A program made the position numbers and the translations under genes. From Clostridia bacterium (GTDB lineage: Bacteria; Bacillota; TC1; UBA5767): 64,000 nucleotides of DNA. The notes under the pieces are model-generated. The model worked only from the letters and a program-made list of their open reading frames with translations, ran no database searches and was not told the DNA's origin. Shown piece after piece: positions 1-64,000 of the stretch. The stretch spans positions 1,226,001 through 1,290,000 of the forward strand of contig CP069393.1 in NCBI GenBank assembly GCA_016887505.1, in the 5' to 3' direction. Each line of letters opens with the position of its first letter. The first letter of the stretch is position 1.

Positions 1-1202
1 TCGTCAAAGCGAGCTTTCAGTTCTACTAGAACTGTCACCTGCTTTCCGTTTTCTGCCGCTGTAGCCAAGGCTTCAATGATGGGAGAATTACCACTTACCC
101 GGTAGAGTGTCATTTTAATTGCTAGAACATTCGAATCACTAGCCGCATAACGCACCATATCGATAACGGGTGTAAATGAATCGTATGGATGGTGCAGTAA
201 TACATCCTTCTTTCGCAGCTTTTTAAAGAAACTCGAGGCGTCCTTGTAGGTCATCGCTTGATGGGACGTGAATGGCTTATATGCCTCCGCTTGTAGTGGA
301 ACCTCGCGGACGAATTTCATCAAGAATGTTAAATCGATGGAGTGCAGTACCCTAAACGTCTCACGAGCGCTGACCTCTAAACGTTCTTGAAGAATGCGGA
401 GTAAACGAAGATCCATATCCGACTGCACTTCTAGACGAACCACCTTGCCCCATTTACGCATTTTCAGTGTCTCCTGAATGGTCGCCAAAAGGTCTTCTGC
501 TTCTTCCTCGTCATAGCCCAAATCGGCGTTTCTAGTAATACGATAGTGACCATACGCTAAAATCTTGTGGTTATCGAATAATTCACCCAAATGTTCCTTA
601 ATAATCTTTTCCAACAAGATAAAGCAACGCTTTCCTCCAGAGGATGGCACCTCAATATAGCGTGGTAGCACTGATGGTGTTTGTACCGTTGCAAAAAGAT
701 ATTTGTCCCTATGCTTCTGACTTTGCAGCAAAAGGCCCACATTAAGTGTCTTGTTTTGAATTAAAGGAAATGGCCTTGACTGATCTACGACCAAAGGCGT
801 AAGTACAGGGTAGACCATCTCTTTATAATAACGTTCTGCAAAGTCTTTTTGTTCCTTATTCAATTCCCGATATCGATAAAAACGTACCTGCTTTTTCTTT
901 AGGTCATCCAATAACTGAAAATAGGCATTATACTGACGAGTATACATCTCGTGTACTTTTTTGTTGATAACCTCTATTTGCTTAAGAGGATTCATCCCAG
1001 AGGGGTCCTCAATCTTAACTCCTGCTTCAACTTGATCCCACAGTGAACCTACACGAATCATATAAAATTCATCTAAATTAGAGCTCACAATAGATATGAA
1101 TTTTAGGCGTTCCAATAAGGGGCTATTTCGGTCCTCTGCTTCTTCCACCACGCGGCTGTTGAAGGCCAGCCAACTAAGCTCTCGGTTAATATATTTATTC
1201 AT
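1..1202 (-). CDS. ppk1: Polyphosphate kinase (PPK1), C-terminal part beyond window
   Basis: The reading frame is open from an ATG at 1202 to the window edge, giving the first 400 residues of a protein usually near 700. The N-terminus (NRELSWLAFNSRV, then FISIVSSNLDEFYMIR) and the stretch IKMTLYRVSGNSPIIEAL near the edge are hallmarks of PPK1, which reversibly makes long-chain polyphosphate from ATP. The N-terminal and head domains and the start of the first catalytic C domain are visible; the phospho-histidine region lies outside. AAGGAGTG upstream is the ribosome site. The gene diverges from the ModE-like gene. The family call is secure; full-length integrity cannot be judged. Confidence 0.93.
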   Translation of the reverse strand, partial: MNKYINRELSWLAFNSRVVEEAEDRNSPLLERLKFISIVSSNLDEFYMIRVGSLWDQVEAGVKIEDPSGMNPLKQIEVINKKVHEMYTRQYNAYFQLLDDLKKKQVRFYRYRELNKEQKDFAERYYKEMVYPVLTPLVVDQSRPFPLIQNKTLNVGLLLQSQKHRDKYLFATVQTPSVLPRYIEVPSSGGKRCFILLEKIIKEHLGELFDNHKILAYGHYRITRNADLGYDEEEAEDLLATIQETLKMRKWGKVVRLEVQSDMDLRLLRILQERLEVSARETFRVLHSIDLTFLMKFVREVPLQAEAYKPFTSHQAMTYKDASSFFKKLRKKDVLLHHPYDSFTPVIDMVRYAASDSNVLAIKMTLYRVSGNSPIIEALATAAENGKQVTVLVELKARFD

Positions 1203-1231
1203 ACGTCACTCCTTCCGTCGAGAATTGACAG

Positions 1232-1260
1232 TTTACCTTGTCCTATGCATCAATTATACT
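1232..1260 (+). promoter_or_regulatory. Sigma-A type promoter for the ModE-like gene
   Basis: TTTACC at 1232-1237 and TATACT at 1255-1260 are separated by 17 bp and lie 24 bp before the ATG at 1284. AAGGAGG follows at 1268. The site falls in the 81 bp gap to the divergent ppk1 gene. This is a consensus match only. Confidence 0.45.
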
Positions 1261-1283
1261 ATAACTGAAGGAGGATTTCTGCC

Positions 1284-1637
1284 ATGAAAAATAAACTTAA
1301 CTTAAAATTCAAGATATGGTTGGAGAACGACGGTAAAGCATTCGGTGATGGACCTTATCAGCTACTGATTGGCGTTAATAATCTAGGTTCTCTAAGAAAG
1401 GCTGCTCAGGATATGAATATGTCCTATAGCCTTGCCCACAAACTTATTAAAAGCCTAGAGGTAGAATTGGGTTATCCCTTGATTGAGCGCACTGTGGGCG
1501 GAGCAGGCGGCGGCGGTAGCAGTCTTACCAAGGAAGCCAAAGACTTAATGCAGAACTATCATTCCTTCATTCAAGAAGCAGAAGCAGCATTAAACCAGCT
1601 TTTCCATAAATATTTTGCAAAAACAAACATCTCGTAG
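1284..1637 (+). CDS. Stand-alone ModE-type winged-helix DNA-binding protein
   Basis: This 117-residue protein consists only of the LysR/ModE-type winged helix-turn-helix. The helix pair is around residues 30-60 (GSLRKAAQDMNMSYSLAHKLIKSLE). The glycine-rich wing ERTVGGAGGGGSSLT at about 68-82 is typical of the ModE N-terminal domain. The molybdate-binding TOBE (MOP) domains of full ModE are absent, so it may not sense molybdate itself. Such short ModE-like proteins are common in anaerobes near molybdenum or metal-cofactor genes. Here the next genes are an Mrp/MinD/NifU set and, 3 kb on, a molybdenum hydroxylase. Start choice: AAGGAGG lies 9 bases before the ATG. The target genes are unknown. 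Confidence 0.8.
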   Translation: MKNKLNLKFKIWLENDGKAFGDGPYQLLIGVNNLGSLRKAAQDMNMSYSLAHKLIKSLEVELGYPLIERTVGGAGGGGSSLTKEAKDLMQNYHSFIQEAEAALNQLFHKYFAKTNIS

Positions 1638-1715
1638 CAATTCAAGAATCATGAAAGTCGGGCACTGGATTCGATTCTTCCAGTACAAAAAAGAGGCTCT
1701 TGCGAGCCTCCTCTA

Positions 1716-2465
1716 CTATCCTACAAATTTTTCCACTTGCTCCACAATCGATAGTATCTCCGGTGTAGCTTGGTACTCATGAATTTTTCCCTCATCGGAA
1801 AGGCGAGTGAATTCCGGATCGATGGGCACTCTTCCCAGCACAGGCAGATTGAACTTATTAGCCAGTTCCTCCCCATGTCCCTTACCGAAAATCTCAATTT
1901 TTGTACCACATTCAGGGCACATTGCATAGCTCATATTTTCGATGATACCAATTACTTTCTTGTCCATTTTTTCAGCCATGTGAACGGCTTTCCCTACTAC
2001 CATACCTGCCAAGTCCTGTGGTGTGGTTACCATAACTACGCCTTCCACATCGCAACTTTGCAAAACAGTTAAGGGTACATCACCAGTTCCAGGAGGCATG
2101 TCAATCAAAAGAAAATCCAATTCGCCCCAGTTAACTTCGTTAAAAAACTGGCCTACAATCTTTCCTACCAAAGGTCCTCTCCAGATGACCGGTTGGCTTG
2201 CATCCTCCAATAGTAAATTAATGGACATTACTAAGACGCCACTGTCTGACATCACGGGGTCAATAAATCCATTTTCACCTTTATCCGGGTGACCAGCTAC
2301 ACCAAATATTTTGGGAATGCTGGGGCCGGTTATATCTGCGTCCATCACACCAACCTTGTAGCCTTTATGGGCCAGTGTCGCTGCCAGCAGAGAGGTTGCA
2401 GAAGATTTTCCTACACCACCTTTTCCACTAGCGACTGCAATTACGTGTTTGATATTCTTATCCAT
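1716..2465 (-). CDS. mrp: Mrp/NBP35-family Fe-S cluster carrier ATPase
   Basis: This 249-residue P-loop ATPase of the Mrp/ApbC/NBP35 group is thought to carry and transfer [4Fe-4S] clusters to apoproteins. It has the deviant Walker A GKGGVGKSS at residues 14-22 with both the signature and P-loop lysines, the DADITGPSIP segment, the DMPPGTGD motif and the CPEC pair near residue 188 that bridges a cluster in dimers. It lacks the N-terminal MIP18/DUF59 domain of longer Mrp proteins, giving the short form usual in anaerobes. It is the last gene of a four-gene minus-strand set and starts 1 base after the previous stop. GAAGGAGAG precedes the ATG. Confidence 0.9.
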   Translation of the reverse strand: MDKNIKHVIAVASGKGGVGKSSATSLLAATLAHKGYKVGVMDADITGPSIPKIFGVAGHPDKGENGFIDPVMSDSGVLVMSINLLLEDASQPVIWRGPLVGKIVGQFFNEVNWGELDFLLIDMPPGTGDVPLTVLQSCDVEGVVMVTTPQDLAGMVVGKAVHMAEKMDKKVIGIIENMSYAMCPECGTKIEIFGKGHGEELANKFNLPVLGRVPIDPEFTRLSDEGKIHEYQATPEILSIVEQVEKFVG

Positions 2466-2466
2466 A

Positions 2467-3345
2467 TTACTCTCCTTCTTCTGTCAAAAATCTAAGCGAT
2501 ACCATCATCTTGACAAACTCCGCTTTCAGTTCATTGGGAATAAGGCCAAAGAAAGATTGTTTTTCTGTCTTTGATGCTTCGAGCATCAGACCCAAGTCAT
2601 CTGCATACGACAACTTCCCAACTGTTTTTAATCCTTCTGCAATAGCAAAATCCAAGATATGCATCGTGTAGTCTTTGTTTAAATCGTGCTTATTGATACA
2701 TAAACAAACAGGAATTCCCTTACCTTGCAACAAGGGCAAATTTCTTTTCAAAGCCTCCAAATCCTTTTTGGTTGGTTCAACTACCAAAAGGCTCAAGCTT
2801 GCATCCTCCATAATATCCAAGTTGGTGTCGTCAAAGCCTGCCGCCAAATCTACCACTAGGTATTTGGCTTGTCTTGCCACAGCCAGTTTCAACGCTTCTT
2901 GGTATACCTGCCTTGCAAAGGCTTCATCAAAAACCTGGGCTCCTTTAAGATCTGTATCCACCAAAAGTCCTGCATCTGTGTCAGCATAAAACCAACGTCC
3001 AGCTGGATTCGAGGTCATATAGAGGGCCTCAGTAGGGCATGCTTGTATGCATTTCCCACAACCGTCGCAAAGACATGGATCGATATATTCTAAACGAATA
3101 GCCCCTTTGGGGCAAACCGCGATACACTGCCCTGTCTTATTACAACTAGATTCAAATCTTTTGGCCATTAGTGTCTTGCTGTGTTCCATCTCACGAAATG
3201 GCTCGCCTCCAGCAAAAGCACGGACTCCCATATGAGAAAAGGATACATCTGCCATTAACGCATCGTCAAGAATTTTCCCCAATACAGCGGCAACCAGAGA
3301 TTTGCCTGTTCCACCGGACGCCCCAGTAATACATATCGTCTTCAT
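2467..3345 (-). CDS. MinD-superfamily P-loop ATPase with inserted ferredoxin domain
   Basis: This is a cytoplasmic 292-residue member of the MinD/ParA-like ATPases that carry a 2[4Fe-4S] ferredoxin insert; the family is linked to metal-cofactor or Fe-S assembly in anaerobes. Walker A is GASGGTGKS (about residues 8-16): the P-loop lysine is present but the signature lysine is replaced by Ser. The insert at roughly 65-110 has one complete CxxCxxCxxxCP motif (CDGCGKCIQACP). The preceding motif reads CNKTGQCIAVCP, with Thr where the second Cys is expected. The start was set at 3345 because GGAGG lies 6 bases upstream. The gene follows the smaller MinD-like gene by 1 base, suggesting a paired product. 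Confidence 0.87.
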   Translation of the reverse strand: MKTICITGASGGTGKSLVAAVLGKILDDALMADVSFSHMGVRAFAGGEPFREMEHSKTLMAKRFESSCNKTGQCIAVCPKGAIRLEYIDPCLCDGCGKCIQACPTEALYMTSNPAGRWFYADTDAGLLVDTDLKGAQVFDEAFARQVYQEALKLAVARQAKYLVVDLAAGFDDTNLDIMEDASLSLLVVEPTKKDLEALKRNLPLLQGKGIPVCLCINKHDLNKDYTMHILDFAIAEGLKTVGKLSYADDLGLMLEASKTEKQSFFGLIPNELKAEFVKMMVSLRFLTEEGE

Positions 3346-3346
3346 A

Positions 3347-3805
3347 TTAAACCTCCGGAGCAAGCAAGGAGAAAACATCCTTCATCAGGTTGTATACCCC
3401 TTGGTTATCTTCGGCCAATACTGTATCTTCACTAAGTTCGTAGGCAAAATACCGATTAAAGGGAATTGAGCCCACATACGCTATCTCCAATTCCTCCAAT
3501 AAGTCTAAAAGCCCTTTATCTACCTCTTCTCTGGCTTTATTGACCAAAACAGCACAGCTCGTATTGTTTTTAAGCATTTCTGCTGCCATGAAACCGATAT
3601 CCAATCGTCCGAATACACCTGGTTCAACCACGATAAGTGCCAAATCTGCCCTCGTAGCTTTTTTTCGTAGATCACAATTCAACCTAGCATGTCCATCAAG
3701 AATCTCGCACTCTAGACCTTCTTTTTTGGCAACGTAACGTAGCGATTCAGCAACAGTAGTTCGTCCTACGCCTCCCTTGAGGCCCGTTACCAGTATGCTA
3801 TTCAT
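3347..3805 (-). CDS. Short MinD-like P-loop protein without ferredoxin insert
   Basis: This 152-residue member of the MinD superfamily is much shorter than its neighbour and lacks the ferredoxin insert and part of the usual fold between Walker A and the middle strands. Walker A reads GLKGGVGRTT: the signature lysine is kept, but the P-loop lysine is Arg (codon CGA). LALIVVEPGVFGRLD and a CAVLVNKA guanine-recognition-like segment follow. Its start overlaps the NifU-like gene by 8 bases and its stop abuts the ferredoxin-type ATPase gene. Such pairs occur in anaerobes next to NifX/Orp-like proteins; none is present here. It probably cannot hydrolyse ATP alone and may work as a partner subunit (inference). 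Confidence 0.75.
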   Translation of the reverse strand: MNSILVTGLKGGVGRTTVAESLRYVAKKEGLECEILDGHARLNCDLRKKATRADLALIVVEPGVFGRLDIGFMAAEMLKNNTSCAVLVNKAREEVDKGLLDLLEELEIAYVGSIPFNRYFAYELSEDTVLAEDNQGVYNLMKDVFSLLAPEV

Positions 3806-4199
3806 TTTTTCCCCTATATTGTTCCACAGCAGCTAAAAGGCCTCTCACGCCTAGCAAGGAGCAGTGCTTCTTTTTCTCGGGAATTCCACCCAAAAAAGCA
3901 ACCACATCATCATCCGTTACCTGCAAAGCCTCATCCAAATCTTTACCCATCACCATCACGGACAGGGCTGAGCTAGTAGATATGGCACCAATGCAACCAA
4001 ATACCAAATACTTCAAATCTTCAATCTTGTTGTCCTTAACCTTAAGGAATACCTCAATATAGTCCCCGCAGTTGGGGTCCCCGACCTTAACCTTAGCATC
4101 GGCATCTTCTATCTCTCCTACATTCTTAGGGTCTAAAAAATGATTGATGACATTTTCAGTATATTCATCTGTTACCATTTCATCTGTTGTATAATCCAT
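3798..4199 (-). CDS. NifU/IscU-like Fe-S cluster assembly scaffold
   Basis: The 133-residue product matches the NifU N-terminal/IscU scaffold on which [2Fe-2S] and [4Fe-4S] clusters are built. All three cysteine ligands are present in their motifs: GDPNCGD, FGCIGAISTSS and KHCSLLG. There is no C-terminal ferredoxin or NfuA domain and no cysteine desulfurase gene beside it. An acidic N-terminal extension (MDYTTDEMVTDEYT) precedes the fold. The start at 4199 is supported by GAAGGGA before the ATG; an upstream in-frame ATG lacks such a site. It is the first gene of the set that continues with the two MinD-like ATPases and Mrp, so cluster assembly and transfer is the likely joint role. Confidence 0.88.
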   Translation of the reverse strand: MDYTTDEMVTDEYTENVINHFLDPKNVGEIEDADAKVKVGDPNCGDYIEVFLKVKDNKIEDLKYLVFGCIGAISTSSALSVMVMGKDLDEALQVTDDDVVAFLGGIPEKKKHCSLLGVRGLLAAVEQYRGKNE

Positions 4200-4357
4200 A
4201 CTATCCCTTCTTTCTCTTCTATGATTCAAGCCAATTGGCGTTCAATGCAAATCTCACTAAATTATATGCCTTGAGTCGCTCTTAGACAAGTTCACATACC
4301 TAATTTCGTATTTTTATGATAAAATTTAGCTTGTCAAATGAAGTAAAGGAGAAAATT

Positions 4358-4762
4358 ATGAACTTATTTAACAAAGAAGAAGTATTGGCCGTGATTAAAA
4401 ACTGGTATGATAGCTTTGATTCTCATGCCCCCATAGAAACCTATAAATCATTACTCGCCCAAGGTGAACTCTTCATTGATCTGCCACCCAAACCCAAGAC
4501 AGATTTTGAATCATTTTCCACCTGGTATGAAGAAAATAACAAAACCTTCTTCGATGGCAAGCACACTCTCAAAAGCATCGATATTAGCATGGAAAAAGAA
4601 ACGGCTACGGCAATCATTCCCTTGCATTGGGATGTACGTATGTGGACACCAGGAGATGCCAAAAGCAATGAACTTCATCTCGATATGGTTACCACCATTA
4701 CATTTGTACCTGACCCAGAAACTGGTGCACCACGCATCCAAAAATATCTTTCCGAAGAATAA
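4358..4762 (+). CDS. NTF2/SnoaL-like small protein
   Basis: This 134-residue cytosolic protein looks like the NTF2-like (SnoaL) cone fold: an N-terminal helix (NKEEVLAVIKNWYDSFDSHAPIETYKSLL), a WYEENNKTFFDGKHTLKSIDI segment and alternating strands with a conserved-looking LHWDVRMWTP stretch. Related proteins in anaerobes are annotated only as nuclear-transport-factor-2-like. Substrate and reaction are unknown. The start at 4358 was chosen for AAAGGAG 8 bases upstream; an ATG at 4316 has no ribosome site. The gene stands alone and is convergent with the aldehyde oxidoreductase gene across a shared terminator. Confidence 0.65.
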   Translation: MNLFNKEEVLAVIKNWYDSFDSHAPIETYKSLLAQGELFIDLPPKPKTDFESFSTWYEENNKTFFDGKHTLKSIDISMEKETATAIIPLHWDVRMWTPGDAKSNELHLDMVTTITFVPDPETGAPRIQKYLSEE

Positions 4763-4769
4763 AAAAGAA

Positions 4770-4805
4770 AGAAACGTGAATTGGCTAATTCACGTTTCTT
4801 TTTAT
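4770..4805. terminator. Bidirectional intrinsic terminator
   Basis: A perfect 13 bp stem (4770-4782 with 4787-4799) around a GGCT loop is followed by a T run on the plus strand and preceded by an A run, so it can end both the NTF2-like gene and the convergent aldehyde oxidoreductase gene. Confidence 0.9.
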
Positions 4806-4841
4806 ATAGACCATTTTCATAACTAGTCTCTTCATTTTTTC

Positions 4842-7586
4842 CTATTTCTTCTCAGCAAGAGCCTTCAAGATTTTATCCGGTGTAACTGGCATTTCAAAGA
4901 ATTCACAATCTATGGCATCCGTTATCGCATTAATAACAGCAGGAGCAACAGCATCTGTAGCTGCTTCGCCAATACTCTTTGCACCAAACGGTCCATGTTT
5001 TTCACCATTTTCAACCAAGATAATATCTATCTTAGGCATATCTGAGGCCTTAAATAGCTTGTATTTTTTTAGATTGTTGTTTGTCGGCTTTCCATCCTCG
5101 TCCCAAAGAATTTCTTCCTTGGTCGCATAGCCTAGCCCCATCTGAATACCACCGTGGATTTGACCCTCAGTCGTAAGTAGATTAATAGACTTACCAATAT
5201 CATGTGCTGCCACAATCTGAATTACGCGAACCTCACCTGTCTCAGTATCCACCTCTACTTCAGCAAAATCTGCAATGTAGGCACCTGGATCGAAGAAGGA
5301 TTGGTAGCTCTCTGTTGCATACAGACATTGTGAATTTGGTCCCGCTTGCGCCTTAAGAACCACTTCTTCCAAAGTTATACGCACATCAGGATTTGTAGCC
5401 TTCGCTACACATCCGTCCACCAAGACCAAGCCTTGAGTTGGTATATTCATGATATGACTTGCAATCTCTCGTAGCTTTAGAGAAAGAGCTTCCGCAGCCT
5501 TCACTGTGGCCTTACCTGCTACCCAGGTACTACGGCTAGCATGTGCTCCGTTATCCCAGAAAATTACGTCCGTATCTGAATCGACAACCGTGATACGTTC
5601 TACTGGAATACCGAGCACCTCAGAAGCCATCAACGCTAAGGTCACACTAACACCTTGGCCCAACTCATGAGTACCAGTAATCAAGCTGCAAGAACCATCC
5701 TCATTCATTTTGATGGAGATGGTTGAATAGTCAAACTGTGCATGCATAAAACCTGCACCGTGTACACCGCAGGCAACACCCACACCTCTTCTGTAGCGAC
5801 CTTCATCTTTCTTACGAGCAACTTTTTCTTTCCAGCCAAATTTTTCGGCACCTTTTTCTAAACATTCTTTTACGTAAGCATCGCCCAAGGTTTCGTCGTA
5901 TTTATAGTTCCAGCCTCGAGGATCCACTAGATTTTTCATACGGAATTCAACCTGATCATAACCCAATTTACGAGCAATGCAATTAAAATGAATCTCTTTG
6001 GTTGCAATAATTTCAGGTGCGCCGTATCCGCGCATAGCACCGGAAATCATCGTATTTGTATAGGTCGGGTATCCATGGATGCGGTAGTTTGGCACATCGT
6101 ATACACGGGTCATCTTATCTAGCATAGCACCCGTTACATCGAATGCTGAGCTACAATACGCACCTGTATCCACAATAACATTCGCTTCCTGGGCTACCAC
6201 TTTACCATCTTTGTCTACGCCAGTTGTGATATCGAAATGAGAACCGTGTCGGCATCTTGAAGCACTAATTACATCTCTGCGTGTCATTTCAATTTTGACA
6301 GGTCGTCTAGATTTCATAGCTAGAATCGCTGCTACTGGCTCTAGTATCACTTCTAGTTTTCCACCAAAAGCGCCACCCACAGTAGGACGAATAACCTTAA
6401 TTTTATTCATGGACATATCAAAAATTTCTGACAATACAGCACGGAATGGGAAGTTATTTTGAGTCGGTGTCCAAACGGTCAGATTTCCATTTTTATATTC
6501 AGCCATGCTTGCATGCAATTCAATTGCCGCATGGTGTACTTTCTGTGTGCTAACCTTATGATTAAATACATGCGCCGCCTTGGCCATTTCACCATCTACG
6601 TCGCCTGCCTCAGAACTCATATCAGCAATGCGATTGCCACCTGGCCAGATTTCTGGCGCCCCTTCTTCTGACGCTTTTCTAGCATCCACTACTACGGGCA
6701 GTTCTTCATATTCCACCTTGATTAGCTTTATGGCTTCATTGGCCGTAGCTTCATCAACTGCTGCAACAGCAGCAACTCGATCACCCACGAATCGCACCGT
6801 ATCTGCAAAGATGGTCTCATTTTTCAGAATATCTTGACCAGCAAAAGTCATGTAGCTGTTGTATTTGGTCATGGGTGAATTAAAGCAATGAGCAATCGCT
6901 TTAACTCCTGGAAGTTTTTCTGCTTCACTTGTATCAATACTCTTAATCTTAGCATGGGCTAATGGACTAAGAAGCAACTTACCAATTAACATATGGGGTC
7001 TGTCAATATCTGCCAAATATACCGCTTCACCTCTAACCTTGGAAACAGCATCTAGAATTGGCATGCGACTACCAATCTGACGATTATCTTTTGATTTAAC
7101 TTGAGGTGCAGGAACCTCTTCGCCACGCATGCGTTTTGCAGCCAATTGCACAGCTTCAACAATCTTCACATATCCGGTACAACGGCATAGATTGCCATCT
7201 AAGGTTTTATTGATATCTTCTTCCGTGGGATTCAAATTTTTATTTAGCAGTCCCACCACGGAAATAACCATACCTGGTGTGCAAAATCCACATTGGATTG
7301 CGCCCGTTTCTACAAAAGCCTGCTGTACAGGATGCAGGTTTTCTCCCTCAGCAATACCCTCGATGGTCACTATTTTTTTGCCCTCACACTTTTTTGCCAA
7401 TACTACGCATGAGTTTTTCGCTACACCATCGATTAGAACCTTGCAAGCACCGCAATCATTCGTTGCACAACCACACTTAGTGCCTTTGAGATTCAATACC
7501 TCACGGATAACTTTCATTAGAGTCCACTTGTCTTCAACTTGGACACGCACATCTTCATTATTCACGTTCAATAATAATTCTTGCAT
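4842..7586 (-). CDS. Molybdenum aldehyde oxidoreductase, 2Fe-2S/Moco fusion (xanthine oxidase family)
   Basis: This 914-residue molybdenum hydroxylase has the compact architecture of Desulfovibrio gigas aldehyde oxidoreductase (Mop). Residues 1-155 hold two [2Fe-2S] domains: plant-type cysteines C40, C45, C48 and C60, then C99, C102, C134 and C136 (CGFC and NLCRC). The remainder is the molybdopterin cytosine dinucleotide-binding part, with GGAFGGK near residue 405 and the catalytic glutamate in SIGEAATDAVAP (E874). No FAD domain is present or encoded nearby, so electrons probably pass to a ferredoxin or flavodoxin. It likely oxidises aldehydes to acids in the cytoplasm, but purine-type substrates cannot be excluded. 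It is a single gene divergent from a GntR regulator. Confidence 0.92.
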   Translation of the reverse strand: MQELLLNVNNEDVRVQVEDKWTLMKVIREVLNLKGTKCGCATNDCGACKVLIDGVAKNSCVVLAKKCEGKKIVTIEGIAEGENLHPVQQAFVETGAIQCGFCTPGMVISVVGLLNKNLNPTEEDINKTLDGNLCRCTGYVKIVEAVQLAAKRMRGEEVPAPQVKSKDNRQIGSRMPILDAVSKVRGEAVYLADIDRPHMLIGKLLLSPLAHAKIKSIDTSEAEKLPGVKAIAHCFNSPMTKYNSYMTFAGQDILKNETIFADTVRFVGDRVAAVAAVDEATANEAIKLIKVEYEELPVVVDARKASEEGAPEIWPGGNRIADMSSEAGDVDGEMAKAAHVFNHKVSTQKVHHAAIELHASMAEYKNGNLTVWTPTQNNFPFRAVLSEIFDMSMNKIKVIRPTVGGAFGGKLEVILEPVAAILAMKSRRPVKIEMTRRDVISASRCRHGSHFDITTGVDKDGKVVAQEANVIVDTGAYCSSAFDVTGAMLDKMTRVYDVPNYRIHGYPTYTNTMISGAMRGYGAPEIIATKEIHFNCIARKLGYDQVEFRMKNLVDPRGWNYKYDETLGDAYVKECLEKGAEKFGWKEKVARKKDEGRYRRGVGVACGVHGAGFMHAQFDYSTISIKMNEDGSCSLITGTHELGQGVSVTLALMASEVLGIPVERITVVDSDTDVIFWDNGAHASRSTWVAGKATVKAAEALSLKLREIASHIMNIPTQGLVLVDGCVAKATNPDVRITLEEVVLKAQAGPNSQCLYATESYQSFFDPGAYIADFAEVEVDTETGEVRVIQIVAAHDIGKSINLLTTEGQIHGGIQMGLGYATKEEILWDEDGKPTNNNLKKYKLFKASDMPKIDIILVENGEKHGPFGAKSIGEAATDAVAPAVINAITDAIDCEFFEMPVTPDKILKALAEKK

Positions 7587-8096
7587 CTAAACACCTCTCT
7601 CCACTGCAGCTTCTACAGGCTGCATCCATCTTTTTGAGCAGTTCACACCCGTCACTACAGTATACACGATAGTCTTTAATTTATTAATAGAATTTTATCT
7701 TGACATACATTTTTTCATGAATGAATCCATATAAGTACGACGAATTTACACCAGCCGGCAAGGGGTCATACCCTGCCAACAAGAATCCTTAAATCCAGAT
7801 ATCTTTCAGCATACATCCGCTTACCACCAAGTGTTTTTATCGATTATACAAAGGCCTTAGAGGCACTGATCCATTTCATATCCAGGTAGGAACTAGTTTC
7901 TTTATCCTAAGATAAGTTTGACATACGCACTAAAGTAAATGGCGAGACAAGTGCGGTCTAACTTCAGCACTTCAAAAATCCCTTGCCCTCACATAATCCT
8001 TTTACACTCAAACAAATTTATCCCAAGTTATGGTTATTTCTAATTCTACGTGTGATATCATATTGTAAGCATTACGAAAGAATATGGAGATGAAAA
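7587..8096. other. 510 bp gene-free stretch between divergent oxidoreductase and GntR genes
   Basis: No convincing coding frame, RNA gene or repeat was found. A minus-strand promoter candidate for the oxidoreductase is TTAATA (7687-7682) and TATACT (7664-7659) with a 17 bp spacer. A short GC-rich hairpin lies around 7757-7778 (GGCAAGGGG paired with CCCTGCC). The length is unusual for two short-leader genes, so further regulatory sites, including GntR operators, may lie here. Confidence 0.4.
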
Positions 8097-8801
8097 ATGG
8101 AAAAGCAACCGTTATACGATAAAATCAGACTTGCCCTACTGAAAGTCATTAAGAATATGAAACCAGGGAAGAATAAACTTCCTTCGGAAAAATACCTAAT
8201 TGAAAAATTTAACGTGAGTCGTTCAACCCTGCGAACAGCTTTGAATGCTTTAATTCTTGATAAAACCATTACAAGGAGTAAAGCAGGAGATATCTATGCC
8301 TTTCCTTCCGTCAGTAAGCTTGCTTTTCGGATGGACCAGTATGAAGAGATACGAGAATTGCTCGGTGCTTCCGGAGAGGTTAGCACCCTTTCTAGCAAGC
8401 CCGTTCTCACCAAGCCCTCTAAAGAAATGTTACATCGTATGCCGGAAGTGGAAGGAAATCCTGTATACAGTTGGGCCATTCGCTATATGCTAAACGGAAA
8501 ATTAGTCGTGTATGCGGAATTTGAAATGCCTGAAAAGTACTTTATTAAAGAACCACCGGAAGAGTATTTTACGACTTTCAAGCAATATATGAAGGACTAC
8601 TTGACGCCTGATATCACCTATCATATTAGTTGGATTAATTCTGATCTCAGGCCTGACCTGGCTGAAATTTTTCACTCGAAAAAGCAAGTGATCGAAACCT
8701 GGGAACAAGTATTTAAGGATCTTCATGACCAGTCCATCTGCTTTTGCAAGCTTTCCTTCCATCCTGAAGAACTAGATTTAAGCATCGTTGTAAGCCTATA
8801 A
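8097..8801 (+). CDS. GntR-family transcriptional regulator with UTRA domain
   Basis: The 234-residue protein has a GntR winged helix at residues 1-70 (KLPSEKYLIEKFNVSRSTLRTALNALILDKTITRSKAGDIYAF). A UTRA effector-binding domain fills about 90-230, as in the HutC subgroup, which usually binds small carboxylates, amino acids or sugars. TATGGAGATG supplies a ribosome site before the ATG. The divergent position suggests control of the aldehyde oxidoreductase, but no operator was identified. The ligand is unknown. The gene ends in a strong terminator shared with uvrB. Confidence 0.85.
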   Translation: MEKQPLYDKIRLALLKVIKNMKPGKNKLPSEKYLIEKFNVSRSTLRTALNALILDKTITRSKAGDIYAFPSVSKLAFRMDQYEEIRELLGASGEVSTLSSKPVLTKPSKEMLHRMPEVEGNPVYSWAIRYMLNGKLVVYAEFEMPEKYFIKEPPEEYFTTFKQYMKDYLTPDITYHISWINSDLRPDLAEIFHSKKQVIETWEQVFKDLHDQSICFCKLSFHPEELDLSIVVSL

Positions 8802-8844
8802 AGAGTAAGATACCACGCTGAAAAACGTGGTATCTTACTCTTTT
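8801..8844. terminator. Bidirectional intrinsic terminator between GntR gene and uvrB
   Basis: A perfect 17 bp stem (8801-8817 with 8826-8842) encloses an 8-base loop, with T runs outward on both strands. It serves the convergent GntR and uvrB genes. Confidence 0.92.
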
Positions 8845-8854
8845 GCAGTATATG

Positions 8855-10834
8855 CTACAATTCAGCCTTTAGCTCCATAATGACATCCCTAAGCTCCGCT
8901 GCCTTCTCAAATTCTAAGTTTCTCGCCTTCTTTGTCATTTCTTTTTCCAACGAATCTATCATTTTTCGAAGCTCCGATTTTTTCATACTGGACAATTTAA
9001 TATCACCCTTAATCCCTGCAGTCTTGTCCAAATCTTTGTAGGTCAATTCAATAATATTGTTCACCTTTTTATGAATGCTTTCAGGTGTAATGCCGTTTTC
9101 TATATTGTATTCATGCTGAATTTTTCTTCTTCGATTGGTCTCATACATCGCTTTCTTCATTGAATCTGTCACATGATCTCCATAAAGAATCACTTTTCCT
9201 TCAGCATTTCTAGCAGCCCGTCCAATGGTCTGAATCAGTGAACGTTCCGATCTCAAGAAACCTTCCTTATCAGCATCCAGTATCGCTACCAAGGAAACTT
9301 CGGGAATATCTAGTCCTTCGCGCAATAGGTTAATTCCAACCAACACATCGAATTCTCCAAGCCTTAGGTCTCGAATGATGGCCATGCGTTCTATAGTATG
9401 TATTTCCGAATGAAGATACCTCACCCGCACATCCATCTTCTCGTAATAATCCGTCAAGTCTTCTGCCATGCGCTTGGTCAAGGTGGTAACCAAAACCCGC
9501 TGTTGGGCAGCCACTCGCTCTCTGATTTCAGCTAGCAAGTCGTCCACCTGTCCCTCCACAGGTCTCACCTCTACTTCTGGATCTAATAAGCCTGTGGGAC
9601 GAATAATCTGCTCCACGATTCGGGTAGAATGGGACCGCTCATAGTCTGATGGTGTAGCTGAAACATAAACGACCTGGTTGACCATAGATTCAAACTCTTG
9701 AAAATTGAGTGGCCGATTGTCAAGCGCTGAAGGCAGCCTAAAGCCATGCTCGACTAAGACTGTTTTTCTAGCCTTATCACCAGCGGACATGCCTCCAATC
9801 TGGGGAATACTGACGTGGGACTCGTCCACCATCAACAGAAAGTCCTTGGGAAAATAATCGAACAAGGTGGAAGGTCGATCCCCTGCTTTTCTACCTGTTA
9901 GATGTCTAGAATAATTTTCAATACCTGAACAAAAACCAATCTCCTGCAGCATCTCCAAATCATACTTGGTCCGTTGCTCTATACGTTGTGCCTCCAACAG
10001 CTTATTGTTTTCCATGAAGAACTTTATTCTCTGATTCAATTCTTCCTTAATGGTCTTCACAGCACGCTTCAAGTTTTCCTCTCCTGTGACATAATGACTC
10101 GCAGGAAAAACGGCGATATGCTTTCTTCTCGCATTCAAAGCTCCGGTTAACGTATCAATTTCCACAATTCTCTCTACTTCATCTCCAAACATCTCTACCC
10201 GGACTGCTGTTTCTCCATTGGAAGCAGGAATAATCTCAATCACATCGCCACGAACCCTAAATGTACCTCGATGAAAGTCTAAATCATTGCGGCTATATTG
10301 AATATCCACTAATTTTCGTAAGATATCATCTCTAGAAATCTTCATTCCTTCTCTAAGCGACAGCATCATTTCCTTGTAGTCTTCTGGGGAACCTAATCCA
10401 TAGATGCAAGACACGGAAGCCACAATGATGACATCTTTTCTCTCATACAGTGCTGCCGTTGCGGAGTGCCTCAGCTTATCAATCTCGTCATTGACTGAGC
10501 TATCCTTCTCAATATGTGTATCCGATGAGGGAATGTAGGCCTCTGGTTGGTAGTAGTCATAGTAACTGACAAAATATTCCACCGCATTGTCTGGAAAAAA
10601 CTCTTTGAATTCACTACAAAGTTGAGCTGCTAACGTCTTATTGGGCGCCATCACGAGAGTAGGCTTCTGTACCTGCTCTATAACATTTGCCATAGTATAT
10701 GTTTTTCCGCTGCCGGTTACCCCCAATAGCGTCTGATGAACATGTCCATCTTTAATTCCCTCCACCAACTCTTTTATTGCCTGCGGCTGATCTCCCTTCG
10801 GTTCGAATTCAGATACCAACTTGAATTTATCCAT
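8855..10834 (-). CDS. uvrB: Excinuclease ABC subunit B
   Basis: UvrB is the damage-verifying helicase-like subunit of nucleotide excision repair. The 659-residue product matches the family length. Walker [11 protein letters not shown] lies near residue 38, the beta-hairpin region with [12 protein letters not shown] near 92, the DESH box near 340, helicase motifs V and VI ([19 protein letters not shown]) near 505-545, and a C-terminal UVR domain (about 620-659) that contacts UvrC. The start at 10834 is preferred: AGGATTAAGG precedes it, whereas an ATG 21 bases upstream has no ribosome site. uvrA and uvrC are not in the window, and it appears monocistronic. Confidence 0.97.
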
Positions 10835-10898
10835 ACACCTTAATCCTCTTTTCATCTCAATATATATATAATACCCAAAAAAAGGCAGAGCTCCAACA

Positions 10899-10925
10899 AA
10901 AAAGGAACGGTCCTAGGACCGTTCC
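10899..10925 (-). terminator. Intrinsic terminator of first BMP lipoprotein gene
   Basis: A perfect 22-base palindrome at 10904-10925 centred on CCTAGG is followed on the minus strand by TTTTTTG. It lies 18 bases after the lipoprotein stop codon. Confidence 0.9.
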
Positions 10926-10943
10926 GCAAAATTGCAGCTACTA

Positions 10944-11990
10944 TTACATCAAGAAATCTCCATAATCTCTAGGAACGAGTGAGCCGTCCTTGATTGCATC
11001 TTCAACTTCCATAATCTTTGCTTTTTGTTCTTCCGTTAAGATATCGTCAAACTTGTAGAATGGACTTAAGTAAATAACACCTTCAGCCACACCCATCATG
11101 AAGTTACTGGCTTCAAAATCATCCATCATGTATTTGTCAACAAAAGCTACAAACGCAACAGGCATTTCCGCAACACCTGATACAATAATGGTGTCTGGTG
11201 CCAAATCAGCTTGGTCGCCGATAGAACCAATTGCATATACACCATTTTCTTCTGCTGCTTCAATAACGCCCATACCGGCATGGTCAGCATTTTGCATCAC
11301 GATATCCGCACCTGCTTCAATCATTGAATTGGCAACTTCTTTTGCCTTAGCAGCATCATCAAAGCTACCCGTTAGCGTAGTGAGAACCTCAATATCCGGG
11401 TTGATATATTTCGCTCCTGCCTCAAATCCAGTAATAGAGTCTGCGATAGAAGGGATGTTCATTCCACCGATTGCACCGACTACACCGCTTTCAGAAACAA
11501 CAGCGGCTACAACACCCTGCATAAATCCTTGTGCTGCATTGTCATTTTGTACTGAAGAAACATTTGGTGGTTGTACAATATTCGTAGAAGTTACAGCAAA
11601 CTGTACGTCTGGAAACTCCGGAGCCACGCGCATTGCAGCATCTCCAAATTCACCACCATGGCCGAATACTATATCATAGCCACTGCTTGCATATAAGCGG
11701 AATACTTCGTCGTAGTCAGAAATGGGAGTGCTCTCATTGTAAGCAATCTCAGCACCATACTTTTCTTGGATTGCAAGAATACCATTATAGGCTGAAGCAT
11801 TCCAACCACCGTCACCGATTGGTCCTGGTAAAATTACGGCTACTTTCAACGGTTCTTCCATAGGTTCTTCATCAGGTTCTTCCATAGGTTCCTCGCTGGG
11901 TTCCACAGTAGGTTCTTCCTCACCAGCACACCCAGTCACTAAGGCAGTCATCATCATGAACACAAGCAAAATACTTAAAAACTTTTTCAT
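10944..11990 (-). CDS. BMP-family (PnrA-like) substrate-binding lipoprotein, copy 1
   Basis: This 348-residue lipoprotein has a signal peptide with lipobox LVTGC (Cys21) and a proline/glutamate-rich linker (about 23-48, repeating EEP units). The rest is a basic-membrane-protein periplasmic-binding fold starting KVAVILPGPIGDGGWN. BMP proteins bind purine nucleosides or related ligands for ABC transporters, and the DGGWN and FGHGGEFGD segments line the ligand cleft in the family. No ATPase or permease gene is near it. It shares roughly four fifths of residues with the next gene upstream, indicating a tandem duplication. AGGGGGAAG lies before the ATG. The ligand is not determined. Confidence 0.9.
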   Translation of the reverse strand: MKKFLSILLVFMMMTALVTGCAGEEEPTVEPSEEPMEEPDEEPMEEPLKVAVILPGPIGDGGWNASAYNGILAIQEKYGAEIAYNESTPISDYDEVFRLYASSGYDIVFGHGGEFGDAAMRVAPEFPDVQFAVTSTNIVQPPNVSSVQNDNAAQGFMQGVVAAVVSESGVVGAIGGMNIPSIADSITGFEAGAKYINPDIEVLTTLTGSFDDAAKAKEVANSMIEAGADIVMQNADHAGMGVIEAAEENGVYAIGSIGDQADLAPDTIIVSGVAEMPVAFVAFVDKYMMDDFEASNFMMGVAEGVIYLSPFYKFDDILTEEQKAKIMEVEDAIKDGSLVPRDYGDFLM

Positions 11991-12165
11991 GTTCTTCCCC
12001 CTTTAATGTAATGATACTTTTTGGAAACAATTTTTCCATACATAGTATATTAAACGAATAGTGTAATTTTCCTTTATTCTGATGGCTTTTTTAGAAAATT
12101 TTAGTGTCTAAAACTCTACTCACTTGCCTATTCTCTATCTAGTCTGAGTAAAAGCATGCATAAAA

Positions 12166-12204
12166 AAGAGGAGGCATTCCTTTAAAATCGGAATGCCTCC
12201 TCTT
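12166..12204 (-). terminator. Intrinsic terminator of second BMP lipoprotein gene
   Basis: A 15 bp stem (12166-12180 with 12190-12204) lies 18 bases beyond the stop. On the minus strand it is followed by TTTTTTA. It separates the two BMP genes transcriptionally. Confidence 0.88.
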
Positions 12205-12222
12205 TACTGATAAACTTATAGA

Positions 12223-13242
12223 CTACATCATGAAATCGCCTAGTTCTCTAGGAACGATTGAACCATCTTTGATTCCATCTTGGATTCCCATGATTTCTGT
12301 TTTTTGTTCTTCCGTTAAAATATCGTCGAATTTGTAGAATGGGCTAAAGTGAATAACGCCTTCAGACACACTCATCATGAAGTTTGCAGCTTTAAAATCA
12401 TCTTGCATGTATTTATCTACATAAGCTACAAAAGCAATCGGCATTTCAGCCATACCTGACAATACAATTGTCTCCGGTGCTAATTCAGCTTGGTCACCAA
12501 TTGAACCCAAAGCATAAATTCCATGCTCTTCACAGGCTTCAATAACACCCATACCAGCGTGGTCAGCATTCTGCATAACTACGTCAGCACCAGCTTCGAT
12601 CATAGAATTTGCTACTTCTTTAGCCTTGGCTGCATCATCAAAGCTACCTGTCAAAGTGGTCATCACTTCGATGTCTGGATTGATGTACTTAGCACCAACT
12701 TCGAAACCAGTGATTGAGTCAGCAATAGATGGGATGTTCATTCCACCAATCGCGCCAACTACACCCGTTTTACTAATGATAGCGGCGGCTGCGCCTTGCA
12801 TAAAGCCTTGAGAAGCATTGTCGTTCTGAATCGAAGACACATTCGGCTCTTGTACAATATTGGTTGAAGTTACAGCAAACTGTACATCTGGAAACTCTGG
12901 TGCTACACGCATTGCGGAGTCACCAAATTCACCGCCATGACCAAAAATAATATCAAAGCCATTGTTGGCATACATGCGGAATACTTCATCATAGTCAGAA
13001 ATAGGTGTACTTTCGTTATAGGCTACTTCTGCACCATATTTTTCTTCGATGGCTAAAAGGCCATTGTAAGCTGATGCGTTCCATCCACCATCACTAATCG
13101 GACCTGGTAGAATTACAGCCACCTTCAATGGTTCTGCTGGTTCCTCTCCACTTGATTCGCCTGTTGGTTCATCTGAACTACAACCGGCCACAAAAGATAC
13201 GATCATCATAAACACTAATAGAATACTTAACAGTTTTTTCAT
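12223..13242 (-). CDS. BMP-family (PnrA-like) substrate-binding lipoprotein, copy 2
   Basis: This 339-residue paralogue of the downstream gene has lipobox FVAGC (Cys21), a shorter acidic linker (about residues 22-38) and the same binding fold beginning KVAVILPGPISDGGWN. Differences from copy 1 are mostly conservative, and the cleft motifs (DGGWN, FGHGGEFGD, NADHAG) are identical, so both probably bind the same or close ligands. Each copy has its own ribosome site (GAGGGGGAC here) and terminator, which favours separate control. No transporter genes are adjacent. It lies downstream of ctpA with a 159 bp gap. Confidence 0.9.
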   Translation of the reverse strand: MKKLLSILLVFMMIVSFVAGCSSDEPTGESSGEEPAEPLKVAVILPGPISDGGWNASAYNGLLAIEEKYGAEVAYNESTPISDYDEVFRMYANNGFDIIFGHGGEFGDSAMRVAPEFPDVQFAVTSTNIVQEPNVSSIQNDNASQGFMQGAAAAIISKTGVVGAIGGMNIPSIADSITGFEVGAKYINPDIEVMTTLTGSFDDAAKAKEVANSMIEAGADVVMQNADHAGMGVIEACEEHGIYALGSIGDQAELAPETIVLSGMAEMPIAFVAYVDKYMQDDFKAANFMMSVSEGVIHFSPFYKFDDILTEEQKTEIMGIQDGIKDGSIVPRELGDFMM

Positions 13243-13401
13243 TTTGTCCCCCTCGTTTGTTACTTTCTATAGGATTACTCCTACTGAAGTTAAATTCACT
13301 GTGAAAATAGGTGTTCCTTCTTTTATTTAATACTTTTTATTTTTTCTTTTTATCATCAAAAATTTCCATAACTAGGCAAATTTTTCCTTTTTTCACCCCC
13401 G

Positions 13402-14568
13402 CTATTCAAGGCTCTCACCAGATTCAAGCACCTCCACCGCTTTAGTCAGTTGAGCATCAATATCGAGATGCAAGGCATTTTCCCCATAGATGGCTTCCAT
13501 ATATTCTTCCTCAGTCATAGGAACCTCATATTCAGGTGTCAATCCAATACCATGTAAGCTTCTCTTGTTTGGGGTCAGATACCGGGCAATGGTCAGTTTT
13601 ATATAGTCTCCATGGAGCGTCTGGTAAAACCGTTGTACCGTTCCTTTGCCAAAGGTCTGTTCTCCTACAAGGACACCCCGTTTGGTATCTTGAATCGCAC
13701 CAGCCAAGATTTCTGAAGCACTAGCTGTATTGCCATTCACCAAAACCGCCAAAGGCAGTTCCAGATTACCGCCCGTCGCTTCTTGCGTACTGATAGAATC
13801 CCTGGTTTCTTCAAAAACGATAGGGCCCTCAGGCAAAAACAAGGAGGCCACGCCATAAGCACCAGTAGTCTGTCCACCTCCATTGTTGCGAAGGTCAATG
13901 ATCAGTCCATCTATATCACCAAGTTCCAAAAGATCGTCACGAAACTGTTCTGGCGTCAACATAGTAAAATTGCTAATATAGATATAGCCTATGTCTGTAT
14001 CTTCTATCTTAGATGAGAAAGTGGAATCATATTCCACAAACGCTCTGGTTAAAACCAAATCCTCTTCTTCTCCCGATTCACGTAGTACCCGCAAGGTAAA
14101 TGAAGTCCCTTCTTCGCCCTTAAGCAGCAAAACAATCTCATCGGATTCCAAACCATCCAAAGAAATATCGTCTGCCATTAGCATGCGGTCTCCTTCCAAC
14201 AAACCAGCAGCCTCTGCCGGAGAGTCTTCAAATACCGCCATAACCAAAGGACCGTCATCGTCCACAGTAAAATAAATCCCGATACCAGCAAATCCACCTT
14301 GAAGACGTTCTGACATCGAGTCATACTCTTCTTTGGTCATATAAGCGCTATATGGATCTCCTAAACCATTCACCAAGCCTTCATTCATACCATCCCATAG
14401 TGCTTCTGAATCTGGTTCTTCGTAGAATGCTTGATTAACAATAGTATAGGTAGACAGCAGATTTCCGACACTGTCATAATTGATTCCCAAAAAAATCAGG
14501 GTTGCAACAGTAAAAATGATGCAAATCCCTGCCAATATTTTCCCGATAATTCGTAGAGCTTTTTTCAA
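13402..14568 (-). CDS. C-terminal processing serine peptidase (S41, CtpA/CtpB type)
   Basis: This 388-residue membrane-anchored protease has an N-terminal transmembrane helix (about 8-28), a PDZ domain (about 90-175) that recognises C-termini, and an S41 catalytic core. The Ser/Lys dyad is visible as S283 in NTASASEI and K308 in TFGKGTVQ, with the usual 25-residue spacing. Relatives process extracytoplasmic proteins and sporulation or cell-wall regulators. It starts 1 base after the uracil-DNA glycosylase stop and ends the secA-ftsEX operon. In other bacteria ctp genes also follow ftsEX and an EnvC-like gene, so a role in cell-wall hydrolase control is plausible. Confidence 0.93.
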   Translation of the reverse strand: MKKALRIIGKILAGICIIFTVATLIFLGINYDSVGNLLSTYTIVNQAFYEEPDSEALWDGMNEGLVNGLGDPYSAYMTKEEYDSMSERLQGGFAGIGIYFTVDDDGPLVMAVFEDSPAEAAGLLEGDRMLMADDISLDGLESDEIVLLLKGEEGTSFTLRVLRESGEEEDLVLTRAFVEYDSTFSSKIEDTDIGYIYISNFTMLTPEQFRDDLLELGDIDGLIIDLRNNGGGQTTGAYGVASLFLPEGPIVFEETRDSISTQEATGGNLELPLAVLVNGNTASASEILAGAIQDTKRGVLVGEQTFGKGTVQRFYQTLHGDYIKLTIARYLTPNKRSLHGIGLTPEYEVPMTEEEYMEAIYGENALHLDIDAQLTKAVEVLESGESLE

Positions 14569-14569
14569 T

Positions 14570-15157
14570 TCAGTCCCCCTTCTCGAGCCTGTTCTTTAGG
14601 CACTTCAAGTATTCGTCCCGGATTATTTGAAAGTCTTCCCATGTTGGCGCCTTCAAATCTTCATTTCTTAGTAGTGCTGCCGGATGATAGGTTGGCAGCA
14701 CCAGTATCCCATTTTGTTTGCGCCATTTTCCCCGTAGACTTCCCATGGACTGTTTGGTCTCGAGAAGTGCACCTGTAGCCGCACGACCTAATGTCACCAC
14801 AAAATCCGGATTCAATAGAGCAATTTGCCCCATCAAATAAGGCATGCAATGAGCAACTTCTTCCGGATTGGGTGTGCGGTTCCGAGGTGGTCTACACTTT
14901 ATTATATTGGTTACAAAAATTGACTTGCTAGAGATGTCAGCTGCCTTAAGAATTTTTGCAAACAGCTGACCTGCTTGACCCACAAAAGGAATACCCTTTT
15001 CATCCTCATTTTTTCCAGGTGCTTCCCCCACAAAAAGAATGACTGGGTCTTTTGAGCCTGCACCGAATACCACTTTGTTTCTCGTCTGGTATAGGTCACA
15101 TAAATGGCACTTTTCAACCTGGCCTCTTAGCTCTTGTAGTAATTCCTGATTGTTCAT
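14570..15157 (-). CDS. Type-4/5 uracil-DNA glycosylase with 4Fe-4S cluster
   Basis: This 195-residue enzyme removes uracil from DNA. It shows the family-4 motifs: GEAPGKNEDEKGIPFVG (residues 44-60) with the catalytic region, VTNIIKCRPPRNRTP, and HPAALLRN near the C-terminus. Four cysteines, C17, C20, C88 and C104, match the [4Fe-4S] ligands. The start at 15157 was chosen because GGAG lies 7 bases upstream and the ATG overlaps the preceding TGA (TGATG), indicating translational coupling with the M23 protein gene. Its place between cell-wall genes is probably operon convenience rather than shared function. Confidence 0.92.
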   Translation of the reverse strand: MNNQELLQELRGQVEKCHLCDLYQTRNKVVFGAGSKDPVILFVGEAPGKNEDEKGIPFVGQAGQLFAKILKAADISSKSIFVTNIIKCRPPRNRTPNPEEVAHCMPYLMGQIALLNPDFVVTLGRAATGALLETKQSMGSLRGKWRKQNGILVLPTYHPAALLRNEDLKAPTWEDFQIIRDEYLKCLKNRLEKGD

Positions 15158-16317
15158 CAGAGATCTCCATTCAAATATGGCCAAGGACTAGTATGATTAC
15201 CTTGTATACGCACTTCAAAGTGCAGATGGTTACCGGTACTTAGGCCGGTGGTTCCAACATAACCAATCGTATTGCCCTTGATGACGATATCTCCTTTTTG
15301 TACGGCCAACTTGCTTTGATGGCCATACATACTAGTCAATCCGCCGCCATGGTCAATGATGGTACAATTGCCATACGCACCATACCAGGCCGCATATATT
15401 ACTGTTCCATTTGCCGCGGCCACAATACGTGAGCCACCATTTGCTGCAATATCGATCCCAGTATGCATGGATCGTTTTTTGGTAATCGGATGGATACGCC
15501 AACCATAAGGACTCGTAATACGAGTATAACCTGGAGTAGGCCAGGTAAACTTTCCGCCAGTATAGCTACCACCATTTTTCTGAGAGGCTATATAATCCTT
15601 AATCATGGCCTCAATTTCCTTATTGGACTCTTGTTCTTCGTCCAAGGCTTTTTGAGCTACCTCTTTTTCGCTTAATAGCTTGTTTTGCAAAGAAACTTTA
15701 TCGCTCTTCGCCGTATACAAGGAATTTTTAGAAGCTTCCAGCTCAGCCCTCGATTCCTCGAGCGATTTTTGGTCCTCAACCAAGGAGATTTTCATTTCCT
15801 CTAAGGTTCTTCGCTGACTATCTAATTCATCCAAAAGACTAATGTCTCCACCTGCCAATCGAGACAAAAGTTCGTAGCGTACCAAAAAGTCTGTCATATC
15901 TGTAGAATCAACTAGAACTTCAACATAGTCTACATCTTTATTCTCATAAATTGCTCTCAAACGATTCTGCAAAGTCTGCTGTCTAGAGGCATACCCAAGC
16001 TCCGTCATTACCAGGTCTTCTTCCAAGCCAGAAATCATAGCTTCCTTTTCTGCTATGGCCATCTCCAGGGCACTAATTTCCTTTTCCCTTGCCTGAATCC
16101 GTTGGTCTAGATTGGCCATTTCAGAAGAAACACTATTGATTTCACTCTTGGTTGAATTAATAATATTCTTGTAGCGATTAATATTGTTTTTAACTTCTTC
16201 CTGGGCTTGTTGTAACTCATCCAAAGAAACCGCAAAAGCAGCAGCTGGCAAGGACATAAGAATCGCGAATGTCAAAAAGATGCAAAACAGCTTTTTAAAA
16301 CTTGATACTTTTTTCAT
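15157..16317 (-). CDS. EnvC-like coiled-coil M23 peptidoglycan hydrolase or activator
   Basis: This 386-residue exported protein has a signal peptide (about 1-29, cleaved after AFA), a long coiled-coil region (about 30-260, rich in Glu, Lys and Ser with heptads) and a C-terminal M23/LytM domain. HTGIDIA and HLHFEV carry the zinc-binding residues (H, D and H of HxH), so it could be an active endopeptidase, unlike E. coli EnvC, which lacks them. It lies directly after ftsX (10-base gap). In the ftsEX system the coiled coil is the part engaged by FtsX to switch wall hydrolysis on. The start at 16317 follows AGGGGG; upstream in-frame codons lack a site and would bury the signal peptide. Confidence 0.93.
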   Translation of the reverse strand: MKKVSSFKKLFCIFLTFAILMSLPAAAFAVSLDELQQAQEEVKNNINRYKNIINSTKSEINSVSSEMANLDQRIQAREKEISALEMAIAEKEAMISGLEEDLVMTELGYASRQQTLQNRLRAIYENKDVDYVEVLVDSTDMTDFLVRYELLSRLAGGDISLLDELDSQRRTLEEMKISLVEDQKSLEESRAELEASKNSLYTAKSDKVSLQNKLLSEKEVAQKALDEEQESNKEIEAMIKDYIASQKNGGSYTGGKFTWPTPGYTRITSPYGWRIHPITKKRSMHTGIDIAANGGSRIVAAANGTVIYAAWYGAYGNCTIIDHGGGLTSMYGHQSKLAVQKGDIVIKGNTIGYVGTTGLSTGNHLHFEVRIQGNHTSPWPYLNGDL

Positions 16318-16327
16318 AGTATGCCCC

Positions 16328-17215
16328 CTATACTTTGAGATATTTTCGGATAGATAGATTGCTACCAAACAAACCGATACTGAGCCCAATTGCAAGTAAT
16401 CCTGCCAGTACCTTTAAAATCAGAATCTGGTCATTAATGGGCGTTATGAAACTCACCGCTCCCTGAACTGAATCACTGAAAAAGTAGTAGGAAAGATAGA
16501 GAAAGATATCAGCAAGGAATGCACCTGCTACTCCGAGCAGGCCGCCTTTAATCACGAACGGAGCACGGATGAAACCATCTGAAGAGCCGACATATTTCAT
16601 CACCTTAATCTCCTTTTGCCTGCTGAACACAGTTAACTTAATTGTGATAAATATTAGGAAAACTGCCAGAAGGCAAAGAACGCTCATAATCACAATCCCT
16701 ATCCAGCGTACATATTGGACCAGCCGAAATACCCGGTCCATGACTTCCTTGCCATACTCAGCCTTTTCCACATAGTCCAGCTTGCGTATTGCATTGGTAA
16801 CGTAATCTAGAAACTCAGGATTTGCAACCTTAACCACATAGTAATCCGGTAAAGGGTTATCCCCACCTAGTGAAGTCAAAAGGTCATGAGATTGACCAAA
16901 TTTTTCTTCCAAATCAGCCAAGCCCTCTTCCTTTGTGGTCAATTCAGCTTCTTCCACTCCAGATATACCTTCAATTTTTTCCTGAAGATCCACTGCTACT
17001 TCTCTAGGTGTATCCACATCTAGAAACACAGATATTTCCACACTCCGTTGAATATTTTCAGCAAAATAATTTGCATTGAGCACAATGAGAGAAAAAAGCC
17101 CCACAATGAATAACGATACGGTGATGGTCATGACTGTAGCCATTGACATCGCCTTATTGCGTCGAATGGATAGCCACGCCTGTTTAAAAAAATAGGCCAG
17201 ATTTCTAATAGCCAT
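16328..17215 (-). CDS. ftsX: Cell division ABC transporter-like permease FtsX
   Basis: The 295-residue protein has four predicted membrane helices (one near residues 20-45, three between about 165 and 285) and an extracellular loop of about 120 residues between the first two, the standard FtsX topology. With FtsE it converts ATP hydrolysis into activation of peptidoglycan hydrolases; the M23 coiled-coil gene directly downstream is the likely partner. The ATG at 17215 is preferred over one six bases upstream because GGAGG is then 8 rather than 2 bases away. The start overlaps the end of ftsE by 11 bases. Confidence 0.95.
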   Translation of the reverse strand: MAIRNLAYFFKQAWLSIRRNKAMSMATVMTITVSLFIVGLFSLIVLNANYFAENIQRSVEISVFLDVDTPREVAVDLQEKIEGISGVEEAELTTKEEGLADLEEKFGQSHDLLTSLGGDNPLPDYYVVKVANPEFLDYVTNAIRKLDYVEKAEYGKEVMDRVFRLVQYVRWIGIVIMSVLCLLAVFLIFITIKLTVFSRQKEIKVMKYVGSSDGFIRAPFVIKGGLLGVAGAFLADIFLYLSYYFFSDSVQGAVSFITPINDQILILKVLAGLLAIGLSIGLFGSNLSIRKYLKV

Positions 17216-17891
17216 AGTCATAGCCTCCCTTCAATTCATCGCGAATTAGGCGACCATTTTCTAAAGCAATAACTCTTTCCCGCATGGCATCAACCACCAT
17301 TTTATCATGTGTAGCCATAATAATCGTGGTTCGCCTTTTGTTGATTTCTTTAAATATATGCATAACTTCCATGGCTGTCTCTGGGTCCATATTCCCTGAT
17401 GGTTCATCTGCCAACAGGATTTTCGGATGGTTAACGATGGCTCTGGCAATGGCCACCTTCTGCTGTTCTCCCCCAGAGAGCTGGTCAGGATAGTGCTGCG
17501 CTCGTTTCAACATACCTACTTGGTCCAGCACTGCTGGTACTCTTTTCTTAATATCAGCCTTGCTAAACTCCAAAACCTCCATGGCATAGGCTACATTTTC
17601 ATAGGCTGTCCTATCTTCAAGCAACCTAAAGTCTTGGAAGACAATGCCCACATTACGCCGTAAGCTATTCAGATCTTTCTTCTTCAGTAAGGCTACATCT
17701 TTTCGGTCTATTACCACATGACCTTTACTGGGGATTTCTTCGCGAAAAATCATCTTCAGCAAAGTAGATTTTCCCGCGCCGCTGGGCCCTACTAAAAAAA
17801 CGAATTCACCACGCGCCACATTAAAGCTCACCTCATCCAGAGCAACAATGCGACCCGGATATATTTTAGATACAGATTTTATTCGAATCAT
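17205..17891 (-). CDS. ftsE: Cell division ATP-binding protein FtsE
   Basis: This 228-residue cytoplasmic ABC ATPase partners FtsX. Walker A is GPSGAGKSTLL (about residue 36), the signature LSGGEQQKVAIAR (about 138), Walker B ILLADEPSGNMDPE (about 158) and the switch histidine ATHDK (about 194). The closest family is FtsE rather than LolD or MacB, supported by the ftsX gene that overlaps its end. GGAGG precedes the ATG. A 57-base gap separates it from the giant upstream gene, which could hold an internal promoter, though none was clear. Confidence 0.96.
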   Translation of the reverse strand: MIRIKSVSKIYPGRIVALDEVSFNVARGEFVFLVGPSGAGKSTLLKMIFREEIPSKGHVVIDRKDVALLKKKDLNSLRRNVGIVFQDFRLLEDRTAYENVAYAMEVLEFSKADIKKRVPAVLDQVGMLKRAQHYPDQLSGGEQQKVAIARAIVNHPKILLADEPSGNMDPETAMEVMHIFKEINKRRTTIIMATHDKMVVDAMRERVIALENGRLIRDELKGGYDYGY

Positions 17892-17948
17892 ACAACCTCC
17901 ATGACGTGTTCCGTGAAATTCTCGGGGAATTCCTTTTTGACTTGATTG

Positions 17949-20900
17949 TTATTTATTATTCTGTCCCAGCTCTTGCAGATCTTCTTGGGCCTTTTCCACC
18001 AAAGAACGGACATACGGTTCTTCGCTAGTTTCAAAGGTCTTTATTAGCAGCTGAATCAACTGAATCGCTTCTTTTTTCTTTTTTTTCTGCATACACAGTT
18101 TGGCTTTCCCTTGCATAGCTTTTGCCACAAGTTTGTCGCCTTCTTCACCCGATACCGGGATTTTTCGTCCTAAAATTTTATCATAAATTCGATATGCTCT
18201 TTTGGCATTAATTGATCCAAAAAAGCCGAACCGCTTTTCACAAAAAAGTGTCGCGAGCTCCAAAAGACCTTTGTATACATAAATCAAGGTATTTTCATCT
18301 TTGCGATTCTCATACGTGTCTACCAGCTCTTGATATGCCTTCATCGCTCTTTTCCTACTACCTATTCCCGAAAAAGCTTTTCCCAACTTGTAGAGCGCTT
18401 GAGACCGATATTCATCTACCAAATTCCCCTTGCTGGTACCAAAAATCTCTTGCATCTGCATATACTGGTCGATAGCCGGTTTCTGCTCACCAGTTTCAAG
18501 CATCATATCAGCATAAATCAACGTTGCTCTGGCCAACAGTTCTTTTAATACTATATCACTTTCAGACCCAATTTCATCCTTGAGTACGATAAAATCAGTT
18601 TCCACCTGTTTTCTATCGCGTAACGTAAACGATGCTTCCATGCGTTCTAAACGCGTTCTCGCCAGGTTCTTCCTTTGATCCAGCGCCTTCTCTTGGTCAA
18701 ATAGCTCAACAATATTTTGTGCGCCCATAACAAGTTTTTCGTTATTCCCTTGCCTTCTGTACGCTTCTTGGGCTTCACGTAGGATGACCATCAGGTTCTT
18801 TCTGGTCTCTGCCGAAAGCGCCTTTTGCAGTTTCAATCTTGCTAGCTCAGACAGCCCGCAAAGCTTTTGGTCTTCCTCCATCTTCCGAAGCACAGAAATT
18901 TCCATTTTTGCTGCTCGGCTAAACACTTCCCAGGCAACTTCATTGTCTGGACTAAGGGTACGGACCTGATGCAAGTCAATCAACGCCTCCGCATGCTTTT
19001 GGCGGTAGAAAAGGCTCTTGGCCCTTTCGTACAGAGCTTGCATCCGGTAGATGACCGTATTTTCGCCGGAGCGATTCTTAAAAAAATCTTCCATTTCAGT
19101 TAAGACTACCATCTGTTGGTCGTATTGTTCATCCTGCAAATGCATATATGCCTTATCCAAATAGCTTTTGGCTAAGAGCTCATCATACCTTGTATCCTCA
19201 AGTTCTCTAGCACAGAGTACCACTTGATCCAAACTGCGTTGCGCATTAATATTCTGTCCTAGCTGACGTTGAATTTTTCCCCGCTTATAGAAAACTTCCA
19301 GTAAATCCCCCTTGGTTTCCAAAATAGCTTCATTACCATAACGAACTACATATCGATCATAATCTCGTAGGGCTTCTTCACTCTGTCCAAGATGATGAAG
19401 CAAATCACCTCGTTTAGCCAGTGCTTTGGCAGACACCCCATCCAAATTCGTATCATCGGCTGCATATTCTAACAATGCACTCGCAGCGTCGACCGCTTCT
19501 TTTTGATGTTGGGTGTTTTCCAATGCCGACACGAGCACCAAATAAAGCGCACCTACCTTGTCTGTAATAAAGCTATCCTTGCTTTCTTTCAAACGAGTTA
19601 TTCCACGCTTTGCGTACTCCACAGCTTCTTGGAAATAATTGTTTTCAACATAGGTTTCGCCAGCAAACAAATAGCCTAGTGACAGAACCCTTTCAACACT
19701 GTTATCCTTGTAAACCTTGAAGCTTTGCAACATCTTATCAATATAGTCAAGACTAGACTCATACTCCTTACGACGACGATACGTCTTAGCAAGTTCCAAT
19801 AATGAGGTAGCCATAAATGTACGAATAGTGGCACTTTCCTCGCGGTCGTAGGTTGAACTGATATTTACGAATAATTCCATCGCTTTTTCAGTTTCATCTG
19901 AGGCCATGGCCAAGGCCGCCAAGGAATACTTTCCTTGAGCCATCATCTCTCTTGCTCTAGTCGAAGAAAGACCTTCATAGGCCCCTATGAAGGATTGATA
20001 ATCCAACATCGCTTCTTCATGCCAACCAAGTTCCGCTTTGACCATAGCTTTGGCAAGAGCACCTTGGGCGCATAAAAGAAGCATTTCATCGTCCCAGTCT
20101 CCATGATAATCCGCATCAAGCAAGTCATAGGTCTTGATAGCTTCTACATAACCACCAGCATCGCGTAAAGCTTTGGCTTTTCTTAGCAATGCCTGCGCCC
20201 GAATACGTCGAACATTGACATCAAACGCATTCTCATAACGATTGATCAGCTTGTTCCAAGCCTTCAAGGGATAGCCGTTTTCGTCTTTAGACTTCAGGTC
20301 AGCAAGCAAATAAAACAGCACTGCCTTTTGGTGCATGGTTTTAGCGCCCTGTGGTAAAATTTTCAACAAATCCCGGATGCGGTCCGCAAGGCCAGTAAAT
20401 TCGCCCTCGCTATATAGACAAAGTAAATCCAAATACTCGCTACGCATATCGATATGCTCAGACCGTAGCATTCCATGCGCTACCTTATAATCACCGGCAG
20501 TTGCTAGAAAATAAGCCTTACACATACGTTCTCTACCTAGGTTAGCCTGTGCACGAAAGGCGGTATTCATTGCAGCAATAGCTTCAGAGCTTCTACCTGC
20601 CCTCATATGGCACAAGGAAAGATGCAGCAAAGCTACGTCATGGTAATCGTCCAGGCCCTTGTTTTCTGCTTTTACATTCTTCAAAAGATCCAATACTTCT
20701 TGGAATTTTTGTAATGCGCCTACATCATCTCCACTGCATTCTAATGTTAGTCCCAGGCAGGTACGAAGTGCTGCTTTAAAATCCAGCTTTTCTCCTTTTT
20801 TGGTTTTATCTGTCAAAGCAAGTGCTTTTTCCAAAAGAGCCTTCGCCGTCTTTTGGGTCCCCAGACCTTGAACCGTCTGTAAAACCATGTGCAAATAGCT

Positions 20901-22058
20901 ATCCATTTGTTCTTTCACGGTTTTGGGTTCAAAAGCAAGCAAAGCTTCTGCTGCCTGCTCATATTGGAAGGACAAAAGTTTTTCGCGTACTGCATCGATA
21001 GGAGTATTTTTCTTCGTTTGAAGTGTGTATCCATCCAGTTTATTTTGAATCAGCAAAGCATCACTCAGCCCATATTCTGCTAAAAAGTGTTTTTGCTTAG
21101 TCTGTAAAAACTGCATAGGATTGCTTATAAGATTGGGTAAGGGAACAGAGAGTTCCCGCACAAGTTCCCTTAGCACCTGCACTGCAGTAAGCTTTTGGGT
21201 TTCTATCAATGGTAGAAATTCTGCACACGATACCTGTAGTACTCGGCTCGTCTTCTCTTGTGGAAAGGAAAAAGTCTCTCTTTTCTCACTAGTCTTTCCA
21301 ACAAAAAATACCCTTGGATGTTTTTTTAGCCATGATGGAAGCGCGTAATAGTCCTGCTCCTGGTGTAGAAACCAATAAATACTGGTACCTTGTTCCTTAT
21401 TTTTCAGACTTTGGGCCAAAGCCCTCATAAACGAGTTGTCCTCTCTACCTGAAAAGCCGAGCACGAAACAACCCTTATCCGCCAGTTGTGCTTTTAGAAA
21501 AGCCTCTTTTTCATCACTTTCCTGCTCCAATGGAGAATTTGCCAGTCTACTTTTAAGGCCTTGCAGACGATATTCTCTTCTAGAACCTTGAAGATATACC
21601 AGATTTATTTCATTTGGAAGAAGCTTTTCTTTAGGGCATTCATCCCAAACGAAGAGATCTTCCCCCATGTTTCGAACGGCCTGTTCTAGGGTTGTATCGT
21701 AGTTGCCAGTTACTGCTAGTCCAGAGGAAATACGGCCAACCAAAATACGAGCTAGAAGTTGAATCGCCTCCGATGGTTTTGCCTTGGTCTGCGCATGAAT
21801 GAAGCTACTTAAATCGTCATCTTTCGTAAATGACTCCCTCAGTATTTCCGTATAGTGATCATCCAGTCGGTTTTCATAATCCCGTTTACTATTATCCCTG
21901 AATGCAAGACAACTCTCACAGGTTTTCTCAGCCAACGGTACCGTAGGCGAGGAAACACCAGCGCCATAATAGAAGAAAAATGACTGCCCCTTTTCACGAC
22001 TTGCATCAGCTATAAGGGCTATTGCCGTCTGTAAATCGATAATCGCTTTACTTTCCAC
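17949..22058 (-). CDS. Giant protein with degenerate SIR2-like domain and long TPR array
   Basis: This 1369-residue predicted cytosolic protein has two parts. Residues 20-260 resemble the SIR2-like (SIR2_2) fold: a nucleotide-binding motif FFFYYGAGVSSP at 27-38, TGNYDTTLEQA with Asn119 at 117-127, LVYLQGS at 153-159 and VLGFSGRED at 199-207. In active SIR2-type NADases the third motif is LHGS with a catalytic His; here it is Gln157 (codon CAA), so the enzyme may be inactive. From about 330 to the end the protein is all-helical with many tetratricopeptide-like repeats. The GTG start at 22058 has GGAGG at 6-base spacing and overlaps prfB by 11 bases. It is cotranscribed with division and secretion genes. 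Function unknown. Confidence 0.72.
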   Translation of the reverse strand: MESKAIIDLQTAIALIADASREKGQSFFFYYGAGVSSPTVPLAEKTCESCLAFRDNSKRDYENRLDDHYTEILRESFTKDDDLSSFIHAQTKAKPSEAIQLLARILVGRISSGLAVTGNYDTTLEQAVRNMGEDLFVWDECPKEKLLPNEINLVYLQGSRREYRLQGLKSRLANSPLEQESDEKEAFLKAQLADKGCFVLGFSGREDNSFMRALAQSLKNKEQGTSIYWFLHQEQDYYALPSWLKKHPRVFFVGKTSEKRETFSFPQEKTSRVLQVSCAEFLPLIETQKLTAVQVLRELVRELSVPLPNLISNPMQFLQTKQKHFLAEYGLSDALLIQNKLDGYTLQTKKNTPIDAVREKLLSFQYEQAAEALLAFEPKTVKEQMDSYLHMVLQTVQGLGTQKTAKALLEKALALTDKTKKGEKLDFKAALRTCLGLTLECSGDDVGALQKFQEVLDLLKNVKAENKGLDDYHDVALLHLSLCHMRAGRSSEAIAAMNTAFRAQANLGRERMCKAYFLATAGDYKVAHGMLRSEHIDMRSEYLDLLCLYSEGEFTGLADRIRDLLKILPQGAKTMHQKAVLFYLLADLKSKDENGYPLKAWNKLINRYENAFDVNVRRIRAQALLRKAKALRDAGGYVEAIKTYDLLDADYHGDWDDEMLLLCAQGALAKAMVKAELGWHEEAMLDYQSFIGAYEGLSSTRAREMMAQGKYSLAALAMASDETEKAMELFVNISSTYDREESATIRTFMATSLLELAKTYRRRKEYESSLDYIDKMLQSFKVYKDNSVERVLSLGYLFAGETYVENNYFQEAVEYAKRGITRLKESKDSFITDKVGALYLVLVSALENTQHQKEAVDAASALLEYAADDTNLDGVSAKALAKRGDLLHHLGQSEEALRDYDRYVVRYGNEAILETKGDLLEVFYKRGKIQRQLGQNINAQRSLDQVVLCARELEDTRYDELLAKSYLDKAYMHLQDEQYDQQMVVLTEMEDFFKNRSGENTVIYRMQALYERAKSLFYRQKHAEALIDLHQVRTLSPDNEVAWEVFSRAAKMEISVLRKMEEDQKLCGLSELARLKLQKALSAETRKNLMVILREAQEAYRRQGNNEKLVMGAQNIVELFDQEKALDQRKNLARTRLERMEASFTLRDRKQVETDFIVLKDEIGSESDIVLKELLARATLIYADMMLETGEQKPAIDQYMQMQEIFGTSKGNLVDEYRSQALYKLGKAFSGIGSRKRAMKAYQELVDTYENRKDENTLIYVYKGLLELATLFCEKRFGFFGSINAKRAYRIYDKILGRKIPVSGEEGDKLVAKAMQGKAKLCMQKKKKKEAIQLIQLLIKTFETSEEPYVRSLVEKAQEDLQELGQNNK

Positions 22059-23182
22059 CTTGTTCCTCCTTCGGTTTTTCTGCCATAGCATGCAGATACC
22101 CTTCTATAAAAGGGTTGATGTCTCCATCCATAACCTTGTCAATGTTTCCAATTTCAATGTTTGTTCTATGGTCTTTAACCAACTTATACGGATGAAAAAC
22201 GTATGAACGAATCTGGCTGCCCCAGGCTATTTCGCCCTTAGCCCCACGCAATTTAGCATGCTCTGCCTCTTCTCTTTTCCTTTTTTCTTCGTATAGTCTG
22301 GCTTGCAGTATCTTCATGGCTCCAGCCTTGTTGCTATGCTGGGAGCGTTCACTTTGACACTGTACCACTATCCCTGTTGGCAAGTGTGTAATGCGCACAG
22401 CTGAGTCCGTCTTATTCAAATGCTGTCCACCTGCCCCACCTGAACGATACGTGTCAATCCTTAACTCTGCCTCATCTATGCTCACAGCTTCTTCTTCTGG
22501 CATCTGCGGAACTACGTCCACACTGGCAAAACTTGTATGTCTTCTGCTTGCTGTATCAAAAGGAGATATGCGGACCAATCGGTGCACACCCTTTTCGGAT
22601 TTTAAATAGCCATATGCATGACGGCCGGAAACACCAAAGGTTACACTCTTAATACCCGCCTCATCACCATTTTGGTAGTCTAATAATTCCGTCGCAAAAC
22701 CGTTGGCTTCAGCCCAACGTAGATACATACGGTAAAGCATCTCTGTCCAATCCTGGCTTTCTGTACCACCCGCACCTGGATGAAGCGTCATGATACAATC
22801 TAGAGCATCATACGGTGAAGCGAACAAGGTCTCCAACTCAGTCTTTTTCAGCACAGTCTCCAACATCTCGATTTGCTTATCCCATTCGAGCTTTAGGGAA
22901 TCATCATCCTCCATCTCCATCAACTCTTCTAGGACCCCTAATTCCTCCCATGTCTCGCCAATCTTTGCAAAGCGATTCACAATAGCCTTAAGGTCATTCA
23001 GTTTGCGACCTGTATTTTCAGCTTTTTCACGGTCGTCCCAAAAATCTTGCGCAGTCATCTGCTGCTCCAATTTCTGAATTTCAACTTCTTTACCGGCTAA
23101 GTCAAAGAGAGCTCCTAAGCCTTAGTTCTAACGCCTCCAGTTGTTCTCTTTTACGACTATATTCTTCCATCTGATTCTTCAT
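22048..23182 (-). CDS. prfB: Peptide chain release factor 2 with programmed +1 frameshift
   Basis: RF2 terminates translation at UGA and UAA. The frame opens at the ATG at 23182 and reaches an in-frame TGA at 23104-23102 after 26 codons. A +1 shift at CTT TGA C then continues the product (377 residues in all). The internal Shine-Dalgarno AGGAG at 23116-23112 stands at the spacing seen in known prfB shift sites, giving autoregulation by RF2 level. SPF, the stop-recognition tripeptide (ISPFDTASRR), and the catalytic GGQ (GGAGGQHLNK) are intact. Annotation from a later start (23070) would miss the N-terminus. It follows secA by 6 bases, the common Bacillota order. Confidence 0.97.
23101..23116 (-). 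promoter_or_regulatory. prfB programmed +1 frameshift site
   Basis: Reading on the minus strand: AGGAGC TCT CTT TGA C. The Shine-Dalgarno-like hexamer, the slippery CTT codon, the in-frame TGA and the following C match the conserved RF2 autoregulatory signal. Confidence 0.96.
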
Positions 23183-23188
23183 ATTTTC

Positions 23189-25678
23189 CTACTTTCCACA
23201 GCAATGCTTATATTTTTTCCCGCTACCACAAGGGCATGGCTCATTTCGTCCAATTTTCTTGCTCCGTTGAACCGGTTTTTTTTCGGTGTCCTCACCCCGG
23301 TTTTGATGTAAATTCCTAGCTGTCTGTTGGGGTTCAACCAACATGACCCTGTAGATCAGCCTTGTTACATCTTCTTTAATGCTCGCAATCATGTTTTCAA
23401 ACATGTCATAGCCTTCAAACTTAAACTCTACCAAAGGATCTCTCTGACCATAGGCACGAAGTCCAATACCATCCTTCAAATCATCCATCGCGTCAATGTG
23501 GTCCATCCACTTTTCATCCACCACTTTGAGAAGTACGATGCGTTCCAATTTACGCATGACCTCTTCGGTGAGCTTCTGTTCACGAATCCGGTAAAGATCA
23601 TGTGCCTGCTTAATAAAGCGTTCCGCAACCTCCTCAGGAGATAATTTAAGTAACTCGTCCTTTTTAAGAGCATTCGCAGGGAAATAGGTCTGACTGGCAA
23701 AAGCCAACAGTCCATCTAAGTCCCATTCTTCCACAAATTCACTCTGATGGTCAAAGCGACCAATGGACTCTCGAATTACATCGTCGATCATGCCTAGGAC
23801 CTGTTCTCGCAGATTTTCCTCCATCAATACTTGACGTCGTTGCTTGTAAATCACTTCCCGCTGTTGGTTCATCACGTTATCGTATTCTAATACATTCTTC
23901 CGAATGTCAAAGTTTCTCGCCTCTACTTTTTTCTGGGCAGATTCGATCGATTTACTAAGCAAGGGATGGTTAATCGGCATCGAATCATCCATACCCATCT
24001 TATCCATCAGGCCCTTCATGTTTTCTCCACCAAATAAGCGCATGATTTTATCTTCCATCGAAACGAAGAACACACTTGAACCGGGATCGCCTTGACGTCC
24101 GGCCCGTCCCCTCAATTGATTGTCAATACGTCTAGACTCATGACGCTCCGTACCCACAATATGTAATCCGCCCAATTCTTTTACGCCTTCTCCTAAAACA
24201 ATATCTGTTCCACGTCCAGCCATATTGGTAGCAATCGTTACCATATCGATTTCACCAGCACGTGATACAATCTCAGCTTCTTGCTCATGGTGCTTGGCAT
24301 TAAGAATTTGGTAATTAATTTTTTTCTTGTCCAGCATACGGCCCAGCATCTCAGAATTTTCAATAGAAATCGTTCCTACTAACACCGGTTGACGTCCGGC
24401 ATGACGTTCTACGATTTCTTCCACGACTGCCTCATACTTACCTTGTTCTGTCCGATATACCCGGTCATCCGCATCAATACGAACCGTTGGTTTATTGGTT
24501 GGAATAACTACTACATCGGTTCCATAAATGGAGGTAAACTCCTGTTCTTCAGTCTTGGCTGTACCAGTCATACCAGAAAGCTTTTTATACATACGGAAAT
24601 AGTTTTGGAAAGTAATCGTTGCTAGGGTCTGCGATTCTCTTGCAATCTTAACATTCTCTTTTGCCTCAATCGCCTGGTGTAAGCCAGCAGAATAGCGCCG
24701 TCCAAACATTAACCTTCCGGTAAATTCGTCTACAATGACCACTTCACCATCTCTCACCACATAGTTGACATCTTTCTTCATCAGCATGTGAGCCTTAAGT
24801 CCTTGGTTAACATGGTGTCCTAGCTCTGCATTTGCCCCTTCATAGATACTGTCTACCCCCAAGATTTTTTCCACTCGAGAAAGACCTTCTTCTGTCAGGA
24901 TTACATTTTTTTCCTTTTCTTCAACTGTAAAATCCACATCCCGTTTCAACATAGGAATCATTTTGGCAATGGTATAGTAAAGCTCAGTCGGCTTATCCGC
25001 CTGTCCGGAAATGATGAGTGGCGTTCTAGCTTCATCGATCAGAATGCTATCCACCTCATCCACAATCACGTAATTCAGTTTTTGTTGAACCAATCTCTCT
25101 GGGGTGTTGGCCATATTATCCCGCAGGTAATCAAACCCAAACTCATTGTTTGTTCCGTAAATAATATCCTTTTTATATTCTTCTCTTCGTACTTCCGGCT
25201 CCACACCATGGATTATGAGTCCAGTTGAAAGCCCCAAAAATTCATAGAGGGGACCCATCCATTCTGAGTCTCTTCGTGCTAGATAGTCGTTGACTGTAAT
25301 GACATGAACTCCATCTCCTGTAAGAGCATTTAAATAACAAGGCAAGGTAGCAACCAAGGTCTTACCTTCACCAGTCTTCATCTCAGCCACACGGCCTTGG
25401 TGCAATACGATCCCCCCGATTAACTGCACATCGTAGTGACGCATACCGAGTACTCTAACTGCCGCCTCACGAACCACAGCAAAAGCTTCTGGTAAGAGCT
25501 GGTCCAACGTCTCACCCGCGGCCACTCTAGCCTGAAATTCAGGTGTTTTTGCTTTCAACTCTACATCACTTAGTTTTTGCATCAAAGGCTCAATTTCATT
25601 AATTTTCTTTACCAAGGGCTCCAACTTTTTGAGATCTCTTTTATTCTCATCAAATAACCCCATAATTTTTTTAATCAT
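23189..25678 (-). CDS. secA: Preprotein translocase motor ATPase SecA
   Basis: SecA drives protein export through SecYEG. The 829-residue protein has the DEAD motor with [15 protein letters not shown] (Walker A, near residue 100), [17 protein letters not shown] (Walker B, near 207), preprotein cross-linking and scaffold domains, [10 protein letters not shown] and [10 protein letters not shown] of motor 2, and a C-terminal zinc-binding SEC-C tail ([13 protein letters not shown]). The ATG at 25678 has AAGGAG 5 bases upstream. In Bacillota secA normally follows hpf directly; here an IS110 element lies between them, which may have separated secA from its original leader or promoter. Confidence 0.97.
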
Positions 25679-25719
25679 GTTTTCTCCTTGTATTATGAAC
25701 TTATAGCAAGCTATAGTTC

Positions 25720-25921
25720 AAAAGTATTTTGATATAATTTACATAGTGCTGTGGATTAGTGCTTTCTCCTATAGCTTTGACTATTTCGTAAAGGCTCTAA
25801 CCACATCTCTATGTTTTTTTGTTAATGAGTTAGATAACACGTAGATGTTTTATCTCGGGCAAGGTTACATGACATAGATGCTTGTGGAGCGCAGCAACTT
25901 TTTAGTAAAGGATGTGTCACT
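25720..25921 (+). ncRNA. Candidate IS110 bridge RNA region (left-end non-coding DNA)
   Basis: IS110-subgroup elements encode a structured bridge RNA of roughly 150-200 nt in the non-coding DNA before the transposase; it pairs with target and donor DNA. Here a TATAAT lies at 25733-25738, followed by about 180 nt without an ORF. A hairpin-forming segment, AGATAA with TTATCT, lies near 25830-25855. The internal guide loops could not be resolved by eye, so this is inferred from family architecture and position. Confidence 0.4.
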
Positions 25922-27085
25922 ATGATCTATGTTGGTATCGATGTCGCCAAGAATAAACATGACTGCTTTATTGTTGATTCGGAGGGTGAAATCATCCATA
26001 ACGTATTCACCTTCAAAAACTCTCGCCAGGGTTTCAACCTATTACTGCAAACCATTCCTGACGTGAGTCACTCGCAAATACTAATAGGACTTGAAGCCAC
26101 TGGACATTACAGCAATAATCTCATCAACTTCCTGACAGAAAACAATCTTCCCGTGATTATTCTCAATCCTCTGCAAACCAGTCTTTTCAGAAAAGCTCAA
26201 ACGCTTAGAAAGACCAAAACAGATTCGGTTGATGCAAAAACCATTACTATGATGCTCAGAACAGGTGACTTCAAATCCCACTCACCTGTATCTTACCACC
26301 ATAGAGAGCTCAAGTCACTTTCTAGACACCGATCGCGTCTTGTCAAAACCAGAGCTTCTTACAAAATGTCCATCACTAGATTGTTAGATATCGTTTTCCC
26401 GGAGCTCCCAGCCTTGGTCTGGTCTATCCATCAGGCTTCTGTCTATCAGCTCCTACTGGCTTTTCCTAACACTCGAGAAATTGCCGATGCTCACCTAACC
26501 AAGCTTACTCATGTCCTTAGTAAAGCTTCCCATGGACGTTATGGAAAAGAAGAAGCTGTAGCTATTCGTGATTCTGCCAGAACATCTATTGGCACATGTT
26601 CACCATCTTTATCCTATGAACTTAAGCAAACCATTCACTTGATACAAAACCTGCAGAACGAGATTAAAGAGCTGGATCAAATAATTGAACAGCTTGTTGG
26701 TGAACTGAATTCTCCCTTGCTCAGCATACCTGGCATTTCCCATCGGTTGGCAGCTGTCATCCTCTCGGAAATCGGAGACATCACCAGGTTTGAATCTCCC
26801 GCTAAGCTGCTTGCCTTCGCAGGGTTGGATCCATCCACACATCAGTCTGGCAAGTTCACAGCGACTCAAACCAGAATGGTCAAGCGAGGATCCCCTTACT
26901 TGCGCTGGGCCCTCTTGCAAGCCGCCAGGTTGATTGTGATGCGAGATGCGACCTTCAAAGAGTACTATAAGAAGAAACGTTCTGAAGGCAAACATCACTA
27001 TGTCGCTCTGTCTCATACAACTAAAAAGCTGATCCGGGTCATCTTTAAACTATTGTCTAGCAACCAGAACTACGTCGAGCAGTAG
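25922..27085 (+). CDS. IS110-family DEDD transposase
   Basis: This 387-residue recombinase has an N-terminal DEDD (RuvC-like) domain with D7 (GIDVAK), E58 (GLEATGHY), D101 and D104 (KTDSVDAK). The C-terminal transposase_20 domain begins LLSIPGISHRLAAVILSEIGDI and carries the GLDPSTHQSG stretch where the catalytic serine of this family resides. Length and all key acidic residues look intact, so it is probably active. IS110 enzymes insert by a bridge-RNA-guided recombination without terminal repeats. AAAGGATG lies before the ATG. It is the only plus-strand gene between 8.8 and 46.5 kb. Confidence 0.95.
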   Translation: MIYVGIDVAKNKHDCFIVDSEGEIIHNVFTFKNSRQGFNLLLQTIPDVSHSQILIGLEATGHYSNNLINFLTENNLPVIILNPLQTSLFRKAQTLRKTKTDSVDAKTITMMLRTGDFKSHSPVSYHHRELKSLSRHRSRLVKTRASYKMSITRLLDIVFPELPALVWSIHQASVYQLLLAFPNTREIADAHLTKLTHVLSKASHGRYGKEEAVAIRDSARTSIGTCSPSLSYELKQTIHLIQNLQNEIKELDQIIEQLVGELNSPLLSIPGISHRLAAVILSEIGDITRFESPAKLLAFAGLDPSTHQSGKFTATQTRMVKRGSPYLRWALLQAARLIVMRDATFKEYYKKKRSEGKHHYVALSHTTKKLIRVIFKLLSSNQNYVEQ

Positions 27086-27111
27086 TAACTAGTTGAAATT
27101 GTTTGCCACAT

Positions 27112-27135
27112 GTAGCAAAATTGCTACGTCTTTTT
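27112..27135 (+). terminator. Intrinsic terminator after the IS110 transposase
   Basis: GTAGCAAAATTGCTAC at 27112-27127 forms a stem that is followed by GTCTTTTT, 27 bases after the transposase stop. Confidence 0.75.
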
Positions 27136-27292
27136 ATGATGCGAAAATCCCCATTATAGTTCTCTTGAACAATTAAATGTTTTGCTTGACTTCATATAGT
27201 TAGTCTTTAAGTAGCTCTAATTGAAGTGTGCTAAAAAAATCTACACTGCTTATTATAACCCATTTCGTTCATGAATACCTTCACTTATACAT

Positions 27293-27316
27293 AAAAAAAC
27301 GCCGGATTTCCGGCGT
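27293..27316 (-). terminator. Intrinsic terminator of hpf
   Basis: The 7 bp GC-rich stem ACGCCGG (27299-27305) with CCGGCGT (27310-27316) is followed by a T run on the minus strand. It ends hpf before the IS110 element, so secA is unlikely to be read through from hpf. Confidence 0.88.
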
Positions 27317-27329
27317 CTTTTATAGATAT

Positions 27330-27863
27330 TTACTGTTCCGATTCAATTATTCCATAGTGACCATCTTTTCTAGCATAAATTACATTGACATTGCCATTGG
27401 CTGCATTGGTGAATACAAAGAATGTATGTCCCAACATATCCATCTGCATCACGGCTTCTTCCTCAGTCATCGGCTTCAATTGGAAACTCTTTCTCCGAAT
27501 AATGCCGGGTTCTTCAACAGGCTCACTATCCTGCTTGAATGCTTCTAAATTAATTTTTTTTACCCCGCGGTTCTTATTCTTACGATCCAATTTTTCTTTG
27601 TGTTTTAAATACTGCTTCTCCAAATTATCTAAAGCGCGATCAATGCTCAAATACATATCTTCAGATCTTTGCTCGGCTCTAAGGAAATAGCTATGGTAGT
27701 GAACTGTTAATTCTGCAATATGGACACCACTTTCTACTCGAAGTAGCACAGCACCATCTGCATCATCATCAAAATACTTATCCATGCTTTGGAGCTTGTT
27801 TTCTGCGTAAACTCTCAGAGGATCGGTTACCTCAGTGCCTTTGGTTCTAACTAATACTTTCAT
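27330..27863 (-). CDS. hpf: Long-form ribosome hibernation promoting factor
   Basis: This 177-residue protein joins an N-terminal HPF/YfiA domain (1-105), which occupies the ribosomal decoding region, to a C-terminal dimerisation domain (about 120-177; FQLKPMTEEEAVMQMDMLGHTFFVF). The latter lets long HPF pair ribosomes into 100S dimers in stationary phase. GAGGAGG before the ATG is a strong ribosome site. It is the conserved upstream neighbour of secA in Bacillota. The DnaA-box-rich gap begins about 120 bp upstream of its start. Confidence 0.96.
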   Translation of the reverse strand: MKVLVRTKGTEVTDPLRVYAENKLQSMDKYFDDDADGAVLLRVESGVHIAELTVHYHSYFLRAEQRSEDMYLSIDRALDNLEKQYLKHKEKLDRKNKNRGVKKINLEAFKQDSEPVEEPGIIRRKSFQLKPMTEEEAVMQMDMLGHTFFVFTNAANGNVNVIYARKDGHYGIIESEQ

Positions 27864-27914
27864 ACTTTCGACCTCCTCTATTATGTTGTATAGTACTATA
27901 TTCCTTATGACAGT

Positions 27915-27936
27915 CCAGAAACCCTGCCAAATAGAA
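27915..27936 (+). repeat. 22 bp direct repeat, copy 1
   Basis: It begins CCAGAAAC and ends ATAGAA. It matches 28225-28246 at 20 of 22 positions in the same orientation and lies just outside the first DnaA-box group. Confidence 0.75.
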
Positions 27937-27986
27937 AAATTTCTTTGGACTAACTCCTATTTTTCATAAAATAAGTGTGGGGTTAT

Positions 27987-28419
27987 TTATCCACACTTAT
28001 CCACATAGTTCTTTTCTATCTTTTAATCCCTATTTTCACAATTGCCCATAAAACGGACATTCCAGCCGATTCATGAAAATGTGGATAATGTGGATAAGTG
28101 GCTAATCTGTCCATAAATCCCTTCTTCCTATTTTATGTAAACTTTACTACCCCTGCCCGGTATTAATCGATCTTTTTATTCCTTTAAGCCCTTATATATC
28201 AAGGGTTCTAGTCATTTTATGCCTCCAGAAACTCTGCCATATAGAAGTTACTCTCTGAATATTTTTACAAATTTTATTCACTAGATAAAGATATTCTTGT
28301 TTTCATCGTTATCCACAATCGAACAAATTTTCCCTTTTTCATGTCAAGCACTATTTTGCATTTTTCACCCTTTTTTTTCATTAATTCTTCCTGAAAGTCA
28401 TTGTGGATATTGTGGATAA
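27987..28419. promoter_or_regulatory. Cluster of DnaA boxes
   Basis: Exact TTATCCACA boxes lie at 27987-27995, 27997-28005 and 28309-28317 on the plus strand. Exact copies on the minus strand (TGTGGATAA as written) lie at 28080-28088, 28089-28097 and 28411-28419. One near match (TGTGGATAT) is at 28402-28410, directly beside the last. The boxes form three groups: two head-to-tail pairs pointing at each other, and a distal set 210 bp away. Six perfect 9-mers in 433 bp are far beyond chance. The position suggests DnaA binding for titration or transcription control rather than the chromosomal origin. Confidence 0.85.
28225..28246 (+). repeat. 22 bp direct repeat, copy 2
   Basis: This is the second copy of the repeat at 27915-27936, with two substitutions. 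The two copies are 310 bp apart and bracket the four left-hand DnaA boxes. Confidence 0.75.
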
Positions 28420-28463
28420 GCCCTGTTTTTCCCCACGGATAAAGCGTTCCAATTGTGGACATT

Positions 28464-29105
28464 CTAGTGCTTTGCCAAAAAGCAAATTCCTACAATATGG
28501 GCATAACCGCAGGCACTCAAAGTGCAAACTGCCTCTGTCATGGTTGCACCTGATGTAAATACGTCATCAACGAGCAGTACCCTTTGCTTTTCAAAATTTA
28601 TACATCTCTTTTGAATGCTCTGGTTCACTGTGAATACACCGTGAATATTTTCACGGCGCTCGGTAGTAGCTAGGTTGGTCTGCTTGGGTGAATTCTTCCT
28701 CTTCAGAAGACACCGAACTGGCCTGTCCATATACCGGCCCAACCATTTTGCCAACAGCTCCGCCGTATTGTAGCCCCTTTGTCCCACACGAACTCCGGTG
28801 CTCGGTACATAGGTTATCAATGCAGGCAGTTGGCTTGCATCCGGAATATTGCCTAGGTAAGCCTGAAGCATGAGCATGGCCATGGTCTTGGCCAATTGCG
28901 TTTGTCCGCCATATTTAAACTTTAAATGTACCTGTCTAAAATCCTTGTATGACGCCACACGATATAAAAGAAAATCCCCTGCAAGCAGAGGATTATGTTG
29001 TTGAAAATTATTGATTTTTTGACGACAGGAAACACACAACATTTCCTGCTCTTTTTTGGCACTTCCACACAAGGGACATCGCGGGTCTCGCCTAAATATA
29101 TGCAT
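28464..29105 (-). CDS. comFC: ComFC-like phosphoribosyltransferase-fold competence protein
   Basis: The 213-residue protein has an N-terminal zinc ribbon (CPLCGSAKKEQEMLCVSC, four Cys at about 10-27), the YVPSTGVRVGQRGYNTAELLA segment, and the PRPP-binding motif VLLVDDVFTSGATMTEA near residue 175. ComFC/GntX proteins act in DNA uptake, probably handling or protecting incoming single strands. No comFA helicase lies beside it. It is the last gene of the eight-gene operon and starts 1 base after the preceding stop. cinA, another competence-linked gene, lies two genes upstream. Confidence 0.9.
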   Translation of the reverse strand: MHIFRRDPRCPLCGSAKKEQEMLCVSCRQKINNFQQHNPLLAGDFLLYRVASYKDFRQVHLKFKYGGQTQLAKTMAMLMLQAYLGNIPDASQLPALITYVPSTGVRVGQRGYNTAELLAKWLGRYMDRPVRCLLKRKNSPKQTNLATTERRENIHGVFTVNQSIQKRCINFEKQRVLLVDDVFTSGATMTEAVCTLSACGYAHIVGICFLAKH

Positions 29106-29106
29106 C

Positions 29107-29799
29107 TTATCGTTCCCCCACTAGATACTTAAACTGTTTGTAATTAACGCCCTGTGCTTTGACTGCAAGGGCCATATAGTCATTGGCTGGATAGACTGTA
29201 AACTTACCTGCAGCTTTTACTTCAGGTTGGAATGATGCCAGATAAATCTTTAGTCGTGGATTTTCTTCCTTGCACTTTTCCAAATACTCTGAAAAATCAT
29301 CCAACCCATATGCTGCAACTTGAATGGATTCTTCATACAATTCCGGCCGGATCAACCGACCGGCAGGCAAAACAGCTAACGAAAACAAAGCATCCAGCGC
29401 ACTATGTCCACCTGCTATCCCCAATGCCACTACCGTTCCCTTCGAAAAATAGGGATTCTTATCAAAAAAGCAATCTTTTAATAGGCAGATACCATCCTGA
29501 TATAGACTAGACTCCCCGCATTCTTTTCGCTCATGCTTTAGCCATACAGCCAGAACATCTAATGCCCGCATGCGCTTTTCTTCAGCAATTTGCGTGTTTT
29601 TAATCCAATTATAGGCCCGATTTGCTTCCACAATAGACGATACCATTTTTAATCGTTCCAGAGACCGGTGTGCCACTACAATTGTGGCCTTCTCCGCCAA
29701 TTCCCACAGTAAATCTGAATTACTCTGGTTCGGGACTAAAGAATCAATATGCTTAATCATTCGCACATCATCTTCACTGATTCCCTGATTATCGTGCAT
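29107..29799 (-). CDS. Unrecognised 230-residue protein in the cinA-comFC operon
   Basis: I do not recognise this family. The protein is soluble, without signal peptide or membrane segment, and mostly helical. An Ala/Leu-rich central part (about 60-180, for example RALDVLAVWLKHE and GTVVALGIAGGHSALDALFSLAVL) could form HEAT-like helical pairs. The C-terminus (VYPANDYMALAVKAQGVNYKQFKYLVGER) looks more compact. It has one base between it and cinA upstream and one base before comFC downstream, so it is translationally coupled to both; a role tied to DNA uptake or repair is possible but unproven. Confidence 0.7.
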   Translation of the reverse strand: MHDNQGISEDDVRMIKHIDSLVPNQSNSDLLWELAEKATIVVAHRSLERLKMVSSIVEANRAYNWIKNTQIAEEKRMRALDVLAVWLKHERKECGESSLYQDGICLLKDCFFDKNPYFSKGTVVALGIAGGHSALDALFSLAVLPAGRLIRPELYEESIQVAAYGLDDFSEYLEKCKEENPRLKIYLASFQPEVKAAGKFTVYPANDYMALAVKAQGVNYKQFKYLVGER

Positions 29800-29800
29800 A

Positions 29801-31045
29801 TTACGCCTCCGCTTCTACCAATACCGCATAAAGGAAAGCCAAGGTTCGTTTAACACTCATAGACTTGTTGCGCAATCTGTTGCCAGAAAGCAGCAGTTTT
29901 TTGACATGAGACGTCCCATTGTAGTCAACACAAACATAGACTAAACCCACTGGTTTTTCTAAGCTTCCTCCATCCGGTCCAGCTATACCAGATACGGCTA
30001 CACCAATATCAGCACCCGTTTTTTTCCGTATTCCTGCTGCCATGGCTTGGACTGTTTCGGCAGAAACAGCGCCTCGTTTTAGCAATACATCCTTCGATAC
30101 ACCCAAAAATTCTTCTTTCCATTGGTCGCTATATGTTATGGCAGAAAATTGCATATAGTTTGAACTGCCTGGTACGTCTGTCAGACTTGACGTTAAGAGT
30201 CCTCCCGTGCAGGACTCTGCACAGGAAATGCTTAAGCCCTTGTCTAGCAGCAAACGTCCCACAGCTTGTTCTAACGTGTCATCATCCTTGCCAAAAACAT
30301 GTGAGCCTAAACGATCCCTAAAATCACTCTCCATTTGGTCAAGGAGTTGAATTGCTTCACCCTCCTCGTTAGACTTAGCAGTAATTCGGAAGTGAATTTC
30401 TCCACTTTTTGCTGTCGGTGCTAGCGTAGGATTGGTTGAGGCAATCAAGTCCCGAACTCTTTCTTCCGCTGTGGATTCGCCGATACCAGCCACCTTCATA
30501 ACACGTGAAAGGATACGTTCTGTCAAACCAAACTCCTGTTTAAGCCAGGGTAGAATTAGCTGATTAAGTACAGGCTCCAATTCATGCGGTGGACCCGGTG
30601 TTAGAATATAGGTATGTCCATCCATTTCCACCGCGGAACCTGGCGCAGTACCTACTGGATTGGCAAAAACTACTGCTTTTTCAGGTACCAAGGCAACTTT
30701 GTCATTATTTTTCAAATAAGGAAGATTCCATTTTTTTCCATAAGCCCGAATTTTATCCAATGTGGGTTGATGCACCGTTTCACCTAAGCCAAGGACGCTC
30801 ACCAAGGCCTCTCTAGTTTGGTCATCTTCTGTAGGTCCCAACCCTCCATTTAAAATAATCAAATCTACTGAACTAGCCGCCATCTGAATGGCCTCTTCTA
30901 TTCTTTTCTTGTTATCCCCTACTGTCGTAATTTTATATAAATCAATTCCAACTTCAGCCAATGCCCTAGAAAACATTTGGGCATTGCTGTTCACAATCTG
31001 ACCCAAAAGCAATTCTGTTCCAGTACAAATAATTTCAGCTTTCAT
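29801..31045 (-). CDS. cinA: CinA: nicotinamide-nucleotide amidase / competence-damage protein
   Basis: This 414-residue cytoplasmic protein has the N-terminal MoaB/MoeA-like domain (1-170; AEIICTGTELLLGQIVNSN, NGGLGPTEDD) and the C-terminal CinA domain (about 250-410) with CAESCTGGLLTSSLTDVPGSS and VSGIAGPDGG. The C domain deamidates nicotinamide mononucleotide in studied relatives and the N domain is an ADP-ribose pyrophosphatase; both look complete. The start at 31045 is set by AGGAGGAAG upstream. It overlaps the end of the wecA/tagO-like gene by 11 bases. In many bacteria cinA precedes recA; here recA is absent and an unknown gene and comFC follow. Confidence 0.94.
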   Translation of the reverse strand: MKAEIICTGTELLLGQIVNSNAQMFSRALAEVGIDLYKITTVGDNKKRIEEAIQMAASSVDLIILNGGLGPTEDDQTREALVSVLGLGETVHQPTLDKIRAYGKKWNLPYLKNNDKVALVPEKAVVFANPVGTAPGSAVEMDGHTYILTPGPPHELEPVLNQLILPWLKQEFGLTERILSRVMKVAGIGESTAEERVRDLIASTNPTLAPTAKSGEIHFRITAKSNEEGEAIQLLDQMESDFRDRLGSHVFGKDDDTLEQAVGRLLLDKGLSISCAESCTGGLLTSSLTDVPGSSNYMQFSAITYSDQWKEEFLGVSKDVLLKRGAVSAETVQAMAAGIRKKTGADIGVAVSGIAGPDGGSLEKPVGLVYVCVDYNGTSHVKKLLLSGNRLRNKSMSVKRTLAFLYAVLVEAEA

Positions 31046-32084
31046 GTTCTTCCTCCTGTTTGGCATCCAATTTTTCATCACTTGCAATGCCTAGTCTTAC
31101 CGCCATTGTAATTAACAGTGCTGCTAGTGCAACCAAAATAACCAAGGACCACCATGACCCTAGTGATTGAATAAACATGGCACATACACCCAACACAACA
31201 TCAATCGCATAAATAGTCAGTACTGTATTCCGGTGGCTAAGACCAATATTAAGGAGCCTATGGTGCAAATGCTTCTTATCTGCTTCAAAAATTTTCTTAC
31301 CGGTACTAGCCCGTCTTAATATTGCCCATAACGTATCTAGGATGGGAATACCCAAGATTACTACGGGAAGTAATAGAGAAATCGCAGTTACACTTTTTGT
31401 CATCCCAAGGATAGCCAAGGCAGCAACATTAAATCCTAATAACATGGAACCAGTGTCTCCCATGAATATGCTGGCAGGATTAAAGTTATACGGTAGAAAT
31501 CCTAAAATGGAGCCACCAAAAATTGCACCTAACAGTACCGCTGGCATCAGTCCAATCCGATAAGCACTAACGCTAATAAAAAACACGGCAAATAGAACCG
31601 TACCTGCTGCCAATCCATCCAAGCCATCAATCAGATTGATAGCATTGGTTACACCCACAAGCCAGAGAACGGTCGCAATAACGCTTGCTCTTTCTAAAAA
31701 TATATACGAGGTAATGGGAAAAACAATAAAGTTAATGCGAAAACCAAACTCGACCAATACCAAGGCCGCTAAAACTTGCCCCATCAGTTTCAATTTTGGT
31801 CCTAGACCTTTCGTGTCATCAGCAATTCCCGTCAACACAATAATCAGGTCCGCCAAGATAAGACCAGTATAAGTACTACTCTTTTCTGCAAACGCTAGCG
31901 AAACCACCAAAAAAGAAAGAAAGATAGCCAAGCCTCCAAGACGTGGCATCACACCTTCATGCACCTTACGTTCATTTGGATAATCAACCGCCCCAATCTT
32001 TATGGCCAGTCGCTTAACAATTGGTGTTAATAACAGTGAAATCACCGTCGCTATCGTTCCAAGTAATAATATTTCAGCAATCAT
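31035..32084 (-). CDS. Undecaprenyl-phosphate sugar-1-phosphate transferase (WecA/TagO family)
   Basis: This 349-residue integral membrane enzyme with about 10-11 helices starts lipid-linked glycan synthesis by moving GlcNAc-1-phosphate (or a related sugar) from UDP to undecaprenyl phosphate. Family motifs are PNERKVHEGVMPRLGG near residue 36, GIADDTKGLGPK near 86, NAINLIDGLDGLAAG near 147 and HLHHRLLNIG near 270. TagO/WecA is favoured over MraY because the gene is not in a mur cluster and the His-rich loop fits WecA. Next to csaB and murJ it probably makes the secondary cell-wall polymer that holds SLH proteins. It overlaps murJ by 4 bases (ATGA). Confidence 0.92.
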   Translation of the reverse strand: MIAEILLLGTIATVISLLLTPIVKRLAIKIGAVDYPNERKVHEGVMPRLGGLAIFLSFLVVSLAFAEKSSTYTGLILADLIIVLTGIADDTKGLGPKLKLMGQVLAALVLVEFGFRINFIVFPITSYIFLERASVIATVLWLVGVTNAINLIDGLDGLAAGTVLFAVFFISVSAYRIGLMPAVLLGAIFGGSILGFLPYNFNPASIFMGDTGSMLLGFNVAALAILGMTKSVTAISLLLPVVILGIPILDTLWAILRRASTGKKIFEADKKHLHHRLLNIGLSHRNTVLTIYAIDVVLGVCAMFIQSLGSWWSLVILVALAALLITMAVRLGIASDEKLDAKQEEEHES

Positions 32085-33625
32085 AGGTTTGCCCCCTCAT
32101 TCCGTCTCTTTCGAAAGTACTTCAAATGTTCATCATAACCTAGGACTGCTAAGAATAAGAAATATACGATAGCACCAAGCGCCCCACAAATAAGCAACAG
32201 TATCAATGTTCCCAAGGTTCCAGGTTGAAGCATATTTAGAAGAAATCCTTTCACACTCAAAACACTCCACCCCATCACGGCAGCAGCCAAAATAAATTTT
32301 ATGACCACCCGCCCTTGGGCCTTTAGATTATCAGACAACATATATTTCCTATACCCAATCATGAGAAATATGGCATAAGCTACATTGGCCATTGCATAAG
32401 CCGCTGCTAATCCCTTGTGGTTAAAGGTATCAACCAAAGCAGCACTGATGGCTATATGAATCACGAGGGCTACTATGCCTGCAATCAGGGGTCCTCTGTA
32501 ATTGGAAACGGCGAAGTAGGCCCGGGTTAACACCAAATTCACAGACATAGCAATCATGCCCCAAGCATAATATACCAAGACTTCTGACGTCAGAGTGACC
32601 GCTGCTTGATCAAATGCACCCCTTTGATACAACAGGCCAATTAGAGGTTCTCTAAGAACGACCAAACCCACTGCCGCTGGAACCATGACCAATAGGATTA
32701 ATCGTATCGTTCCCAAGAGATTCTCGCTCAGGGCCTGTCGATCTCCCTTAAGGGCCGTTTCTGCAAGCATTGGATAGCTTGCGGTTACTACGGCTGCGGT
32801 AAAAACCCCGATTGGCAGGTTAATGATGCGACCTGCAAATTCAAGTGCAGAAATAGTTCCGGGAATCAATGAGCTTCCAAATCCCCGAGCAATCATAAGA
32901 AAGAACTGATTTACAGACACACTCAGTGTAACCGGCAAAATATCTCGTAATACCCGTAGGGCTTCTGGCTTGTTGGAGTTAGCATGGCTAAAAAGCCGAA
33001 AACCTTTTTTTTGCACCCCAACCCAGAGCATTAAAAAAAACGCAAAAAATCCCATCAAGGTACCATATGCGACACCTTGAATACCCAATTTTCTTGCCGT
33101 AAGCACTATACTTCCGATGACAACTAAATTGGCCAGAGCCGGTCCAAAAGAAGCAAGTGCAAATCTTTTTTCTCCATTCAAAATTCCGGAGAAAAGCATC
33201 GCCATTCCCATAAAGACAATCGAAGGCAGAATAATTCTAGTCAATTTTACCGAAAGCGCTAGATTTTCCGCTGTAAATCCCGGCGCCAACATACGCGTAA
33301 GGGGAAAAGCCAAAACCTCACCCACTATGACGATTCCACCTAAAATAAGCACCAACCGCAAACTAACATCTCTCGCAATGCCATAGGCTTCTTTCTTGCG
33401 CCCTTCTGCCATGTACTTTGTCAATAACGGAACCATGACCAACAGAAACGACATTCCAAAAACGGCTTGTAATGAATAGGGAAACGTATACGCTACCAAA
33501 TAGGCATCCGTTATCCCTGAAGTCCCAAAATACGCTGCCAGTGTAGCGTCTCGAACAAAACCCAGAACCTTAGATAGCATATTGAGAATGAGCACAACAC
33601 TGGTCGCTTTTGCTAAACTACTCAT
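32081..33625 (-). CDS. murJ: MurJ-type lipid II flippase
   Basis: The 514-residue polytopic membrane protein of the MviN/MurJ branch of MOP exporters has about 14 helices. The N-terminal SSLAKATSVVLILNMLSKVLGFVRDATLAAYFG with its conserved Arg in helix 1 and SRG-like IARGFGSSLIPGTISALEFAGRI near residue 245 are typical. It moves lipid-linked precursors across the membrane; in this operon it may flip lipid II or the polymer made by the neighbouring transferase. It overlaps csaB by 8 bases and the next gene by 4. Confidence 0.94.
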   Translation of the reverse strand: MSSLAKATSVVLILNMLSKVLGFVRDATLAAYFGTSGITDAYLVAYTFPYSLQAVFGMSFLLVMVPLLTKYMAEGRKKEAYGIARDVSLRLVLILGGIVIVGEVLAFPLTRMLAPGFTAENLALSVKLTRIILPSIVFMGMAMLFSGILNGEKRFALASFGPALANLVVIGSIVLTARKLGIQGVAYGTLMGFFAFFLMLWVGVQKKGFRLFSHANSNKPEALRVLRDILPVTLSVSVNQFFLMIARGFGSSLIPGTISALEFAGRIINLPIGVFTAAVVTASYPMLAETALKGDRQALSENLLGTIRLILLVMVPAAVGLVVLREPLIGLLYQRGAFDQAAVTLTSEVLVYYAWGMIAMSVNLVLTRAYFAVSNYRGPLIAGIVALVIHIAISAALVDTFNHKGLAAAYAMANVAYAIFLMIGYRKYMLSDNLKAQGRVVIKFILAAAVMGWSVLSVKGFLLNMLQPGTLGTLILLLICGALGAIVYFLFLAVLGYDEHLKYFRKRRNEGANL

Positions 33626-34730
33626 GCCTCTTTTTTCCCATCAAATCCACTAATATATCCATATTCTTTCTAGACCTGGAGCGCAATTTATCCACTCGTT
33701 CCAGTATCGCCACCGAGCTTGCATCCCGGTCCATCAATAATTCCTTCGCTGTGTGCAACAACTTATCAATATCTAAGTTCTCTACACGGCCACCAAATGT
33801 CTGACCTGTAGCTTGTACTGCTGCCTCAATCTTCGGATCGTAAGACAATCCGATGGCTGGTACCCCCATAATTGAAGCCATTACGATACTATGCATCCGC
33901 ATGCCGATAAAAAGGTCCATCTTCTCAATTATGCCCAACATCTCCACCGTATTATATTGTTCCTTCATAACTACGGCATCTTCCACCATTAATTTGGCAA
34001 TATCCCTAGCACATGAAACGTCATCTGGAAAATGGAAAGGAACAAATACTACCTGGTATCCACTTCCTGTCAACGCATCAGCCAATTTAGCAAGTATATT
34101 CTTGTAGTTGCTAAGGTCCGCCCAGTCCCTGACAGAAAAACCAATCAATCGATTTAACTTTTCGCCCTCAATACCATTGCGAGCTAGCACTTTTTCACCA
34201 GGATGCTTTTCCACTTCATTTCTGTACAAACTAAACACGCCATCAGCCGTGACTTCTAATTGAGGTTTGGTTACACCCAAATCCAGTAGTTCCTGCTTCG
34301 AGTCTCTGTCTCGAACCGTAATCACATCAACCCTATTAAGCAGGGAAACCACTTTTTCACGTGATCTTTTCTGCTTAAAAGGTCCGATACCCTGGGCCAT
34401 GAAATAAACCTTCTTCCGCAGCAATACTGCAACCCTAGCAATCATCAGATAATAATCCAACGACCTAGTCGAGGTCACGTCCTGCAAAAGGCTACCACCC
34501 CCAAAAACCAGTATGTCATGATTAAATACTGTAGAAAGCACTTCAAGCCATTTCCAACGATTCCTGGCTTTTACACCATAAACCTTGCTTGTCTTTTCCG
34601 GATTGTTTGACAAAACAGTAATTTCAACATTCTTGTCTCTCTGTTTCATACTACGGATAATGCTATATAAGATTGCTTCATCCCCGGTATTGTTGAATCC
34701 GTAATAGCCCACCAATACTACTCGTTTCAT
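33618..34730 (-). CDS. csaB: CsaB polysaccharide pyruvyl transferase
   Basis: CsaB adds a ketal pyruvate to the secondary cell-wall polymer, the modification that SLH domains bind. The 370-residue protein has the family start VVLVGYYGFNNTGDEAILYSIIRSM, FGGGSLLQDVTSTRSLDYYL near residue 88, GFSVRDW near 195 and the C-terminal GMRMHSIVMASIMGVPAIGLSYDPKI. It starts 4 bases after the DUF5693 gene. The SLH-domain protease two genes upstream in the same operon is an obvious client. The start at 34730 was chosen over one 24 bases upstream because of family length and AAGG before it. Confidence 0.95.
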   Translation of the reverse strand: MKRVVLVGYYGFNNTGDEAILYSIIRSMKQRDKNVEITVLSNNPEKTSKVYGVKARNRWKWLEVLSTVFNHDILVFGGGSLLQDVTSTRSLDYYLMIARVAVLLRKKVYFMAQGIGPFKQKRSREKVVSLLNRVDVITVRDRDSKQELLDLGVTKPQLEVTADGVFSLYRNEVEKHPGEKVLARNGIEGEKLNRLIGFSVRDWADLSNYKNILAKLADALTGSGYQVVFVPFHFPDDVSCARDIAKLMVEDAVVMKEQYNTVEMLGIIEKMDLFIGMRMHSIVMASIMGVPAIGLSYDPKIEAAVQATGQTFGGRVENLDIDKLLHTAKELLMDRDASSVAILERVDKLRSRSRKNMDILVDLMGKKRHE

Positions 34731-34734
34731 AACC

Positions 34735-36681
34735 TTACCTCTTCCATCTAGCATAGATCATATGAGCGATCTTCCATATCACTACACCAAGAATGATACC
34801 AATAATCAATCCATATGTGCTACGCAATAACGAAATCATTAGTGGTGTATGCAAGTGCGTAAACGTATTGAGCATTGAAACCTGTCCAATCATACCCAGT
34901 AGAAAAAATGGTAGCGTTCTAAAACGAAATCCTAAGCTGAGTCCCACCAACATTAAGGGATGCCCAATCATGAATTCCTTGGTCCTTGGGCGTGCCATCG
35001 TTACTTGTTCTAAAAGACGACGAGCAGCTGTTTCTAGGGAAGATGGTACCAAACCGGCATTCCCTGTTCTAAGTATATATACACCCAAAATACCTGCAGC
35101 CAAGCCAACAATTAACAATATTTTAATCGTTAATGGTCGGTTGAGTAATTCTTTCCAAAGAATAATTAGTTCTTCCTTCTTGCGCTCAAGAAAATAATAA
35201 ACCAATAAGCCAGCAAGTGGCAGACTAAGTGTAAGTTTTACACCAGTAAACAAGTTTAAGCCAAGCATAAAGGCTCTCTCTCGCAAAAGTCCAACTACGA
35301 ACACAGCGCCCACCAAAGTCACAGCACTCATCAAAAGAAGTCCCAGTATACTCTGAGGTATACTGCGCTTTTCCTTACTATTTTCCAATACAAATGTAAC
35401 CCCAAGTAGCGGGAATATACAACCTGCAAGAAGAGCCATCATCTTTTGCAAAAAGATACATTCTTGCATGGCAACCAAGCTCACAGACATTAGTATTCCC
35501 AAAATAAATCCCAATATTCCCAAAAACGTTAGGCCCCAATAATGAGAAAGCAGAACTGCTGCAGCCAATACACCGACTGACAACAATAATATTGCCCATT
35601 CGGGAACGAATAAATTCGTAAGTGGTTTTGCTCTTGCAGCGACAAAGCCTTGGTTTTCTATACCTTCCGCAATATTTTTTACATAGGCCACATTCTTAGA
35701 CCAAGACTCTTTTTGTCCGCTTTCATATCCTCGAACGAATAGGCTACGCATATTCCGATCCTTAACCGCTAACATATATCGTTCCACGGAAGCAGTTTGG
35801 GTCATGGTACGCAATTCATTTTCTGCGATGGAATGTACTCGTACAACCTTTTCTTTCATCTCCTCCGCCAAATTCTCAAAGCCCAACTGTTTGAAGAATT
35901 CAACCTGTCCAATCTCAGCACCTTTTTTGGATATTTCTTCTGCTAATACAGGAAAAACAGTGCGAACTTTTGGATCCTCGCTATAACCAAACAAATCTGA
36001 AGAATTAAACAGGAAAAGACTAACCTGACCTAGGCTTTCAAACTGAGAAAAATAACGAGACAAAGATTCCTGTGACGGATTCTCCCAATCTTTTATTTGC
36101 AGTTGAAGATAGTAACCAATTTTTTCCGCCTGGTGCATATCCTCTAGTGGCCATCCCATACCTACTCCAAGAATGTTCGTCAGTTCATATGCCTGTAGGC
36201 TCCAAAGCGAGGAAAGAGGCAAATCCGTTCCCAAATAGGTCATCGCACCTAGTGTGAAATCATCCTTTAGATAATCCCTTATTTCTAAGTTTAGACGGAT
36301 ATTATCTGCTAAAGCGCCCTCCGGTAACATCAGATAACTTAGCTCCGGATAGGCGGGAAGTCCATCCCAATATAGTTCTAGGCCAGAAGCAATTGATGTC
36401 TGGTCCTTCAGTGTCTCAATATCATATTCTTTAACCCAAAGAGAAGTCGCCCCTGCCTCTTGGTATTTAAGGAGCAAGTCCTCCATGGATAATCCACTTA
36501 ATCTGCTTTCTTCTACCAGATCTTCATAATGGATTGCAATTTCAACTTGATTGTAATTCTGCTCAATCGCGAATCTGCCACCCATTAAAACCGAACCGGT
36601 AATCAGCCCGATTAGCACCAGCCCATATAACAGTTTTTCCAATACCGACCAATGCTTGTCGATTGCTGTCTGCAATTTCAT
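34735..36681 (-). CDS. DUF5693 membrane protein of the csaB locus
   Basis: This 648-residue protein belongs to the DUF5693 family found beside csaB in many Clostridia. One N-terminal helix (about 15-37) leads to an extracellular domain of roughly 310 residues (EEAGATSLWVKEYDIE-like start, then several VAREISK- and FVRGYES-type segments). About eight helices fill 350-645. Function is not established. Genomic linkage to csaB, murJ and a WecA/TagO-like enzyme suggests export or modification of the secondary cell-wall polymer. It begins 10 bases after the SLH-protease gene and ends 4 bases before csaB. Confidence 0.85.
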   Translation of the reverse strand: MKLQTAIDKHWSVLEKLLYGLVLIGLITGSVLMGGRFAIEQNYNQVEIAIHYEDLVEESRLSGLSMEDLLLKYQEAGATSLWVKEYDIETLKDQTSIASGLELYWDGLPAYPELSYLMLPEGALADNIRLNLEIRDYLKDDFTLGAMTYLGTDLPLSSLWSLQAYELTNILGVGMGWPLEDMHQAEKIGYYLQLQIKDWENPSQESLSRYFSQFESLGQVSLFLFNSSDLFGYSEDPKVRTVFPVLAEEISKKGAEIGQVEFFKQLGFENLAEEMKEKVVRVHSIAENELRTMTQTASVERYMLAVKDRNMRSLFVRGYESGQKESWSKNVAYVKNIAEGIENQGFVAARAKPLTNLFVPEWAILLLSVGVLAAAVLLSHYWGLTFLGILGFILGILMSVSLVAMQECIFLQKMMALLAGCIFPLLGVTFVLENSKEKRSIPQSILGLLLMSAVTLVGAVFVVGLLRERAFMLGLNLFTGVKLTLSLPLAGLLVYYFLERKKEELIILWKELLNRPLTIKILLIVGLAAGILGVYILRTGNAGLVPSSLETAARRLLEQVTMARPRTKEFMIGHPLMLVGLSLGFRFRTLPFFLLGMIGQVSMLNTFTHLHTPLMISLLRSTYGLIIGIILGVVIWKIAHMIYARWKR

Positions 36682-36691
36682 ACTGCTCCCC

Positions 36692-39600
36692 CTAGAATCG
36701 TATATTTATTGTTCCATCCATAATTTTTTGTAATTGGTTTTGATCCATCTTAATTCGCACCCAACCATCTACAACTTCATACATTCTTCCTTCAATTTCT
36801 ATAGTAATTCCATTTTGCGGTCGAAAACCATTGTCTCGTACGCAAAGTGAAACCCATTGCTTTTCATTTTCAGTAAAAGATTTCGTTATGTTACCCACAA
36901 AAACATCGTAGGTCGCTGGTTTACTCCCTGTATCGCCCTGCAAGCTACTAAAGTTGAGATTGACGTTGGCAGTAGAATCAGATAGTAAACTATTTTCAAG
37001 ACCGCCCACTACCACAATCTCCCATACACCAGAAACAGGATTTTCTAAATGCACAGTTCCAATTGTAGAACCATCCAATGTATTCTGGGCCATCACGCGC
37101 CCTGCCGGATCAAAAAACCAGTATTCAATATCCTTTCTATGAGGATTAATCGTTGCTTGTAAATTGCTCGATCCCTCTTCTACCTTAATGAAGATTCTTT
37201 CAATTTCGCCTGGGTCTATTCGTGGTTCTATTTCAAGCTCCATCAATTCAGACTTCCCTTGCTGCATCACGTAAGGAACGATGGCAGACACATACAATTT
37301 TTTCACTTCACTCAATTCAGGCAAGACTGACACGGTTAAGGAAGCATAGTAGATCCCTGGTTTTTCGGGCACATCGAACTCCAATGGTAGGGTTCGGATG
37401 CCTTCCTTGGGCATTACCATCAACGATGCTTTTGGTTTAACCCAATCTTTGTCAGATTGCCAATACAGAATTTTTTTCGTGTCTCCCGACTGCTCAACAT
37501 AAATTGGTAGGCTTCCAGGTGTATAGTCCCGACCATATAAGCCTAGCCCCACACCCAATTCTTTATTCCAAGTGGTAATAGATAGATCAGCAGAAGGTTG
37601 GCTCCATTTATCCAATGACCCATAATCCAGGATACCATTGCCACTCTGGTATATTTCAAAATCTGCTATTTTAGCACTATCTCGCACAATATCAATCATG
37701 GCGCTTTCTTTCACATTCCGGTCTACTTTGCCGTCCTGACTCAAAAACGACGCCACGACTCCTGAGGCCAATGCACTGGCTACTGATGTTCCCTCAACCA
37801 GTTTGTAAGAGGAAGAATCCCATTCGGGCGTTGGCAAAACCCCAATTGCCGGAGCACTCACATCGATACCCACATAGCCATCATCTCGAGGGCCATTTGA
37901 ACTGGTAGACCAAATCACGTCTTTGGTTAAAGGCAATCCCAAAATCTCATTCGCAAACTGCTTGGGAAGATACCCACTTACGCCAAGTACAGACTCTCCA
38001 TTCCCTGGTGTAGCTACTGTATGAATTCCGGGGCCTAGGTTACCCGCAGCACCAACGAATACAACACCATAACGTTCACTATAAATTTGAGCTAAATAGG
38101 TTAATGAATTATTACCAGAGGTAATCGAATCCTGATAACCCATGCTCAGGTTAACTACGGTTGCGCCCTTTTCAACTGCTAAGCGAATGGCTTCTTCCAA
38201 ATCTCTCCATTGAGCCTGTCCCAACCGATTGAAGGCCTTAATCACTAGCAACTTACTTGCTGGTGCAGTCCCCATCACCTTGCCATTGCCAGAAGCAGCA
38301 CAAGCCATGGCGGTGCCATGGCCGTTCGCATCAAAGCCTAATGTTGCTTCACTTCCATCAGCTTGGATTTCAGACACAATCACGTTGAAATCTCCTGCAT
38401 CATTTTTACTCAGATTGTACCATTCCTGGTCGGCCGTATATTCTGTCATCGATTTTTCATCTGAAAAACGAAAATCATGGTCGGTATCAATATATAGAGT
38501 ATCGTAAACGCCCTTTTCTTCTGAATCGGCAAAAAGAACGAGGAGTTGGTCATTTATTCGACCATTTACATCTAAGTCAATTTTCAACACTGATTCATCA
38601 AGAATAGCATATGGAAGACGTCCACTCAACGTATATGTTCCCTGCAAATCATACTGTTTTCCTTCGATTGATACATACCGGTCCGTTTTAGCTACTGCCC
38701 CAATGCCCGTTATTTTCCCTTCTTCGGTTACATCGTAAAAGCCAATCAGCTTCTTATCTCCATCAGGCGTATTTGTTAAAGAGCTAAGACCCGGATCAAT
38801 TCCAGAATCAATAATTGCAATGATTTCACCCTGTCCTTGATATGTATCATTCATACCAAGTGCCTGGCGCAATATCAAGGAACTGCGCATAGCATCGCCT
38901 GAGTCAAAATTTTGTGCAGACAAGGTCGAGGCTACTTGTATTTGTGCTGTACTAGACTCAGATATTATTTCTGTCGAAAGAAACTTTGGCACCGTAGGCT
39001 CCAAATCGGTAGCCAAAGTCGATTCCAGATAACACAATTTCCCGTCTTGACTAATTACTCCCAAATATAAACCATCTGTCTCAAGGCTCTCTTCCAACTG
39101 CCCCAATAATTCAGAATCGAACGGAATTTGCACCGACTGCTTACCAATGATAAAATCTGCTTTTTGGTAGTCATAAGAAATTAAGGTTCCATAAAAATCA
39201 TAATATGTGCCTACTTCTTTCAAGAAAGCCCCTAACATTGCGGTAGCCTCATCACGTCTTACCTTCAGACTTCCTCTAAAAGTGCCATCCGGATAACCCG
39301 AAATCAGTCCATAGCTAGTAGCTAGATTGACGCTTGACTTAGCCCATGCAGGAATCTGTTCTTCATCACGAAAAGTCAGACCAAGACTACCATACTCATC
39401 CATCTCCAGTGCCCGGGTCAGCATAGTGGTGAACTCCAAACGGCTAACCTGCTGTTCCGGTTTAAAGCTACCATCCGGATAGCCACTGACTAAACCTCTT
39501 TCCCAGGCTACATTGATGTAGGCACTAGCCCAATGGCCTTTTTCTACATCACGAAAGATACATTCCGTATCCTTAAGCTCTTGCAGTCCATCGCTTGCAC

Positions 39601-39820
39601 CATTGGCATTAACCAACAGCACAACCGCTTCCGCACGGGTTAAAGATGCTTCTGGACGGAAAAGCCCATCAGCATATCCGCTAACCAGGCCCTTCGAGGC
39701 TAATACTGAAATCGATTGGGAAGCCCAATGGTTTTCATTGACATCAGAAAATGCCCAAGCTCTCGTTGGGTTCATAAATATATATAGCATGAGTATGAAG
39801 ATCAATAACTTTCTGCGCAT
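36692..39820 (-). CDS. S-layer-homology-anchored subtilisin-like (S8) serine protease
   Basis: This 1042-residue exported protein has a signal peptide ending near AWAF (about residue 24) and three SLH domains (about 25-75, 85-140, 148-205; for example FSDVNENHWASQSI, YPDGSFKPEQQVSR). An S8 peptidase domain follows with Asp338 (IIDSGID), His501 (NGHGTAMA), oxyanion Asn594 (AAGNLGPG) and Ser679 (GTSVASAL). About 160 residues separate Asp and His, far more than in subtilisin. The last 300 residues are beta-rich. The SLH part should bind the pyruvylated polymer made through CsaB of the same operon. The ATG at 39820 is preferred over a TTG six bases upstream. Confidence 0.92.
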   Translation of the reverse strand: MRRKLLIFILMLYIFMNPTRAWAFSDVNENHWASQSISVLASKGLVSGYADGLFRPEASLTRAEAVVLLVNANGASDGLQELKDTECIFRDVEKGHWASAYINVAWERGLVSGYPDGSFKPEQQVSRLEFTTMLTRALEMDEYGSLGLTFRDEEQIPAWAKSSVNLATSYGLISGYPDGTFRGSLKVRRDEATAMLGAFLKEVGTYYDFYGTLISYDYQKADFIIGKQSVQIPFDSELLGQLEESLETDGLYLGVISQDGKLCYLESTLATDLEPTVPKFLSTEIISESSTAQIQVASTLSAQNFDSGDAMRSSLILRQALGMNDTYQGQGEIIAIIDSGIDPGLSSLTNTPDGDKKLIGFYDVTEEGKITGIGAVAKTDRYVSIEGKQYDLQGTYTLSGRLPYAILDESVLKIDLDVNGRINDQLLVLFADSEEKGVYDTLYIDTDHDFRFSDEKSMTEYTADQEWYNLSKNDAGDFNVIVSEIQADGSEATLGFDANGHGTAMACAASGNGKVMGTAPASKLLVIKAFNRLGQAQWRDLEEAIRLAVEKGATVVNLSMGYQDSITSGNNSLTYLAQIYSERYGVVFVGAAGNLGPGIHTVATPGNGESVLGVSGYLPKQFANEILGLPLTKDVIWSTSSNGPRDDGYVGIDVSAPAIGVLPTPEWDSSSYKLVEGTSVASALASGVVASFLSQDGKVDRNVKESAMIDIVRDSAKIADFEIYQSGNGILDYGSLDKWSQPSADLSITTWNKELGVGLGLYGRDYTPGSLPIYVEQSGDTKKILYWQSDKDWVKPKASLMVMPKEGIRTLPLEFDVPEKPGIYYASLTVSVLPELSEVKKLYVSAIVPYVMQQGKSELMELEIEPRIDPGEIERIFIKVEEGSSNLQATINPHRKDIEYWFFDPAGRVMAQNTLDGSTIGTVHLENPVSGVWEIVVVGGLENSLLSDSTANVNLNFSSLQGDTGSKPATYDVFVGNITKSFTENEKQWVSLCVRDNGFRPQNGITIEIEGRMYEVVDGWVRIKMDQNQLQKIMDGTINIRF

Positions 39821-40133
39821 AAGCAACCTACTCTTTCATAACACCCTTTATTTTCTCATAAATCGCCTAGAATATCCATCCTTTTTGCCTAACTAGGATA
39901 CTCTCTCCACACAGAAAAGCAATACCCTTTTTTTACACTGGACATTCAAAATAATAAAAAACCATCTTCTTTTAACAGCAATTATTCGCGATGCGAGATT
40001 AGGCCAATATTATGACGCTTACAATGAGATAAAGTTCCATTTTATGTTTATCAAATTTACTATTAGTGATGCTAAAAAAGGCTTGGCTTTCTCCGTATGA
40101 GAAACCAAGCCTTAGGCCACTATCTATACATTT
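39821..40133. other. 313 bp intergenic stretch
   Basis: It contains the terminator of the efflux operon near 40078-40113 and presumably the promoter of the eight-gene SLH-to-comFC operon. No coding frame, RNA gene or repeat was recognised. Confidence 0.6.
40074..40113 (-). terminator. Intrinsic terminator of the efflux operon
   Basis: The stem AAGGCTTGG (40078-40086) with CCAAGCCTT (40105-40113) is extended inward by TTTCTC with GAGAAA. It is followed on the minus strand by TTTTTT and lies 20 bases after the tetR stop. Confidence 0.9.
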
Positions 40134-40709
40134 TTAAGCTATTCCAATACCATCAAATATCATTTCCACATACCGTGATGCTCGGCCATGAGGATCCATT
40201 TTTTCATCAAAAGGAGTATGGCATAATGCTGGTAAACCAATGACCAACATCATCTGCATTTCCTGCATTGGCATGTTTTCACGAATACTTCCTTCTTTCA
40301 CACCCAACTCGATGAGTTTTTTAAACAACGCCATTATGCTCTCACCGATGTTTTTAAAGGGCCTATCCCTTTTCATAATCCACATCTGTTCCATCATGCG
40401 CATGCCTTTTCCAGTATCCCGCATTTCCTCGCTAAATCTTATCTGCTTTTCGTAGAGAGCCACAATACGTTCCTTAACAGGAATTTTCAATGCTGCGACA
40501 TCTTCCATCTCTTGCAAGTAGGTTTCCAGCATAAAGTTAAAAAGTTGATAGTACAGTTCTTCCTTGCTTTCAAAATACTCATAGACTGTACCCTTGCCTA
40601 CACCTGCTTGCCTCGCAATTTCAATCATCTTTACATCATGAAAGTCACTTGTGGAAAAGCACTCAAATGCACCTTCCAAAATCTTTTTTCTTGTCTCTAT
40701 CCTGCCCAT
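40134..40709 (-). CDS. TetR-family regulator of the RND efflux operon
   Basis: This 191-residue repressor has an N-terminal TetR helix-turn-helix (about 5-50; IEIARQAGVGKGTVYEYFESKEELYYQLF) and a helical ligand domain of unknown specificity. It is the last gene of the MFP-RND-TolC operon, 7 bases after the TolC-like gene, so it would be made together with the pump. The paired palindromes before the MFP gene are its likely operators. The start at 40709 is chosen for GGAG 6 bases upstream. Efflux-linked TetR proteins usually sense pump substrates. Confidence 0.9.
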   Translation of the reverse strand: MGRIETRKKILEGAFECFSTSDFHDVKMIEIARQAGVGKGTVYEYFESKEELYYQLFNFMLETYLQEMEDVAALKIPVKERIVALYEKQIRFSEEMRDTGKGMRMMEQMWIMKRDRPFKNIGESIMALFKKLIELGVKEGSIRENMPMQEMQMMLVIGLPALCHTPFDEKMDPHGRASRYVEMIFDGIGIA

Positions 40710-40716
40710 AATTCTC

Positions 40717-41862
40717 CTACATGAACAACGAGTAGGTAAAGGAAGACTTAACCAATTCATAGTTCAGCAGCATAGACGTCGCAGCATCCTCTGCTTCAGC
40801 TAGCGCACCTTCTGCCTCTTCCATTTCCAACCTAGTTGCCATTCCTTCTTGGTAACGCAGCTTCACAACTCGGTAGTTTTCTTTGGAGTATTTTACATTT
40901 TCCAAGAAAGACAGATACGCTTCTTCTGTCGCTGCCAGATTCGTGTAAGCAGAACGAATCTTCAATTCACTTTGTTGAAGTTGAGATTCATACTGCAATT
41001 TGGCTTCCAACATCGCATACCTTTGTTCCTTATATATGTTTGTGTTTTGCGTATAGTAAGCATCCGCAACCGCAAATCCTGTTGCCGCAATTTCATATGC
41101 TCCTTTAGCCCCTATTAAGGCTACATCCTTTTCCATACCCTCAGCAATCGTTTCATCTAAATCGATTTCGACTGGTTTATAAGAAAATTCATCCGTTGCT
41201 ACAATCGGAGTATTCAATGGCAAAGACAATTGCGCTGCCAAATCCATCATGGCATTCATGTGGCTAGCCTGTTTTCCGGCAAGATCCGCTTTTTTGCCAG
41301 CCACCAAGGCTTGAGCCCCCATGACTTCTCCTTGCGATACCATTCCAGCATCAAAGAAAGATTGCGTGATTCTCAGCTGTTCCTGAGCTCTCGCCAAAGT
41401 ATTTTCTGCATTTTTCAATGAAGCTTGTGCTTTTAATAGCTCATAATAACTGCTTTGCACACCGAATAGAATTGCATTTTCAGTTACTGCATACGAAGCT
41501 TCTGCTACTTGCAAGCCTACTTCCGTTGCCTTTTTAGCTACATATTTTCCTAAAGAACGCTCATAGTTGGTACTATATATGCTATAGGATTTTGTATTAA
41601 TATCGTTTGAATCATTTTTCTGTTTCCGATCCAAAAACTCTGCTTTGTCGAGTCCTACTTCAGAAAGTTCTAACTCAGGACTACCTTCTAGAACCATAGC
41701 CTTCGCCTCAGCCAGGGTAAGGGTGATTTCCGTCTGTTCTTCGGTGATTACCTGTGGAATTTCAAAATTATATTCATATTTCTCATCAGCCACAACTGGC
41801 GTACTTACCATTACACCAATTAGCAGACATGCAATACCGGCAATCCAGCTTTTCTTCTTCAT
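40717..41862 (-). CDS. TolC-family protein, partner of the RND pump
   Basis: This 381-residue exported protein has a signal peptide (about 1-25, ending VVADE) and two outer-membrane-efflux-protein repeats dominated by long helices (about 45-215 and 235-375). Typical TolC-family features are LTLAEAKAMVLEGSPEL and the paired NAENTLARAQEQLRITQSFFDAGMVSQGEV and VVKLRYQEGMATRLEMEEAE segments. Gram-negative TolC forms an outer-membrane channel; the host here looks monoderm, so this protein may form a wall-spanning tube or periplasm-like adaptor. It overlaps the RND gene by 4 bases (ATGA). The beta-barrel strands are short and could not be confirmed. Confidence 0.85.
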   Translation of the reverse strand: MKKKSWIAGIACLLIGVMVSTPVVADEKYEYNFEIPQVITEEQTEITLTLAEAKAMVLEGSPELELSEVGLDKAEFLDRKQKNDSNDINTKSYSIYSTNYERSLGKYVAKKATEVGLQVAEASYAVTENAILFGVQSSYYELLKAQASLKNAENTLARAQEQLRITQSFFDAGMVSQGEVMGAQALVAGKKADLAGKQASHMNAMMDLAAQLSLPLNTPIVATDEFSYKPVEIDLDETIAEGMEKDVALIGAKGAYEIAATGFAVADAYYTQNTNIYKEQRYAMLEAKLQYESQLQQSELKIRSAYTNLAATEEAYLSFLENVKYSKENYRVVKLRYQEGMATRLEMEEAEGALAEAEDAATSMLLNYELVKSSFTYSLFM

Positions 41863-44800
41863 TGCGCTACCTCCTCCTGAATCGTGCTCTTCTTGTTCTT
41901 TTTCTTCTTATTTGCTCTTTTTTCCTTTATTTGATCAAAAATTGCATAAATTACAGGAATGAACACCAATGTAATCACGGTGGACACTACCAGACCGCCG
42001 ATAATGGCAACACCAAGCGGAGCAAACATTTCACCACCTTGACCAAGCCCTAAAGCCAACGGTATCATCGCCAAGATTGTAGTTAATGTGGTCATAATGA
42101 TCGGACGCAAACGTGCAGATGCGGCCTGAATTATGGCTTCTATAGATTTCATCCCACTATTTTTCAACCGATTAATATAGTCAATCAGCACAATAGCATT
42201 GTTCACTACAATTCCAACCAGCATGACCACTCCAATAAACGACACGACGTTTAGAGTCTGATTGGTAATTAGGAGTGACCAAACCACACCGATAATGGTA
42301 AACGGCAAGGTAAACATGATAATAAATGGGTAAAGAAGTGATTCAAACTGTGAGGCCAAAATCATGTATACCAAGGCAATGGCCAAGAGTACAACCAAAG
42401 ACAAGTCAGAGAATGTTTCTGCCATCTGCTCTGCCGTGCCTCCAAATACAACCTCATATCCTTCCGGTAGTGCTACATTTTCATCAATCGAGGCTTGTAT
42501 GTCCGTAATTACGCTATTCAAGTCACGGCCAAATATATCGCCGGATATGGTTACTTCTCTTACTTGGTTACTTCTTGTGATGGTATTCGGTGAATTCACA
42601 TTTTCAATATTTGCTACTTGATTCAAAGGAACCACATAGCCCAGTGGACTCATGATACTAATACTACCAATTTCTTGTATAGAATCTCGTGCACTCTCAT
42701 CTAATACAATTCGCACGTCAATCTCATCCGAACCCGTCGTGTAACGAGTCACTGTAGAGCCACCAATGGCCATCTGAGCAGTAGATGCAATCGTATATGC
42801 GCTGAGTCCATATGCCGAAGCCCTCTCTCGGTCTACCACAATACGCATCTCTGGACGCCTCTCATCTAGCGAGGAGCTAACTTCTCGAGTTCCTTCCACG
42901 CTGCCGACTAGGGCGCTAACTTTACTTGAAAGTTCTTGGAGAGTGTCAATATCGTCTCCCTTGATACTAATAGAGATTGCTGAGCCCATGGACATACCTC
43001 CGCCCATGGAGTCGGCTGCACTTACCGTGATATCAGCACCAGGAATTAGGACTGTATGCTGTCGGATGGCTTCTACTACTTCATCTGTGCTTCGTTGCCT
43101 ATCATCTTTTAAATACAGATATATGGTACCTGCATTGGTAGTATCGCCAGAAAGAGATATCTGCATACCACCCGATCCAATGACTGTGGCAATCGACTCA
43201 TTCTCATCTAATGAGCCTAGATAATCTTCCAATCCAGCTACGACCTTTGTTGTCTCAGCCAACTTGGTTCCAGTTGGCATGGTAACAGCGATACTAATCT
43301 GTCCCTCATCCGAAGCAGGGAAAAATTCTTGCCCTACGAACGGAAGTAAGAATAGGCTGGCAATAAAGATACCACTGAAAATAACCACAATACGTCTTTT
43401 ATGCTTTAACGCATATGTCAATAATCTACCATGTGCCTTGTTTAATCGGTCAAACCCATTGTTAAATCGGGTCAGTATTCGCTTAACTAAACTATTCTTT
43501 GCCCGGTGATGTGCATCCACCCTAATCAAGCGAGAGGATAGCATGGGGGTTGCCGTAATGGCCACAAACAATGAGGCCAAGAGGGAAAAGGATACCGTCA
43601 ACGCCAGTTCATTAAAAATTGTCGATGTCATCCCTTCCGTGAAGGCAATTGGGAAAAACACAGCCACCGTAGTCAGGGTGGAAGCGACAATGGCTGAAGT
43701 CACTTCACTAGCACCTATTTTAGCTGCATTCATGCGTTCTTCACCTAGTTGGTTGTGCCGGAAAATATTTTCAAGAACAACGATGGAATTATCCACCATC
43801 ATACCAATTCCCAAGGCTAGGCCACCTAGTGTCATAATATTCAAAGTCAAATTAAAGAAATACATCAAAACAAACGTTGCAATAACCGATATTGGAATGG
43901 ACAAGGCTACAATCAGCGTGGAGCGAATATCCCGTAAAAACAAGAACAGGACTAGAGCCGCCAACAGGGCGCCCAACAACATATTGGTTGCCACAGCTTG
44001 AATAACCACTTCAATGTATTCCGATGAATCATAGAATATATCGATAACAAAATCATCTGGTAATTCTTTCTTCAGTTCTTCCATTTCTGCTTTGACTGCA
44101 GCAGCCACGGCAACCGTATTGGAGCCAGACTGCTTATTGACGGAAAGAGTAATTGACTCCTTACCATTCATTTTGGAAATGGCTGCCTGCTCTTTGAATC
44201 CATCCACTACTTCAGCCACATCAGCAACCCGAACCGACGCGCCCGTTGGAGTATTGATAACAACCTGTGCAATTTCCCCAGGCTCTGTAAATTCACCCTC
44301 AACGTTGATAATCAGATCCTTACTGCCCTTTTCCATCAGGCCTGCAGACATACTGATATTCTCAGACGTAATTGCTTGCTTTACCTGAGCCATGGTCAAA
44401 CCATAGCTATTCAACCTAGCTGGATCCAACACCACCGTTATCTCCCGCGTTTTTCCGCCGGTCAAATTTACGCTAGCCACACCATCGATACGTTCTAATC
44501 GGGAAAGCATCGTATCTTCAATGATGCTTTTAATCTCCTCCGTATCCCGGTTGCCAGTTACCGCAAACTGCATGATGGGCATCATGTTGGGATCTAGTTG
44601 CATAACCATAGGACTCGTTGCATCCTCTGGCAAATAACCCTCAATCAAATCTATCTTTTCGCGCATATCCAACGTAGCGTCAGACATATCTGTATTCCAA
44701 CCAAACTCCAAAAGAAGCAATGAATTACCTACACTAGAATAGGATGTAATATTCTCCATATCTGAGGTGGTCGCCAATGAGCTTTCCAACGGCTTGGTTA

Positions 44801-44987
44801 TAATATTCTCAACTTCCTGAGGCGACGCACCAGAATAGCTGGTCGTAACAATAGCAATCGGTAGATTCATATCTGGCATCAAGTCTAAGCTAATCCCAGA
44901 TAGGGACACTGCCCCTAGAACCACTACCGCTATCAAGATCATGACAATGGTTACCGGCCGTTCAACACTAAAATGCGATATTTTCAT
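41859..44987 (-). CDS. RND (HAE1/AcrB-like) multidrug efflux transporter
   Basis: This 1042-residue inner-membrane pump has 12 predicted helices and two large extracytoplasmic porter loops, the AcrB architecture. The start RPVTIVMILIAVVVLGAVSLSGISLDLMPDMNLP, GLALGIGMMVDNSIVVLENIFRH in helix 4 with a proton-relay Asp, and the C-terminal GVVMLVGIVVNNAIVLIDYINRL are conserved. It exports hydrophobic compounds using the proton gradient. Its ATG overlaps the MFP stop (TAATG), and its end overlaps the TolC-like gene. Substrate unknown. Confidence 0.95.
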   Translation of the reverse strand: MKISHFSVERPVTIVMILIAVVVLGAVSLSGISLDLMPDMNLPIAIVTTSYSGASPQEVENIITKPLESSLATTSDMENITSYSSVGNSLLLLEFGWNTDMSDATLDMREKIDLIEGYLPEDATSPMVMQLDPNMMPIMQFAVTGNRDTEEIKSIIEDTMLSRLERIDGVASVNLTGGKTREITVVLDPARLNSYGLTMAQVKQAITSENISMSAGLMEKGSKDLIINVEGEFTEPGEIAQVVINTPTGASVRVADVAEVVDGFKEQAAISKMNGKESITLSVNKQSGSNTVAVAAAVKAEMEELKKELPDDFVIDIFYDSSEYIEVVIQAVATNMLLGALLAALVLFLFLRDIRSTLIVALSIPISVIATFVLMYFFNLTLNIMTLGGLALGIGMMVDNSIVVLENIFRHNQLGEERMNAAKIGASEVTSAIVASTLTTVAVFFPIAFTEGMTSTIFNELALTVSFSLLASLFVAITATPMLSSRLIRVDAHHRAKNSLVKRILTRFNNGFDRLNKAHGRLLTYALKHKRRIVVIFSGIFIASLFLLPFVGQEFFPASDEGQISIAVTMPTGTKLAETTKVVAGLEDYLGSLDENESIATVIGSGGMQISLSGDTTNAGTIYLYLKDDRQRSTDEVVEAIRQHTVLIPGADITVSAADSMGGGMSMGSAISISIKGDDIDTLQELSSKVSALVGSVEGTREVSSSLDERRPEMRIVVDRERASAYGLSAYTIASTAQMAIGGSTVTRYTTGSDEIDVRIVLDESARDSIQEIGSISIMSPLGYVVPLNQVANIENVNSPNTITRSNQVREVTISGDIFGRDLNSVITDIQASIDENVALPEGYEVVFGGTAEQMAETFSDLSLVVLLAIALVYMILASQFESLLYPFIIMFTLPFTIIGVVWSLLITNQTLNVVSFIGVVMLVGIVVNNAIVLIDYINRLKNSGMKSIEAIIQAASARLRPIIMTTLTTILAMIPLALGLGQGGEMFAPLGVAIIGGLVVSTVITLVFIPVIYAIFDQIKEKRANKKKKNKKSTIQEEVAQ

Positions 44988-46069
44988 TACTCGGCCCCTT
45001 CCTCAATCACTTGAACAGAGACTCCATCGCTTAGACGTTCCTTACCTAAAACTACAATTTCATCACCTTGGTTTATATCACCGCGTATTGCAGCTCGCTC
45101 ACCATCGGTCAATAGAACTTCAACTGGTACCTGTCGGACGGTTTCGCCAATTAGTACAAAGACAGTTGATTCATTATCTGTGTACCGAATGGCATCCTCA
45201 GAAACAATCAAACCGTCAACCACCGTATCTTGGACCAGATTGATGGTACAGGACATACCTGACTTAATTCGTTCATCTGGATTGTCTATCTGCACTTTAA
45301 TGGCAAAGGATTTGGTCATAGCATCCGCTTGAGGACTTGCCTCAACAATGATTCCACTAAAGGGTTCCTCTTTAATAGATTCAAACCATACATCAATGGT
45401 TTTCCCAACTTCCACTTGATTGATCTGCTTTTCACTCAATCCAAAGGTTGCTTCCACACTGGATAAATCAATGATCGAGATAATTGGTAGGCCCATACTA
45501 GCCGTCTGTCCTACTTGAGCATTGACATAGCCAACAATACCATCTATTGGCGCCGTAATATTCACTTGTTCTAGACCATCTCCAGCCATGTCCAAGGCTA
45601 CACGAGCCTGTTGAAAGGAGCCATCCCGAATCAGTTCATACTGGCTCTTACTAGAGTCATATTGCTGCTTAGATACGGCACCTTCTTGGTATAGTCTAGC
45701 TGTTTTCTCGTAAGTATCCTTTGCATTTTCCAATTGCAGTTTAGCCATCGAGTAGTTTGCATTCGCTTGAGTAATCTGCTGATTCACACTTTCAGCATCT
45801 AGCTTAATCAACAAGTCGCCTTTGCTAACCCGGCTACCAGCACTAACCAACACCGTATCTACCTCTGCAGGTACCCCAGCAGTAATAACCACTTCATCCG
45901 TAGCCTTCGCTGTTCCGTTCAATCGATCGGATATGGAAAGTGAGCCCATTTCCACCATTTGGGTGGTGACAGCCACACGAAATTCTTCTTCAGCTTCTGG
46001 TTGAGAAGCGCAGCCCGAAACTAGAGCTGCGATTAGAAATATCAATAATGTCCAACGCATTTTTCCCAT
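44987..46069 (-). CDS. RND efflux membrane fusion (adaptor) lipoprotein
   Basis: The 360-residue adaptor has lipobox LVSGC (Cys20). A biotinyl-lipoyl-like domain is split around a coiled-coil hairpin (about 95-165; AKLQLENAKDTYEKTARLYQEGAVSKQQYD). A beta-barrel domain and a membrane-proximal domain ending VVLGKERLSDGVSVQV complete it. It links the RND pump to the TolC-like protein. It is the first gene of the operon, with AAAGGAG 7 bases before the ATG and an operator-promoter region directly upstream. Confidence 0.93.
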   Translation of the reverse strand: MGKMRWTLLIFLIAALVSGCASQPEAEEEFRVAVTTQMVEMGSLSISDRLNGTAKATDEVVITAGVPAEVDTVLVSAGSRVSKGDLLIKLDAESVNQQITQANANYSMAKLQLENAKDTYEKTARLYQEGAVSKQQYDSSKSQYELIRDGSFQQARVALDMAGDGLEQVNITAPIDGIVGYVNAQVGQTASMGLPIISIIDLSSVEATFGLSEKQINQVEVGKTIDVWFESIKEEPFSGIIVEASPQADAMTKSFAIKVQIDNPDERIKSGMSCTINLVQDTVVDGLIVSEDAIRYTDNESTVFVLIGETVRQVPVEVLLTDGERAAIRGDINQGDEIVVLGKERLSDGVSVQVIEEGAE

Positions 46070-46101
46070 TTTTTATCTCCTTTAACGCGAGTATTGAGTC
46101 C

Positions 46102-46163
46102 ATCCTATCAATAACTGACCCACTGGTCAATTGATTTCACTAAATTTCTGACCCGAGGGTCAG
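46102..46163 (-). promoter_or_regulatory. Promoter and twin TetR operators of the efflux operon
   Basis: The minus-strand promoter is TTGACC (46130-46125), a 17 bp spacer, then TAGGAT (46107-46102). Two 14 bp palindromes fit TGACCNNNNGGTCA: TGACCCACTGGTCA at 46116-46129, overlapping the -35 box and spacer, and TGACCCGAGGGTCA at 46149-46162 (extended to CTGACCCGAGGGTCAG), just upstream. Their starts are 33 bp apart, about three helical turns. The TetR protein encoded at the end of the operon is the natural candidate to bind both. Confidence 0.78.
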
Positions 46164-46503
46164 TTAATCATTCCCCTAATAACACTTCGTGGTTCACATT
46201 GTACTAGGCTTCACCTTTTTCCTTTTAAAAATCCTCCTGTATTACCTGACCTTCTCACCTTTTTCCCACACTTAGCTGCTCTTCTTTTTATCTTAAGCAC
46301 TTGTTACTAGATGACTTTAGTATAAACCCTAAATCATTTTTACGCCTTTTAAATGAGCCTTGCAAAAATATGGATATCAGTCTTCTACACAAATAATTTT
46401 TACCAATACAAAATACATTAAAGGATAAAACACTAAAACGTCGAATGAAAAGAACTATGAGTAAATACCACAAATAGCTTTTATGTTAGGGGAGGTAACT
46501 TTT
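46164..46503. other. 340 bp intergenic stretch before the third BMP lipoprotein
   Basis: AT-rich, with no credible gene, RNA or repeat. It should hold the plus-strand promoter of the BMP gene at 46504, whose ribosome site AGGGGAGGT is near 46490. Confidence 0.5.
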
Positions 46504-47541
46504 ATGAAACGTAAAAAATTACTAGCGCTTGGGTTTGTTTTGATTTTCGCAATAACAATGGTGGCTGGTTGTGCACCTGCTGCAGAAGAAGAGCCCGTCG
46601 AAGAACCAGCTGAGGAACCAGTGGTGGAAGAACCGGCTGAGGAGCCAATGCAAGCCGCATTACTTACCTCTGGCCCTATCAACGATGGTGGTTGGAATAT
46701 GTTGGCTTATGAAGGTCTTCTAAACTTGCAAGACCAGTATGGTTTTGAGGTAAGCTATACTGAGAATGTTAAGCAAGATGACCAAGAAGCCATTATGAAC
46801 GATTATGCAAGAAAAGGTTACGATGTAATCATTGGTCATGGTTTCGAGTATGGCGATGCAATTCTAGCCGTTGCTGCCAACCATCCCGATGTACATTTCA
46901 TCAATATTGGTGGTATGGCGGTAGCAGATAACGTAGCATCAGCCAGTTTCCAAACTGGTGAAATGGGATATGTTTTAGGTGTTATGGCTGGAAGAATGAC
47001 CGAAACAAACAAAGTTGGTTTTGTGGGCGCCATGGAAATCCCGACTATTGCTGCAGATGTGGAAGCATTTAAAGCAGCCATTGCTGAAGTAAATCCTGAC
47101 TGTGACGTCATGGTAACCTACACAGGTTCATGGGTAGATATCGCAGCTGGTAAAGAAGCAGCCATCGGTCAAATTGATGCTGGCGCTGACATTATCTATG
47201 GTGTCGGTGATGCATGTGATGCAGGAGCCATCCAGGCTTGTGAAGAAGCTGACCATTTGGTTAAATTTATCGGTTGGTCTGCTGATATGTCTTCACTAGG
47301 TCCCAATACTGTAATTACTTCTGGCTATCAGTCAATTTCCACGCTGATTGGTAACGTTGTGGATACCATCCTTGACGGAACGTTTGAAGGAAAATCAACA
47401 CCTTACGGTATTGCTGATGGGGTTCAATATTTTGCAACTTGGAATGATGACTTAATCACACCGGAAGATAAGGATGCCACTATTGCCGTATTCAATGAAT
47501 TTATGGATGGAGAACGTGTTACTGAATTCCCATCAAACTAA
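46504..47541 (+). CDS. BMP-family substrate-binding lipoprotein, copy 3 (divergent paralogue)
   Basis: This 345-residue lipoprotein has lipobox MVAGC (Cys23), an acidic EEPVEEPAEEP linker (about 27-46) and a BMP binding fold starting AALLTSGPINDGGWN. It keeps the DGGWN and IIGHGFEYGDA cleft motifs but differs clearly from the two tandem copies at 11-13 kb, so it may bind another nucleoside-like ligand. No ATPase or permease is adjacent. The ATG at 46504 follows AGGGGAGGT at 7-base spacing; an upstream in-frame start would spoil the signal peptide. It ends in a terminator shared with thiT. Confidence 0.9.
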   Translation: MKRKKLLALGFVLIFAITMVAGCAPAAEEEPVEEPAEEPVVEEPAEEPMQAALLTSGPINDGGWNMLAYEGLLNLQDQYGFEVSYTENVKQDDQEAIMNDYARKGYDVIIGHGFEYGDAILAVAANHPDVHFINIGGMAVADNVASASFQTGEMGYVLGVMAGRMTETNKVGFVGAMEIPTIAADVEAFKAAIAEVNPDCDVMVTYTGSWVDIAAGKEAAIGQIDAGADIIYGVGDACDAGAIQACEEADHLVKFIGWSADMSSLGPNTVITSGYQSISTLIGNVVDTILDGTFEGKSTPYGIADGVQYFATWNDDLITPEDKDATIAVFNEFMDGERVTEFPSN

Positions 47542-47562
47542 ACTAATACGATAAAAAAATTA

Positions 47563-47610
47563 GAAGAGACCATGGCGAATGCAAACAGCATTCATTGCCA
47601 TGGTCTCTTC
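47563..47610. terminator. Bidirectional intrinsic terminator between BMP gene and thiT
   Basis: A long stem (GAAGAGACCATGGC at 47563-47576 with GCCATGGTCTCTTC at 47597-47610, extended inward by GAATGC with GCATTC) carries A- and T-rich flanks. The genes on either side are convergent. Confidence 0.85.
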
Positions 47611-47639
47611 TTTGTCAATTTATCTTCTGTTTAAAACCT

Positions 47640-48164
47640 CTATGCTCTTTGATCTATCTTTTGACTTACAGGCAGATAAATAAGCATAAGAATAATTGCT
47701 GAAACAATCATCTCTGGAAGCAAATAACTACCATTATAAATCAAGGAATAAACGTAAGGATTGGTTCCTTCAGCATAAGTAGACCAAATCACCACACCAG
47801 AAACGAAGTGACAGGCAAAACGTCCCAACACCCCAATGGCAGTTCCTATGGCGATTTTTACTCTGCTTGTCGGTCTAACGACACCAGCCAGTCCCAAAGC
47901 AGCAAAAGCAACACCATAGTCAAACAACAATGAAATAATATGAAAAGAATACTTCGGTCCCAAAATAAACTGCAAGGTACCATATACAGCCCCGGCTAAC
48001 ATACCTTGTTTCCACCCTCTACGCAATGCAAAGAACAAAATTGGCACCATACTGCCTGCCGTAACCGATCCGCCCTGAGGCATCGTAATTATAGTTACAT
48101 AGCTAAGCACTTGAGCCAAAGCTATCATCAAGCCGGCCTCCACCAAAGTTCGTACATTCTTCAT
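47640..48164 (-). CDS. thiT: Thiamine-specific ECF transporter S component
   Basis: The 174-residue protein has six predicted helices and matches ThiT, the substrate-capture subunit of energy-coupling-factor thiamine transporters. VEAGLMIALAQVLSYV opens helix 1; VYGTLQFILGPKYSFH and FDYGVAFAALGLAG in the middle, and WSTYAEGTNPYVYSLIYNGSYLLPE near 135-160, carry the aromatic and acidic thiamine-binding residues. It needs EcfA, EcfA' and EcfT encoded elsewhere. The TPP riboswitch directly upstream confirms the substrate. The start at 48164 follows AAGGAGG. Confidence 0.95.
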   Translation of the reverse strand: MKNVRTLVEAGLMIALAQVLSYVTIITMPQGGSVTAGSMVPILFFALRRGWKQGMLAGAVYGTLQFILGPKYSFHIISLLFDYGVAFAALGLAGVVRPTSRVKIAIGTAIGVLGRFACHFVSGVVIWSTYAEGTNPYVYSLIYNGSYLLPEMIVSAIILMLIYLPVSQKIDQRA

Positions 48165-48202
48165 CAATTCTTCCTCCTTCTCCAATAAAGCATAAATAGA
48201 AA

Positions 48203-48232
48203 TAAAAAAAACTACCGCCGGGTATGCGATAG
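48203..48232 (-). terminator. Riboswitch-controlled terminator before thiT
   Basis: On the minus strand the stem CTATCGC (48232-48226) with GCGGTAG (48218-48212) is followed by eight T residues. It lies between the TPP aptamer and the thiT ribosome site, so it is the likely expression platform. Confidence 0.85.
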
Positions 48233-48245
48233 AAGGAAATGAATC

Positions 48246-48338
<93 letters not shown>

Positions 48339-48346
48339 CTAGTAGT

Positions 48347-48375
48347 AGTTTACGGTATTAAACGGTATTTGTAAA
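48347..48375 (-). promoter_or_regulatory. Promoter of the TPP riboswitch-thiT transcript
   Basis: TTTACA (48375-48370) and TAAACT (48352-48347) are spaced by 17 bp and placed just before the aptamer. Confidence 0.6.
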
Positions 48376-48377
48376 GA

Positions 48378-48405
48378 GAAACGAGCCGGAAAACCGGCTC
48401 GTTTC
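48378..48405 (-). terminator. Intrinsic terminator of the radical SAM gene
   Basis: A perfect 12 bp stem GAAACGAGCCGG (48378-48389) with CCGGCTCGTTTC (48394-48405) and an AAAA loop lies 21 bases after the stop. The T tract is weak (TCTTTAC). Confidence 0.75.
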
Positions 48406-48426
48406 CATTCTTTTATTTTCATATCA

Positions 48427-49758
48427 TTAATTATTCTGCCACAGTCTATCTGCAACAACAGACCACTCTTCTGCTACCTTTTTAGTTTTATCTGTCAAAT
48501 CTCGAACATCTTCCTTATCAAGTGGTTGTGTAGAATGTACATCTGATTCAAGTACCATCTTGCGTAAACACTCTGGATTATCTAATAAGGGGCACGGTCT
48601 TAGCATATTCTGATTAAACGGCTGGCCTTCTCTATAGGCTTTGAATAAGGGTTGACCAAGTGCTTCAAGCAATGAAACATCATGAATGTTAGCGCTAGAA
48701 TAGTGGATGAAAGCACACGGTTCCACGTCACCCGCCGCGTTAATGTGCAAATATCTTCTTCCCCCTGCGATGCAACCATCTACGTGTTCCCCATCATTCC
48801 AAAAATCCATCGTAAATAGGGGTTTTTCTTTGCGGAATTTGCGAAGCTGATGGTACATAAACTCCCGTTGTTCCGCATTTGCCAGCAATTCAGGAACAGC
48901 ATCCTTACCCAAGGGAATATAGGTGAAATACCAACCGAAGTAGCATCCCTTCTCTATCATAAGGTCTATATACTCTTCACTACCAACCACATCCACGTTG
49001 CCACTGTGATAACAGGTTGAAAAGCCAAAGGGAATACCATGCGCCTTCAGTATATCCATGCCTGCCATAATCTTATCAAAAGTACCTTCTCCCCGGCGCA
49101 TATCATTTTCTTTTTTAAAGCCTTCCACACTGATTGCAAAGGTTATGTTTCCTACTTCTTGAATTTCCTTGGCAAATGCCTCATCAAAAAGTGTTCCATT
49201 GGTAAATGCCAAAAAAACACAATCCTTATGTTTTCTTGCCAAACCTATCAAGTCTGCCTTACGAATGGTTGGTTCACCACCAGAGTAGATATAGGTTCTA
49301 ATTCCTAATTCCTTACCTTGTTTAATAATATCATCCAATAGCTCATAACTCATACTATCTGTTTTCTTATACTCAGCCGCCCAGCATCCAATGCACTTTA
49401 GGTTGCAGGCAGAAGTTGGATCCATCAAAATCGCCCACGGAATATTTCTATCATATTTTTTTCTTGCAATATTCAGTTCTTTGGCGCCTTCAATTCCGGC
49501 ATGAATTCCAATGTTGTAGATTAAGGTATTGCGCACATGAGGATCTACCTCAGTCAGAATCTTTTCAATAAGTTCACGCCAGTTGCCACCATTTTCCCAA
49601 GCATCCTTAATTAACTCGTATTGGTTTCTAGTACCAGGTTCCATCGGAATCTTGCCGGCCCACTTCAGAAGCTTTGGAAAATTAGCCATAGGGTCTTTTC
49701 TGAGATAGCCTAGTGCTTTTTCTAACATTGCTTTACTCAAGTTCGATTTAACAGCCAT
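48427..49758 (-). CDS. Radical SAM protein with SPASM-like C-terminus
   Basis: The 443-residue enzyme has an N-terminal helical region of about 105 residues. The radical SAM core follows, with cluster motif CNLKCIGC (C118, C122, C125), IYSGGEPTIRKADL near 160 and FAISVEGFKKENDMRRGEGTFDKI near 208. A cysteine-containing tail (about 330-410: DGCIAGG, VEPCAF, RPCPLLDNPEC) could bind an auxiliary cluster like SPASM domains. No peptide substrate gene or second enzyme is visible, so the reaction is unknown. GGAGG lies 9 bases before the ATG. It follows its TetR regulator by 15 bases. Confidence 0.88.
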   Translation of the reverse strand: MAVKSNLSKAMLEKALGYLRKDPMANFPKLLKWAGKIPMEPGTRNQYELIKDAWENGGNWRELIEKILTEVDPHVRNTLIYNIGIHAGIEGAKELNIARKKYDRNIPWAILMDPTSACNLKCIGCWAAEYKKTDSMSYELLDDIIKQGKELGIRTYIYSGGEPTIRKADLIGLARKHKDCVFLAFTNGTLFDEAFAKEIQEVGNITFAISVEGFKKENDMRRGEGTFDKIMAGMDILKAHGIPFGFSTCYHSGNVDVVGSEEYIDLMIEKGCYFGWYFTYIPLGKDAVPELLANAEQREFMYHQLRKFRKEKPLFTMDFWNDGEHVDGCIAGGRRYLHINAAGDVEPCAFIHYSSANIHDVSLLEALGQPLFKAYREGQPFNQNMLRPCPLLDNPECLRKMVLESDVHSTQPLDKEDVRDLTDKTKKVAEEWSVVADRLWQNN

Positions 49759-49773
49759 TGTGTCTTTCCTCCT

Positions 49774-50358
49774 TTAGTCCTTAGAAATTTTCCCTTTTCT
49801 TCCCACTGCATGCATCATGCTGTCATGTAAATTTCTATCTTCCAACCCTAATTGTTGAATCATGGACAAAACGAATGAAATCTGCATCAAATCCATCCAC
49901 TCATCGTCTTTTAATGCTTTTTTTGACACCTCCTCATCTAACTTGCGACTTATATAGTCTTCTACTTCCGTAATATGATTTATCAACTCGTTGTAAGAAT
50001 CATCCTTGTCTCGTTTTGCCAAAATTAGAAATTCCATAAATAAGATACTAATACTGCTCTTACCAAAATCCTTTAGCAATGCTTCATCAAGCCAAGCCAA
50101 TTTTTGCAACAAGGTCAAGTCGTTCATGGCAATCATCTCATCAACACGTTCCTTGATTTTATCAACCACCATCAGTATCATGTCACAATACAAATTTTCT
50201 TTATTCTTATAGTATTGATACAGGCTGGTTCGCCCCATACTTGCTGCACGGCCCACATCCTCCAGCCGTACCTTTTGATAACCTAAATCAACAAATAGGG
50301 GTAGCGACTTCAATAAAATATTCTTTCTAGTTTTGGGATAATCAATAATTTTCGGCAT
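49774..50358 (-). CDS. TetR-family regulator of the radical SAM operon
   Basis: The 194-residue protein has a TetR helix-turn-helix at about 25-60 (RLEDVGRAASMGRTSLYQYYKNKENLYCDMIL). Its ligand domain is divergent. It is the first gene of a two-gene minus-strand operon with the radical SAM enzyme. The start at 50358 follows TAGGAG; an in-frame codon 24 bases upstream would overlap the operator. Two TGACANNNNTGTCA palindromes in its promoter indicate autoregulation. Ligand unknown. Confidence 0.9.
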   Translation of the reverse strand: MPKIIDYPKTRKNILLKSLPLFVDLGYQKVRLEDVGRAASMGRTSLYQYYKNKENLYCDMILMVVDKIKERVDEMIAMNDLTLLQKLAWLDEALLKDFGKSSISILFMEFLILAKRDKDDSYNELINHITEVEDYISRKLDEEVSKKALKDDEWMDLMQISFVLSMIQQLGLEDRNLHDSMMHAVGRKGKISKD

Positions 50359-50372
50359 GTTTCTCCTATTTC

Positions 50373-50430
50373 TGACATACATGTCAATAATTTATGCATA
50401 CATAATATTCTTTTCTGACAGATATGTCAA
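50373..50430 (-). promoter_or_regulatory. Promoter and twin operators of the TetR-radical SAM operon
   Basis: A near-consensus minus-strand promoter, TTGACA (50430-50425), 17 bp, TATTAT (50407-50402), is overlapped at its -35 box by the palindrome TGACAGATATGTCA (50416-50429). A second palindrome, TGACATACATGTCA (50373-50386), lies between the -10 box and the start codon. Their starts are 43 bp apart, about four helical turns. Binding at both would block initiation. Confidence 0.8.
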
Positions 50431-50446
50431 TATAAAGGATGCCAAC

Positions 50447-50475
50447 TTGACGACTAAAATATTTCACATTATAAT
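50447..50475 (+). promoter_or_regulatory. Promoter of the SNase-like gene
   Basis: TTGACG (50447-50452) and a perfect TATAAT (50470-50475) have a 17 bp spacer and lie 23 bp before the ATG at 50499. Confidence 0.75.
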
Positions 50476-50498
50476 ACCTAAAAACGATGAGGTGTTCT

Positions 50499-51023
50499 AT
50501 GAACAAAAAAGTAATCCGTCTAATCATCACTATAATAGTATTGATTGTAGGATATTTAAGTCAGGTCTCAAGTCCGCAGTCAACAGACCAGCTGACCCCA
50601 GCCACCATATCTAAGCATATTGACGGAGATACCTTCGTTGTAGAAGTAGATGGTAGCCAGGAAACTGTTCGTCTCATCGGCATCGATACCCCTGAAAAGG
50701 ATGGTCCTTACACAGAAGAAGAACCTTTTGGACAAGAAGCGTCCAATTTCACCGCACAGGCACTACCACTCGGCACAACAGTGTATTTGCAAATAGATGA
50801 ATCTGACCGCGATACCCACGACCGACTCTTACGATATGTTTGGCTAAGTCCTGTAGAGGACTTGTCGGACCCAGACAGTATTCGGGAACAGATGTTTAAT
50901 GCTATTCTGATTGACAAAGGCTATGCTGAGGCAAAAACTTACAAGCCCGACGTTGCCTACCAGCAAATTTTCGATGACTTAGAAGAAGAAGCCAAAGCAA
51001 ATAAGCTTGGCATGTACCAATAG
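50499..51023 (+). CDS. Exported staphylococcal-nuclease-like (SNase) protein
   Basis: This 174-residue protein has an N-terminal signal or anchor helix (about 5-22) and an SNase domain. Catalytic-site counterparts of the staphylococcal enzyme are visible: Arg in VRLIGIDTPE, Glu in FGQEAS and Arg in THDRLLRYVW, with acidic calcium ligands in DGDTF and GIDTPE. It should cut DNA or RNA outside the membrane. GAGGTG precedes the ATG, with a near-consensus promoter upstream. The gene is divergent from the TetR-radical SAM operon, whose operators lie in the shared gap. Confidence 0.92.
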   Translation: MNKKVIRLIITIIVLIVGYLSQVSSPQSTDQLTPATISKHIDGDTFVVEVDGSQETVRLIGIDTPEKDGPYTEEEPFGQEASNFTAQALPLGTTVYLQIDESDRDTHDRLLRYVWLSPVEDLSDPDSIREQMFNAILIDKGYAEAKTYKPDVAYQQIFDDLEEEAKANKLGMYQ

Positions 51024-51026
51024 AAA

Positions 51027-51065
51027 AAAGGCTTGTTTCCCCATCGACTGAGGAAACAAGCCTTT
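51027..51065. terminator. Intrinsic terminator after the SNase-like gene
   Basis: A 14 bp stem (51027-51040 with 51052-51065) lies just after the stop. It has A- and T-rich flanks, so it may also end the convergent DUF1232 gene. Confidence 0.85.
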
Positions 51066-51123
51066 CTTATCATACTTTGTTGAACTATCATTCTTGATTT
51101 CCCGCTCCTTGTTTTTCCACAAG

Positions 51124-51612
51124 TTAGCTTTCAAAATGATCGAATTCTTCATCAGATAGGTCTTCTTTAAAAATCTCTCTCACCTTATTTCTCGCCTTTT
51201 CACGCATTTTTAGCGACAAATAGGTTTGCACTTCCATAAACACCGCAATCAAGATTCCCAAATCCTCCCCAAAACCCACAACTGGTATAACATCCGGTAC
51301 TAGGTCAAACGGTAAAATGAAATAGCCCAACGCCCCCATTATGATGCTTTTGGTTTTAATAGGAACCTTACCGTCAACCATGAGGTAATAAAGCAACAGG
51401 GCCAAATAGATAACCTTCTTGCCCGCCATTCCAAATCCTGTCTTGATTTTTTGCATAAATTTGGCTTCAGAATAGTCTTTGCGATAACGTCTTATGCGTT
51501 TACCCTCGAATTGGATTTCGTCAGGATAATAGGTCTTTTGTTCCTCTTGTTGTTCCTCTTGTTGTTCCTCTTGTTGTTCCTCTTTTGTATCGTCCTTTTT
51601 ATAGTGTTTCAT
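51124..51612 (-). CDS. DUF1232/YkvA-family membrane protein with EEQQ repeat
   Basis: The 162-residue protein has a highly charged N-terminus with almost four EEQQ repeats (residues 11-26), encoded by a 12 bp tandem repeat. The DUF1232 domain (about 75-125) contains KTKSIIMGALGYFILPFDLVPDVIPVVGFGEDLGIL with two hydrophobic helices. The family's function is unknown. The gene overlaps the end of the MATE gene by 14 bases, so it belongs to the GGDEF/EAL-MATE operon. The repeat number is likely variable between strains. Confidence 0.85.
   Translation of the reverse strand: MKHYKKDDTKEEQQEEQQEEQQEEQKTYYPDEIQFEGKRIRRYRKDYSEAKFMQKIKTGFGMAGKKVIYLALLLYYLMVDGKVPIKTKSIIMGALGYFILPFDLVPDVIPVVGFGEDLGILIAVFMEVQTYLSLKMREKARNKVREIFKEDLSDEEFDHFES
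51538..51585 (-). repeat. 12 bp tandem repeat inside the DUF1232 gene
   Basis: Almost four copies of TGTTCCTCTTGT (plus strand) encode the EEQQ repeat. The unit is a multiple of three, so copy-number change keeps the frame. Confidence 0.9.
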
Positions 51613-52972
51613 TATTCCGCCTCCCGAAATCTTCTCTCATTTTTTTCATATTCCTCAAAAGCAAAGGAGCTGCTACCATCAAGGTCGCAAATTCTGTGAA
51701 AGGGCTGGTCCACCAAATTCCATCGGTCTGTAAAAACAGTGGAAGGAGATTTACCCCTATAAAAGTAAAAACCATCCCCCTGAGAATACTGATTACGGCT
51801 GAAGTACCGGCCCATTCAATCGCTGTGAAATACGATGAGCTGATGACATTAAAACACATGAAAATAAAGTTCAAGGTTATGATTCCTAAAGCATGAGTAG
51901 ACAGAGCTACCAAGTCTGGCCGATTACTAACAAAAAGGCCTACCAAAAATCCTCGTTGGGTGAAAATCAGCAAAGAAACTGGTGCCACCAAGCTGAATCC
52001 AAAGAGATATGCAATCCGTAAGATGGCACGAACTCGGTCCAAGCGTCCTGCTCCGTAATTTATACTGATTAATGGCTGCATGGCAATGCCAAAACCAAAA
52101 ATTAGGAAAGCCAAGATTACATTGATATAAGTAACCACCGCAAATGCGCTGACCCCTAATACGCCAATATGTCGCATCAATGCCAAATTATATATCAATG
52201 TTGAAACTCCGAAGCTTAGCTCGGTAAAAAGCTCAGAACTTCCATTATATAAAGCCCGAAAGAGCAGCGGCCGTGGAATCCTCTTCGGCATGAACGAATA
52301 GCGCATCTCACAATTTCGTAGCGACCAAACAAATAAAATGAAGGCCGAGGTCATGGCCAATCCTGAAGCCACGGCTGCCCCTTTTACACCCCAATCTAGT
52401 ACTACAATAGCCAAGTAGTCGAGTAGGATATTTAGAAGTGAGGCCGCAACCATAATATGCATAGCTCTTTTAGGTTGATTGGAAGCCCTTAGGATATAGT
52501 CTAAAAAGTAGTTACACAAATAGGCAAAAAAGAAATATGAGATATAGCGGATATAACTCATAACCTCCCATAGAATTGTCTCTGTTGCTCCCAATAAATA
52601 GGCAATCGGTTGGATACATACTAAGGCCACTACCGTACCAAACAAAGATAAGATAATCAGGGTTGTAAATACCCTCGCAAAAAGAAGCCTAGCTCCCCGA
52701 CGATCATTTTGACCGATTCGAATCGAAATGAGGGTTCCGCCTCCGATGGATAACATCAAACCAATACCAGACATCAAACTCCATGCCGGCATAACTAGAT
52801 TAATTGCCGCCAGACCCTTTGCTCCCACAAAATTGCCTATAAATATACCATCAATTAAGATGTACAGGGCTTGAGATAGCATGGCTATCATACTTGGAAT
52901 GGCATATTGGATTAAAAGACGTTTCGGATCTTTCTGTAATACTTCCTGATTTATCGCTTCCTGGACTTCCAT
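51599..52972 (-). CDS. MATE-family efflux transporter
   Basis: The 457-residue membrane protein has 12 predicted helices in two bundles, as in the MatE/DinF family, which exports drugs or metabolites against Na+ or H+. The first helix region LLIQYAIPSMIAMLSQALYILIDGIFIGNFVGAKGLAAINL and the repeated GFGIAMQPLISINYGAGRLDRVRAI near residue 265 are characteristic. An ATG at 52972 with AGAGG 5 bases upstream is preferred to a GTG six bases earlier. It starts 14 bases after the GGDEF/EAL gene. Substrate unknown. Confidence 0.93.
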   Translation of the reverse strand: MEVQEAINQEVLQKDPKRLLIQYAIPSMIAMLSQALYILIDGIFIGNFVGAKGLAAINLVMPAWSLMSGIGLMLSIGGGTLISIRIGQNDRRGARLLFARVFTTLIILSLFGTVVALVCIQPIAYLLGATETILWEVMSYIRYISYFFFAYLCNYFLDYILRASNQPKRAMHIMVAASLLNILLDYLAIVVLDWGVKGAAVASGLAMTSAFILFVWSLRNCEMRYSFMPKRIPRPLLFRALYNGSSELFTELSFGVSTLIYNLALMRHIGVLGVSAFAVVTYINVILAFLIFGFGIAMQPLISINYGAGRLDRVRAILRIAYLFGFSLVAPVSLLIFTQRGFLVGLFVSNRPDLVALSTHALGIITLNFIFMCFNVISSSYFTAIEWAGTSAVISILRGMVFTFIGVNLLPLFLQTDGIWWTSPFTEFATLMVAAPLLLRNMKKMREDFGRRNNETL

Positions 52973-52986
52973 ATACACCTCTTATG

Positions 52987-55152
52987 CTAGTTTACCAGTC
53001 CCATATCCTGCCAAAGGTCTTCCGGTAGTTTTGGCTTACTCAAATAGTACCCCTGAAAATAGAAACAATGCAACTTTTTCAGTTCCTCAAATTGATTCCG
53101 ATTCTCGACCCCTTCGCCTAATGTTTGCATTCCATAGTCCTGAATCAACTGAATCAGATTGTAAATCAACCTTTTATCAGACTTTAAGGCAACGTTATCA
53201 ATAAAGCTCTTATCAAGCTTAACAATATCGACGGGTAATTTCGTCAGATAGCTGAGTGAAGAATAACCGGTACCAAAATCATCTAGGGCAATTCGAATGC
53301 CTAAGTCACGAATTTGCTTTAATGTTTCCCGATAGCCCTCGAAATCGTCAATCAGTGTAGATTCTGTAATTTCAAATATCACACTTTCAGCATTTATTTC
53401 CCTTTCAAACAGTTTTCGCTTCAACTTCGAAACAAACTTCGTATCCTTCAACTGTTTAACAGAAATATTGATAAAAAACACATATTGACCGCTTACTTTT
53501 TCACAAAAATTCTTAATATCGGTAAAAACTTGATCCAAGATCCAATACCCGAGTTCACCGATGGTTCCATTCTTTTCGGCTAGTGGGATAAAGCTCAATG
53601 GTGCAATGTTTCCAAATACAGGATGCTCCCAACGAATTAAGGCCTCAAATCCATAAAGATCTTCCTTAGTACAAATCGGTTGGTAGACCATATGGTACTC
53701 ACCCTTTAGCAGGGCCTTATGAATATCGCTAGATATGGCAATTCGGTACAGCGCCTGATTCGTTAATTCAGGGTCATAAAAACATAGCTGGTTTTTACCC
53801 TTTTCTTTCGCATGATACATGGCAATATCTGCTGCCTTGTATAGTTCCTTCTCATTTTCAGCATCCTTTGGATATAAGGCGGCCCCGATACTACACGATA
53901 AGTAATACTTCTTATTATGAAGGGAAACAGGACTTTGCAGCAGATTTGCGATTCGCCTAGACAGCCTTTTAACCTCATCTTGCAACGAGGCAGAATCCAC
54001 CAAGCATACGAATTCATCTCCCCCTAAACGATAGACGGGATAGTCAGCCAAAGCCAAACCTAGAATCTGAGTAAAGGTTTTCAGAACCTCATCACCTGTA
54101 TCGTGTCCAAACACATCGTTTATGTCCTTGAATTCATCCAAGTCGATAAATAGCATAGCAAGCTTTTTATTTTCACCTTGTAGATACTGTCTCAGGTCAC
54201 CAAACATTTTTTCCCTGTTGGGGAGTCCAGTCAATGCATCGTAGTATGCAAGATGCTTAATTTCTTCTTTTGCCTTCTCAATCTCAGTTGCGTCTATCCC
54301 CAAGAATAGATGCGTCCTTTCTCCTTTTTCACTGAGTGCTTCTTTTTGAAGCCAACGCACATTTCTTGGAGTGCTTGCCACAGATGGGAAATTTTCGGCT
54401 TGATTTTCAATACAATTTGTCTGTTCGCCAACCTCCATAATAGTCTTCTCCCAAGAGCGACCCAATAATTTTTCTTCACTCAATCCCAAATGTTTTTGTA
54501 CCAAACCATTGGCGTAGCATATGTTCCCCTGGCGGTCTATGGCTGCTGCCAAAATATCTTGGTGCTCAAGTAAGGCATCCGCCAATAGCCTCTCAATTCC
54601 TTCCCCAGCCCTATGTTGATAGATACTGGTAATATCTAAATCCAACCCCTTCAGCCTTACCATTCCTGCATGATTTGTTTCCGAATAGCTAAAGCAAGTA
54701 AGAATCTGTCGATAAATTCCCCTGCCATCTAGGAGTCGGTAACATAGCGTTTTGCCCTCACTTTTTTGGCTAGAAGCTGTCAGCCATGACCTAATTAGAA
54801 ACTCTCGGTCTTCAGGATGTACACGTTCTAGCCACCATTCAGCAGGTTTTTCTTGTCGGTCAAAATGAAAAGCCTTTCGCCATTGAGGATACTTCTCTTT
54901 ACCCGATAGAAAACCAGCAGCTTCCTCTTTACTGAAACAAAGTTCATAGAATGCCCCTGGCAATGCCCGCAATACTTCACGAAACAAGGTATCCCTTTGG
55001 GCCAGATTTTCCTTCATCTCATTTACACGATGTTTGAGGTTTTCTTTTTCGGTTTCCAGTTTTTTTTGTCTGTATAGGTTGAAAAAGCCCCATAAAACGC
55101 ATAATATTGCAATGATTGCCGGAACAATCCAGCTTATGATATTACGAAACAT
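52987..55152 (-). CDS. Membrane-anchored PAS-GGDEF-EAL cyclic-di-GMP enzyme
   Basis: The 721-residue protein has an N-terminal membrane helix (about 6-27), a coiled-coil segment, two PAS-like regions (about 55-175 and 185-295), a GGDEF domain (about 300-455) and an EAL domain (about 465-715). The cyclase motif GGDEF (377-381) is intact; the RxxD inhibitory site before it is absent. The EAL motif (EALIRWEHP at 503) and DDFGTGYSSLSYL are intact. Synthesis and breakdown of c-di-GMP are therefore both possible; PAS signals may decide which dominates. It heads a set with the MATE and DUF1232 genes and diverges from the EamA gene. Confidence 0.93.
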   Translation of the reverse strand: MFRNIISWIVPAIIAILCVLWGFFNLYRQKKLETEKENLKHRVNEMKENLAQRDTLFREVLRALPGAFYELCFSKEEAAGFLSGKEKYPQWRKAFHFDRQEKPAEWWLERVHPEDREFLIRSWLTASSQKSEGKTLCYRLLDGRGIYRQILTCFSYSETNHAGMVRLKGLDLDITSIYQHRAGEGIERLLADALLEHQDILAAAIDRQGNICYANGLVQKHLGLSEEKLLGRSWEKTIMEVGEQTNCIENQAENFPSVASTPRNVRWLQKEALSEKGERTHLFLGIDATEIEKAKEEIKHLAYYDALTGLPNREKMFGDLRQYLQGENKKLAMLFIDLDEFKDINDVFGHDTGDEVLKTFTQILGLALADYPVYRLGGDEFVCLVDSASLQDEVKRLSRRIANLLQSPVSLHNKKYYLSCSIGAALYPKDAENEKELYKAADIAMYHAKEKGKNQLCFYDPELTNQALYRIAISSDIHKALLKGEYHMVYQPICTKEDLYGFEALIRWEHPVFGNIAPLSFIPLAEKNGTIGELGYWILDQVFTDIKNFCEKVSGQYVFFINISVKQLKDTKFVSKLKRKLFEREINAESVIFEITESTLIDDFEGYRETLKQIRDLGIRIALDDFGTGYSSLSYLTKLPVDIVKLDKSFIDNVALKSDKRLIYNLIQLIQDYGMQTLGEGVENRNQFEELKKLHCFYFQGYYLSKPKLPEDLWQDMGLVN

Positions 55153-55223
55153 TTGCTCCTCCTGTTCTGTTGCAAGACTCTGCTTTTATGATAAGAGATA
55201 TTTCTGCAGATTGCACTCTTTTC

Positions 55224-56156
55224 ATGAAAGAACACCTTAAATGTTTATCCAAAAGAAAGCAGTTAATCGTGAATATAAATCAAGATTCAAAACCCAAAGC
55301 CATAACGATGATGCTAATTTCATCATTTTCCTTTGCTCTGATGCAGCTATTTGCTAAGATGGCTGGCGATCTTCCCGTTGCCCAAAAAGTGTTTTTCAGA
55401 AACCTTTTAGGGGTCATTGTCCTAAGTGTCATCTTACTACTCAAAGGCATTCCACCACTGGGAAAAAAGAAGAACCGTAAATGGCTTATTTTGCGAAGTA
55501 CTTTCGGCACCCTGGGCATATTTACAAATCTATATGCAGTTGGCAGAATGAACCTGGCAGATTCAAGCATGTTAAACCGATTTTCTCCTTTTTTTGTCAT
55601 GGTATTAGCGGCAATCTTTCTTAAGGAAACAATCCGAAAGGAACACATTCGTTCATTGATAGTAGCCTTTGCCGGAGTGTTATTGGTGATTAAGCCAAGT
55701 TTTTCCGCACAAACTCTTCCAGCCCTATCGGGACTATTCTCCGCCTTGTTTGCTGGTAGTGCCTACGTGATTGTGCGTTTCTTAAAAGGAAAAGAAGAAC
55801 CCTTGACAATCGTATTTTTCTTTTCCCTATTTTCTTGTCTTATGAGTTTACCCTTAACCCTATCTGCCTATCACCAGCCCTCAGTAGAGCAATGGTGGGC
55901 TTTGGCTGGATTCGGGATCTTTGCGCTTGGCGGACAATACTTCATTACTTCTGCCTACAAGTATGCACCAGCAGGAGAAGTTTCTATCTATGGTTACTCC
56001 ACCGTTATTTTTTCGGCTGTTTTAGGGAACCTAATACTATCTGAATTACCTGACTTTTGGTCTTGGATCGGTATTTTTTTAGTCCTCCTATCTGCCTTTT
56101 ATCTTTACCGTGTCAACCGTCAAACAATTCGTTCAGAACCTGAAAAACAGAAATAA
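55224..56156 (+). CDS. EamA/DMT-family metabolite transporter
   Basis: The product is an integral membrane protein of the drug/metabolite transporter superfamily with about ten helices in two EamA repeats. The first starts KAITMMLISSFSFALMQLFAKMAG and the second LSGLFSALFAGSAYVIVRFL. KVFFRNLLGVIV and ADSSMLNRFSPFFVMVLAAIFLKE are typical of its nucleotide-sugar- or SAM-like transporter relatives; the substrate is unknown. The start is uncertain: no good ribosome site precedes the ATG at 55224, and a GTG at 55269 or earlier codons are alternatives. The end is firm. Confidence 0.85.
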   Translation: MKEHLKCLSKRKQLIVNINQDSKPKAITMMLISSFSFALMQLFAKMAGDLPVAQKVFFRNLLGVIVLSVILLLKGIPPLGKKKNRKWLILRSTFGTLGIFTNLYAVGRMNLADSSMLNRFSPFFVMVLAAIFLKETIRKEHIRSLIVAFAGVLLVIKPSFSAQTLPALSGLFSALFAGSAYVIVRFLKGKEEPLTIVFFFSLFSCLMSLPLTLSAYHQPSVEQWWALAGFGIFALGGQYFITSAYKYAPAGEVSIYGYSTVIFSAVLGNLILSELPDFWSWIGIFLVLLSAFYLYRVNRQTIRSEPEKQK

Positions 56157-56244
56157 CTTTGCCCTATTTACAATTGTAGCCCTTCATTCTGTCCAAAAAA
56201 GAGGTACAATAGTACAATAACAAACTGATTAAACGGAGGAATAT

Positions 56245-57417
56245 ATGAAACGTCTATTTATAATGCTTATACTGATTTTGCTACTGTTAACTGGTTGCAG
56301 CAATGCTCCCAGCACTGATTTAATTGCCGCAGTAGATGATAATGGCATGGTGGGCTTTGTAACGCCAGATGGAGAATATGTCGTTGAGCCAACCTATGAT
56401 TTAAGCTATCTCAACTCACCCTTGCTTCTAGGTATCATGAGTCTTTGTGACGATAGAGCCGCTGTCTCGAAAGATGGACTTTGGGGTTATGTCGACCAAA
56501 ATGGTTCACTGGTTATTGAGCCCAGCTTTGACCAAGCGCTTCCATTTTCGGAAGGTTTAGCACCAGTAAGACAGAATGACAAATGGGGCTACATCGATAA
56601 AATGGGAGAACCTTTCATTGACTTTACGTATGATGCAGCCTATCCCTTCAGCGATGGATTGGCCAAAGTCTTGGTAGATGGTGAATTTGGTTTTATCAAC
56701 AAAAGCGGTGACTTGGTCATAGAGCCCCAATATCAATATGCTTTTGCCTTTGAAGGAAAAGTAGCTCGTGTGGTAAAAGATGAAAAACTGGGTCTTATCA
56801 ATCAAGAAGGCAACTTTGTGGTTGAACCTATTTACGACTATATCGAACCGTATCAAAATGGATTGGCCTTGGTCATTCAAGATGAACAATACGGTTTCAT
56901 CGACAAAGAAGGTAACGTGGCCATTGATTTAAAATACGACAAAGCCTATTCTTTTCAAGATGGGCTGGCATTGGTCGTAAGTGGAGAAGATTCCTCTTTC
57001 ATAACGCCAGATGGGAGTACATCCATCCAGCTCGAAGGACTGGCTGTATCCTTCTTCGAAGGTCTAGCCGTTCAAGCCATCGATGGAGAACTTTCCTTCA
57101 TTGATAAAGAAGGAAATATTGCCATTGAAGGTCCCTTTCAAAATGCCGGTGGTTTCTCAGATGGTTTAGCCCCAGTTCTTAAGGATAACGCCTGGGGATA
57201 TGTAAACAAGCTAGGCGAAATTGCAATTCCATGCAATTACCAAGCTGCCTATGGTTTTGTGGATGGACATAGTATCGTTTTAGATGACGTCACCTACCAT
57301 ATGGTTGACAAGCAAGGTACTCTTTCTGACAATGTCTTTATGGGTGTCAATATTGTTCCTTTCTTAGGAATGGACCTACCTGAATACATGAACACATTAG
57401 ATTTCTATACCAACTAA
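56245..57417 (+). CDS. WG-repeat lipoprotein
   Basis: This 390-residue lipoprotein has lipobox LLTGC (Cys18) and then about ten WG (KWG) repeats of some 33 residues. The recurring pattern is GYIDKxGxxxIxxxYDxAxxFSDGLAxV, for example YVDQNGSLVIEPSFD and GFIDKEGNVAIDLKYD. WG repeats form beta-propeller- or solenoid-like surfaces of unknown partner. Such lipoproteins are frequent in Clostridia. CGGAGG precedes the ATG and a long-stemmed terminator follows. It is probably monocistronic. Confidence 0.92.
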   Translation: MKRLFIMLILILLLLTGCSNAPSTDLIAAVDDNGMVGFVTPDGEYVVEPTYDLSYLNSPLLLGIMSLCDDRAAVSKDGLWGYVDQNGSLVIEPSFDQALPFSEGLAPVRQNDKWGYIDKMGEPFIDFTYDAAYPFSDGLAKVLVDGEFGFINKSGDLVIEPQYQYAFAFEGKVARVVKDEKLGLINQEGNFVVEPIYDYIEPYQNGLALVIQDEQYGFIDKEGNVAIDLKYDKAYSFQDGLALVVSGEDSSFITPDGSTSIQLEGLAVSFFEGLAVQAIDGELSFIDKEGNIAIEGPFQNAGGFSDGLAPVLKDNAWGYVNKLGEIAIPCNYQAAYGFVDGHSIVLDDVTYHMVDKQGTLSDNVFMGVNIVPFLGMDLPEYMNTLDFYTN

Positions 57418-57465
57418 ACAACCATCTTCTTCCAACTATTTTAAGATCGAAGATAGTCTCTAAAC

Positions 57466-57507
57466 AAAGAGGGTGTAACTCATCGTTGAATGAGTTACAC
57501 CCTCTTT
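57466..57507. terminator. Bidirectional intrinsic terminator
   Basis: A perfect 18 bp stem (57466-57483 with 57490-57507) with a 6-base loop lies between the convergent WG lipoprotein and UPF0182 genes. Confidence 0.93.
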
Positions 57508-57536
57508 TGTATGTCTTATTTTTTCTTCATCTAGTA

Positions 57537-60314
57537 CTAATTTAAGGCAGGTGCTTCTTCGACTATTTCTTGTGAATTTGCATCATCTGCATCCAATGAA
57601 TCAAGTAGATCTTCTAATTCCTGAATATTCCCCTTCAAATCTTCTACCAAGGTTCTGAGACGATTTGTGTCTATTGGAGCACCCGGTTCAGTAGGCTCCG
57701 TGGGAACTGTAGGTTGGTCTAGAACTTGTCCAAGAAAGAAAGCTTCAATCGCCTCATCAAGCTCATTGGTTTCCACCATAATCAATTCTTTACCTACTGC
57801 AAATACGATGGCCTGCATTTGTGGTATGGATGAGCCCTCTCGTTCTGCCTTCAAATATATGGGTTCTATATAGATAAACCCACCTTCCATCGGTAACGTA
57901 ATCAGGTTACCTCGAATAACATTAGAGCCGCTTTTATCCCAAAGTGAGAGCTTTCCTGAAATTTCAGTATCCTGGTCAATCAAAGAATCAATCATAAGAG
58001 GTCCTTGAATCTCTAAGCTCTTAGGAAGCTTGTATAGCATCAATTCTCCGTAATGTTCTCCATCACATCTAGCAGCCATCCAAGCGACCATATTATTTCT
58101 AGGCTGGTCCCCACGAGACGCCGGCGTAAAAGGCATCTTAAGCAGGAACTCCGTATCCTTGCGGTCTGGATTATCTGGTAAGGCCATCACAGCATAGTAC
58201 GGTTGTATGTTCTCCGTTAAGCCACCAGCCAGGGCTTTCTTAGCAATGCTCCAAGTGTCCTCCTTGTTGTAAAACACAGAAGGATCCTCAACATGGTAGT
58301 TGAGAAGCATATTACTCTGTATGGTGTAGAAGTCTTCTGGGTAGCGTACGTGACTCAACAAGTCCTCTGGCATATTCTCTTTCGGTTGGAATACATCCGG
58401 GAATATTTTCGCATAGGTCCTTATAACCGGATCCTCGGAATCAAATACATAGAAATCCACATTACCATTGTATGGATCTATGGTTACTTTGACTGCATTA
58501 CGAATATAATTCAAATCTCCGTAGGGAGAAGCATACGGGTACCCGGTCTTGTAAGTGTATGCATCTAGTATCCAACTGAGGCTACCATCCTCACGCACTA
58601 CCAGATAAGGATCTTGATCAAAAGCCAAAAATGGCGTCAGCTCTCTCACCCTATCCTCAATATCACGAATCATTAATAACTTGCTGTTATCATCGATTTC
58701 TCCAGTAACGTAGAATCGCAATGTAGAAAAATATAATGAAAGCATAAGCTTATTGATGCCGCCAAATGTAAGGCCACCACTTCCATCATAGGAATTTTCC
58801 ATATTGTTATCCCCTTTGGGATAATCAAACTCCATGGTTTTGCTACCAGCAATTACATACCCATATTCCGTATCATTGGTCAATTCTCCAAAATAGATTC
58901 TTGGTTCATTCGTATTCAAACTTTCAACTTGGGTAACAGGTGGGATATCTCGCAAGATTAAATTGGCATACCCATTTCGATTCATCTCATTCGCAAAAGT
59001 CCCCACTAGACCATAGCCATGCGTATATCGCATCGTAAGATTGATAAACGTTCCAGCTTTCTCAGTTAAGGCACTTTGGGATATTTCCCGAGGAGAAAGC
59101 AACACTTCTCGAAGTTTTCCATCTACATCATAGCGGTCAACATCAATGTCGTTAAAGCGGTAATAATACCGTAGACCTTGTTGTTGTGAAATAACTTCTT
59201 GCAATGGTTCGGGATCATTTAGTCGGGCATTATCAAGTGTATCCGTATTCCTCATCAAATCCGCATAACTTAAAACTGCATCCCCCGTGTATTCTTTGTT
59301 CACGATATTGTTGAGTCCATAGGCCTGTCTCGTAAACATGATTTCTTGTTCAATATAAGGGCGCTCGTTGACAAACTCGTTGTTGCTAACCGAATACTGA
59401 ACTACTACTTGGGCTACGGTGCCCAGAAGAAATATCCCTACATATATAATTATGGGATAGGAAAGAAACTTGAAATTCTGTTTCCTTCGGTACATAAGAC
59501 TAGATATTGCAGCAATTATGGCTACAACTGTTAAAACCAGTGCTGCAGGAATACCAGCATGGATATCTGTAAATCCGGCGCCATATACATAACCTTCTTG
59601 GGAGTACATGGTTGAAAAAATACTCACAAAATTATTGAACGCCAACACGATAAAGCTCAACGACAGCAACGTTCCCAACCATTTCCTAATACCCACATAC
59701 ATAGAAAATTTTGGATTGGTACGAGGATTAAAGGTAATGAGGCCCGTCAAAAAGTAAAACAGTGCCGTAAAAAAGAACACAGGTAGAATAATTCCACCAA
59801 TTTTCTCTAGCAAAAACTCAAGCAACGGCATACGGAACAGATAAAAGCTGACGTCCATATTGAACACCTGTTCTTTAAGGCCAAACGGTTCAGCTTTCAG
59901 AAACTCCATAACCTTCATCCAACCCTCAGCTGCAAACGTTACAGAGAGTATTAAGGAAAACAGTACACTAACGAAAAGTGCTGGTTTCTTAAGATGCTTT
60001 AGATTGATGACATTCAACTGTTCTTTGCGTTGTAGAAACGGAATATCCATCGGATTCCGAATATCTATATATTCCTTTCTAGCTTTTTCATACACACCAA
60101 TGGCATGTACGATTGCATAACGGATGAAAAAAAAGTAGAATATCCCCGAAGTGACAAATAGGATAATCTGTATCAAAATAGGTGTAGTAAAAAGATTGGT
60201 ATATCCTAGGACTCCGAACCAATTGTAACGTACATAGATGCGAGCAAAAATCTGCAACACAAACAGTAGTACAAGAAGACCTCCTAAACCAAGCAGTGCT
60301 TTTCTCCCCTTCAT
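57537..60314 (-). CDS. UPF0182 (COG1615) membrane protein
   Basis: This 925-residue protein of the UPF0182 family, found in actinobacteria, cyanobacteria and some Clostridia, has seven predicted helices in the first 300 residues, a large extracytoplasmic part (about 310-870) and an acidic coiled C-terminal tail (about 880-925, preceded by a PTVPTEPTEPGAP linker). Typical conserved stretches include the central TMRYTHGYGLVGTFANEMN and NAVKVTIDPYNGNVDFYVFD. Its role is unknown. The start at 60314 follows AAAGGAG; an in-frame start 24 bases upstream lacks a site. It is convergent with the WG lipoprotein gene. Confidence 0.93.
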   Translation of the reverse strand: MKGRKALLGLGGLLVLLFVLQIFARIYVRYNWFGVLGYTNLFTTPILIQIILFVTSGIFYFFFIRYAIVHAIGVYEKARKEYIDIRNPMDIPFLQRKEQLNVINLKHLKKPALFVSVLFSLILSVTFAAEGWMKVMEFLKAEPFGLKEQVFNMDVSFYLFRMPLLEFLLEKIGGIILPVFFFTALFYFLTGLITFNPRTNPKFSMYVGIRKWLGTLLSLSFIVLAFNNFVSIFSTMYSQEGYVYGAGFTDIHAGIPAALVLTVVAIIAAISSLMYRRKQNFKFLSYPIIIYVGIFLLGTVAQVVVQYSVSNNEFVNERPYIEQEIMFTRQAYGLNNIVNKEYTGDAVLSYADLMRNTDTLDNARLNDPEPLQEVISQQQGLRYYYRFNDIDVDRYDVDGKLREVLLSPREISQSALTEKAGTFINLTMRYTHGYGLVGTFANEMNRNGYANLILRDIPPVTQVESLNTNEPRIYFGELTNDTEYGYVIAGSKTMEFDYPKGDNNMENSYDGSGGLTFGGINKLMLSLYFSTLRFYVTGEIDDNSKLLMIRDIEDRVRELTPFLAFDQDPYLVVREDGSLSWILDAYTYKTGYPYASPYGDLNYIRNAVKVTIDPYNGNVDFYVFDSEDPVIRTYAKIFPDVFQPKENMPEDLLSHVRYPEDFYTIQSNMLLNYHVEDPSVFYNKEDTWSIAKKALAGGLTENIQPYYAVMALPDNPDRKDTEFLLKMPFTPASRGDQPRNNMVAWMAARCDGEHYGELMLYKLPKSLEIQGPLMIDSLIDQDTEISGKLSLWDKSGSNVIRGNLITLPMEGGFIYIEPIYLKAEREGSSIPQMQAIVFAVGKELIMVETNELDEAIEAFFLGQVLDQPTVPTEPTEPGAPIDTNRLRTLVEDLKGNIQELEDLLDSLDADDANSQEIVEEAPALN

Positions 60315-60433
60315 ATATGTTGCTCCTTTCCAACCCATTGAATATCATCTATAATGATATGATGTCATTGCTTACTAATTATGTCTTTATATTGTATTAA
60401 ATTCAAGCCAAGAATTCAAAGGAAGTTGATTAA

Positions 60434-62227
60434 ATGAATATCAAAAATATCTTAGAGCGCGGCGAGGTACTTATTCTCGACGGCGCCATGGGAACCTATT
60501 ATAATTTACGAAATGAAAAGAAAATTCCGGTGGTCGACCTCGCAGTCAGGGAAAACCCTGATGAGGTGCGAGCAATCTACCGTGAATATCTCCAAGCCGG
60601 TGCTGATGTACTAAATACCAACACCTTTTCCTCCAATAGCTATAAGTTACGAATTGATCATTCTGAACTTAAACTTCTGTTGCAAGCAGCCTATGACTTA
60701 GCCCTGGAAGAAGCTCTTCCCTTTGGTAAAGATGTAGCAGCAGATATTGGTCCCCTACCCGAGATGGTGGGCAACGAAGAAATCTCTAACGAAAAGGCAC
60801 TTGCAGAATACTATTTTATCATCGACTGTTTTCTTGCAAAGGGATGTGAGATATTCAACTTTGAGACCTTCTCTACACCTTCTTACATCCATTCACTGGC
60901 TGACTACATAAAGAAAAAAAATCCTGACACTTTCATTATGGCTAGCTTTGCGATATCTAGCAACGGATACACCATGCGGGATTATTCTGCTGAATCTATT
61001 TTACGAGACGTTGCTTCGGACAAAAATATTGATTCCGTAGGCTTTAATTGCGGCACCGGACCTACCCATCTCTATAACACGTTGGAAAACCTAACGTTTC
61101 CACAAGGGTATTTTTCAGTAGTGCCCAACGCCAGTTATCCTGAAGTGATAGATGGAAAAATCATTTATTCCCAGAATCCTGAATATTTCACAGAAATCAT
61201 GTTGGAAATGCGTAACCTCGGAATACAGATTTTAGGTGGTTGTTGTGGTACTACACCTGACCATATCCGTCTTTTGAAACAGGCTATCACCAGCAATATC
61301 GCCAAAACTGAACAGAAAAAAGAAGAAGCAAAACCAGCCGGGAAAATAAAACAAAAGAAAGCAAATGTTTTTGCCCAAAAACTAGAGCGAAAAGAGTTTG
61401 TTATTGCAGTGGAGCTGCCACCCCCTAGTGATGCAGATATTAAGTCCGTTATGAATATGGCCCACCGCATCAAAAAAGCTGGTGCGGATATCCTAACTTT
61501 TTCTGATTCTCCTTTAGGTCGTGCTAGGACAAATTCCCTGGCCCTATCGGCAAAAGTAAAACGTGAAGTTGGTATCTGTACCTTGCCACATCTTTGTTGT
61601 CGGGACAGGAACACGATTGCTTTAAAATCAGACTTATTGGGAGCCTATATTGAAGAATTAAACAACATTTTGCTACTTACTGGAGATCCAATTCCCCAAG
61701 CAGAACGTAGTGAGATAGCTTCCATCTTCGACCTCAATTCATTCAAACTAATTGAATTAGTCCAGGCCATGAACGAATCTGTTTTTTCGGATAACCCATT
61801 CCATGTAGGTGCGGCTCTCAATCTAAATGTGCGAAATATTGATAAATCAGTAGAGCGCATGGCCCGCAAGCAAGCCCTAGGTGCAAATTATTTCATGACC
61901 CAGCCCATATATGAGCAACGAGTCATAGAGTATCTCGCTAACGAAAATTTAAACGATGATTACACAATTTTGGCTGGGATTATGCCTATTGTAAACTACA
62001 AAAATGCACGTTTTTTAAATAATGAAATACCAGGGATCCATCTTCCTGATGAAGTTATTGCTCAATTCCATAAAGAGCAATCACGCGAGGAAGCTGAACA
62101 ATGTGGTATTGCAATAGCTTTAGAGACCATAGAAAAAGTTAAAGATCACGTATCCGGCCTCTATCTAGTAACTCCATTAAACCGCATAGGTATGATTGAA
62201 TCTATCATACACCAGGTTAAAAAATGA
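60434..62227 (+). CDS. Homocysteine S-methyltransferase / methylenetetrahydrofolate reductase fusion
   Basis: The 597-residue bifunctional protein resembles Bacillus YitJ. Residues 1-290 form a MetH-type homocysteine methyltransferase barrel with LDGAMGTYYN near 17 and the zinc-binding Cys of FNCGTGP and GGCCGTTPDHI. A Lys-rich linker (about 293-315) joins it to an MTHFR barrel (about 316-597; FVIAVELPPPSDADI, LLTGDPIP, QALGANYFMTQPIYE). It probably couples methyl-THF formation to methionine regeneration. No cobalamin-binding domain is encoded here. No S-box riboswitch was seen in the 119 bp upstream. AAAGGAAG precedes the ATG. Confidence 0.94.
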   Translation: MNIKNILERGEVLILDGAMGTYYNLRNEKKIPVVDLAVRENPDEVRAIYREYLQAGADVLNTNTFSSNSYKLRIDHSELKLLLQAAYDLALEEALPFGKDVAADIGPLPEMVGNEEISNEKALAEYYFIIDCFLAKGCEIFNFETFSTPSYIHSLADYIKKKNPDTFIMASFAISSNGYTMRDYSAESILRDVASDKNIDSVGFNCGTGPTHLYNTLENLTFPQGYFSVVPNASYPEVIDGKIIYSQNPEYFTEIMLEMRNLGIQILGGCCGTTPDHIRLLKQAITSNIAKTEQKKEEAKPAGKIKQKKANVFAQKLERKEFVIAVELPPPSDADIKSVMNMAHRIKKAGADILTFSDSPLGRARTNSLALSAKVKREVGICTLPHLCCRDRNTIALKSDLLGAYIEELNNILLLTGDPIPQAERSEIASIFDLNSFKLIELVQAMNESVFSDNPFHVGAALNLNVRNIDKSVERMARKQALGANYFMTQPIYEQRVIEYLANENLNDDYTILAGIMPIVNYKNARFLNNEIPGIHLPDEVIAQFHKEQSREEAEQCGIAIALETIEKVKDHVSGLYLVTPLNRIGMIESIIHQVKK

Positions 62228-62425
62228 TACTTCTCGAAGGTCCTATTCTAGCACTAGGCATTCAACCACTCACTTTTTGATTTGAACGTAAAACGACTGA
62301 TACAGATTTCTTGTCGCAAGATTGTATTACGACCTGCTTGTTTCTGTATACCTAGTATACTATGAACAACTTCTAAGAGATAACGAATGGCGTGATGAAG
62401 TAAAAAAGGAATTCCTCGAACTAAA

Positions 62426-62457
62426 AAGCAGACACCGTTCTAGAACGGTGCCTGCTT
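62426..62457 (-). terminator. Intrinsic terminator of the cyclophilin gene
   Basis: A nearly perfect hairpin centred on TTCTAGAA, with a 15 bp stem apart from one mismatch, is followed by TTTTTAG on the minus strand, 12 bases after the stop. It may also stop plus-strand reading from the MTHFR gene, 200 bases away. Confidence 0.85.
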
Positions 62458-62468
62458 AATTTAATTAT

Positions 62469-63002
62469 TTAGTATTCGTAGCTAACTTCTGGTTTATCGA
62501 ATTCCACACCAAAGGTCTCCACTGTCACGGTTTTCATGACCTGTGGTTCCTTAGGCTTGTCGCTGGCATTTCGGTCCACTCTTACAATACGCTCTGCTTC
62601 TTCCATGTTTTCAATTATGCGACCAAATGCTGCGTATTCATTATCTAAATGCGGAGCATCCTCCACCATAATGAAAAACTGGCTTCCTGCTGAATCAGGG
62701 ACTCTAGTTCGAGCCATGGATAGTACCCCTTTTTCATGTTTCAGATTATTGGTAAAGCCATTATTGGTAAACTCGCCTTTAATCTGATAGCCTGGACCGC
62801 CGCTGCCTGTAGAATTAGGGCATCCGCCTTGTATCATAAAGCCAGGGATAACTCGATGAAATCCAATGCCATCATAAAACTTCTCATTAATTAGATAAAT
62901 GAAATTACGTACCGTATTGGGTGCAATCTCCGGATAAAGCTCTGCTTTCATAATTTGACCATTTTCCATTTCTATGGTTACGATAGGATTTTTATTTTCC
63001 AT
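62469..63002 (-). CDS. Cyclophilin-type peptidyl-prolyl cis-trans isomerase
   Basis: The 177-residue cytoplasmic cyclophilin speeds proline isomerisation during folding. The active-site pattern is FYDGIGFHRVIPGFMIQGG (Arg, Phe, Met and Gln), ARTRVPDSAGSQFFIM and APHLDNEYAAFGRI, all in order. Tyr replaces the residue often found as Trp or His in the last motif, which affects cyclosporin affinity more than activity. No signal peptide. AAAGGAGG precedes the ATG. It is divergent from htrA with a 273 bp gap. Confidence 0.95.
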   Translation of the reverse strand: MENKNPIVTIEMENGQIMKAELYPEIAPNTVRNFIYLINEKFYDGIGFHRVIPGFMIQGGCPNSTGSGGPGYQIKGEFTNNGFTNNLKHEKGVLSMARTRVPDSAGSQFFIMVEDAPHLDNEYAAFGRIIENMEEAERIVRVDRNASDKPKEPQVMKTVTVETFGVEFDKPEVSYEY

Positions 63003-63161
63003 ATTTTTTTCCTCCTTTTATTTCTCCAACCATTATAGCAGAAAACAGTTTTTTTCCCTATTCTTCTGTTTTCTTTTCAATGTCACATCAGTTTCTTTTC
63101 CTTGTCACAATAATTTCACAAACATTCAGTAAAATGATATCTTAAAAGGAAGACATCTCCC

Positions 63162-63232
63162 CTGGATAGGCCCATCGGTTGAAAAAAGGAGTGTGTCGTT
63201 TATCTAAGTGAGTACATTGCCTATCTATCCGG
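63162..63232 (+). other. Inverted repeat in the htrA leader
   Basis: CTGGATAG (63162-63169) can pair with CTATCCGG (63225-63232), and GATAGGC (63165-63171) alternatively with GCCTATC (63219-63225). The two pairings exclude each other. This lies 45-115 bp before the htrA start. It matches no riboswitch class I know. Confidence 0.3.
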
Positions 63233-63275
63233 TTAGGCTACTCATCCTTAATAATTTAAAAAGCGAGGTAATCCT

Positions 63276-64000
63276 ATGAATGAAACTGAACAAAACACAA
63301 CAAAACCAGAAAACAAAGTAGCATCTGACAACGGAATGTCATTCAACGAAGAATACCAGGAATTCCTTCAATATAAGGAAAACCGAGCGCTGAAAAAGAA
63401 ACGTAGCGCTAAAGGCTACTTTGTCACACTCATTGTCATTCTACTGATTGCATCCTTCTTATTTGGAATGGTGTTTGAAAATCAATATGGATATGCTGAA
63501 CGTCTATTAACCCCAGCAGAAACACAAGAAGATCAGTTTACATTAGCGCAAGAACAGCCGGGAACCCCACTTTCTAGCACTGGCAGTATTTCACCTGTAG
63601 TGCCCATTGCGGAATCCGCCTTGCCAAGCATTGTGGCCATAGAAAGTGCCTCTGAATACACTGATATCTTTGGTGGTAATCAAGAAGCCCAGGGAACAGG
63701 TTCCGGCATCATTATCAGTTCTGATGGCTACATCGTGACCAACAATCATGTGGTAGACGGTGCCAACAGTCTTACCGTAATCTTACAAGACCAAACAGAG
63801 TGGCCGGCTACCGTTATCGGGACCGATGATCTCTCAGACCTTGCCGTCATAAAGATTGAAAAAAACAATCTACCTGCAGCAGTACTCGGCGATTCAGCTA
63901 GTTTGCAAGTCGGTGAATTGGTAGTTGCACTAGGAAGCCCAGTAGGTGTGAATTTTGCAGGTAGTGTTACCTCCGGCATTATTAGTGGTCTAAACCGCGA
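63276..64000 (+). CDS. HtrA/DegP-type membrane-anchored serine protease, N-terminal part
   Basis: The gene is cut by the right window edge after 241 codons. A charged cytoplasmic N-terminus (1-45) is followed by one membrane helix (about 46-67) and a trypsin-like domain. GTGSGIIISSDGYIVTNNHVV holds the catalytic His and SDLAVIKI the Asp; the Ser (GNSGG) and PDZ domain lie outside. HtrA proteins degrade misfolded exported proteins. GCGAGG precedes the ATG. The 273 bp before it holds an inverted repeat but no gene. Confidence 0.93.
   Translation, partial: MNETEQNTTKPENKVASDNGMSFNEEYQEFLQYKENRALKKKRSAKGYFVTLIVILLIASFLFGMVFENQYGYAERLLTPAETQEDQFTLAQEQPGTPLSSTGSISPVVPIAESALPSIVAIESASEYTDIFGGNQEAQGTGSGIIISSDGYIVTNNHVVDGANSLTVILQDQTEWPATVIGTDDLSDLAVIKIEKNNLPAAVLGDSASLQVGELVVALGSPVGVNFAGSVTSGIISGLNR

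Follow-up and report, generated by a model that had tools for sequence, protein, structure and literature searches.

The stretch of DNA analysed here, called the window (64,000 nucleotides), covers positions 1,226,001-1,290,000 of a genome that consists of one contig of 2,563,013 bp. It contains a 600-bp gap (27864-28463) between comFC and hpf, both on the minus strand, in which no convincing gene was found; an Rfam search of 25700-30000 detected no RNA family. Within 433 bp, this gap holds six exact copies of the DnaA box TTATCCACA, three per strand, and the near match ATATCCACA. The initial annotation had described a gene-free gap between codirectional genes with six perfect boxes and one near match, and we recovered all of them exactly where it had placed them. 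We add to these a degenerate box, ATGTCCACA, whose 43-bp spacing matches that seen in other families. The features are as follows.

27330-27863, minus strand: hpf, long-form ribosome hibernation-promoting factor (TIGR00741), downstream neighbour
27898-27927, minus strand: sigma-H-like promoter GCAGGGTTT-N12-AAGGAATAT, directly upstream of hpf and with the nearest box about 60 bp away (consensus match only)
27987-28097: module B, plus boxes facing a minus tandem pair
27987-27995, plus strand: exact DnaA box, module B, facing 28080/28089
27997-28005, plus strand: exact DnaA box, module B
28080-28088, minus strand: exact DnaA box, second half of the perfect tandem 18-mer TTATCCACATTATCCACA (minus strand, hpf direction)
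28089-28097, minus strand: exact DnaA box, first half of the tandem 18-mer
28309-28462: module A, nearest comFC, with 43-bp and 9-bp spacings as found phylum-wide
28309-28317, plus strand: exact DnaA box, module A, facing 28402/28411
28402-28410, minus strand: near-exact DnaA box ATATCCACA, in tandem with 28411
28411-28419, minus strand: exact DnaA box, module A
28454-28462, minus strand: degenerate box ATGTCCACA, preceding the module A tandem by 43 bp
28464-29105, minus strand: comFC, ComF-family phosphoribosyltransferase, upstream neighbour

Counted from the hpf start in the hpf direction, the boxes begin at −556, −547 (ATATCCACA), −454, −234, −225, −142 and −132, those at −454, −142 and −132 being in reverse orientation. 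As had been claimed for 27987-28005 and 28080-28097, the plus boxes of module B confront a minus tandem pair. Absent from the initial annotation is the fact that the two modules, 322 bp apart, have matching internal spacing (27987/28080/28089 and 28309/28402/28411). The two modules may go back to an old duplication: they align with a score of 41, against a maximum of 33 in 500 shuffles, and a 23-nt stretch is repeated at 27914/28224, although we saw no such repeat in other members of the genus. The gap is 66% AT compared with 58% for the whole window, and its AT-richest 50 bp (28254-28303, 82%) adjoin the third group of boxes, in agreement with the AT-rich tract reported there.

Two other features of the surroundings were recorded. 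An IS110-family transposase gene (window 25922-27085) lies between hpf and secA and breaks the usual hpf-secA-prfB order, and the gene directly after prfB (window 17949-22091) encodes a protein of 1380 aa that combines a SIR2-like domain with numerous TPR repeats.

We then placed the gap in its genome by genome-wide pattern searches and by looking at separate stretches. All exact boxes of the 64-kb window are those of the gap. In 100 dinucleotide shuffles the whole window held 0.77 copies on average and never more than 4, and the background frequency in the genome predicts about 0.005 copies for a stretch of 433 bp. The whole 2.56 Mb contain 42 exact copies (27 for the reversed motif), and box density is not similarly high at other intergenic sites: only three clusters exist, around dnaA (oriC), at the 3' end of tsaD and in the hpf-comFC gap, the latter being the densest outside oriC. 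The oriC cluster comprises six exact boxes at 1,879,543-1,881,309 around dnaA, with another at 1,884,115, and is 626 kb from the gap. The tsaD pair consists of exact boxes at 1,400,542 and 1,400,577 with TTATCCCCA directly before (region 1400533-1400585), immediately 3' of the genome's own tsaD (1,400,657-1,401,583, minus strand).

Comparison with close relatives, namely two other species of the genus (one being the Peptococcaceae MAG UBA5767) and one of the family, indicated that the boxes were kept while the surrounding DNA diverged. In the genus, box columns were 89% identical versus 31-33% in the rest of the gap; in the family, the values were 76% versus 15-18%. The TCCACA core of the degenerate box at 28454-28462 was also kept in both. 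The gap holds clustered consensus boxes outside oriC that are conserved as boxes and not through general DNA similarity, as would be expected of a cluster of the B. subtilis type. The sister family f2 has a single facing box pair, 45 bp apart and 32-77 bp from the hpf start.

We then extended the comparison to the phylum. Of 173 hpf loci outside the order, 35 had exact boxes in the 800 bp upstream of hpf, 64 boxes in all; 500 permuted motifs averaged 1.6 copies there, with 28 as the highest count, and the reversed motif occurred 3 times. A cluster upstream of hpf was present in 19 of the 78 sampled families (permuted motifs: mean 0.04, maximum 2). Carriers include Pelotomaculum, Moorella, Syntrophothermus, Sporosalibacterium, Thermohalobacter and Marinisporobacter, and nearly all named Bacilli of the sample were without boxes within 800 bp of hpf.

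The exact tandem 18-mer was sought in 299 genomes drawn evenly from the phylum, not selected for boxes, those below 90% completeness being left out; it had 133 matches in 108 of them, and the reversed motif had none. Forty-five matches lay upstream of hpf at distances of up to 10 kb (28 of them no further than 1 kb, 17 at 2.6-9 kb), where about 0.5 were expected by our chance estimate, and every one of them was codirectional with hpf; one further match was downstream of the gene. These 45 represent 22 families, counted as family labels, and include three genomes from the window's own genus; since matches are not phylogenetically independent, the family count is the safer number. A further 57, in 55 genomes, were 3' of tsaD, all oriented against it, while 3 were near dnaA and 27 elsewhere, tsaD and dnaA having been located only in genomes whose tandem matches remained unplaced after the hpf step. 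Among the 27 others (for example G154:C1:3369797-3369837 and G041:C40:98376), two pairs adjoin a LacI-type regulator gene, and lineage-specific clusters may exist.

When hpf and tsaD sites were aligned on the tandem, their consensus sequences were nearly identical: a CCACA resembling a box stands about 43 bp ahead and is followed by GTTATnAACAga- and finally by TTATCCACATTATCCACAg. The composite comprises four DnaA boxes at −43, −12, 0 and +9. At 12 of 41 hpf loci (L025, L031, L123, L137, L138, L153, L163, L180, L081, L084, L103 and L111), TTTCGACA, the complement of the Spo0A box, occurred within 100 bp 3' of the tandem, against a mean of 0.05 and a maximum of 6 for permuted words.

We also looked at the genes around the boxes. 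In many lineages a cold-shock gene (csp) sits between boxes and hpf, and in many relatives a 2-3 kb amino-acid ABC cassette together with the cold-shock gene separates them. This cassette (solute-binding protein, permease and ATPase, the first assigned by Pfam at one locus and the others by eye) starts directly after the boxes in 9 of 10 inspected distant loci. In several families a polar amino-acid ABC cassette stands between the boxes and csp-hpf (L263-L267, L269-L272, L248-L256). In two Thermoactinomycetaceae (L051:776-883 and L077:828-944), four boxes surround the solute-binding/permease gap of the cassette, 2.1 kb upstream of hpf and in the opposite orientation. The upstream neighbour is variable too; a link to comFC instead of hpf was rejected, many boxed loci having another gene before the boxes, although comFC was recognised by a simple motif search that missed some copies. 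The cluster is constant while its neighbours change, which points to a function of the site itself, the fixed orientation leaving room for control of transcription.

Taken together, these results lead us to consider the gap as probably a chromosomal DnaA-sequestering cluster outside oriC, of the kind known in B. subtilis, a reading to which we give a probability of roughly 0.6. The initial annotation had proposed a likeness to the DnaA-binding clusters of Bacillus, and this is supported: no other cluster outside oriC is as dense, the boxes are conserved, and the composite is shared across the phylum with the tsaD site, which is the gcp/ydiF position. What we observe is the boxes, their uniqueness in the genome, their selective conservation, the composite shared by hpf and tsaD across the phylum and the persistence of the boxes amid neighbour change; that DnaA binds here, prefers one nucleotide form, is sequestered and so affects initiation is what we infer. 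DnaA, probably mainly ATP-DnaA, would bind the tandem 9-mers cooperatively, and the tandem and facing boxes would build a multi-protomer complex holding DnaA away from oriC. Passage of the fork, the gap being about half way along the left replichore, would double the sites, and the doubled sites would lower free DnaA and help to prevent early re-initiation. Deletion of six extra-oriC clusters in B. subtilis leads to early initiation (Okumura 2012, cited in PMC5295017 and PMC13220808). Counted against a pure sink is the fact that boxes upstream of hpf always point the same way as the genes that follow them, an arrangement for which a sink has no need; the position of the f2 boxes, where regulation is plausible, counts against sequestration as well. 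Moreover, PMC5295017 describes weak individual effects for single B. subtilis clusters, so that strong conservation of one site may mean a more specific role.

In a first alternative, DnaA would regulate transcription of the operon that follows (hpf, csp or transporter), coupling the replication state to ribosome hibernation or cold-shock function, as it does at sda in B. subtilis. The orientation towards downstream genes in 45 of 45 cases, the f2 boxes overlapping the region just before hpf and the Spo0A-like box that 12 of 41 loci have within 100 bp 3' of the tandem are in line with this idea. However, the first downstream gene varies by lineage between hpf, csp and the amino-acid ABC cassette, the same composite occurs at the tsaD 3' end where it faces no common promoter, and hpf is absent from the main DnaA-bound regions given in PMC4447404. 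In addition, hpf has its own sigma-H-like promoter, found before the gene at 47 of 183 loci as opposed to 1 of 183 in a control stretch; yvyD is reported to be under sigma-B/sigma-H control (Drzewiecki 1998, cited in PMC4923064), and our counts suggest that hpf came under sigma-H control early in the history of the phylum. The distance from boxes to hpf or its promoter is short in f2 (see above) and in f1, where the boxes are about 60 bp upstream of the sigma-H-like promoter; elsewhere csp or the ABC cassette intervenes, and this tends to speak against control of hpf as the role that has been conserved. We regard a transcriptional role as rather unlikely, and the DnaA control of hpf that had been suggested at the outset is at best weakly supported.

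Alternatively, the gap could be a datA- or DARS-like locus that alters the nucleotide state of DnaA and does not only hold the protein. The ordered facing boxes, the conserved spacing and the two modules would suit such a locus, as would the strong preference of the B. subtilis gcp site for ATP-DnaA described in PMC4447404. Nevertheless, B. subtilis is presented in PMC5295017 as having no known regulator of the DnaA nucleotide state, and in PMC13220808 as having neither IHF nor Hda, and we find this role improbable.

Two further explanations fare much worse. A secondary or relic replication origin, which the dense boxes adjoining an AT-rich tract might evoke, is very improbable because dnaA, which has box clusters of its own, is 626 kb distant and because the GC skew is uniformly negative across the window, about 28 kb on one side of the gap and 36 kb on the other, the lack of a switch meaning that the gap is not an origin; the earlier view that it is not the main origin is therefore borne out. 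That the boxes arose by chance, or serve a protein other than DnaA, is scarcely credible, since the same 9-mer is present at the genome's own oriC, its DnaA carries the domain IV motif GGRDHTTVMHA, and chance is excluded by the shuffle and permuted-motif statistics.

Beyond sequestration at a single locus, we put forward tentatively that Bacillota may possess an ancient two-site DnaA control, with one four-box composite, fixed in its spacing, 5' of csp-hpf and 3' of tsaD, as a Gram-positive counterpart of datA/DARS joined in spore formers to a Spo0A-like box at hpf. Our literature searches brought up no description of such boxes beside hpf or comFC in Clostridia, and among the main regions listed in PMC4447404 there is no DnaA site at hpf/yvyD; the conserved hpf-side address of a DnaA cluster is apparently undescribed, although earlier notice of conserved clusters is possible. 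According to PMC5295017, the extra-oriC clusters of B. subtilis seem to be redundant, and doubts have been raised about how important they are. The same address, orientation and spacing in at least 22 families, plus the tsaD site, point to positions maintained by selection, and two specific loci with a defined composite DNA become targets in tractable Clostridia.

Among known systems, the bipartite oriC of Bacillota (boxes upstream of dnaA and in dnaA-dnaN gaps) has the same box sequence, in this very genome, as the gap. It differs in that the gap lacks dnaA, dnaN, rpmH and a GC-skew switch, and the tandem 18-mer is seldom near dnaA (3/133). The datA, DARS1 and DARS2 loci of E. coli are, like the gap, non-coding box clusters away from oriC, and they set DnaA availability or activity; but they need IHF or Fis, act by ATP hydrolysis or nucleotide exchange and occupy a position unrelated to that of the gap, so that the comparison with datA can only be functional. 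Closer are the B. subtilis clusters at sda/yqeG, ywlC, ywcI/vpr, yydA and trmE/jag, which also have multiple boxes outside oriC, six clusters of this kind together restraining initiation; they stand at other genes and several are promoter-linked. The nearest counterpart is the gcp/ydiF region of B. subtilis: gcp is tsaD, and the tsaD 3' site occupies the position of this DnaA-binding region (PMC4447404). Both it and the gap are intergenic and contain multiple DnaA boxes outside oriC. The site studied here differs in lying upstream of hpf, in having two facing modules and in that its DnaA binding is predicted; nonetheless, the hpf and tsaD sites of its relatives carry the same composite, and its own genome is also boxed 3' of tsaD.
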